From positions 1 to 32,706 of the forward strand of contig JAJFUE010000039.1 in NCBI GenBank assembly GCA_021372575.1: a stretch of DNA of 32,706 bases. The letters run 5' to 3'. The position numbers and the translations under genes were made by a program. Positions 1 through 32,706 of this stretch are shown one piece after another (positions within the stretch are counted from its first letter, which is position 1; every line of letters begins with the position of its first letter). Source of the stretch: a bacterium. Lineage in GTDB: Bacteria > Sumerlaeota > Sumerlaeia > MVZB01. Below the pieces are notes generated by a model. The model was not told where the DNA came from, ran no database searches, and saw nothing but the letters and a program-made list of their open reading frames with translations.

Positions 1-33
1 GGTGAGGTCGTCGATGTCGGGAGGAATGGGCAT
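1..33 (-). CDS. Possible 5' end of a gene leaving the window
   Basis: An ATG at 33-31 on the minus strand opens a frame that is still open at the window edge, reading MPIPPDIDDLT. Its third codon positions are mostly C, as in neighbouring genes. No good Shine-Dalgarno sequence precedes it. The plus strand is also open over the same bases and would end at TGA 58-60, with rarer codons (AGG, CTA, AAT). I prefer the minus-strand start, but only 11 codons are visible and no function can be given. Confidence 0.3.
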   Translation of the reverse strand, partial: MPIPPDIDDLT

Positions 34-75
34 GAGGCACAGGACCTATTCGAAGAGTGAAGGGCGAAAAGAAAA

Positions 76-141
76 GATGAAAGATGAAAGATGAAAGATG
101 AAATTGAATGAGAAATGAGCAATGAGCAATGAGAAATGAAA
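76..141. repeat. Two abutting heptamer tandem arrays
   Basis: Four perfect copies of GATGAAA (76-103) are followed after three bases by five copies of AATGAGC/AATGAGA/AATGAAA (107-141). Both arrays have a strict 7-bp period. They lie in a long gene-free stretch and have no reading frame of their own. They look like STRR-type short tandemly repeated sequences. Confidence 0.85.
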
Positions 142-688
142 GTGGGAGGGTATGGAGAGCATGGCGGCATGAACAGGTTCGGGAATTGCGGGGCCGGGGA
201 GTTTTCCCGGCGCGAGGGAGAGAGTAACAGAAAAGTTATGAAAAAGTCACTTCCCTTAGCGACCCTTATGGCCCTTAGGAAACTTAATTTTTAGAAAAAG
301 GACGATTTTTTTTTGGGGGAGAGGACGGGGGGGGGAATGGGCGAAACAGGTTTTTGGCGATTGATGGCTGAAGCCGGTTGGCGAGAAGCCTCGACCCGGA
401 TTCTTTGAACGACGAAAGCTTAGCGCGGCGGAGCCGCGACCAAATATCCCGGATAAACACAAAATACACGAAAATAAGCACGATAATTCACGAAATGCAG
501 GAGTTTGTCGCAGGTGCGCAAGTGGTGGATACTTCACAAATCCCCGCGGACTGTATGATATTTCGCCTTAACCAACTTTCAAGTCGTGCGTCCCGAAGCG
601 ACCTGCCGACCTTTTTTTCGTGAATATTCCGGGGCCGACAGGTATTCTATTCCTCCAAATATGATTCGGGCGAAGAAGGGGTGGACCC
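142..688. other. Gene-free region with degenerate repeats and homopolymers
   Basis: No convincing gene is present between the heptamer arrays and purH. The region holds three copies of a CCCTTA-headed 9-10 bp unit (253-280), a run of nine T (306-314) and a run of nine G (327-335). There is also a small CGCGGC/GCCGCG hairpin near 425-439 and an A-rich stretch with recurring CACGAAAAT-like words at about 453-495. The open frames here have ragged composition and read through these repeats, so I do not call them. The purH promoter must lie here or just upstream of 689 but no clear sigma-70 pair was found. Confidence 0.6.
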
Positions 689-2281
689 ATGGCAAAGCGC
701 AGGGCATTGGTGAGCGTATCGGACAAGACGGGCGTCGTCGAATTCTGCCGCAAGCTGGTTGAACTCGATTTCGAGATCGTCTCCACCGGCGGCACGATGA
801 AGACGCTGATCGAGGCCGGCGTTCCGGCGACGCAGGTCAGCGACATCACGGGGATCCCGGAGATCCTCGGTGGCCGCGTCAAGACGCTGCACCCGGTCGT
901 GTTCGGGGGCATCCTCGCCCGCCGGAACAACGCCACCGACATGGACACGCTGGCCGAGCTCGGCATCGAGCCGATCGACGTCGTGGCCGTGAACCTTTAC
1001 CCGTTCGCCAAGACGGTCGCCAACCCCAAGGCGACCGACGAGGAGATCATCGAGCAGATCGACATCGGCGGGCCGTCGCTGATCCGGGCCGCCGCCAAGA
1101 ACCATGACGACATTTACGTGGTCGTCGATCCGGCCGATTACGAGGCGGTGGTCGATGCGCTGGCTTCGGGGCGGTCGGCCGATTACGCCCGGCTGCGGCG
1201 GAAGCTGGCCGGCAAGGTCTTTGCGCATACGTCGAAATACGACAACCTGATCGCGGCATACATCACGACCGGCGACCGCAAGGCCGAAGGGCCGCTGGAG
1301 CCGGGGACCGAACCGGCCGGCTCGGGCATGCCGAAGACGCTTTCGATCGGCTGGCCGATGGCGCAGCCGCTTCGCTACGGCGAGAACCCGCATCAGGCCG
1401 CGGCGTTCTACGCCGACCCGAACTGTCCGTCGCCGTCGCTCGCGGCGTGCAAACAGCTTCAGGGCAAGGAACTTTCCTACAACAACTATCTCGACGCCGA
1501 CACGGCGCTGGAGATGATCCGCGAGTTCCGCGACCCGGCGTGCGTGATCCTCAAGCACCTCAATCCGTGCGGCGCGGCGTGGGGCGACAACTGCCTCGAG
1601 GCGTGGAAGATGGCGCTGGCGTGCGATCCGACGTCGGCGTTCGGGGGCATCGCGGGGTTCAACCAGGTCGTGGACGGCGCGATGGCCGAGGAAATCTCGA
1701 AGATTTTCATGGAAGTGATCATCGCGCCGGCGTTCAGCGACGAGGCGCGCCGCGTGCTCGAGGCGAAGAAAAACCTGCGGCTGCTCGAAGCCGGGGATCT
1801 CACGCCGCGCTCGCCGCGCCTTTCTTACAAGTCGGTCTCGGGCGGCATGCTGGCGCAGGAACTCGATACCGCCATCGCCCAGCGCAAGGAAATGCGGGTC
1901 GTCTCGCAGGCCAAGCCGACCGATGACGACTGGCAGGGGCTGCTGTTCGCGAACCTCGTCTGCAAGTGGGTCAAGTCCAACGCGATCGTTTATGCGGACC
2001 GGCGGCGCACGCTCGGCGTGGGCGCCGGCCAGATGAGCCGCATCGACGCCGCGATGTTCGGCAAGCACAAGGCCGCCGCCGCCGGCCACGAGCTCCGCGG
2101 CTGTTACATGGCGTCGGACGCGTTCTTCCCGTTCCGCGACGTGGTCGATCTGGCGGCCAAGGCCGGCGTGCGCGCGATCATCCAGCCCGGCGGGTCGGTG
2201 AGGGACGAGGAATCGATCCTGGCCGCCGACGAACACGGCATCGCGATGGTGTTCACGGGGATGCGGCACTTCAGGCATTAA
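689..2281 (+). CDS. purH: Bifunctional AICAR transformylase / IMP cyclohydrolase
   Basis: PurH performs the last two steps of de novo IMP synthesis in the cytoplasm. It formylates AICAR with 10-formyl-THF and then closes the purine ring. The 530-residue length is normal for the family. The N-terminal MGS-like cyclohydrolase domain (about 1-150) shows SDKTG, STGGT and GGRVKTLHP. The C-terminal transformylase domain carries RYGENPHQ, the KHLNPCG motif with its catalytic-region Lys-His, SAFGGI, and the terminal [11 protein letters not shown] purine-rich GAAGGGGTGG precedes the ATG at 689 at suitable spacing. The gene stands alone and converges on the GGDEF-HD gene. It ends in TAA, immediately followed by a heptamer repeat. 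The large minus-strand frame opposite it is a GC-rich shadow. Confidence 0.98.
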
Positions 2282-2284
2282 AAA

Positions 2285-2408
2285 AAATTCGAAATTCGAA
2301 ATCCGAAATTCGAAACAAATCCGAATCAGTCGGAAATTCCAAATTTTCCTGATTCGGATTTCGTATTTTAGAATTTGTTTCGGATTTCGAAATTCGGATT
2401 TCGGATTT
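2285..2408. repeat. Inverted pair of heptamer arrays between convergent genes
   Basis: The left arm holds four heptamers AAATTCG/AAATTCG/AAATCCG/AAATTCG (2285-2312). The right arm (2381-2408) holds four of the reverse-complement type CGGATTT/CGAAATT/CGGATTT/CGGATTT. Between them, CCGAATCAG and CTGATTCGG also pair. The element fills the whole gap between the convergent 3' ends of purH and the GGDEF-HD gene. It could fold as a long imperfect hairpin from either strand, so a role as a bidirectional terminator is possible but unproven. Confidence 0.8.
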
Positions 2409-2414
2409 GGGGGC

Positions 2415-4577
2415 CTATTCGCCTTTGATCAATTCCGCGATCTCTTCCGGCTTGCCCAGGCCCTCGTGCCATTTCGGGTCGCCCAACAGGATCCCGACGA
2501 GGCGCGGGTCGAACGCCTTGCCGCTTTCGGCGCGCAGCGTCTTTTCGGCGGCTTCGAGGCCCGGGGCCTTGCGGTAGGGGCGGTCCTCGAGCATCGTGTC
2601 GGCCATCTCGGCAAGGCGCAGGATGCGCGCGCCGAGCGGGATCCACTCGCCGGCCAGCCCGTCCGGATACGACGGATACGGCCCGGAAAGCTCGCTGTCG
2701 TAGCGCTCGTGGTGCGAGCGGATGAGCGGGCGGACCGGCTCCAAATGCTCGATCCCCTGGAAGAACTGTTCGCCGAGCTCGGGGTGGTGGCGCAGCGCCT
2801 CGACCTCGGCCGGCGTGTGCTCCTCGCTCTTTTGCAGGATGTCGGCCGGCAGCGACGCCTTGCCGATGTCGTGCAGGAGCGCGGCCAGCGCCAGCGTCTC
2901 CATCTCGTCGGCCGAGAGCGCGAGGACCTTGCCGATTTTAAGCGCGAGGTGCGCGACGCGGCGGGCGTGCTGCGGATAATACGGCGCCTTGCGCCACAGC
3001 ATGTTGCACAGGCTGCCGACGACGCGGTCGGCCGCCTCGACACGCTCGAGGTTGTCCGTCAGCAAAGCGTGAATCAGTTGCACGCGCTTCTGGCGGGCCT
3101 TCTGCGCATACATCGCCTGGTCGGCATCATAGATTAAATTCTCGATCGAGTTGGCGTCGGCCGAACGCAGCCCGAGGCTGATGCTGATCATCATGCGCTC
3201 GTCGGTCTGGTGGTGGTTGCGCTCGATGAACGCGCCCTCGATACGGCGCCGCACCAGCTCGGCCTGCTCGTGGTTGGTGTTGGCCATCAGCACGACGAAT
3301 TCGTCGCCGCCGTAACGCACGACGACATCGTGGGCGCGCACGTGGGCCTGCAGGATCTTGGCCGTCTCGCGCAGGACGAAGTCGCCGAACGGATGCCCGT
3401 AGGTGTCGTTCGTCCGCTTGAAGTCGCACAGGTCGATCATGAGCAGGCTGATCGGCGTGTTGTAGCGCTTGACGCGCGGGATTTCGAGCTCGAGGACGCG
3501 GTCGAGGAAGTAGCGGTTGTGCAGGCCGGTGAGGGGATCAGTCTCGGCGCGGTGCTCGGCGTGCGTGCGCAGGATGAGGTTTTCCATCGCCGCCGCGGCG
3601 AGGCGCGCAAAGGTGTCGAGCACCGGCTTGTAGAGCGGCGTGCCGTCGTGCCGGGGCTGGTCGGCGTAGATGATGCCGAGGGGTTTGAGGCCGATGACCA
3701 GCGGAAGCAGGACGCCGCGCTCGGCGGGCTCGATCTGCGTTTCGTCGCCGAGGAACGAAATGAGGTAGTCGTGCGGGCGGCTGTCAAGCAGGAGGGCCTC
3801 GCCCTGGCGCATCGCCGCGACAAAACGGTTGCGGCCTTCCTCGGCGGGGACGGCGCGCGGCTTGAGCGGCTGGCTGAAGCCGGTTTCGACCTCGCCGCGC
3901 AGGACGTTGGACTCGGGGTTGACGAGCGCGATGTAAATGCGCGTCATGTTGAACTGGCGGTTCATGATCGTCATGAACATGCCGAGCATCGTCTGGCGGT
4001 CGGTGACGATCATCGCGCGGTGCATCATCTCGTGGAGCTTGCGCATCTGGTCGTTCTGGCTCTCGAGTTCCTCGTGGCGCATGATGCGGTTGATGACGCG
4101 GCGGATGGCGGCGCCGAGCTGCTTGAGGCCTTCGGCTTGGCCGGGCCCGAGTTGGGCGCCGGGATCGACGGCGATCCACAGGACGGCATCGGCGCCCAGG
4201 CCGCCGATCAGCGGCACGATCAGGCTGTGCGCGGGCTTCTGGAGCGGTTCCATCGCCGGCGGGTCGGCGGGGTTGACGAGGCGGTCCGGGGGAAGCTTGA
4301 ACAGGAACGGTTCGCCGGGGCTGGCGGCGATGGCCTGTTCGAGCTCGTCACTCAGAACGAACGGGCGGAAAAGGCGGTGGTTTTCGAACTGCCGGGCTTC
4401 GATCAAGATGCACTTGCCGTTGCCGTTGGGCCGGATCAGCAGGCCGCAATCATGGACGGTCTGGCCGGCCAGCAGCTGACGCAGGGCCACGGCACAAACG
4501 CGGTGGAGGCCCTCAAGGTCTTCAACCTCAAGGATCGACGTGACAAGCTCGGACCTCATGTCTTCAACATCTCTCAT
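2415..4577 (-). CDS. GAF-GGDEF-HD-GYP-like c-di-GMP signalling protein
   Basis: This 720-residue soluble protein combines an N-terminal GAF-like sensory region (about 15-345, probably two GAF-like folds around a short coiled linker) with a diguanylate cyclase and an HD phosphohydrolase domain. The cyclase has an intact GGDEF active site at about 421-425. An RAHD inhibitory I-site sits exactly five residues before it, so both synthesis of c-di-GMP and product feedback are expected. The HD domain (about 520-690) has LLHDIGK near residue 569 and HHERYD near 623. The GYP loop is altered: extra residues lie between HHERYD and SYPDGL. The domain may therefore be a c-di-GMP phosphodiesterase, act on another substrate, or be inactive. 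There are no membrane segments. It is transcribed alone, convergent with purH. Confidence 0.93.
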   Translation of the reverse strand: MRDVEDMRSELVTSILEVEDLEGLHRVCAVALRQLLAGQTVHDCGLLIRPNGNGKCILIEARQFENHRLFRPFVLSDELEQAIAASPGEPFLFKLPPDRLVNPADPPAMEPLQKPAHSLIVPLIGGLGADAVLWIAVDPGAQLGPGQAEGLKQLGAAIRRVINRIMRHEELESQNDQMRKLHEMMHRAMIVTDRQTMLGMFMTIMNRQFNMTRIYIALVNPESNVLRGEVETGFSQPLKPRAVPAEEGRNRFVAAMRQGEALLLDSRPHDYLISFLGDETQIEPAERGVLLPLVIGLKPLGIIYADQPRHDGTPLYKPVLDTFARLAAAAMENLILRTHAEHRAETDPLTGLHNRYFLDRVLELEIPRVKRYNTPISLLMIDLCDFKRTNDTYGHPFGDFVLRETAKILQAHVRAHDVVVRYGGDEFVVLMANTNHEQAELVRRRIEGAFIERNHHQTDERMMISISLGLRSADANSIENLIYDADQAMYAQKARQKRVQLIHALLTDNLERVEAADRVVGSLCNMLWRKAPYYPQHARRVAHLALKIGKVLALSADEMETLALAALLHDIGKASLPADILQKSEEHTPAEVEALRHHPELGEQFFQGIEHLEPVRPLIRSHHERYDSELSGPYPSYPDGLAGEWIPLGARILRLAEMADTMLEDRPYRKAPGLEAAEKTLRAESGKAFDPRLVGILLGDPKWHEGLGKPEEIAELIKGE

Positions 4578-4858
4578 GGGCCGTTCCGCTCAATTCGCTC
4601 ATAAAATACACGGCTAACCGGCGTTAAAAGCCGAATCGGCCTTCGAGGAGCTTATCGGCGAAGGGCGTGGGGCGCTCAAGCCCCCTCGCAGCCATCTTCT
4701 GGTGCCACAACATCCGATGCCACAGCTGGAGATGTGGCGTCTTTTATCCAACGCTCTGGGTTCAATTATTGGAATCGTCACGCCGGGAGGCAAGCGGAAT
4801 CTGGTACAGCGGCGGACGGGGCCGCGTACCATTTGTCAATTAGGGATCGAAAAAAAAC
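4578..4858. other. Gene-free region with two strong hairpins
   Basis: This gap separates the start of the GGDEF-HD gene from the HU promoter. I find no credible ORF. It contains a terminator-like hairpin at 4716-4745 and a second strong hairpin at 4803-4830 (GGTAC and GCGGC arms pairing with GCCGC and GTACC, with one bulged A and a 7-base loop). The promoter of the minus-strand gene at 4577 must lie in its left part. An unannotated small RNA is possible. Confidence 0.4.
4716..4745 (+). terminator. Intrinsic-terminator-like hairpin
   Basis: The arms GATGCCACA (4716-4724) and TGTGGCGTC (4733-4741) pair over nine positions with one T-G wobble across an 8-base loop, and TTTT follows at 4742-4745. 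The shape is that of a plus-strand Rho-independent terminator. No plus-strand gene ends upstream, so it would terminate either a small RNA or antisense transcription. Confidence 0.4.
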
Positions 4859-4887
4859 TTGCCACAGGCGACGTAAAGCCTTATAGA
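4859..4887 (+). promoter_or_regulatory. Sigma-70-type promoter for the HU/IHF gene
   Basis: TTGCCA (4859-4864) and TATAGA (4882-4887) are separated by exactly 17 bp. Transcription would start near 4894, giving a leader of about 75 bases before the ATG at 4969. Confidence 0.6.
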
Positions 4888-4968
4888 TTAATCTGTTATG
4901 ACTAAGGGACATGCTGATCCGGAAATCAGTGCGTCATTGCAGCGGGTTGCATGGGAGGATGGCGTGCA

Positions 4969-5310
4969 ATGATTAAGATCGATATCGTCAAGAAAATCGC
5001 CACGAAGCTCGAGATCAAGGACCGCGAGGCGTTGTCGGTCGTTGATACGATCATCGACTCGATCAAGCAGTGCATCAAAGAGCACGACCGGATCGAGATC
5101 CGCAACTTCGGGGTGTTCCAGGTGAAGCAGCGCAAGCCGCGCACCGGCCGCAACCCGCGGAACAAAAAGGAATATCCGATCAAGCCGCGCAAGGTCGTGA
5201 CGTTCAAGCTCGGCAAGGAGCTCAAGGACTTCGCCCTCGAGCCGACGGCAAACGGGACTCCCGCAACCGAGCCGGTGGTCTCGCAGGGAAGCCCTGAGGC
5301 GACGGCGTGA
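4969..5310 (+). CDS. HU/IHF-family nucleoid DNA-binding protein
   Basis: This small basic protein binds and bends DNA as a dimer and helps organise the nucleoid. The first 90 residues fit the whole HU/IHF fold: the helical N-terminus (KIDIVKKIATKLEI), the beta-region IEIRNFGVFQVKQR, and the DNA-embracing arm with GRNPRNKKEYPIK. A further tail of about 20 residues, rich in T, P, E and S, is not part of the core fold. I chose the ATG at 4969 because GGGAGG (4953-4958) lies 10 bases upstream. An in-frame ATG at 4951 would absorb that Shine-Dalgarno into the coding region. The gene has its own promoter and is followed directly by the inverted heptamer repeat, with no recognisable terminator. Whether it is HU or IHF cannot be decided by eye. 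Confidence 0.95.
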   Translation: MIKIDIVKKIATKLEIKDREALSVVDTIIDSIKQCIKEHDRIEIRNFGVFQVKQRKPRTGRNPRNKKEYPIKPRKVVTFKLGKELKDFALEPTANGTPATEPVVSQGSPEATA

Positions 5311-5372
5311 GGAATCGTGGATCGTGGGGCGTGGGGCGTGAATCGTGGGACGTGGATCGTGGGTCGCATTCG
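5311..5372 (+). repeat. Left heptamer arm of the IVS-like cassette
   Basis: Seven consecutive 7-bp units run from 5314 to 5362: ATCGTGG twice, GGCGTGG, GGCGTGA, ATCGTGG, GACGTGG, ATCGTGG. GTCGC follows. Confidence 0.85.
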
Positions 5373-5400
5373 AATCTCATCTAAATAAGCCTATTTTGAG

Positions 5401-5772
5401 ATGGCATCCATCCAAGATTATCGCGATCTGGAAGTCTGGCAAAAATCAATCGAGTTGGCCTGTTCCATTCAGGAATATTCAAAGAATTTTCCGCGCGGGG
5501 AGATGTTCGGCCTAACCTCACAGATAAGAAGGGCGGCTGTATCGATCGCGGCGAACATCGCTGAAGGCTGCGAACGAAACTCGACCAAGGAATTCATTCA
5601 ATTTTTGGGATTTGCCCGCGGTTCAGCGGCAGAACTCGATACTCACGTCATCCTGGCGACCAGATTCGGTTACCTCGCACAATCGTAATCCGCCATCTTA
5701 GCTGACCAAATAAAGCGCATTCGAATGATGCTTTCCGCACTGGTGCGATCATTAAATCGCCGCGAATCGTGA
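5401..5772 (+). pseudogene. Four-helix-bundle (S23/IVS, bAvd-like) protein with internal stop
   Basis: The N-terminal 95 residues are typical of the four-helix-bundle family found in 23S rRNA intervening sequences: YRDLEVWQKSIELA, then FPRGEMFGLTSQIRRAAVSI, AANIAEGCER and GFARGSAAELDT. The frame stops at TAA 5686-5688, just after GYLAQS, about 28 residues short. Reading on in the same frame gives SAILADQIKRIRMMLSALVR up to TGA 5770-5772. That is the family's usual C-terminal helix (GYL, 16 positions, then ML and a basic end). The stop thus replaces one residue of an otherwise full-length 123-codon gene, with no frameshift. A single-base nonsense mutation is the simplest reading; a truncated working protein, a sequencing error or stop readthrough are alternatives. 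The Shine-Dalgarno is weak (TTGAG directly before ATG). Confidence 0.8.
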
Positions 5773-5865
5773 ATCGTTGATGCCAGAAAGCACGGACCTC
5801 AATCCGCGACCCACGGTTCACGGTATTCAAGTTACGATCCACGATTCACGATCCACCATTCACAA
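5764..5865 (-). repeat. Right heptamer arm of the IVS-like cassette
   Basis: Two direct GAATCGT units lie at 5764-5777. The main reverse-complement arm is 5803-5865, with TACGATC, CACGATT, CACGATC and CACCATT in register at 5833-5860. Confidence 0.8.
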
Positions 5866-5892
5866 TTTTTACTTTTTCGCCGCAAGTCGCTG

Positions 5893-5921
5893 TGGACACT
5901 TTGGTTGCCGGGGGATACAAT
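5893..5921 (+). promoter_or_regulatory. Sigma-70-type promoter for the symporter-kinase-lactonase operon
   Basis: TGGACA (5893-5898) and TACAAT (5916-5921) are 17 bp apart, each one mismatch from consensus. The start point would fall near 5928, leaving an untranslated leader of about 90 bases. Confidence 0.65.
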
Positions 5922-6016
5922 CGGCGCTGCTCTAGGGGTGTGCCCTGCCTTGTTTCAAGCATTCACACGGCGATAGGGCAGCCGTATCTTACTTTTCGCA
6001 GTAGGAGCATGATATT

Positions 6017-7921
6017 ATGCATCTGCAATTGATCGACTGGGTCATTATCGTTGCGACGCTGGTGATCTGCTTCTTCCCCGCGCTGCTGTTCGGCAAGCGC
6101 GCTGGCAAGAACACGACCGAGTTCTTCGTATCGGGCCGCAGTGTGCCGTGGTGGCTGGCGGGCCTGTCGATGGTCGCGACCACGTTCAGCAGCGACACGC
6201 CGAACCTGGTCACCGACATCGTTCGGCGGCAGGGCGTGGCGGGCAACTGGTGCTGGTGGGCGTTCACGCTGACCGGCGTGGCGACGGTGTTCTTTTACGC
6301 GCGGCTGTGGCGCCGTTCGGGCGTCATGACGGACCTCGAGTTTTATGAGCTGCGCTACTCGGGCAAGGCCGCTTCGGTCGTGCGCGGGTTCCGCGCCGTC
6401 TATCTGGGCCTGTTCTTCAACTGCCTGATCATGGCGTCGGTGAACCTGGCCGCGTGCAAGATCGCGGCGATCCTGTTTGGCATCCCAATGTGGCAGACGC
6501 TCCTGTTTGTCGGCCTGCTGAACGTCGTCTTCGCGATGCACTCGGGCCTGTGGGGCGTGCTGGTCATCGACATGATCCAGTTCTTCATCAAGATGACGGC
6601 GGTGATCGCGGCGGCTTACTACGGCGTCAAGGCCGTGGGCGGCATGGACGTGCTGGTCGAGAAGCTCACCGCGCCGCAGCTTGCCCCCGACGGCGTCCAT
6701 ACGATTCATTTCCTGAACGTTCTGCCCGACTTTACGAATAACTGGGATTTGGCGCTTGCGATCTTCATCATGCCGATCGCGGTGCAGTGGTGGGCGGTCT
6801 GGTATCCGGGCGCGGAGCCGGGCGGCGGCAGCTACATCGCCCAGCGCATGCTGGCGTCGAAGTCGGAGAAGGATTCGCTCGGCGCGGTGCTGTTCTTCAA
6901 CGTCGCGCACTACGTGCTGCGGCCGTGGCCGTGGATCATCACCGGCCTTGCGTCGATGATCATCTACCCGCAGCTTTCCGACATTTCGAAGGAATTCCCG
7001 AACCTCGACAAACTCGGGGTCCCGCTGGGGCACGACCTCGGCTTCCCCGCGATGCTCAAGTTCCTCCCCGTGGGCATGGTCGGCCTGATGGTTGGCGGCC
7101 TGATCGCGGCCAACTCCTCGACGATCCTCACCCACCTGAACTGGGGATCCTCTTATTTGGTTCACGACTTCTATCAGCGCTTCCTGGTCAGGGGCAAAAG
7201 CGAAAAGCATTACGTGTGGGCGGGCCGTTTCTGCACGCTCGGGCTGTTCCTGATCTCGTCGGCGATGGTCTTTAAACTGGTCAGCGCCAAGGACACGTTC
7301 GACGTCGTCCTTCAAGTGGGCGCGGGCACCGGCCTGCTCTACCTGATCCGCTGGTTCTGGTGGAGGATCAATGCATGGTGCGAAGTCGTTGCGATGGTCA
7401 GCTCCTTTGCTGTCTCGCTCGTCTTTTTATGGATCAACAAAGAACACTCGCTTGCGGGCCTGCCCCCGATCAGCACCCACATCGCCCTGATCATCACGAT
7501 CCTGGTGACGACCGCGTGCTGGCTGGCGGCTGCCTACCTCGCTCCGCAGACCGACCGCAAGGCGCTGATCAACTTCTACAAGAAGGTGCGTCCGTTCGGG
7601 CCGGGTTGGGAAGCGGTCCGTCGCGAGGCGGGCATCTCCAAGGAGGAAGCCGGCGCGACTCACGAACACATTCCGCTGGCGCTGCTTGGCTGGTCCGCGG
7701 GCTGCGCGACCATCTGGTCGTCGCTGTTCACGATCGGCAACTTCCTCTATGGGCGTTGGACTGCTTTCTGGGGATGTTTGATTGTGTTCGTTGTCACCGG
7801 CCTGATCCTGATCAAGGTTGTCTCGATCCTGTGGGAGAACAGCACGGCGTCAGCAGCGGCTGACGAAGCGAGAGACCTTGCCGAAGCAGCAGCAGTCAAG
7901 CAGACGTCCAAGCGGAGCTGA
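6017..7921 (+). CDS. Sodium:solute symporter (SSS) family permease
   Basis: This inner-membrane transporter couples uptake of a solute to sodium. At 634 residues it has about 13-14 hydrophobic helices. The SSS core is clear: FFVSGRSVPWWLAG followed by LSMVATTFSSDTP (helix 1-2, sodium-site region), LEFYELRYSG, and an unwound-helix region around VGLMVGGLIAANSSTILTHLN. The C-terminus adds extra helices and a polar Ala/Glu tail. AGGAG (6003-6007) lies 9 bases before the ATG. Only two bases separate its stop from the next ATG, so it is co-transcribed with the GHMP kinase. That pairing suggests the substrate is a sugar phosphorylated after entry, possibly galactose or a related hexose. The substrate cannot be read from sequence. 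Confidence 0.93.
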   Translation: MHLQLIDWVIIVATLVICFFPALLFGKRAGKNTTEFFVSGRSVPWWLAGLSMVATTFSSDTPNLVTDIVRRQGVAGNWCWWAFTLTGVATVFFYARLWRRSGVMTDLEFYELRYSGKAASVVRGFRAVYLGLFFNCLIMASVNLAACKIAAILFGIPMWQTLLFVGLLNVVFAMHSGLWGVLVIDMIQFFIKMTAVIAAAYYGVKAVGGMDVLVEKLTAPQLAPDGVHTIHFLNVLPDFTNNWDLALAIFIMPIAVQWWAVWYPGAEPGGGSYIAQRMLASKSEKDSLGAVLFFNVAHYVLRPWPWIITGLASMIIYPQLSDISKEFPNLDKLGVPLGHDLGFPAMLKFLPVGMVGLMVGGLIAANSSTILTHLNWGSSYLVHDFYQRFLVRGKSEKHYVWAGRFCTLGLFLISSAMVFKLVSAKDTFDVVLQVGAGTGLLYLIRWFWWRINAWCEVVAMVSSFAVSLVFLWINKEHSLAGLPPISTHIALIITILVTTACWLAAAYLAPQTDRKALINFYKKVRPFGPGWEAVRREAGISKEEAGATHEHIPLALLGWSAGCATIWSSLFTIGNFLYGRWTAFWGCLIVFVVTGLILIKVVSILWENSTASAAADEARDLAEAAAVKQTSKRS

Positions 7922-7923
7922 AG

Positions 7924-9273
7924 ATGAAGATCGCGGAATTCAAGAACAACGGCATGATGCAGGAGCTTCTATGCGGCAAGGGGCTTCGCGCCACCGCCGC
8001 AGAGAAGGCCTCGCTGTATGCCAGGGCGGCGTCGATGCTCGGCGCCTCCGACGATACCGATGCGGTCGGGCTGTTCGTGCCCGGCCGCATCGAAGTTCTC
8101 GGCAAGCACACCGACTATGCCGGCGGCTCGTCGATCGTGACGGCCGTCGATCGGGGCTTCTGCCTCGTTGCCATCCCGACCGGCGACAAGACCATCGAAG
8201 TCATGACCGACCACGAAAAACCGGCCGTGTTCACGATGAGCCCGGACCTGCAGCCGACGGTCGGCGACTGGTCGAACTACCCGATGACCGTGGCCCGGCG
8301 GCTGGTGCGCAACTTCGGCCCCGGCCTGCACGGCGCGCGGATCGCGTTCATCAGCGACCTGCCGCCGGCGTCGGGCATGTCGAGCTCGAGCGCGTTGATG
8401 ATCGCCATCGCCATGGCGCTCATCGCCGTCAACAAGCTCGACGAGACCGACCTTTACAAGCGCAACATCCCGGACCGCATCTCGCTAGCCGGCTATCTGG
8501 CGACGGTTGAAAACGGCCTGAGCCACGGCGAGCTGACCGGCGACCGCGGCGTCGGGACGTTCGGCGGCAGCGAGGACCATACCGCGATCCTGAATTCTCG
8601 GCCGGGGAACCTCGGGCAGTATGCCTACTCGCCGACGCGCCACGAGGCGTGGTATGCGTTCCCGGAGGACCTCACCTTCGCGATCGCCTACTCGGGCGTG
8701 CAGGCGCAGAAGACCGGACCGGTGCGCGAGAAGTACAACGGGCTGTCGCTCATGACGCGGGCGATCAGCGACGCGTGGATCGCCTGCGGCAACAAGGCGC
8801 TTCCGCACCTGGGGGCGATCCTTGCCAGCGAGGATGGCGCCGAGGCCCGGCTGCGCAAGTGCCTGGCCAACTTCCAGTCGTCGTATCCGAAAGCCGACCT
8901 GGACCGGCGCCTCGACGCGTTCGTCGAGGAGAACTGCCGGATCATCCCGGCGGCGGGCGCGGCGCTCAAGGCGGGCGACTTCACGAAGTTCGGCGAGATC
9001 GTTGATCGCTCGCAGGACGCCACCGAGAACCTGCTCGGCAACCAGATCCCCGAGACGATGTTCCTGGCCCACGAGGCCCGGAAGCTCGGGGCGATCGCGG
9101 CGTCGGCGTTCGGCGCCGGCTTCGGCGGCAGCGTGTGGGCGCTCGTCAAACGCTCGGAGGGCGACAAGTTCGTCGAGCGCTGGATGCGGGCCTACTCGGC
9201 CGAATACCCCGAGGCGGCCATGGCGGCGCACGGTTTCTCAACCGGACCCGGGCCGGCGGCGTTCGAGCTGTGA
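7924..9273 (+). CDS. Galactokinase-like GHMP kinase
   Basis: The 449-residue protein has the three GHMP-kinase motifs. The galactokinase-type signature near residue 57 reads GRIEVLGKHTDYAGG. The ATP-binding loop PPASGMSSSSAL is near 150, and the C-terminal FGAGFGGSVWALV near 400. It should phosphorylate the anomeric hydroxyl of a sugar with ATP in the cytoplasm. In canonical galactokinases the first motif has Glu before His-Thr-Asp (GEHTDY). Here it is Lys, so the sugar may not be galactose. GGAG (7914-7917) lies within the end of the symporter gene, 6 bases before the ATG. The lactonase gene follows 11 bases after the stop. No Leloir-pathway partner (galT, galE) is present in the window. Confidence 0.9.
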   Translation: MKIAEFKNNGMMQELLCGKGLRATAAEKASLYARAASMLGASDDTDAVGLFVPGRIEVLGKHTDYAGGSSIVTAVDRGFCLVAIPTGDKTIEVMTDHEKPAVFTMSPDLQPTVGDWSNYPMTVARRLVRNFGPGLHGARIAFISDLPPASGMSSSSALMIAIAMALIAVNKLDETDLYKRNIPDRISLAGYLATVENGLSHGELTGDRGVGTFGGSEDHTAILNSRPGNLGQYAYSPTRHEAWYAFPEDLTFAIAYSGVQAQKTGPVREKYNGLSLMTRAISDAWIACGNKALPHLGAILASEDGAEARLRKCLANFQSSYPKADLDRRLDAFVEENCRIIPAAGAALKAGDFTKFGEIVDRSQDATENLLGNQIPETMFLAHEARKLGAIAASAFGAGFGGSVWALVKRSEGDKFVERWMRAYSAEYPEAAMAAHGFSTGPGPAAFEL

Positions 9274-9284
9274 TATACTGAGGC

Positions 9285-10043
9285 ATGCACTCGAGCGCTG
9301 AAATCTTCGATGACATCGATCAGCTCGGCGACAAGTTCGCCGAAACTCTGGCGGTCCGCGTAAAAGAATGCGCGGGCCGCCGTTTCTTTCTGGCCCTGTC
9401 CGGCGGCAGGACTCCCGAGTCGCTGATGCATCGCCTGACGCTGCCCGGCCTGCGCGATGCCGCGCCATGGGAAAAAGTCGAGCTGTTCTTCACCGACGAG
9501 CGGCCGGTCGGGCCCGACCACCCCGATTCCAATTACGGCATGGTCCAGCGCGCGTGGCTGGACAGCGGCGCCGTGCCCGAGGGGCAGGTCCACCGCATGC
9601 AGGGCGAGGCCGGGAGCCTCGCGGCCGAGGCCGAGCGCTACGAGGATTTGATCACCCGGATTGTGCCGCCGGGGCCGACGTCGTTCCCGGCGTTCGACCT
9701 GATCGTGCTCGGAATCGGCGACGACGGCCACGTCGCGTCGCTGTTCCCCGGCACGAAGGCCCTCGACGAGACGATGCGCGTGACGACGGTCAACCACGTG
9801 CCGAAACTGGGGCTGGATCGACTGACGATCACGTTTCCGGTCATTAATGCCGCGCGCGAGATCTGGATGATCGTGTGCGGGGAGAGCAAATCGGCGGCCG
9901 TGGCGCGTGCGCTGAGCGGACCGCCCCAGAGCCTCATCGAACCGCTGCCGGTCTCGCTGGTGCATCCGGCGTACGGGAAGATGAAGTGGTGGCTCGACCG
10001 CGCCGCGGCGAGCAAATGGAAAGCCGAATCCCGAACCGCGTAA
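9285..10043 (+). CDS. pgl: 6-phosphogluconolactonase
   Basis: This enzyme hydrolyses 6-phosphogluconolactone to 6-phosphogluconate in the oxidative pentose phosphate pathway. The 252 residues fit the DevB/Pgl family. LALSGGRTPESL is the phosphate-binding loop, FFTDERPVGPDHPDSNYG comes next, and GIGDDGHVASLFPG carries the catalytic-region Asp and His. It is the last gene of the operon with the symporter and kinase. GAGG lies almost against the ATG, an unusually short Shine-Dalgarno spacing, so translation may depend partly on coupling. Glucosamine-6-phosphate deaminase shares the fold, but the DERPVG and GDDGHVASLFPG motifs favour lactonase. Confidence 0.93.
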   Translation: MHSSAEIFDDIDQLGDKFAETLAVRVKECAGRRFFLALSGGRTPESLMHRLTLPGLRDAAPWEKVELFFTDERPVGPDHPDSNYGMVQRAWLDSGAVPEGQVHRMQGEAGSLAAEAERYEDLITRIVPPGPTSFPAFDLIVLGIGDDGHVASLFPGTKALDETMRVTTVNHVPKLGLDRLTITFPVINAAREIWMIVCGESKSAAVARALSGPPQSLIEPLPVSLVHPAYGKMKWWLDRAAASKWKAESRTA

Positions 10044-10059
10044 CGCTTCGATTCATACG

Positions 10060-10121
10060 AGCCCCACCGGGGGTTCCCGTTGGTCACCCCGGCTACAACC
10101 TGCCGGCCCTTCGGGCCTGGG
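10060..10121. repeat. GC-rich palindromic intergenic element
   Basis: A compact element beginning GAGCCCCACCGGGGG and ending GGCCCTTCGGGCC contains at least two small hairpins. It resembles dispersed intergenic elements that I associate with PVC-group genomes; this is from memory and needs a genome search. It lies just past the pgl stop. Confidence 0.5.
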
Positions 10122-10128
10122 TTATTTT
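10103..10128 (+). terminator. Possible terminator of the symporter operon
   Basis: The hairpin GGCCC-TTC-GGGCC, flanked by extra pairing C and G bases, is followed by GTTATTTT. It sits about 60 bases after the pgl stop codon on the plus strand. The U-tract is short, so this is a moderate call. Confidence 0.4.
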
Positions 10129-10244
10129 CGAAATCATTTGGCCGCAGCTTGAATTAAGAATTTTCGTAATAGAGCGAGTGACAAAAGTCTTGAGGCAATC
10201 GCCGTAATCGAAATGGGGCTCGGTTTCGAAGTTCGGTGTTGATT

Positions 10245-10280
10245 CGATTACGATTACGATTACGATTACGAGCACGAGCA
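10245..10280 (+). repeat. Hexamer array, copy 1 (CGATTA x4, CGAGCA x2)
   Basis: Four CGATTA units are followed directly by two CGAGCA units. It lies about 60 bp past the 3' end of rtcB, a minus-strand gene. Copies 2 and 3 are at 12277 and 21343 in the same orientation. The rest of the gap from 10129 to 10343 shows no gene. A small CCGATA-AC-TATCGG palindrome at 10320-10333 lies next to the rtcB stop. Confidence 0.9.
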
Positions 10281-10343
10281 CCAGCCTACGCCAAGGCTTC
10301 GGCTGGCACGCCGAGCACGAACCGATAACTATCGGCAAACGCG

Positions 10344-11792
10344 CTACCCTTTGATGACGCCGATGGGGCGCATGCGGGCGACTTTGCGCGAGAGGTTGGC
10401 TTCGTGGACGACGTTGACCACGTCGTCCACGTCTTTATAGGCGGCGGGTTGTTCCTCGCAGAGGCCCTTGCGGGTGTGCGAGCGCGCGACGATGCCGCGC
10501 TCGACAAGGTCCCTTAAGACCTCGGAACTGTTCGCGTGCTTCATCGCGGCATGGCGGCTCAGGGCGCGGCCGGCGCCGTGGCAGGTCGTGCCGAAGCTCT
10601 GCTCCATGGCGCCCTGCGAACCAATCAGGACCCAGCTGGCGCGGCCCATGTCGCCGGGGATGAGGACCGGCTGGCCGATCTCGCGATAGATTTCGGGGAT
10701 CTCGGGGTGGCCGGCGGGGAACGCGCGCGTTGCGCCCTTGCGATGCACGAGCAACTCGCGCTCCCCTCCCTCGACCTTGTGGCGCTCGAACTTGGCGATG
10801 TTGTGCGCGACGTCGTAAATCATTTCGAGCCCGAGGCGCGACCATGACTGGCCGAACACCTTCTCGAACGCCTCGCGCGCCTGGGCCATGAGGAGCTGCC
10901 GGTTGCACCAGGCGAAGTTGGCCGCGGCGCGCATCGAGCCGAGGTAACGCTCGCCCTCGGGGCTGTTGATGGGGGCGCAGGCGAGCTGGAGGTCGGGCAG
11001 CTTGTAACCGAAGCGTTCCTGAAATCCGCGCAGTTCATGGAGGGCGTCCTCGCACACCTGGTGGCCGAACCCGCGCGAGCCGCTGTGGATCATCACGCAA
11101 ACCTGGCCCTTGTAGAGGCCCAGCGCCTCGGCCGCGGCGGGGTTGATCACCTGATCCACGACCTGCACCTCGAGGAAGTGGTTGCCGGCGCCGAGCGTGC
11201 CGCACTGGCCGCGGCCGCGCGCAAAGGCGCGCTCGCTGACGACCGAGGCGTCGGCGCCCTCGATACAGCCGCCGCTTTCGGTGACTTCGAGGTCGTGCTC
11301 GCCGAGGGCGCCGCCGGGCAGGGCACGCGGGCCGTTCTCGAGGATGCGGCGCATCTCGGCGTCGCTGAAATGGTATCGGCCGCCCTGGCCGACGCCCGCG
11401 GGAATCGTCGCAAACAGCGTCTCCATGAGCGCCGTCATGTGCGGCTTGACGTCGCCGTGCGCAAGGTCGGTGCGCAGCAGGCGCACGCCGCAGTTGATGT
11501 CGTAGCCGACACCGCCGGGCGAGACGACGCCGCCTTCGGCAGGATCGGTGGCGCAGACGCCGCCGATGCAGAAGCCGTAGCCCCAGTGGATGTCGGGCAT
11601 GGCGAGGCTCGCCTTGCGGATGCCCGGCAGGCAGGCGACGTTGGCGACCTGCTCGAGCGCCTCGTCCTTCGCGAGGGCGGCCATGATCTTCTCGTCGGCG
11701 AACACGATGCCATCAACGAGCATTCCCGGCCGCGCGTCGCGCGGGATGCGCCATGTCGTTTCGCTGAGCTTTTCGATCGGGATATGAGCCAT
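10344..11792 (-). CDS. rtcB: RtcB tRNA-splicing/RNA-repair ligase
   Basis: RtcB joins RNA ends bearing 2',3'-cyclic phosphate or 3'-phosphate to 5'-OH ends, using GTP and Mn2+. The metal- and GTP-site motifs are all visible: GGVGYDINCGVRLLR (metal-binding Asp and Cys), GTLGAGNHFLEVQ (Asn-His), MIHSGSRGFGHQ, and TTCHGAGRALSR with the His that is guanylylated in characterised RtcB. The protein ends with the usual Gly-Val-Ile-Lys-Gly. I start at ATG 11792 (482 residues), since the frame's first codon is a TTG two codons earlier without better support. It lies 9 bases downstream of archease, so the two form an operon. No RtcA cyclase or RtcR regulator is in the window. Confidence 0.97.
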   Translation of the reverse strand: MAHIPIEKLSETTWRIPRDARPGMLVDGIVFADEKIMAALAKDEALEQVANVACLPGIRKASLAMPDIHWGYGFCIGGVCATDPAEGGVVSPGGVGYDINCGVRLLRTDLAHGDVKPHMTALMETLFATIPAGVGQGGRYHFSDAEMRRILENGPRALPGGALGEHDLEVTESGGCIEGADASVVSERAFARGRGQCGTLGAGNHFLEVQVVDQVINPAAAEALGLYKGQVCVMIHSGSRGFGHQVCEDALHELRGFQERFGYKLPDLQLACAPINSPEGERYLGSMRAAANFAWCNRQLLMAQAREAFEKVFGQSWSRLGLEMIYDVAHNIAKFERHKVEGGERELLVHRKGATRAFPAGHPEIPEIYREIGQPVLIPGDMGRASWVLIGSQGAMEQSFGTTCHGAGRALSRHAAMKHANSSEVLRDLVERGIVARSHTRKGLCEEQPAAYKDVDDVVNVVHEANLSRKVARMRPIGVIKG

Positions 11793-11801
11793 TTTCAATC
11801 T

Positions 11802-12212
11802 TTAAATGTCGATGATGACCTGGCCGCGCCAGAGGCCGGCGAGGCGTTCGACCTTCAGCGTGTGGTAGGTGACGGCCTTGATGTCCTGGTAGCGCTGGTG
11901 CTTGATCGGGTTGAAGAGCTCGCCGTAGGCGATCGCCTTGAGCCGCGCGCCGTCGAGCTTCACGTCAAACTGCACAAGCACGAGGCCGCGCGTCGAATAG
12001 ACGAACAGCAGTTCCGAGAGCCAGTCGTGCAGAAGCGAGGCCAGGTCGTCGGCCTGGATGTCGATGTGAACAGCCTCGCGCGAGCCGACCGTCTCGGGGT
12101 TCTCGACGAGCAGGCTCGCGAACCCCCGACCGGCGTCGGCAAAGAACTCCTCGGCGGTTTCGGCCTCGATGCGCAAACCAATATCAGCTGTATGTTCGAT
12201 GATTTCGAACAT
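11802..12212 (-). CDS. Archease, RtcB activator
   Basis: Archease is a small protein that speeds RtcB guanylylation and allows multiple turnovers. The 136 residues begin with FEIIEHTADIGLRIEA, holding the conserved His-Thr-Ala-Asp and metal-site Asp. The middle has LASLLHDWLSELLFVY, and the end has AVTYHTLKVERL followed by the terminal VIIDI. The start at ATG 12212 is favoured over a TTG at 12215 because AAAGGGGG (CCCCC on the plus strand at 12219-12223) lies 6 bases upstream. Its stop is 9 bases from the rtcB ATG, which matches the usual archease-rtcB gene pair. Confidence 0.95.
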   Translation of the reverse strand: MFEIIEHTADIGLRIEAETAEEFFADAGRGFASLLVENPETVGSREAVHIDIQADDLASLLHDWLSELLFVYSTRGLVLVQFDVKLDGARLKAIAYGELFNPIKHQRYQDIKAVTYHTLKVERLAGLWRGQVIIDI

Positions 12213-12276
12213 CAAGATCCCCCTTTTTTGTTATTTTACCATGAATCGAGGGGTGAAAAGGATTCGTTTTGCTTTT

Positions 12277-12300
12277 CGATTACGATTACGAGCACGAGCA
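12277..12300 (+). repeat. Hexamer array, copy 2 (CGATTA x2, CGAGCA x2)
   Basis: Two CGATTA and two CGAGCA units overlap the 3' end of the O-antigen ligase gene. On the minus strand the array supplies the last codons and the TAA stop of that gene. Confidence 0.9.
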
Positions 12301-13857
12301 CGAATCAGAGCGCCTGTCCAGGGCCGAGGCGGCCCAGACGAGGGCGTAGGCCCAGATGAAGAAGGTCATCGAGCCGAAGTTCTGCTTGAGCATGTAGAAA
12401 TTCATGCCGGCGATGAGGAGGGCCAGCTCGAACGCGAGCCACGCGCCGGCCACGCCGCGGTCCGCGGGATTGGCGCGGCGCCAGGCAAGGAGGAGCGCGG
12501 CCCAGCGCACGATGCAGAAACCGAGAAGGGCAAGGCCGGCGGCGACGCCGCTTTCGGCCATCGTCTCAAGCCAGACGTTGTGCACGTGCTTCATTTCGTC
12601 GCTGCCGGAGAGGCTTTGCCGGGCGGCCTCGCTGCCCTCGGTGAAGACGTAGAGCTTGTAGGCGCGCTCGACGTTTTTGCGGCTGTAGCCGAGGCCGGAG
12701 AGGGGGTGTTCGCGGATCGACTGCAGGCTCCAGCCCCACGCCATGATGCGGGTTTTCATCGAGGTGAGCGGCGGCTGGTTGACCATGTAGGTCCGCGGAT
12801 CGAAGACGGTCTTCATTTGCTTGCTGAACGTGCTCGGGATCGCGATCGCGGCGATGACGGCAACCGCCACGGCCCCGATCAGGATGCGGCGCGAAATCGT
12901 CGCGATCCACACGAAGGCGCCGGCCATGGCGGCCATGGCGATGCCGCGCGTGTAGGTCTGCATGATGATCCAGAAGCCGGCGGCAGCCAGCGCGAAAGCC
13001 GCCCAACGCCGGCGCGGCACGGCGGCGGCGCGCGCGGCGACAAGCATCATCATCATCCCAAGCATCGCCCAGTAGGCGGTGCGGTTGAAATGGAGCATCG
13101 GGAACTCGATGCGGCGGCGCGGGATTTCCCAGCCGGCCCTCTCGGCCTTGGAGAAGACGAGATTCCAATCGACGAGCCTGGCGCGGATCGACGCCGGGCC
13201 GGCGAGGTCGATGATGTTGATCAACACCGAAATCACCATCAGCGCGCCGAAGACGCAGGCGATGGCGAGGCCGGTGTCGCGGAGGAAGTCTTTGTCGCGC
13301 TCGGCGGCGCGGGCCCAGCCGGCGATGAGCGCCATCGGCAGCGCGCGTTCCATCGTGAAGTCGCGGAGGACGTCGATCGGGCGCGGCGCCATGATCGCCG
13401 TCGCCAGGCAGATCATCGTGTAGATGATCAGCAGCTCCATCCCGAATGGCAGCCACGGTCCGCGGCGCGTTCCGTCAAGCCTGCGGACGGTCAGCATCGG
13501 CGCGCTCAGCCACAGGAACGAGGCCGTCAGATAAACCACCGTGAACGACTGGGGCATCTTAAGGCGTTCGAGGTGGCGGCGGCCTTCCTGAAAGATGACC
13601 TCGTGAAGGCCGTAGGCGCAGGCCACGGCGAAGCCGGCAAAGGCGGCCCCGAACAGGAGCCGGCGCCGCCAGTCGCCCTCGCGGTCGCCCAGGAGCATCG
13701 CCGCGACGGCCGCGCAGACCAGGTAGAATTGGATGTGCGAAATATTGAGGATTTTGGGCGAAATGGGACCGATCGCGTAATCGAGGCAGCCGCCGAGCGC
13801 CGCCAGAACGGTCAGGGCCAGCAGGATCGGGCGCGGTATTTGATACGGACCAGTCAT
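12286..13857 (-). CDS. O-antigen ligase / polymerase-like membrane protein
   Basis: This polytopic inner-membrane protein of 523 residues has about 11-13 hydrophobic helices and a large periplasmic loop. The loop contains GWSLQSIREHPLSGLGYS and, about 50 residues later, EMKHVHNVWLETMAESG. An Arg in a loop and a His-His/Asn-rich motif followed by Glu-Ser-Gly are the marks of the WaaL/Wzy (O-antigen ligase family) fold. Such proteins join or polymerise lipid-linked glycans at the periplasmic face. Ligase and polymerase cannot be told apart by eye. The C-terminal residues RRSDSCSCS are encoded by the hexamer repeat, so the original C-terminus was probably different. No other glycan gene lies next to it; the GT87 gene is 17 kb away. 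Confidence 0.82.
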   Translation of the reverse strand: MTGPYQIPRPILLALTVLAALGGCLDYAIGPISPKILNISHIQFYLVCAAVAAMLLGDREGDWRRRLLFGAAFAGFAVACAYGLHEVIFQEGRRHLERLKMPQSFTVVYLTASFLWLSAPMLTVRRLDGTRRGPWLPFGMELLIIYTMICLATAIMAPRPIDVLRDFTMERALPMALIAGWARAAERDKDFLRDTGLAIACVFGALMVISVLINIIDLAGPASIRARLVDWNLVFSKAERAGWEIPRRRIEFPMLHFNRTAYWAMLGMMMMLVAARAAAVPRRRWAAFALAAAGFWIIMQTYTRGIAMAAMAGAFVWIATISRRILIGAVAVAVIAAIAIPSTFSKQMKTVFDPRTYMVNQPPLTSMKTRIMAWGWSLQSIREHPLSGLGYSRKNVERAYKLYVFTEGSEAARQSLSGSDEMKHVHNVWLETMAESGVAAGLALLGFCIVRWAALLLAWRRANPADRGVAGAWLAFELALLIAGMNFYMLKQNFGSMTFFIWAYALVWAASALDRRSDSCSCS

Positions 13858-13905
13858 CGCCGATCCATTATTAGGACGGCCGGCGGCAATACAAGCGTTA
13901 ATTCA

Positions 13906-13933
13906 AGTCCTTAGTCCTTAGTCCTGAGTCCTG
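13906..13933. repeat. AGTCCTT/AGTCCTG heptamer array
   Basis: Two copies of AGTCCTT are followed by two of AGTCCTG, then a degenerate AGTTGGG. The period is exactly 7 bp. It lies upstream of both the O-antigen ligase gene (minus) and the small membrane protein gene (plus). Form and sequence recall the cyanobacterial STRR heptamers. Confidence 0.85.
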
Positions 13934-14049
13934 AGTTGGGGATGTTGATTCATTGACATTCAAGGGCGAATTCATGATTCTGGTGAATTGGGAAGAATAC
14001 CCGGATTTTCTCACCAGTTCTGATCGGTTGGCCAAGGGAGGTCAGTCCC

Positions 14050-14421
14050 ATGGTTCGATTTCTGGTGATCCTCGTGGTCGTGGGTGTGTTCGGCTACCTG
14101 GGCTACAGCATCGTGATCAATGCGCCCAGCGACAGGACCGTGCAGGGCATCGCGCAGCTGTACGTCCGCGCCACGATCGACAATGACAAATCCAGAATCG
14201 AAATGATCTGCGAGCCCGGAGTATCGGGATATGCCTTGGGCGTGGCCGGGCAACTGCGCCCCCTGCTGGGGGGCAACCCCTCGCTGAACTGGCAGAGCCG
14301 GCAGCCACGGATCGGCCAGCGCGCGATTTCAGCCCCGATCTCCGGCCGCGGGCGGACGCTCGTGGTCGAGGTCAACAAGCACGGCCGGAGTTACCGGATC
14401 GCGGCTGTCGGGCTGATGTAA
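14050..14421 (+). CDS. Small membrane-anchored protein of unknown function
   Basis: The 123-residue product begins with one hydrophobic segment (VRFLVILVVVGVFGYLGYSI) followed by a soluble domain, so it is probably a single-pass or lipid-facing envelope protein. After the helix, TVQGIAQLYVRATIDNDKS and the C-terminal GRTLVVEVNKHGRSYRIAAV look like a compact alpha-beta domain of the kind seen in small extracytoplasmic proteins. I do not recognise the family. AAGGGAGG (14034-14041) lies 8 bases before the ATG, a strong Shine-Dalgarno, so translation is well supported. Its stop is 5 bases from the stop of the convergent secreted-protein gene. Confidence 0.75.
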   Translation: MVRFLVILVVVGVFGYLGYSIVINAPSDRTVQGIAQLYVRATIDNDKSRIEMICEPGVSGYALGVAGQLRPLLGGNPSLNWQSRQPRIGQRAISAPISGRGRTLVVEVNKHGRSYRIAAVGLM

Positions 14422-14426
14422 AACCT

Positions 14427-14891
14427 TCATTGCGCGAGGATGTATCGCGCCCGGACCTGCTCGCGTTTCCATGCCGCCATTTCGGCCAGGTACAGCTCGG
14501 TGTCAAAGAGCGGCAACGGCGCCCATTCGGTGAGGGTTTCCGTTTTGGCCTTGATCAACGTCGCCTGCTCGGGCAACGGGGTCAAATACGGATTGTAGTA
14601 ATTGGAATAGCCGTCCTTTGCGACCGCGCTCTGAAGCTGGCTGACGGGCTGCCAGGACAGGGCAAACGCCTCGTATTCGGGCGGCGGTGTCTTGAGCGCA
14701 ACCTCGGCCCGGGCCCGCGCCATGGCTGGCGTGTCAGACACCCCATACGGCTGATCCGCCATCCGTCCGTGGATATCGATGTCAGGGATGCTTGAATCGG
14801 CAAAGCTGATGCGAATGACCGTTTCGGCACCAAATGCCACACTGGCGGCCATCCAGGCCGCCATCACAAGCAGGCAAAACCGCGTTTTCAT
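14427..14891 (-). CDS. Secreted protein of unknown function
   Basis: The N-terminus MKTRFCLLVMAAWMAASVAF ending in GAE is a classical signal peptide, so the mature protein of about 132 residues is exported. The mature part is Pro-, Tyr- and Glu-rich with YSNYYNPYLTPLPEQATL in the middle and a charged helix EMAAWKREQVRARYILAQ at the end. No known domain is evident. I chose ATG 14891 rather than an ATG eight codons upstream because GGAGGG lies about 7 bases before it and the signal peptide then starts with Met-Lys. It converges tightly with the small membrane protein gene. Confidence 0.72.
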   Translation of the reverse strand: MKTRFCLLVMAAWMAASVAFGAETVIRISFADSSIPDIDIHGRMADQPYGVSDTPAMARARAEVALKTPPPEYEAFALSWQPVSQLQSAVAKDGYSNYYNPYLTPLPEQATLIKAKTETLTEWAPLPLFDTELYLAEMAAWKREQVRARYILAQ

Positions 14892-14960
14892 CGCTGCGCC
14901 CTCCATCGTCTGCATTCGATAGATTCATCATAAATCGCCTTGGTTTGCAGGCCTAGAAAA

Positions 14961-14987
14961 GGACACAAGGGACCCAAGGGACCAAGG
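14961..14987. repeat. GGACCCAAG nonamer array
   Basis: Three 9-bp units (GGACACAAG, GGACCCAAG, GGACCAAGG) lie in the gap before the PIN toxin pair. It is degenerate but in register. Confidence 0.65.
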
Positions 14988-15088
14988 GGATCGGGGAAAT
15001 CCGCGGTTCTCGAAAATTACTGTTCGAGCCGGACGATTATGATAAATTACTCCAAGAACCGGCATTGCCAGACAGGATCGGACAAGAA

Positions 15089-15358
15089 ATGAAAGCGATC
15101 AATGCAACGGCGGAAATCGACTCGGAAGGGTGGCTGACCGTCCACACGCGGCTGCCCGAGAAAATGGAAGCCGGTCCGGTCGAAGCCATCATTGTCCTGC
15201 AGCCCGGCCAGGCGAAGGCCGGAGCCGCATCGAAGCAGAACCGCATCATCGAGTGCATCCGCGAGTTGCGCAAACTCGGCCCGATCGCGGGAATGGATGA
15301 TCCGGCAGCGTGGCAACGTTCAATGCGTGAAGATCGCGATGTTCGCCGCGGGAACTGA
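15089..15358 (+). CDS. Antitoxin of a PIN-domain toxin pair
   Basis: The protein starts MKAINATAEIDSEGWLTVHT and continues LPEKMEAGPVEAIIVLQ. A short beta-rich N-terminal DNA-binding part is followed by an acidic/basic linker and a C-terminal tail (DDPAAWQRSMREDRDVRR) that would wrap the toxin. This layout is common for antitoxins encoded just before PIN toxins. I prefer ATG 15089 over an ATG at 15065, because the family start is typically Met followed within a few residues by the first strand. No strong Shine-Dalgarno supports either. The PIN gene begins 7 bases after its stop, which indicates an operon and probable autoregulation. Confidence 0.72.
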   Translation: MKAINATAEIDSEGWLTVHTRLPEKMEAGPVEAIIVLQPGQAKAGAASKQNRIIECIRELRKLGPIAGMDDPAAWQRSMREDRDVRRGN

Positions 15359-15364
15359 CAAGCA

Positions 15365-15730
15365 ATGCTGATCGACAGCAACATCGTCATCTATTCGATC
15401 CAGCCCGGGCATGAATTTCTCGATCACTGGCTCGCGCGCGACGACACATCGTTCTCCGTCATCACGCAAATTGAGGTTCTTGGTTTCCCGCAATTGACGG
15501 ATTCCCAGCGCACGCGGTTTGAGGATTTATTTCAAGCCGCGACAATTGTGCAAATGGACGAGGCGGTAACGCAGGAATGCATCCGCCTGCGCCGCGAGCG
15601 CCGCATCAAATTGGCCGACGCGATCATTGCGGCGACGGCTCTAACGCATCGACTTCCACTCGTTACGCGCAATGTCGAGGATTTCGCGGGCGTCCCCGGC
15701 CTTGAGATCATCAATCCGTTCGACGCGTGA
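15365..15730 (+). CDS. PIN-domain ribonuclease toxin (VapC type)
   Basis: PIN-domain toxins cut RNA, commonly tRNA or rRNA, when freed from their antitoxin. The 121 residues hold the expected acidic active-site quartet: Asp4 in LIDSNIVIY, Glu37 in TQIEVLG, Asp85 in IKLADAIIAATAL, and Asp106 in TRNVEDF. The length and the conserved C-terminal Leu-Ile-Asn-Pro-Phe-like end are normal for VapC. It lies directly after its antitoxin. The RNA target cannot be predicted. Confidence 0.92.
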   Translation: MLIDSNIVIYSIQPGHEFLDHWLARDDTSFSVITQIEVLGFPQLTDSQRTRFEDLFQAATIVQMDEAVTQECIRLRRERRIKLADAIIAATALTHRLPLVTRNVEDFAGVPGLEIINPFDA

Positions 15731-15842
15731 TGAATCATCAAAATTCCTTCCGACGCCGCTGTTGATAAAATTCCTGCGCGGCGGTTTAATGATTGGTTCG
15801 AAGCGCCTTCGGGCGACTCAATTTCACCCTGGAATCGCAAAC

Positions 15843-18800
15843 ATGACCGCTCAGCGACCCAACCGGCTCGAAATCGGACTCAAGCCCGGCGTCACCGACG
15901 CCCGCGGCGAACACGTCGCCCACGGCGCCAGCGCGCATTTGGGACTGCCGTCCCTGCGCGTGCGCACGCGCGACGTCATGATTTTCGACGTGGCGCTCAG
16001 CGCGGATGAACTCGAGGCCGTCACGCGCGAATTCACCGATCCGGTCATCCAGACGAGCGCCTCGCCGCGGCTCGAGACCGACGGCGCGTTCGATTGGATG
16101 GTCATCGTCGGCTTCAAGCCGGGCGTGACGGACAACGTCGGGCGCACGGCGCGGGCGGCACTGATCGATATCCTGGGGCGCAAGCTGGCCGCCAATGAGG
16201 CGGTCTATACGGCGACGTCGTACCTGATTTCGGGCGGGAGCCTTTCGCGCAAACAGGCCGAGGCGCTGGCGCGCGACCTGCTCGCCAACACGCTGATCGA
16301 GACGATCGAGGTGATCTCGCCGGAGGAATGGGCCGCAGGCAAGCCGGCGATCAAGGTGCCAAAGGTGAGCGCCAAGCCCGAGCGGAAAGTCGAGCGCGTT
16401 GACTTGAACGTGAGCGACGAGGAGCTGATGAAGATCAGCTCGAGCCGGACGCTTTCGCTGTCGCTGGTTGAGATGCAAACGATCCGCGAGCATTTCGCGT
16501 CGGAAGCAAGCAAAGCCGAACGCAAGGCCGCGGGGCTGGACGAGCGGCCGACGGATGTGGAACTGGAGATGCTCGCACAGACGTGGAGCGAGCACTGCAA
16601 GCACAAGATTTTTAACGCGCTGATCGACTACGAAGACGAGGACGGATCGCACCGAACGATCGATTCGCTGTTCAAGAGCTACGTGAAGGCGGCGACGGAC
16701 GAGGTCGCCAAGCGGCGGCCGTGGCTCGTTTCGGTCTTTCATGATAATGCCGGCGTGATCGCATACAACGACCGAATGGACCTGGTCTATAAGGTCGAGA
16801 CGCACAACTCGCCGAGCGCGCTGGAGCCGTACGGCGGCGCGATGACCGGGATCGTCGGCTGCAACCGCGACCCGCTGGGGACGGGCCTGGGCGCGGAGCT
16901 TTTGATCAACGTGTGGGGCTACTGCTTCGCCTCGCCGGAGACGCCTGACGAATCGGTCCCGGAGGGGATGATGCACCCGCGGCGGCTGCGCGACGGCGTC
17001 CACAAGGGCGTCATCGACGGCGGCAACCAGTCGGGCATCCCGTACGGCGTGGGCTGGGAGTTCTTCGACCCGCGCTACATGGCCAAGCCGCTGGTGTATT
17101 GCGGGACGCTCGGGATTATGCCGAAGCAGCTGCCGGACGGGCGGCCGGCTTCGGTGAAATCGCCGCACGTTGGTGATTTGATCGTCATGGCCGGCGGGCG
17201 GATCGGCAAGGACGGCATCCACGGCGCGACGTTCAGTTCGGAAGAGCTGCACGCGGATTCGCCGGTGCAGGCGGTGCAGATCGGCGACCCAATCACGCAA
17301 AAGAAGATGAGCGACTGGCTGATCGAGGCGCGCGACGCGGGTTTGTATAGCGCGGTCACGGACAACGGCGCGGGCGGGCTTTCGAGTTCGGTCGGTGAGA
17401 TGGCCGAGATGACCGGCGGCGCGGACGTCGATCTGTCCAACGCGCCTTTGAAATACGAGGGCCTTCAACCGTGGGAAATCTGGCTGAGCGAGGCGCAGGA
17501 ACGGATGACGCTCGCCGTGCCGCCGGAGAAGATCGAAGCGCTCAAGGATCTGGCGCGGCGGCGCGATGTGGAGCTGAGCGTGCTGGGCACGTTCACCACA
17601 TCGGGGCGGCTCAAGCTGAGCCACGCCGGCGAGGTCGTCGCGCTGATCGACATGCAGTTCCTGCACGAGGGCGACCCGCGATACCAGTTGCGCGCGCAGT
17701 GGAAAAGGCCGCAGTTCGAACGGCCGGCGCTGCCGGCGGACAACGATTTGACGGGCGAACTGCTCGGGCTGCTCATGCGGCTCAACATGGCTTCGGACGA
17801 GAGCAAGGCGCGGCAGTACGACCACGAGGTCAAGGGGCGCACGGTGGTCAAGCCGTGGGTCGGCGCCGAGCGCGACGTGCCGAGCGACGCGACGGTGTTC
17901 ATCGCCGAATACGGCGGGCGCGAGGGGATCGTGCTTTCAGCCGGGTTCAATTCACACCTCGGCGACATCGATTGCTACAACATGATGGGGTGGGTCATCG
18001 ACGAGGCGATCCGGCGGATTATCGCGGTCGGCGGGCGCGTCGATTACATCGCCGGGCTCGACAACTTCTGCTGGCCGGACCCGGTGGAGTCGGCCTCGAC
18101 ACCCGACGGCAAATACAAGCTGGCGCAACTCGTACGCGCGAACATGGGCCTCTACGACTACTGCGTCGCGTTCGGCGTGCCGCTCATTTCGGGCAAGGAC
18201 TCGATGAAGAACGACTCGAGCCGCGGCGGGCGCAAGATATCGATCCCGCCGTCGGTGTTGTTCTCGGCGATCGGGCGGATCGACGACATCGACAAGGCCG
18301 TGACGCTCGAGGCCAAACGCGCGGGCGACCTCGTGTACGTGATCGGGCAGACGCGGTCGGAGCTCGCGGGAAGCGAATACGCATGGATGTCGAGCGAGCG
18401 CGCCGGCAAGGGGTGGGACGAAGGCCCGACGATCGGCGGGAAGATTCCGGAGATCAACGCGGGCGCGATGTGGCAGGTGTACGAGGCCACGGAGAAGGCG
18501 GTGAAGGCGGGGCTTGTGCGGTCGCTGCACGCGCCGGCGCTGGGTGGGCTCGCGGCGGGGTTTGCGCGGGTTTCAATGGGCGGCGAGATGGGGCTGTCCG
18601 TCGAGCTCGAGGCGATCCCGACGGGAGAAGGCATGAACCCGACCGAGTGCCTGTTCAGCGAAAGCGCGGGGCGGTTCATTGCGACGGTCGCGCCGGAGAA
18701 CGCGAGAGAATTCGAGAAGCTGTTTAACGGGATTCCGTGCGGTCGCGTCGGCGTGGTCGGCGAGCAGCCATACCTGATCGTGACGGCCCACGGCGGGACG

Positions 18801-18866
18801 CCGATCGTGAAGCTGGATTTAAAAGAAGCCAAGATGGCATGGAAAAGCGCGCTGGCGGACGAGTAA
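15843..18866 (+). CDS. purL: FGAM synthase with N-terminal PurS-like domains (PurSL fusion)
   Basis: This enzyme converts FGAR to FGAM with ATP and ammonia in purine synthesis. The 1007 residues start at ATG 15843; the frame is open further upstream but that part overlaps the PIN gene. The first 170 residues contain two PurS-like units, each with a GLKPGVTD or GFKPGVTD motif. The catalytic part follows: TWSEHCKHKIFNA with the catalytic His, ETHNSPSALEPYGGA, GGNQSGIPYGVGW, and the second half with ISGKDSMKN. No glutaminase (PurQ) domain is attached, and no purQ is in the window, so ammonia must come from a separate PurQ. The gene is 112 bases after the PIN toxin and is followed by AT-richer DNA. 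Confidence 0.96.
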   Translation: MTAQRPNRLEIGLKPGVTDARGEHVAHGASAHLGLPSLRVRTRDVMIFDVALSADELEAVTREFTDPVIQTSASPRLETDGAFDWMVIVGFKPGVTDNVGRTARAALIDILGRKLAANEAVYTATSYLISGGSLSRKQAEALARDLLANTLIETIEVISPEEWAAGKPAIKVPKVSAKPERKVERVDLNVSDEELMKISSSRTLSLSLVEMQTIREHFASEASKAERKAAGLDERPTDVELEMLAQTWSEHCKHKIFNALIDYEDEDGSHRTIDSLFKSYVKAATDEVAKRRPWLVSVFHDNAGVIAYNDRMDLVYKVETHNSPSALEPYGGAMTGIVGCNRDPLGTGLGAELLINVWGYCFASPETPDESVPEGMMHPRRLRDGVHKGVIDGGNQSGIPYGVGWEFFDPRYMAKPLVYCGTLGIMPKQLPDGRPASVKSPHVGDLIVMAGGRIGKDGIHGATFSSEELHADSPVQAVQIGDPITQKKMSDWLIEARDAGLYSAVTDNGAGGLSSSVGEMAEMTGGADVDLSNAPLKYEGLQPWEIWLSEAQERMTLAVPPEKIEALKDLARRRDVELSVLGTFTTSGRLKLSHAGEVVALIDMQFLHEGDPRYQLRAQWKRPQFERPALPADNDLTGELLGLLMRLNMASDESKARQYDHEVKGRTVVKPWVGAERDVPSDATVFIAEYGGREGIVLSAGFNSHLGDIDCYNMMGWVIDEAIRRIIAVGGRVDYIAGLDNFCWPDPVESASTPDGKYKLAQLVRANMGLYDYCVAFGVPLISGKDSMKNDSSRGGRKISIPPSVLFSAIGRIDDIDKAVTLEAKRAGDLVYVIGQTRSELAGSEYAWMSSERAGKGWDEGPTIGGKIPEINAGAMWQVYEATEKAVKAGLVRSLHAPALGGLAAGFARVSMGGEMGLSVELEAIPTGEGMNPTECLFSESAGRFIATVAPENAREFEKLFNGIPCGRVGVVGEQPYLIVTAHGGTPIVKLDLKEAKMAWKSALADE

Positions 18867-18919
18867 AAATATTAGTATAATTATTGTGAATTGGTTGAAC
18901 GTTTTTCATTGGGTGATTT

Positions 18920-19135
18920 ATGAATAGCGACGAACGCCCCGTTTTCAAAACACGATTGACGACAATCGAAAATCAGGACGAGTTCGATCGGGAGTTCTGG
19001 CGCGAGGCCGGGCCGAAAGCGCGCCTTGACGCCGCCGCGGAAATGACGCGCGAATATTATCTGATCAAAGGCATCAATCCCGATGAAGCCATATTTCAAA
19101 GAACTGTTGGGCATCTTCAACGACAAGCACGTTGA
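18920..19135 (+). CDS. Small partner protein of nucleotidyltransferase, module 1
   Basis: This 71-residue hydrophilic protein contains DREFWREAGPKARLDAAAEM, then TREYYLIKG, and ends with FQRTVGHLQRQAR. It overlaps the start of the nucleotidyltransferase gene by 53 bases in another frame, so translation is probably coupled. The small genes I know beside such nucleotidyltransferases often carry an FW...RL...E pattern and an IKG motif, which this has. A role as antitoxin is inference from position and size. Its EFW motif is shared with the small ORF at 20618. Confidence 0.7.
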   Translation: MNSDERPVFKTRLTTIENQDEFDREFWREAGPKARLDAAAEMTREYYLIKGINPDEAIFQRTVGHLQRQAR

Positions 19136-19529
19136 GTATCTCGTCATCGGCGCCCACGCAGTTATCTTCTACACCGTTCCCCGCTACACCATAGATCATG
19201 ATGTTTGGGTCAACCCAACGGAAGAAAACGCGTGCAAAGTATTCGAATCGCTCATCGAATTCGGCGCGCCGCTTGAGGGCGTCACATGGAAAGATTTTGC
19301 AGTCGCGAATAACGTATTTCAAATGGGCATCACGACGGAACGAATCGATATCATCACATCAACCGCGGGCCTGAATTTTCCCGATTGCTGGAGTCGGCGA
19401 GTTGATTTTGTTTACGACAACATACAGGTTCATTTCATCGGCAAAGATGATTTGATCGCAAACAAGAAAAAGGTTGGCCGTCCGCAGGATTTGTTGGATG
19501 TGGAGAAATTAATCACCGCACAAAACTAA
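19083..19529 (+). CDS. MNT/DUF6036-type nucleotidyltransferase, module 1
   Basis: The 148 residues have a minimal polymerase-beta-like nucleotidyltransferase core. YLVIGAHAVIFYTVPRYT is the helix that normally carries GG, here GA. IDHDVWV supplies the paired metal-binding Asp residues. A third part, VHFIGKDDLIANKKKVGRPQ followed by DLLDVEKL, is the usual C-terminal signature. Related enzymes act as toxins that add nucleotides to tRNA or to proteins, and others are antitoxins; which applies is not shown. It overlaps the small partner gene upstream. Base composition is richer in A and T than in the flanking purL, which suggests acquisition. Confidence 0.82.
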   Translation: MKPYFKELLGIFNDKHVEYLVIGAHAVIFYTVPRYTIDHDVWVNPTEENACKVFESLIEFGAPLEGVTWKDFAVANNVFQMGITTERIDIITSTAGLNFPDCWSRRVDFVYDNIQVHFIGKDDLIANKKKVGRPQDLLDVEKLITAQN

Positions 19530-19568
19530 CGTGCTCTCACCATAATTATAATTTCGCCTCTTGCTGCA

Positions 19569-20595
19569 CTAATCCGTCATCTGCATCAGCAAATGGAAGA
19601 CTTTGTCCCACGGTTCAGCACAGAAACAGTATTCGGTTGGCTCGATACCGGCGGGGAGTGGGTGGTTGAGTTGATCGCTCCCCGGAAGGGTGTAAGGGGT
19701 TTTTTCGAGAACTTTGATCAGCATGCCTTCGATCGAACCGGTTGCAGCTTCCGGATCGATAATATTTTCGAAATTAAGACTGGAATAATCTGGGCCGAAA
19801 CAGCCTGAGGCACGGCCCATGACTGCACATGACTGCAACCGGCGCAATCAAACAAAAATAAAGCACTATCCCAGGCGTGTCGTGGTAATCCTTCCTTGCG
19901 CTTGCGTTGCAGATAAAAACCGAAAAATATACTCCCAAGCCGCCATTTTCGAGAATTCGAATTGATAGGCCGGGCTCTTTTCCGATTTTATCAATCAATG
20001 GATTGATGACCCTGTTGATCGGCCAGCAATCGGTTTCGGCCACATTGCGATCGTATCCCGGCACCAGAGGCGCCCATTCGGATAGCTTCTTCAGGTTGTT
20101 TTCGTTAAGAAGGTCAACGGGATCAAACGCCTGAATATCAAAGGGATCGAGCAGGCCATCCTTGATTCTTTTTGCTAAATTGAGTGGTCTCGGTGTTTGC
20201 CAATCTTCCGCGAAGTCAATTCGATAACATTTCTTCGAACGAGGCGCCGCCGGTTCCAATTTGGTATCCACGTAAACGAAACCACGCTGGTCAATGCCGA
20301 TAATATTGGCGTGGATGATAACATCGGCGGGCATCTTACCCGCCCTGCGATAAGACTCGCAGCCGTAAGATTCCAATTGATGGCAATCGTCCTGAGCGGC
20401 GATGACGATGTATTCACGGCCTTCAAGTTTTTGGCGACACGCACCCGCGCCATCAACCATGAAAATCAGTTCCCAGTTCTGGGTCGTTTCGTTTATCTGT
20501 TGTTTCAGTTCCGTGGCAAAGGATTGCCAAATTTCAAAGTGATCGGGCGGCTCTGGTTTATCGTGAATACCGCGTAGGAAATTCATAATCGACAT
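19569..20595 (-). pseudogene. Frameshifted gene of unknown function
   Basis: An N-terminal frame starts at ATG 20595 and reads about 215 plausible residues to YFSV near 19915. Past that point its composition turns irregular and it ends near 19774. A different frame supplies a convincing C-terminus (SLNFENIIDPEAATGSIEGM through WDKVFHLLMQMTD) ending at 19569. The third frame carries a plausible middle segment (RKEGLPRHAWDSALFLFD). At least two frame changes are needed, one near a TTTTT run about 19915 and one near a 10-bp tandem duplication of CATGACTGCA at 19818-19837. I recognise no domain. It follows the 71-residue small ORF by 22 bases on the same strand, so it was probably part of that module. 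Confidence 0.55.
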
Positions 20596-20617
20596 GCTGA
20601 TCGCTCCAGCGTTTAAG

Positions 20618-20833
20618 TCAGCCCATGGGAGGCGACTTCGGGGTATCGTCGTCGTAACCGGGAATATGCCAGACGCAGGCGCGCGGGTCGCGGTCTTTGA
20701 CGAGCGGGTAAATCATCTTTTGCATGCGAATCAGGATGCGTACTTTTTCATGAATTGGCAGTGAAGCGAGCCATTTGCGCCGCTTTTCCTTGCCGTCGAT
20801 CGCTTTCCAGAATTCGGTTTCTAACGGGTCCAT
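20618..20833 (-). CDS. Small partner protein of nucleotidyltransferase, module 2
   Basis: This 71-residue hydrophilic protein begins MDPLETEFWKAIDGKEKRRK and ends in HIPGYDDDTPKSPPMG. I use ATG 20833 with GGTGG five bases upstream; a GTG at 20842 would add three residues. It overlaps the 3' end of the nucleotidyltransferase gene by 13 bases. Its TEFWK segment near the N-terminus resembles REFWR in the module 1 small ORF, with a Lys at nearly the same distance after it. Gene order is reversed relative to module 1. Function unknown; an antitoxin-like role is inference. Confidence 0.68.
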   Translation of the reverse strand: MDPLETEFWKAIDGKEKRRKWLASLPIHEKVRILIRMQKMIYPLVKDRDPRACVWHIPGYDDDTPKSPPMG

Positions 20834-21315
20834 TCGAGCCACCGCGTTTCCAGGCCATGCCGTTTCAGAATGGCTTGAAGTAGAGCCTCGTCAATTCGCG
20901 CATCCTTGCGGAACAAATTCACGCGTTCGCGGTCCTTCGCCCTTCCGGTTTGCAGACAAATGGCAATCAAATATTCGACTTTGAGAACGAATGCGGGGGT
21001 ATTTTGAGAGTTTAATTCCTGTGCCTGATCCATGGCCTCCATAAGCAAATCATTATATGCAGGCAGGAACTGAACGGGAATGCCTTCGATAAGAATGCAT
21101 TCGCCCTGCGCGGCATACCCGCGCCCCCGCAATTCATCGTAGATCGACGACAATGAAATGAGGTTCCCCTTGAGAGGCAGGATCACAAACACATCAAGGT
21201 CGTAGGTTGCAACCGGCTCGACATAAAACATCGCGGCCATCGCGCCACCGATGGCGTAACTCTTGATGACGCCATCGCGCTTCAGTTCGTTAAGGACCTG
21301 CAGGGTTTTCTCCAT
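20821..21315 (-). CDS. DUF6036/AbiEii-like nucleotidyltransferase, module 2
   Basis: The 164-residue protein contains the nucleotidyltransferase helix KSYAIGGAMAAMFYVEP followed by ATYDLDVFV. This gives the Gly-Gly and the paired Asp residues of the polymerase-beta superfamily. PVQFLPAYNDLLMEAMD and the C-terminal LIAICLQTGRAKDRERVNLF match the AbiEii/DUF6036 type, where an Arg/Lys-rich Asp-containing helix closes the fold. GAGGTG lies a few bases before ATG 21315. The small ORF and the frameshifted gene follow on the same strand, probably one operon. It is not closely similar to the module 1 enzyme, so this is a second independent module 1.3 kb away. Confidence 0.82.
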   Translation of the reverse strand: MEKTLQVLNELKRDGVIKSYAIGGAMAAMFYVEPVATYDLDVFVILPLKGNLISLSSIYDELRGRGYAAQGECILIEGIPVQFLPAYNDLLMEAMDQAQELNSQNTPAFVLKVEYLIAICLQTGRAKDRERVNLFRKDARIDEALLQAILKRHGLETRWLEWTR

Positions 21316-21342
21316 CGCTCACCTCGATGGGAAAATCATATT

Positions 21343-21372
21343 CGATTACGATTACGATTACGAGCACGAGCA
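21343..21372 (+). repeat. Hexamer array, copy 3 (CGATTA x3, CGAGCA x2)
   Basis: Three CGATTA units and two CGAGCA units end 10 bases from the stop of the Memo-like gene (minus strand). Orientation relative to the gene is the same as in copies 1 and 2. Confidence 0.9.
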
Positions 21373-21381
21373 CGAAATTGA

Positions 21382-22599
21382 TCAATAAATCGGCATGGAC
21401 GCGAACGTGACCATGGAGTCGGTCTCTTCCTCGTGCCATTGCTGGTAGTCGATGTCGCCGGGTTTGCCGGAGCCGAGGACGTGCAGCATGACATAGACGG
21501 CCGTTGTCGCATCGACGTGGCGGGCGTTGCCGTCGCGGCGGATATCGGAGAAGAAGCCCTCGGGATCCATCGCCGTAACGCGCTCGAGCATCTCGCCGTC
21601 CTGGCGGCGCACGGACTGCATGCGCAGGTCGTCGATGCCTTGTTCGTCGCCGAACTTGCGGCCGACATGGCTCAGATCGACGCTGGCGATGATGCAGACG
21701 CGGCCCTCGTATTCGTTGATGAGGCGGCGCAGCGCCTTGATGAAATCGCCGATTTCGGGGCGCTCGATCGGCGGACGGCCGTCGGGGATTAATTCCTCCG
21801 GAAGGCCGGAGCAAAGAATCGGCAGGATCGAGAAAGCAGGGCCGTTGCGGTGCAGGTATTTGAGACCCACGGCGGCGAACTCGACGCTGTGCTCGAAACG
21901 GTGGACGGACGCGCCGCTCAGGCGCGCAGCTCCATAAAGCTCGGCGAGGCGGGCCGCGGCGGTTTCGTCGGTTTTCACGAGGCCGAGCGGCGTCTCAAAG
22001 CTCTTGCTGGTCGAGACGAACACATTGCGCGCGGGCTGGTGCGCCACGCCGAGGATGATGTAGAGGTCGGCGGGGCGCCCGGGGTCGAGCTGCGACAGCC
22101 CCCCCGCGATCGTGCGGCCGCCGATACGCCAATCGATGTGCGGGATGATGAGGCCGCGCGGGTGCGGGCCGATCCCGTCCTTGCCGTCGAGGCCATCGAA
22201 AACATGGTCGAAATATTTCTCGCACTCGGCGGGGTCATCCGGGTAGGCGCTGCCGGCGTGCGATGCCGGACGCGCGGGAAGGGCCTCGTATTCGCGCTCG
22301 AGCTCGAGACGGCGCGCCGCGGCGCGTTCGTTCTCGAGCAGGTAGAACTTGTCCATTTCGGCAAGGATCGAGTCGATCTGCTCGCGCGGCAGGAGGACGC
22401 CGCCGGCCTTGCGCATGAGCTGTTGCTGAACGTCTTCGACGGACGTGCGGCCGTCGAACATCAACATGACGAGGAACATCGGCAACGGAACGGCCAGCGT
22501 TTCCTGGCAGAGGCCTTCCGGGTCGCGAATGATCACGGCCGGCTCGCCCTGGTTCTCGACGCCGTAGGCTTCAACGAAACGCAAACGTGGATGATTCAT
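21382..22599 (-). CDS. Memo-like protein (AmmeMemoRadiSam system protein B)
   Basis: The C-terminal 290 residues match the Memo fold, related to class III extradiol dioxygenases. Examples are GLIIPHIDWRIGGRTIAGG, DLYIILGVAHQPARNVF, FEHSVEFAAVGLKYL and SVDLSHVGRKFG, in which the conserved His residues would line a metal site. The first 110 residues form an extra N-terminal domain (VPLPMFLVMLMFDGRTSVED, then a charged helix) resembling a small helical regulatory domain. The start at ATG 22599 gives 405 residues; the open frame further upstream has no support. In other genomes Memo clusters with AMMECR1 and a radical SAM enzyme, and neither is present here. The biochemical role of bacterial Memo is not settled. 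Confidence 0.88.
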   Translation of the reverse strand: MNHPRLRFVEAYGVENQGEPAVIIRDPEGLCQETLAVPLPMFLVMLMFDGRTSVEDVQQQLMRKAGGVLLPREQIDSILAEMDKFYLLENERAAARRLELEREYEALPARPASHAGSAYPDDPAECEKYFDHVFDGLDGKDGIGPHPRGLIIPHIDWRIGGRTIAGGLSQLDPGRPADLYIILGVAHQPARNVFVSTSKSFETPLGLVKTDETAAARLAELYGAARLSGASVHRFEHSVEFAAVGLKYLHRNGPAFSILPILCSGLPEELIPDGRPPIERPEIGDFIKALRRLINEYEGRVCIIASVDLSHVGRKFGDEQGIDDLRMQSVRRQDGEMLERVTAMDPEGFFSDIRRDGNARHVDATTAVYVMLHVLGSGKPGDIDYQQWHEEETDSMVTFASMPIY

Positions 22600-22835
22600 G
22601 GTTCGATCTTTAGTGTGGTCGGCCCGGCCCGGGAAGACAAGCCGGCGCGAAGCAACTTGCTTCTTCCAATTGTCGTCGATTCGGCCGCGATAAACAAGCC
22701 GCCTTGTTTGCGAACAGGCGGTAACCGTAGCGACGCCCATTTGCACAAAAACGGGTGGCGGGAAATTCGCGCTTCGGGCAAGTCCTCATGCGAGGTGCAC
22801 GCCGATTGGGAATCACCCCGTCATCCGTCAAATAT

Positions 22836-22844
22836 ATTATACCA
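22836..22844 (-). promoter_or_regulatory. Extended -10 element, probably for the Memo-like gene
   Basis: On the minus strand the sequence reads TGGTATAAT, a full extended -10 box. The -35 region is weak. It would give a leader of about 230 bases. Confidence 0.4.
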
Positions 22845-22891
22845 GAACCGGCCGAAATTCGCGAATGGTGCGGCCGGCCGGCGGAAAGGGA

Positions 22892-22927
22892 ATAGGTCTT
22901 ATAGGTCATATAGGTCTTATAGGCCTG
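22892..22927. repeat. ATAGGTCTT nonamer array
   Basis: Four 9-bp units, ATAGGTCTT, ATAGGTCAT, ATAGGTCTT and ATAGGCCTG, lie 62 bp upstream of the mqnD start. Confidence 0.85.
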
Positions 22928-22989
22928 ATTCGAATATGATACGATATCCGCGCTTGATGCATGGCGAAGCAACCGGTGGGAGTGGTTCC

Positions 22990-23832
22990 ATGGCTTTCGT
23001 TGACCTGATTCGACTGGGGCACAGCCCCGATCCCGACGACGCGTTCATGTTCTACGGGCTGGCGCGCGGGGCGGTCGATTGCGAGGGGCTGCGGTTCGAG
23101 CACAGGCTTGAGGACATTGAGACGCTGAACAAGCGCGCGTTCAATGGGGAGCTCGAGGTGACGGCGCTCTCGGTAAACGGCTACACGCACGTGTGCGACA
23201 AATACGTTCTGCTGAACACCGGCGCGAGCATGGGAGTCGGCTACGGACCGATGCTGGTGGCGCGCGAACCGCTCGTGCCGGGGGCGCTGCGCGGCGCGAA
23301 GATCGCCGTGCCGGGCGAATACACGACCGCGTTCCTGACGCTCAAGATGTGGCTCGGCGAATTCACGCCGGTGATCGTGCCGTTCGACCAGATTTTCCGC
23401 GCCGTGCGACAGGGCGGCGTCGATGCGGGACTGATCATCCACGAGGGGCAACTGACGTTCGAGCAGGAAGGTTTTTACTGCGTGGCCGATCTGGGCAAAT
23501 GGTGGATGGAAGGCCCGGGCGAAGGGCTGCCGCTGCCGCTGGGCGTCAACGGCGTGCGCCGCGACCTCGGCGCGGATGTTTGCAAAAGGATCGACCGCGT
23601 GCTGAAACGGTCGATCGAATACGGCATGGCACACCGCGCCGAGGCCGTGAAGTATTCGATGCAGTGGGGGCGGGGACTGGACGAGTCGCTGGCCGACCGG
23701 TTCGTCGGGATGTACGTCAACGACTGGACGCTCGAGACCGGCGGCAAGGGCCGGCCGGCAATCGAGCGGTTTGTGGATTACGCACGCGACCGCGGGCTGG
23801 TGCCGGCCGAAAGCAAGGTTGAGTTCGTGTAA
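22990..23832 (+). CDS. mqnD: 1,4-dihydroxy-6-naphthoate synthase of the futalosine pathway
   Basis: MqnD converts cyclic dehypoxanthine futalosine to 1,4-dihydroxy-6-naphthoate in the alternative menaquinone route. The 280 residues show the family pattern of a periplasmic-binding-protein-like fold: LGHSPDPDDAFMFYGL at the N-terminus, EDIETLNKRAFNGELEVTA, GVGYGPMLVAREPL, the loop PGEYTTAFLTLKMW, and VDAGLIIHEGQLTFEQ with the active-site His region. DLGKWW and LPLPLGVNGVRRDLG follow. GGTGGGAG (22975-22982) lies 7 bases before ATG 22990, which decides the start over upstream ATGs. No other mqn gene is nearby. MqnA shares the fold, but the HSPDPDDAFMF and LIIHE motifs favour MqnD. Confidence 0.93.
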   Translation: MAFVDLIRLGHSPDPDDAFMFYGLARGAVDCEGLRFEHRLEDIETLNKRAFNGELEVTALSVNGYTHVCDKYVLLNTGASMGVGYGPMLVAREPLVPGALRGAKIAVPGEYTTAFLTLKMWLGEFTPVIVPFDQIFRAVRQGGVDAGLIIHEGQLTFEQEGFYCVADLGKWWMEGPGEGLPLPLGVNGVRRDLGADVCKRIDRVLKRSIEYGMAHRAEAVKYSMQWGRGLDESLADRFVGMYVNDWTLETGGKGRPAIERFVDYARDRGLVPAESKVEFV

Positions 23833-23844
23833 GCTGCCAGCGCT

Positions 23845-23900
23845 GACAAAAAACCGAAAAAGAGAAAACAGCCGTGGGTTCGGTCTCCAACCTACGGCTG
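23845..23900 (-). terminator. Intrinsic terminator of the peptidoglycan hydrolase gene
   Basis: CAGCCGTGGGTT (23869-23880) and AACCTACGGCTG (23889-23900) form a 12-bp stem with one G-T wobble and an 8-base loop. On the minus strand a T-rich tract (TTTTCTCTTTTTCGG, 23868 downwards) follows. It lies 36 bases past the hydrolase stop and could also slow transcription from mqnD. Confidence 0.8.
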
Positions 23901-23935
23901 CTTCATTCAATGGTCGTTGCATTATTCAAACGACA

Positions 23936-26900
23936 TTATTCATGTCGCAACCAATCGGAATGGGCCGCCGAGCGCTCGCCGGCCGGGCTCAACGCCGAAG
24001 TCGTCCGCCAGCACCTCAAATAATAGGATCTATTTCGTGTATAGTATTCGTGCACTCTGAGCATGTAATAACCTGTTACCGGCGGAGTATAGTCGATTAG
24101 GAAGTGGATGCCCTCCCCATCATTATCGTCCTGGGCCACAATCTGACCTGTAGAGTAATTGAACAAAGTGCCGTAGGTGTTGGCGGTGCCGGAAATGGAT
24201 TCGAACCTGACAGGCACGCCAGCCGTCAGTTTGACCTTGAACCAGTCGTAGCGGTCGATGGTTGAGAGCGTGAACAAGCCGAAGGTTTGCTCGGTGGTCG
24301 TCGGGTCGGGCAGCAGGTTCGCGAAGGCGAAGGTGTTATCCTTCGGATCCCACGCATCTTCACCGGCACCCGGAGTGATGGTGTGGCACTTTAGATAATA
24401 GGCGCAGGTGTTCCCGAGCGTTTTCGCGCGGATGCGGAGGAGATACTGGCCGGAAACCAAAGGCGTGAACGTCAGGCCGGCCTGGCCGCCGCCGGCGGAG
24501 TTGTCATCATAGCTGACGCAGATACCGGTCGAGTAGTTCATGAGCTCCATGTAGTTGTCGCCCGTGCCGGTCGTGTAGAAATAATAACGCGTGCCGGCGT
24601 TGAGCCTGGCCTTGAACCAGTCATAGCGGTCGGTGGAAGACAGCGTGAATTGGCCGAACGTCTGGTCGGATGCGGCCACGGCCGGCAATATATTCGGCGT
24701 GGCCCACGAGTCGTCGGTGGGGTCCCAGCCATCCCGGCCGGACGGAATCGTGACCGTGTTGTATTTCAGGTCGTAGGAACAGACGTTACCGAGCCTGGCG
24801 CCGCGAACGCGGACCCAGTAATTGCCGGTGACGAGCGGCGTGAACGTGACGCTGAACTGGCCGCTGCCGCCGGTGTTGTCATCGCTGGCCAGGCACCCGG
24901 CGCCGGTGGCGCTGATGATTTCGACATAATCATCCCCACTGCCGTCGATTGAGTTGAAATTTACCTTCACACCGGCGGTGAGGCTGATCTGGAACCAGTC
25001 GTATAGATCGGTAGCGGAGAGCGTATGCCCGGCATGGGACTGCTGGGTGCTCGTCGGCGGACTAAGGGGGGTCGGATGCGCCCAGGTGTCGTCGGTGGGA
25101 TCCCATTGGTCGCCAGAACCCAGCCCGATATCGTCATACCCAACAGCCGATTCCTGTGTCGCGTTCTTGACCTTGAAATAAACGCGCTTTGTGCCGATCG
25201 TCGGCGAAAGCGAAAATGTTGGGGCCGTCGCATAGGTCTTCCAAGTCGCTCCGCTGAAGCTCGATGACTCACTGGCCATGTAATGCGTCGGCCCGCCGGT
25301 ACAAGTATTATTCAACGTCACAACCGGATTCGTAGTTGATGGGCTTCCGTTGTTGATCGCGAAAGAATTGACCGTGAGTTGGTTTGTGAAAAGGCCTTTG
25401 TAGTATGCCCAGTTCCAATACTGTGATTGCGGATCGACCTTGTGATACAACCCGCCGCCATATGCGGGATTCGTTGGATCCGGAACTTGCAGGTGGCCGA
25501 TTATGCCCTGGCCGGCGGAAGGATCCGCAGGCTGCACTCCCGCAGGGAAGACAAGACTGATGCCATGACGCTGGGCAATGTTCTTCACCAATGCCGCCGA
25601 GCTGATGTATTGGGCATCCGTTATGTTATTAGTTCCATATCGCTCGTGTTCGATCCCGATGCTTCGCTTATTGTAAGGATAATTGCCGGCGTGATGAGCG
25701 GTGTCCCTTTCTCGGACCAGTTGGATGATGGATCCATCCATTCGAATAATATAATGGGCGCTGGCATGATCCGGGTCGTCTCCGTTCTGGAAACGTTGAA
25801 TCGCGCTATCCGCCGTCCCTTCAGTCGTGTGCAGAACGATCCACAGACATTCACCCTCCGGACGACCGACGGTAATATTCTCGTTGGCCGCCGGCACCCA
25901 TGTCGCTCCGGGGTAATCCACGCTGCTCGTATCGGCAATTGTAAAGTAATACGGCAACGTGAATGCACTCCAGCCGGACGCGTTTTTGGCGCGCATATTC
26001 CACTTGTATCGGTGCCCGTTAACCAGCGGCGCCCCCAGAGTGAGTTGCGTAACATTGCTAACGTTGTCGTTGTCAACGACAAGGACGTTTGTGTTGATAT
26101 CCCTGACGTAGAGTCCGTATCCGGTTGCCCCTGTCGAGGCACTCCACTTCATGGTCGGGGTTAGTGTCGTGATCTGTGAACCGGGACTGGTCGCGGTCCC
26201 CGGCGAAACAAGAGTCGGCGGCAAAGGCGATGTTTGTGAAGCCGGCCGATGCGCATTAATAAAGTCCGTGGGGCAATAATAAAGCGCGGCGACCTGGGCC
26301 TTCGTCAAACCCGTGACATAAGCATCCGGAGCCCGATCGGTTTTGCGAACTTCGAAGTGCAGGTGAGCCCAATACTGGTTATTGTAGCCTTTTCCAATCG
26401 TTCCAATCTGGTCGCCACGGACGACCGTATTCCCGACGGATTTCATTCTCGTCTGCAAATGGGCGTATTGGGTCCAGACGTTACCCCCGCCTGACAACTC
26501 ATGCCGGATGACAATAATGTTCCCCCAGCCACCCTGATAATCCGCTGATGCGGTCACGATTCCATCGCCGGCGGCATAGACGGGGTCGCCGAGATCGCTA
26601 TCGCCGCCCCCATTGCCATTCCAATCCTCGCCGGGATGGAATACCGGATTGTTTTGACCATCGGTCCATTCCAGGAAATCCCAGCCGACAGTATGGTTGT
26701 AGCCGGATCCATCCGGTTTTCCGACCGGAAAATCAAACCCACCCACGAGTACCTCGGCTGGCGCCTGGAAATAAAGTCTGGATGAGAAATTACTCCAGCC
26801 AGCGCTGTTCTTGGCCCGCATATTCCATTTGTAGGCACGCCTCGCCTGAAGCGTTCCCAACGGCAGGGTCAGTTGAGTGACATTCGCAACATTGTCATTG

Positions 26901-28042
26901 TCGTAAACCAATGCAGCAGTCGCAACATCTTCCACATAGAGACCGTAACCCGTGGCCCCGCTCGAGGCGCTCCACTTCATTGAAGGGATCAATGTCGTCA
27001 ATATGGGGCCGGGACTGGCCGCCGTGCCCGGCGAACCAAGAACCGGCGGCGGAGGGACAACACCCTGGGTCTGAAAATAGAGCCTGGATGAAAAATTACT
27101 CCAGCCGGCACTGTTCTTGGCCCGCATATTCCATTTGTAGGCACGCCCCGCCTGAAGCGTTCCCCCAGGCAGCGTTAGTTGAGTCACATTGGCAAGATTA
27201 TCATTGTCATAGACCAATGCAGCTGTCGCCACATCTTCAACGTACAGTCCATAACCAGTGGCCCCGCTCGATGCGCTCCACTGCATGGTTGGAGTCAATG
27301 ACGAGATCTGGGGTCCGGGACTCGAACTGGAACCCGGCGAGCTCAGAGTCGGCGGGGACGGGACGACACCTTGTGTCTGGAAATAAAAACGAGACGAATA
27401 GCTGCCCCAGCCGGCGCTGTTCTTGGCCCGCATGTTCCATCTATAGGCGCGCCCCGCCTGAAGCGTCCCCGAGGGCAACGTCAAATGAGTCACATTGGAG
27501 ACGTAATCGTTGTCGTAAACCAAATTACCAGTGGACACGTCTGAAACATAGAGGCCATAGCCCGTGGCTCCAGTCGAGGCGCTCCAATACATGGTTGGAG
27601 TCAGCGAGGTGATCAGAGGCCCGGGGCTCGAACTGGACCCCGGAGAAGTCAAATCGGGCGGGTCCGGAACACCGCCTTGCGTCTGGAAATACAAACGGGA
27701 CGAAAACCCGCTCCAACCGAGAGAGTCTTTTGCCCGCATGTTCCATCTGTATGCGTGCCCCGCCTGAAGAGTCCCCGAAGGCAAAGTCAGATGAGTCACG
27801 TTGGAGACGCTATCATTATCGTAAACCAAATTGCCAGTGGCCACATCGGCCACATAGAGGCCATAGCCCGTGGCTCCGCTCGAGGCGCTCCAGTACATTG
27901 TCGGGGTCAGTGTAGAAATCTGAGGCCCGGGACTCGAACTTGATCCCGGTGAGCTCAGCACCGGTGGATTTATCGCGAACACACTTGTACACAAAATAAA
28001 TAAGAACACAGGAATACACATTAAAAGACCTTTCTCTCTCAT
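23936..28042 (-). CDS. Secreted bifunctional peptidoglycan hydrolase (M23 peptidase plus amidase) with repeat domains
   Basis: A signal peptide (1-23, ending SVFA) precedes four 102-residue beta-sandwich repeats of FnIII-like type (26 to about 431). Next is an M23 metallopeptidase (about 440-600) with HPGEDWNGNGGGD (His467, Asp471) and HLHFEV near 557-562. A fifth repeat spans about 606-706. An amidase_2 domain (about 715-880) has LHTTEG (His736), the SIGIEHERYG strand, GHLQVPD and VDPQ as likely zinc ligands. A small beta domain and three pre-peptidase C-terminal (PPC) domains starting near 985, 1111 and 1237 complete it. M23 enzymes cut peptide crosslinks and amidase_2 enzymes cut the sugar-peptide bond, so one protein could open the wall at two places. 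GGAGG lies 6 bases before ATG 28042. The gene is clearly less GC-rich than its neighbours and monocistronic. The target, own wall or that of other bacteria, is unknown. Confidence 0.9.
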   Translation of the reverse strand: MREKGLLMCIPVFLFILCTSVFAINPPVLSSPGSSSSPGPQISTLTPTMYWSASSGATGYGLYVADVATGNLVYDNDSVSNVTHLTLPSGTLQAGHAYRWNMRAKDSLGWSGFSSRLYFQTQGGVPDPPDLTSPGSSSSPGPLITSLTPTMYWSASTGATGYGLYVSDVSTGNLVYDNDYVSNVTHLTLPSGTLQAGRAYRWNMRAKNSAGWGSYSSRFYFQTQGVVPSPPTLSSPGSSSSPGPQISSLTPTMQWSASSGATGYGLYVEDVATAALVYDNDNLANVTQLTLPGGTLQAGRAYKWNMRAKNSAGWSNFSSRLYFQTQGVVPPPPVLGSPGTAASPGPILTTLIPSMKWSASSGATGYGLYVEDVATAALVYDNDNVANVTQLTLPLGTLQARRAYKWNMRAKNSAGWSNFSSRLYFQAPAEVLVGGFDFPVGKPDGSGYNHTVGWDFLEWTDGQNNPVFHPGEDWNGNGGGDSDLGDPVYAAGDGIVTASADYQGGWGNIIVIRHELSGGGNVWTQYAHLQTRMKSVGNTVVRGDQIGTIGKGYNNQYWAHLHFEVRKTDRAPDAYVTGLTKAQVAALYYCPTDFINAHRPASQTSPLPPTLVSPGTATSPGSQITTLTPTMKWSASTGATGYGLYVRDINTNVLVVDNDNVSNVTQLTLGAPLVNGHRYKWNMRAKNASGWSAFTLPYYFTIADTSSVDYPGATWVPAANENITVGRPEGECLWIVLHTTEGTADSAIQRFQNGDDPDHASAHYIIRMDGSIIQLVRERDTAHHAGNYPYNKRSIGIEHERYGTNNITDAQYISSAALVKNIAQRHGISLVFPAGVQPADPSAGQGIIGHLQVPDPTNPAYGGGLYHKVDPQSQYWNWAYYKGLFTNQLTVNSFAINNGSPSTTNPVVTLNNTCTGGPTHYMASESSSFSGATWKTYATAPTFSLSPTIGTKRVYFKVKNATQESAVGYDDIGLGSGDQWDPTDDTWAHPTPLSPPTSTQQSHAGHTLSATDLYDWFQISLTAGVKVNFNSIDGSGDDYVEIISATGAGCLASDDNTGGSGQFSVTFTPLVTGNYWVRVRGARLGNVCSYDLKYNTVTIPSGRDGWDPTDDSWATPNILPAVAASDQTFGQFTLSSTDRYDWFKARLNAGTRYYFYTTGTGDNYMELMNYSTGICVSYDDNSAGGGQAGLTFTPLVSGQYLLRIRAKTLGNTCAYYLKCHTITPGAGEDAWDPKDNTFAFANLLPDPTTTEQTFGLFTLSTIDRYDWFKVKLTAGVPVRFESISGTANTYGTLFNYSTGQIVAQDDNDGEGIHFLIDYTPPVTGYYMLRVHEYYTRNRSYYLRCWRTTSALSPAGERSAAHSDWLRHE
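26750..27967 (-). repeat. Four tandem 306-bp coding repeats in the hydrolase gene
   Basis: Each unit encodes about 102 residues. All carry the landmarks SPG, SGATGYGLYV, LVYDND, LTLP and WNMRAK. Adjacent units are very similar even at DNA level, which points to recent duplication and gene-conversion potential. A fifth, more diverged copy lies after the M23 domain at about 25925-26225. Confidence 0.85.
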
Positions 28043-28465
28043 TTTGGGCCTCCATGTTGAAATAATGTGAAGCAGCTGATGAAACGTGAAAAACCTCTAT
28101 TCACGTTATACTTGCTGTTTTTCAGGAGATTAGAAATCTCATCATGGATTTTCAATATAAATATTATATGATTTAAATACATATATATAATTATAATAAT
28201 CCGTATTAAGCTAATATATGAGCCTCTTATTTGCGGCGTTGCTATGGCACGTTATGGGTATGAAAAATCGAGCGGACGGAACCCATGCCGATCCCAGCGC
28301 CGTTTCGCCGTTCTTCCGGTGAATGTCTTTCCACCGCGCTGGAGGCTTTCATGGCGTACCAAGTGATTTCCATCGAGCTTTATATGCTGCTGAAAACCCG
28401 GGAGAGGGTGATTACGGCAAGCGCCGGGATACGACCGTGGAAGCCGTTCTGTTTGCGGGCGTTTA
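28043..28465. other. AT-rich leader and gene-free region
   Basis: From 28060 to about 28230 the DNA is strongly AT-rich, with 28150-28220 almost only A and T, unlike anything else in the window. It is the upstream region of the hydrolase gene. From 28230 to 28465 base composition returns toward normal but no ORF has a start signal or recognisable product. Both strands have open frames there that I consider chance. Confidence 0.6.
28083..28107. promoter_or_regulatory. Perfect inverted repeat, possible operator
   Basis: AACGTGAA (28083-28090) and TTCACGTT (28100-28107) are a perfect 8-bp dyad with a 9-bp spacer. It is 41-65 bp upstream of the hydrolase start codon and next to a TATAAC sequence on the minus strand, so it is placed as an operator or 5' leader hairpin would be. 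Confidence 0.4.
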
Positions 28466-28990
28466 TTAATATTCACGCTGTGAAATTTGCCCTGTTTCGG
28501 GCTGAGACCCTCGAGGCTGAATCGGCTTCAGGTGGGCGAGGAATTCGCGCATGCTGACGTCAATGGTCATCGGCTTGCCGACGCGGGCGATCGGGCGCGC
28601 CGGGTTGCCCTGGACCATCGTCCAGTCGGGGACCGATCGCGTGACGACGCTGCCGGCCGCCACGACCGAGCCCCGGCCGATCCTGACGCCGGGCATGATG
28701 ATGGCGCCCGGGCCAATGTTGGCCCCCTCGCCGATGACAACGCCCCTGACTTCGCGGAAATGCGCGATGATGATTACGCCGATGCTGATGGCCGCGCGAT
28801 CGTGGATCTCGACCAGCTCGGGGTAAGCCGTCTCGATGATGGCGTCATAGCCGATCCACACGCCCTTGCCGATCCTGACGCCGCGCCAGCGGTTCAGCAC
28901 AACGCGCAGGCTCGTCGCGCCCGGTGCAATGCGCGAGATCTGCTGTAGGATTCGGTTCCACAAGCCTCGGATTGGATTTTCGACAAGCAC
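28466..28990 (-). CDS. Left-handed beta-helix (hexapeptide) acyltransferase
   Basis: The 174 residues contain imperfect hexapeptide repeats of the trimeric left-handed beta-helix fold: RIGKGVWIGYDAIIE, AAISIGVIIIAHF with a likely catalytic His, VVIGEGANIGPGAIIMPG and VRIGRGSVVAAGSVV. PDWTMVQGNPARPI is the usual helix-to-tail junction of the WbbJ/serine-acetyltransferase group. Such enzymes transfer an acyl group from CoA or from an acyl carrier protein to a sugar. The start is GTG 28990 with GGAGG nine bases upstream. Only 18 bases separate it from the ACP gene. Position after an adenylation enzyme and ACP suggests that it uses the ACP-bound acyl or aminoacyl group. Confidence 0.88.
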   Translation of the reverse strand: MLVENPIRGLWNRILQQISRIAPGATSLRVVLNRWRGVRIGKGVWIGYDAIIETAYPELVEIHDRAAISIGVIIIAHFREVRGVVIGEGANIGPGAIIMPGVRIGRGSVVAAGSVVTRSVPDWTMVQGNPARPIARVGKPMTIDVSMREFLAHLKPIQPRGSQPETGQISQREY

Positions 28991-29008
28991 GCGAGCCGGC
29001 CTCCGTCG

Positions 29009-29275
29009 CTACCCGATGGATTTGGCGATGTATTCGCAAAACGGCGCGATGACGGTCAGGTGTTCCGGATTGAGCCCGGACAAGTCGAGTTCGACCCCAA
29101 AGCGCCGTTCGATCGCGCCGATCAGCTCGATCACGCCGAACGAATCGACGATGCCTTCGCCCATCAGATCCATGTCCGGGTCGATGTGCGCCGGATCGTA
29201 GCCGCCGTCCCGCAGCGTGTCGGCATAGCGGTCAATGATGAATTGCCGGATCTCGTTGCTCGAAACGGGGCTCAT
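29009..29275 (-). CDS. Acyl/peptidyl carrier protein
   Basis: This 88-residue acidic four-helix protein carries the phosphopantetheine attachment site in GIVDSFGVIELI, with the Asp-Ser pair near residue 44-45. The flanking sequence (IERRFGVELDL and a final short helix) is typical of stand-alone carrier proteins. Its ATG overlaps the stop of the adenylation gene by ATGA, so the two are translationally coupled. It should be loaded by that enzyme after 4'-phosphopantetheinylation. Confidence 0.92.
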   Translation of the reverse strand: MSPVSSNEIRQFIIDRYADTLRDGGYDPAHIDPDMDLMGEGIVDSFGVIELIGAIERRFGVELDLSGLNPEHLTVIAPFCEYIAKSIG

Positions 29276-30861
29276 GGCTGCGCCTCCAGAATCCGCCTGA
29301 GCGCGTGGCGGTCGTATTTGCCGTTGGGGTTGAGCGGGATTCGATCGAGGAACATGAACTTGCGCGGCACCATGTGCGCGGGAAGCCGGCTGCCGACGCG
29401 CCGGGCGAGCGCCGCCAATTCGCCGGGGGCGGAACCTTCAAGGAAGGCGACAATGCCGCCCACACCCATGTCCGTAAGCGGCCAGCCCATGGCCACCACG
29501 CCATCGAGCCCGGCCTCCTCACGCACGACCGCCTCGATCTCGCCGAGTTCGACGCGGTGGCCGAGGATTTTGACCTGGAAATCGACGCGGCCGCGATACG
29601 TCATCGGGCCGCCATCGACGGCGCGGCGCACGCGGTCGCCGGTGCGATAATAGGTGTCCGCGTGGCCGGGGGGCGTAATGAATGCCGCCGCCGTTTTGTC
29701 CGGATCGCGCCAGTAGCCGAGCGACATCTGGGGGCCGTTCATCAACAACTCGCCAACCTCGCCGGGGGCGACCTCGCGCAACTCCTCATCGACAACAAGC
29801 GCCCGCATTCCGGGATTCGGGGAACCGATCGGGACGATTCCCTGCTCGCAGTATGGCCGCGAGGCGACCGGATCCCAGCGATGGAACGTGCAGGCGACGG
29901 TCAGCTCCGTCGGGCCATAGACATTCTCGACAATGCTGTTGGGCGCGGCCGCGGCCCAGGCCTCGGCCACGCTCACCGGCAAGGCCTCGCTGCCGAACAG
30001 GCTCCAGCGCAGCGTCGGGTAGGTTCCCGGCTTGAGCATCCCGAGCCTTTTCATGATCACCGCCGTCGAAGGCGTAAAGAACCAGACGGTGAGTTGCATC
30101 CGGTTGATGAAGGTGCCCGGCATATACGTCTCTTTTTTTGTCGGGCAGCAGACGCATGCGCCGCGCTCCCACGCCGCGAACATGTCGAAGTAAGCCGGGT
30201 CAAACGTGGGGTCGTGCATTTGCGAAAACCGATCGCGCTCGGTGATGCCGTATCGCTCCACCACGTAATCGATGAACGAGACGATGTTGCGATGGGCAAC
30301 CATGACGCCCTTGGGCGTTCCGGTGCTGCCGGAGGTGAACAACAGGTAAGCGCCGCGGTCCGGCGGGGGATCGTCGCGCCGCCATTGACCCCCGGGCTCG
30401 AGGTCCCGCGCCGCGAGGACGTCGTGGCCGGGCAGCGACTCTCGGATTTCGCCGACGTCGTCGTTGTTGGGGAATATCAACAGGAGCCGGGCGGACATGC
30501 CCTCCGCGACCGCCTGGAAATCCGGCGCCGAGGCGTCATCGACGATGACCGCGCAGGCGCCCGATCGCGCCAGCATGAACCGCGTGCGCTCAACGGGCAA
30601 CATCGGATTGAGCGGAACAACGCCGTCGCCGCTCAGCAGCGCGCCGAGCACCCCGGCGTAAGCCGTGGGGCTGCGATACGCAAACACCGCCGTCAGCCGC
30701 GGGTCGCGGCGCGGGAGATGACGCTGGATGGTGGCCGCGATGCGCCGCGCGCGCAGGCACAGATCCGCGTAAGCGACCGACTGCCCGCACACGTTGAGTG
30801 CGGACCTGTCGGGGAATCTTTGGCTCGAAGCCAAAAATCCTTCATAAAGCGGCCGGCTCAA
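29272..30861 (-). CDS. AMP-forming adenylation enzyme (NRPS/DltA-type amino acid activating)
   Basis: The enzyme activates a carboxylic acid as an adenylate and loads it on a carrier protein. Core motifs are in order: LLFTSGSTGTPKGVMVAH (A3), FDPAYFDMFAAWERGA (A4), NVYGPTELTVACTF (A5), YYRTGDRV (A7), VKILGHRVELGEIEAVV (A8) and PLNPNGKYDRH with the catalytic Lys (A10). The motif set favours an amino-acid-type domain, but the substrate is undetermined. I start at TTG 30861 because GGAGG (CCTCC at 30869-30873) lies 7 bases upstream. The ATG at 30888 and one further upstream have no Shine-Dalgarno. This gives 529 residues. It heads an operon with ACP and acyltransferase and is divergent from the GT87 gene. 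Confidence 0.92.
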   Translation of the reverse strand: MSRPLYEGFLASSQRFPDRSALNVCGQSVAYADLCLRARRIAATIQRHLPRRDPRLTAVFAYRSPTAYAGVLGALLSGDGVVPLNPMLPVERTRFMLARSGACAVIVDDASAPDFQAVAEGMSARLLLIFPNNDDVGEIRESLPGHDVLAARDLEPGGQWRRDDPPPDRGAYLLFTSGSTGTPKGVMVAHRNIVSFIDYVVERYGITERDRFSQMHDPTFDPAYFDMFAAWERGACVCCPTKKETYMPGTFINRMQLTVWFFTPSTAVIMKRLGMLKPGTYPTLRWSLFGSEALPVSVAEAWAAAAPNSIVENVYGPTELTVACTFHRWDPVASRPYCEQGIVPIGSPNPGMRALVVDEELREVAPGEVGELLMNGPQMSLGYWRDPDKTAAAFITPPGHADTYYRTGDRVRRAVDGGPMTYRGRVDFQVKILGHRVELGEIEAVVREEAGLDGVVAMGWPLTDMGVGGIVAFLEGSAPGELAALARRVGSRLPAHMVPRKFMFLDRIPLNPNGKYDRHALRRILEAQP

Positions 30862-30980
30862 TGTTTTTCCTCCGATATATAGGCTCATTATCGTGAAACG
30901 GCGGTTCGCCCGCAACTTTTGGAGAGCGGCGGCGCCGCGCCGCCCTTTCATTCCGGATTCGTTTATGGCAACTTGGGAGC

Positions 30981-32255
30981 ATGAGTGACCGGGTTGACAG
31001 GACTGTCAAGGATGCGGCGGCGGTGTCGCCGTTTTTCAGGTGGATGCTGTTCCTCGCGGTAGGCTCGTTCATCGCCCACCAGGTGATTTTCCTTGGGCTT
31101 TACAAGCCGATGAAGATCCCGGGGGTCGATTACGGCAAACACTGGGAGGCGGCGGTGGCGCTGCTCGAGGGGCGCAGCACGTATCTGGGCGGCGACCTGT
31201 GGATGGGGTTCAATTACCCGCAGGCGACGGCGTTCACGTTCGTGTGGCTGGGGTTCTTCAGCCGCGCCGTGGCCGAAAAAATCTGGAAGCTGTTCCTGTT
31301 CGCGTGCCTCTTTTCGTGCTGGTGGATGGCGTGGCGGACGCTGCGGCCGAAGACGGTTAGCGGAGACGGCCTTGGCACGTTCGACCGCGACCTGCGCGGG
31401 GCGTTCAGGTCAAGGTGGTGGCTGACGACCGCCTTCATCACGGCCGCGTTCATGCCAGCGGTCTCGGCAATTTACATCGGCAATATCGACCCGTACAACG
31501 CGCTGCTGGCGATGGGAATGGTCGCGGCGCTGGCGACGGGGCGGCAGCGGCTGGCGGGGGTGATCTGGGCGCTGCTGACGCTCGTGAAGCTTTTGCCGGG
31601 CGTGCTGATGATCCCGGTGTTGCTGTGGCGCAAAAGCAGGGTGCTCGCGGCGTTCATCGGGACGATGGCTGTTTATCTGATTTTGTTGCTGGTCACGGGG
31701 CGGTTCCATTACGAGTGGTTTTTCTTCCGCGAAATGCTGCCGAAGGTGCCAGGATATTGGCGTTGGATTTCGATCACACCGATCCGGGCCATCATCGAAA
31801 TGAGCGGCCACGGCGAGGCGTGGAACAATCCGTACGTGTTCGAAATCGCGGCGCGCGGACAACTGGCCATGTTCGCGGCGGCGTATATCGGGATTTTGTA
31901 TTGGCTGCGGCGGCGCGGGCTGGAGTGGATGCGCGGGCTCGAAGTGGCGATCGTGCTTTACCCGATGCTCACGCCGCTGCTCGAATACCATCACTTCGTG
32001 TTCATGATGCCGGCGATTTACCTACAGACGCGGCGCTGGGCCGAAGGGCGCATGGGCTGGAGCATCGCCGGCGGGCTGTTCGCCGGATGGGTGATGCAGC
32101 AGATCGGATTCATCGTCGGGTTCCAGTTCTCGAACATCCCGTTCTCGCAGTATTTCTCCACGCTGGCGTATTTCGTCATCATCGGGTTCACGCTGGCGGA
32201 GGCGTTCAGGGAGACGCGGGCGGCGGCGACAGGGGAAGTGGACGCAGTGGCCTGA
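30981..32255 (+). CDS. GT87-type (DUF2029) membrane glycosyltransferase
   Basis: This 424-residue polytopic protein has about 9-11 hydrophobic helices. Its first loop has an acidic pair region (PGVDYGKHWEAAVALLEGRS), as in GT-C enzymes. GNIDPYNALLAMGMV and LVKLLPGVLMIPVLLWRKSR are the most recognisable GT87 landmarks. Such enzymes transfer a sugar, often mannose or arabinose, from a polyprenyl-phosphate donor at the outer face of the membrane. It is divergent from the adenylation operon with 119 bases between the starts, enough for two promoters. A link with surface glycan assembly is likely but the acceptor is unknown. Confidence 0.85.
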   Translation: MSDRVDRTVKDAAAVSPFFRWMLFLAVGSFIAHQVIFLGLYKPMKIPGVDYGKHWEAAVALLEGRSTYLGGDLWMGFNYPQATAFTFVWLGFFSRAVAEKIWKLFLFACLFSCWWMAWRTLRPKTVSGDGLGTFDRDLRGAFRSRWWLTTAFITAAFMPAVSAIYIGNIDPYNALLAMGMVAALATGRQRLAGVIWALLTLVKLLPGVLMIPVLLWRKSRVLAAFIGTMAVYLILLLVTGRFHYEWFFFREMLPKVPGYWRWISITPIRAIIEMSGHGEAWNNPYVFEIAARGQLAMFAAAYIGILYWLRRRGLEWMRGLEVAIVLYPMLTPLLEYHHFVFMMPAIYLQTRRWAEGRMGWSIAGGLFAGWVMQQIGFIVGFQFSNIPFSQYFSTLAYFVIIGFTLAEAFRETRAAATGEVDAVA

Positions 32256-32269
32256 GCGGACGGGGGAGA

Positions 32270-32296
32270 ATGGACCTCATGAACCCGATGGACCAT
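32270..32296. repeat. ATGGACCTC nonamer array
   Basis: Three 9-bp units (ATGGACCTC, ATGAACCCG, ATGGACCAT) start 14 bases after the GT87 stop. A 29-codon frame starting in it has no independent support. Confidence 0.65.
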
Positions 32297-32457
32297 GCAC
32301 TTAGAGCGATCGACAAAAGTTTTACGGCAATGAACTCATTCGAAAAGGCTCTCATTTGACGAATTGGTAACTGATTACGATTACTCTGTAACACGCCAAA
32401 TTGAATGTAAAATGAGCACAAATATTGGAGAACATAGTCGCATGTCATTGAACGCCC

Positions 32458-32665
32458 AGCCCCGGCAGGGGCGATACAAGTTAGCCCAGCGCGTCAGCGC
32501 TGGGACAGCGGTTCCATCAGTCGTACCGAGCCCCGGCAGGAGCGGCACAACGGAGCGATACACATCTGTGTCGCCCCTGCCGGGGCTCGGAATGTTCATG
32601 GACACGCTACCCAGGGTTCCGCTTCGCTCCACCCTGGGCTAACTTGTATCGCCCCTGCCGGGGCT
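32458..32665. repeat. Nested palindromic element with 31-bp perfect inverted ends
   Basis: The outer arms 32458-32488 and 32635-32665 are perfect 31-bp inverted repeats. Inside are a 15-bp inverted repeat (32526-32540 with 32576-32590, CCGAGCCCCGGCAGG) and two compact hairpins: CCCAGCGC-GTCA-GCGCTGGG (32485-32504) and CCCAGGGT/ACCCTGGG (32610-32638). The unit CCCCGGCAGGGGCGATACA or its reverse complement occurs four times, one copy interrupted. No gene is inside. I associate the ACCCTGGG hairpin type with dispersed elements in Planctomycetes/Verrucomicrobia genomes; that is recollection, not a search result. Confidence 0.85.
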
Positions 32666-32706
32666 CGGGTCACGGCTGAATTCGCCGAGCAAGAAACAGC
32701 CGGACG

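Follow-up and report, generated by a model that had tools for sequence, protein, structure and literature searches.

We report that a four-helix-bundle (4HB) gene with inverted heptamer arms, found in the window (the whole 32,706-nt stretch of contig JAJFUE010000039.1 from a Sumerlaeota bacterium that was analysed), is probably a decayed copy of a bacteria-wide mobile DNA element, in which a 4HB/S23 gene lies between inverted arrays of a 6-9 nt word and dispersal is guided by the protein. Such elements apparently constitute a class of mobile DNA undescribed so far, and they may account for the heptamer repeats that cyanobacteria and other bacteria carry and that have so far lacked an explanation. 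With them come a candidate protein and a testable protein-to-word code that bear on these repeats, on where rRNA intervening sequences (IVSs) come from and on what a very common but uncharacterised protein family does. DNA recognition of a new kind would be at work if a small protein read a short tandem word in a lineage-specific way.

The element in the window

The 4HB ORF (5401-5688, + strand, 95 aa) belongs to the 23S_rRNA_IVP family, with a PF05635 match at E 6.7e-35 in the domain search and a TIGR02436 score of 110 bits (cut-off 24). It is ended early by a TAA at 5686-5688; the same frame continues over 5689-5772 (+ strand), with in-frame family homology reaching 5736, and the unbroken frame would stop at the TGA at 5770-5772, within the right-hand repeats. 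Because homology and frame run on past the TAA, the gene here is either truncated or a pseudogene. The left arm, a degenerate ATCGTGR/GNCGTGG heptamer array (5312-5367, + strand) seen by TRF, the inverted-repeat search and the array detector, begins 2 bases past the stop codon of an HU/IHF-like gene ending at 5310. The right arm, an inverted heptamer array (TTCACGATCCACGATTC...) at 5806-5867 (- strand), was seen by TRF and the inverted-repeat search, which also gave an extra heptamer block in left-arm sense (GAATCGTGAATCGTTGAT; 5764-5781, + strand). A sodium:solute symporter (SSF) gene follows at 6017.

The inverted-repeat search paired 56 nt of each arm (5312-5367 with 5806-5861) at 71% complementarity, so the 4HB gene between inverted heptamer arms described by the first-pass annotation is confirmed. 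Its remark that the arms agree strongly near both ends was right only in part: the longest exact match is 14 nt (5312-5325 versus 5834-5847), yet it lies two units out of register. With its in-frame TAA and 71% complementary arms the copy is worn. The Smith-Waterman arm score of 33 was reached by none of 2000 shuffles, and the score in direct orientation was 16; the 99th percentile among 211 ORFs of the same genome, a set that includes the window ORF and one other 4HB gene, was 32.6. The arms are real, but a single copy near the noise is suggestive alone, and it is the family-wide pattern that carries the case. No target duplication was visible at the window element and no empty site was found, the neighbouring genes not being syntenic in relatives.

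Armed 4HB genes across bacteria

Inverted short-period arms, counted from an arm score of at least 30, flanked 77 of 89 4HB loci, of which 80 came from a single scan across named bacterial genomes and 9 from cyanobacterial plasmids. Of the 183 other ORFs in these loci, 7 had such arms (Fisher p 5e-46), and some of these seven share the word of the 4HB element. Among the 77 armed loci, 76 had a repeat period of 7 or 14, and the same pattern was found in a gammaproteobacterial set, in six further genomes and in relatives of the same class, most of which were armed. ORF controls and shuffles ruled out chance or low complexity as the source of the arms. The idea was exposed to refutation if other 4HB genes lacked arms or if arms were equally common around unrelated genes; nearly all 4HB genes carry them, they are rare elsewhere, and the idea stands on both counts.

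The window's genome has nine PF05635 matches. The 4HB genes read there are each surrounded by inverted arrays whose word differs by element, namely ATCGTGR, AGTCCTK/AGTGCTG, GATGAAA, AAATTCG/TTCGGAT and hexamers (CGATTA, CGAGCA), with a nonamer, ATGGGACCT, at L008. The suffix-type locus L009 has an inverted nonamer pair on one side of the gene only, and L007 is interrupted by the contig end. In two other suffix-domain 4HB genes, nonamer-type repeats lie inside the ORF, encoding SISSIESISSI between the domains in L053 (1411-2106) and present as ADQTDQTDQTDQT in L055 (1423-2331); an array has therefore become coding sequence. Oligosphaera ethanolica carries long nonamer arrays of alternating orientation (L230, 2774-3382; L288, past the gene), of the GATCGGTCC type and, beside a suffix-type 4HB gene, ACCCAGTGG/TGTCCACAC.

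The word follows the protein

Across 103 loci, similarity of the array word rises with identity of the 4HB protein (Mantel rho 0.52, against at most 0.25 in permutations), and the reverse-complement control is flat (rho 0.06); the word is orientation-specific. The correlation persists in pairs from different host groups (rank rho 0.51, against at most 0.17 in permutations). Pairs matched for protein identity look the same whether or not they share a host, a comparison that rejects host-driven words. Word and orientation are thus shown to track the 4HB protein, not the host. L030-like proteins from many phyla go with AGTGGNN and close variants, hexamers occur in one protein clade (L004, L050, L281), nonamers in the suffix-domain type and octamers in a Nostoc clade. 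Within the window's genome, a word is shared only by two 4HB proteins that are 71% identical. The two arms of a unit keep in step although words change quickly: the left arm of an element matches its own right arm at 0.71, far above the 0.27 at which it matches arms of elements with related proteins. The sample contained no Xanthomonas genome in which the flanks of XCC0516 could be compared with GGGAATC arrays; support from this side is only indirect, through the L192 protein, which is 58% identical and has AGGGAAT arms.

Bare arrays match resident elements

A 326-kb sample of the window's genome contained 76 short-period arrays against none in a Markov control. Among the 68 gene-less arrays, 57 match the arms of the eight resident 4HB elements; for the same 68, only 7 match the 38 arms of relatives and 9 the 154 arms from elsewhere. 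Three units of ATCGTGR have 160 matches genome-wide, and the foreign word AGTGGYY has none. GGTGANN, meant as a reversed-pattern control, proved to be among the genuine words of these elements. The hexamer block has 265 genome matches on both strands, in which (CGATTA)n is always followed by (CGAGCA)n, and this constant order suggests that arrays are copied whole and do not arise by local slippage. An inverted partner is missing from most solo arrays.

The window itself illustrates this repertoire. TRF detected a gene-less hairpin of inverted AAATTCG/TTCGGAT arrays (2285-2411, unstranded) with the word of the resident element L006, and the array detector found solo arrays on the + strand: AAAGATG heptamers (73-103), the word of L005; three (CGATTA)n(CGAGCA)n hexamer arrays (10245-10285, 12274-12303 and 21343-21375), the words of L004; AGTCCTK heptamers (13906-13936), the word of L002/L003; and ATAGGTCTT nonamers (22892-22929), the word of the suffix-type locus L009.

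Arrays were absent from 600 kb sampled in three related genomes without PF05635, and four genomes with 4HB genes had 125 arrays in about 915 kb sampled; these counts are raw, the coding filter being too strict. Within one class, 21 of 29 carriers of either of two array words were 4HB-positive, compared with 45 of 274 genomes overall (p 5e-13), an association partly confounded by phylogeny and assembly quality.

Filled and empty sites

A unit lies between two genes on a Trichormus variabilis plasmid at a site that is 98% identical, and empty, on a Nostoc linckia plasmid. The empty site reads AAAAAGTAATTAACAAAT and the filled one AAAAAGTAAT, unit, GTAATTAACAAAT, a clean junction with a 5-bp target duplication, GTAAT, outside the arms. 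The same split match occurs in further plasmids, and other plasmids hold a truncated gene remnant at this site, and also a gene-less hairpin with the same word. At a second cyanobacterial plasmid site TTCTA is consistent with a 5-bp target duplication; both sites come from related cyanobacterial elements. At the arm boundaries of 118 loci, duplicated 4-mers exceed shuffles (50 vs 35) and 5-mers do not, an overall weak signal that may reflect age or ill-defined ends. Filled and empty states are also visible at sites C, D, F and L303, where the junctions are not clean. Units also lie inside nrd and CRISPR operons, between nrdB and nrdA (on the opposite strand), cas6 and cas4, and cmr2 and cmr3, and empty counterparts exist for the nrd and cmr insertions. 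The presence/absence pattern could in principle arise instead from precise loss.

The 4HB elements between cas6/cas4 or cmr2/cmr3 are those of L139 (1501-1869), L143 (1492-1851) and L144 (1501-1857). The octamer-armed 4HB element of L303 (about 1217-2405) is situated in a dispersed intergenic repeat of Nostoc plasmids, and copies of this repeat occur with and without the element (L303; L305, L306, L307).

Proposed mechanism

We hypothesize that the pentameric 4HB protein binds DNA at its own word, unit after unit along each arm. Bound there, it would hold the two ends of the unit together, or license them, so that the unit can be copied or inserted with a short target duplication of about 5 bp. 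Bare arrays and gene-less hairpins would not be autonomous; they would be copies mobilised in trans, in the way that RAYTs move REPs, so that the 4HB protein would drive, or license, the dispersal of both gene-bearing units and bare arrays. In the solved structure of the family, XCC0516 (2GSC), five four-helix bundles form a ring (PMC4990558), and it would fit naturally that a multimer reads the word over and over along an arm. A bolder version, which we put forward tentatively and at somewhat less than even chances, is that a pentameric 4HB protein with no known recombinase reads the word and, by its own catalysis or templating, spreads the element and hundreds of bare arrays, one word per protein lineage, and that this accounts for most bacterial 6-9-nt tandem repeats and for the origin of the rRNA IVSs.

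It is unlikely, though worth keeping in mind, that another enzyme (e.g., a host transposase or a repair process) moves the arrays and that the 4HB protein is a passenger or an array-binding regulator, for example in silencing or organising. The domain search of the element found the 4HB domain only and no recombinase or nuclease domain of known type. The 4HB fold has no known catalysis, and its PF05635-like relative Avd is an accessory protein in the copying driven by diversity-generating retroelements (PMC10053308). The many unpaired solo arrays also favour this explanation. Against it, the choice of word and period goes with the 4HB protein even between host groups, and no array turned up in the sampled genomes that lack 4HB genes; the 4HB protein is therefore at least a specificity factor.

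DNA or RNA recognition

The first-pass annotation compared the arms to the recognition stem of rRNA IVSs, and a free-standing IVS-like RNA element, in which the stem formed by the arms in a transcript is cut out by RNase III and insertions in operons are harmless, would agree with it. The protein family is common to rRNA IVSs, and the IVS of Coxiella has a 28-bp terminal stem cleaved by RNase III (PMC4990558). The RNA fold proposed as a check came out in favour of such a stem for this copy, where 5280-5890 folds better than shuffles (z = -2.9, 20 shuffles). Selection for RNA pairing should favour G-U-compatible mismatches between the arms, but across 101 loci 99 mismatches were G-U-compatible and 104 were not (p 0.78), which favours DNA recognition and led us to reject an RNA stem as the main account. 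Combined with solo arrays that lack a partner and with an element inserted antisense in an nrd operon, this absence of bias argues for action at the DNA level and makes the RNA element improbable, and with it the recognition stem. The arms of 4HB elements are probably recognised as DNA, unlike those of rRNA IVSs.

Least probable of all, and very improbable, is an origin of the arrays by slippage or other local processes with 4HB genes inserting in or beside them, which would suit the variable copy number in close elements (L141 and L150 differ by 14 nt) but not arms that are inverted rather than direct, a word that tracks the protein across host groups, a 5-bp duplication outside the arms or the invariable block order of the hexamer matches.

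Relation to known systems

The rRNA IVSs have been proposed to be mobile, with the ORF needed for mobility and their origin left open (PMC4990558). The elements described here share with those of Leptospira and Coxiella an S23p/PF05635 ORF, complementary ends around the gene and a long-suspected mobility. They differ in sitting between protein genes (the window copy is not in an rRNA gene), in ends made of tandem short-word arrays, in showing no sign of selection for RNA pairing and in having dispersed bare arrays. The family-wide pattern supports the earlier suggestion that the IVS gene has a free-standing mobile relative whose ends are tandem heptamers.

The proposed link between STRR-like repeats and a candidate protein also gained support. 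Intergenic tandem heptamers, often G-rich and some in inverted pairs, have been described in cyanobacteria, Xanthomonas and Beggiatoaceae with no protein linked to them (PMC4692102, PMC4679880). The intergenic elements of Nostocales plasmids resemble STRR/heptamer repeats in having heptamer (and octamer) arms, a likeness at the level of repeat type. Heptamer repeats have been reported since about 1990, and we know of no maker of them. No paper joining the 4HB family to heptamer repeats was found in the literature searched, which left most subscription papers and all bioRxiv preprints outside, and priority is not certain.

Like the REP/REPIN system with its RAYT, one protein-coding master is accompanied by many gene-less matching relatives in the genome (here 57/68). 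RAYTs are tyrosine (HUH) transposases and REPs single palindromes, whereas the present system combines a 4HB protein with tandem 6-9-mer arrays, and no HUH (Y1) transposase domain was found in the element. Avd of the diversity-generating retroelements has the same fold as 4HB proteins, but no reverse transcriptase or template/variable repeat is annotated beside the plasmid loci viewed. Set against DNA transposons and MITEs, the filled and empty sites give one clean duplication (GTAAT) and one consistent case (TTCTA), with a weak signal over all loci, and no transposase domain of a known type came out of the domain search of the unit. Foldback (FB) transposons of Drosophila likewise have long inverted ends composed of tandem short repeats, but are eukaryotic, with longer repeat units and unrelated proteins.

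Two further repeats were of other kinds. In L021 (5127-6832), an ORF between 73-nt inverted repeats without a short period resembles an ordinary insertion sequence, and the window contains a tandem repeat at 26761-27949 with a 306-bp unit, 3.9 copies and 77% matches.
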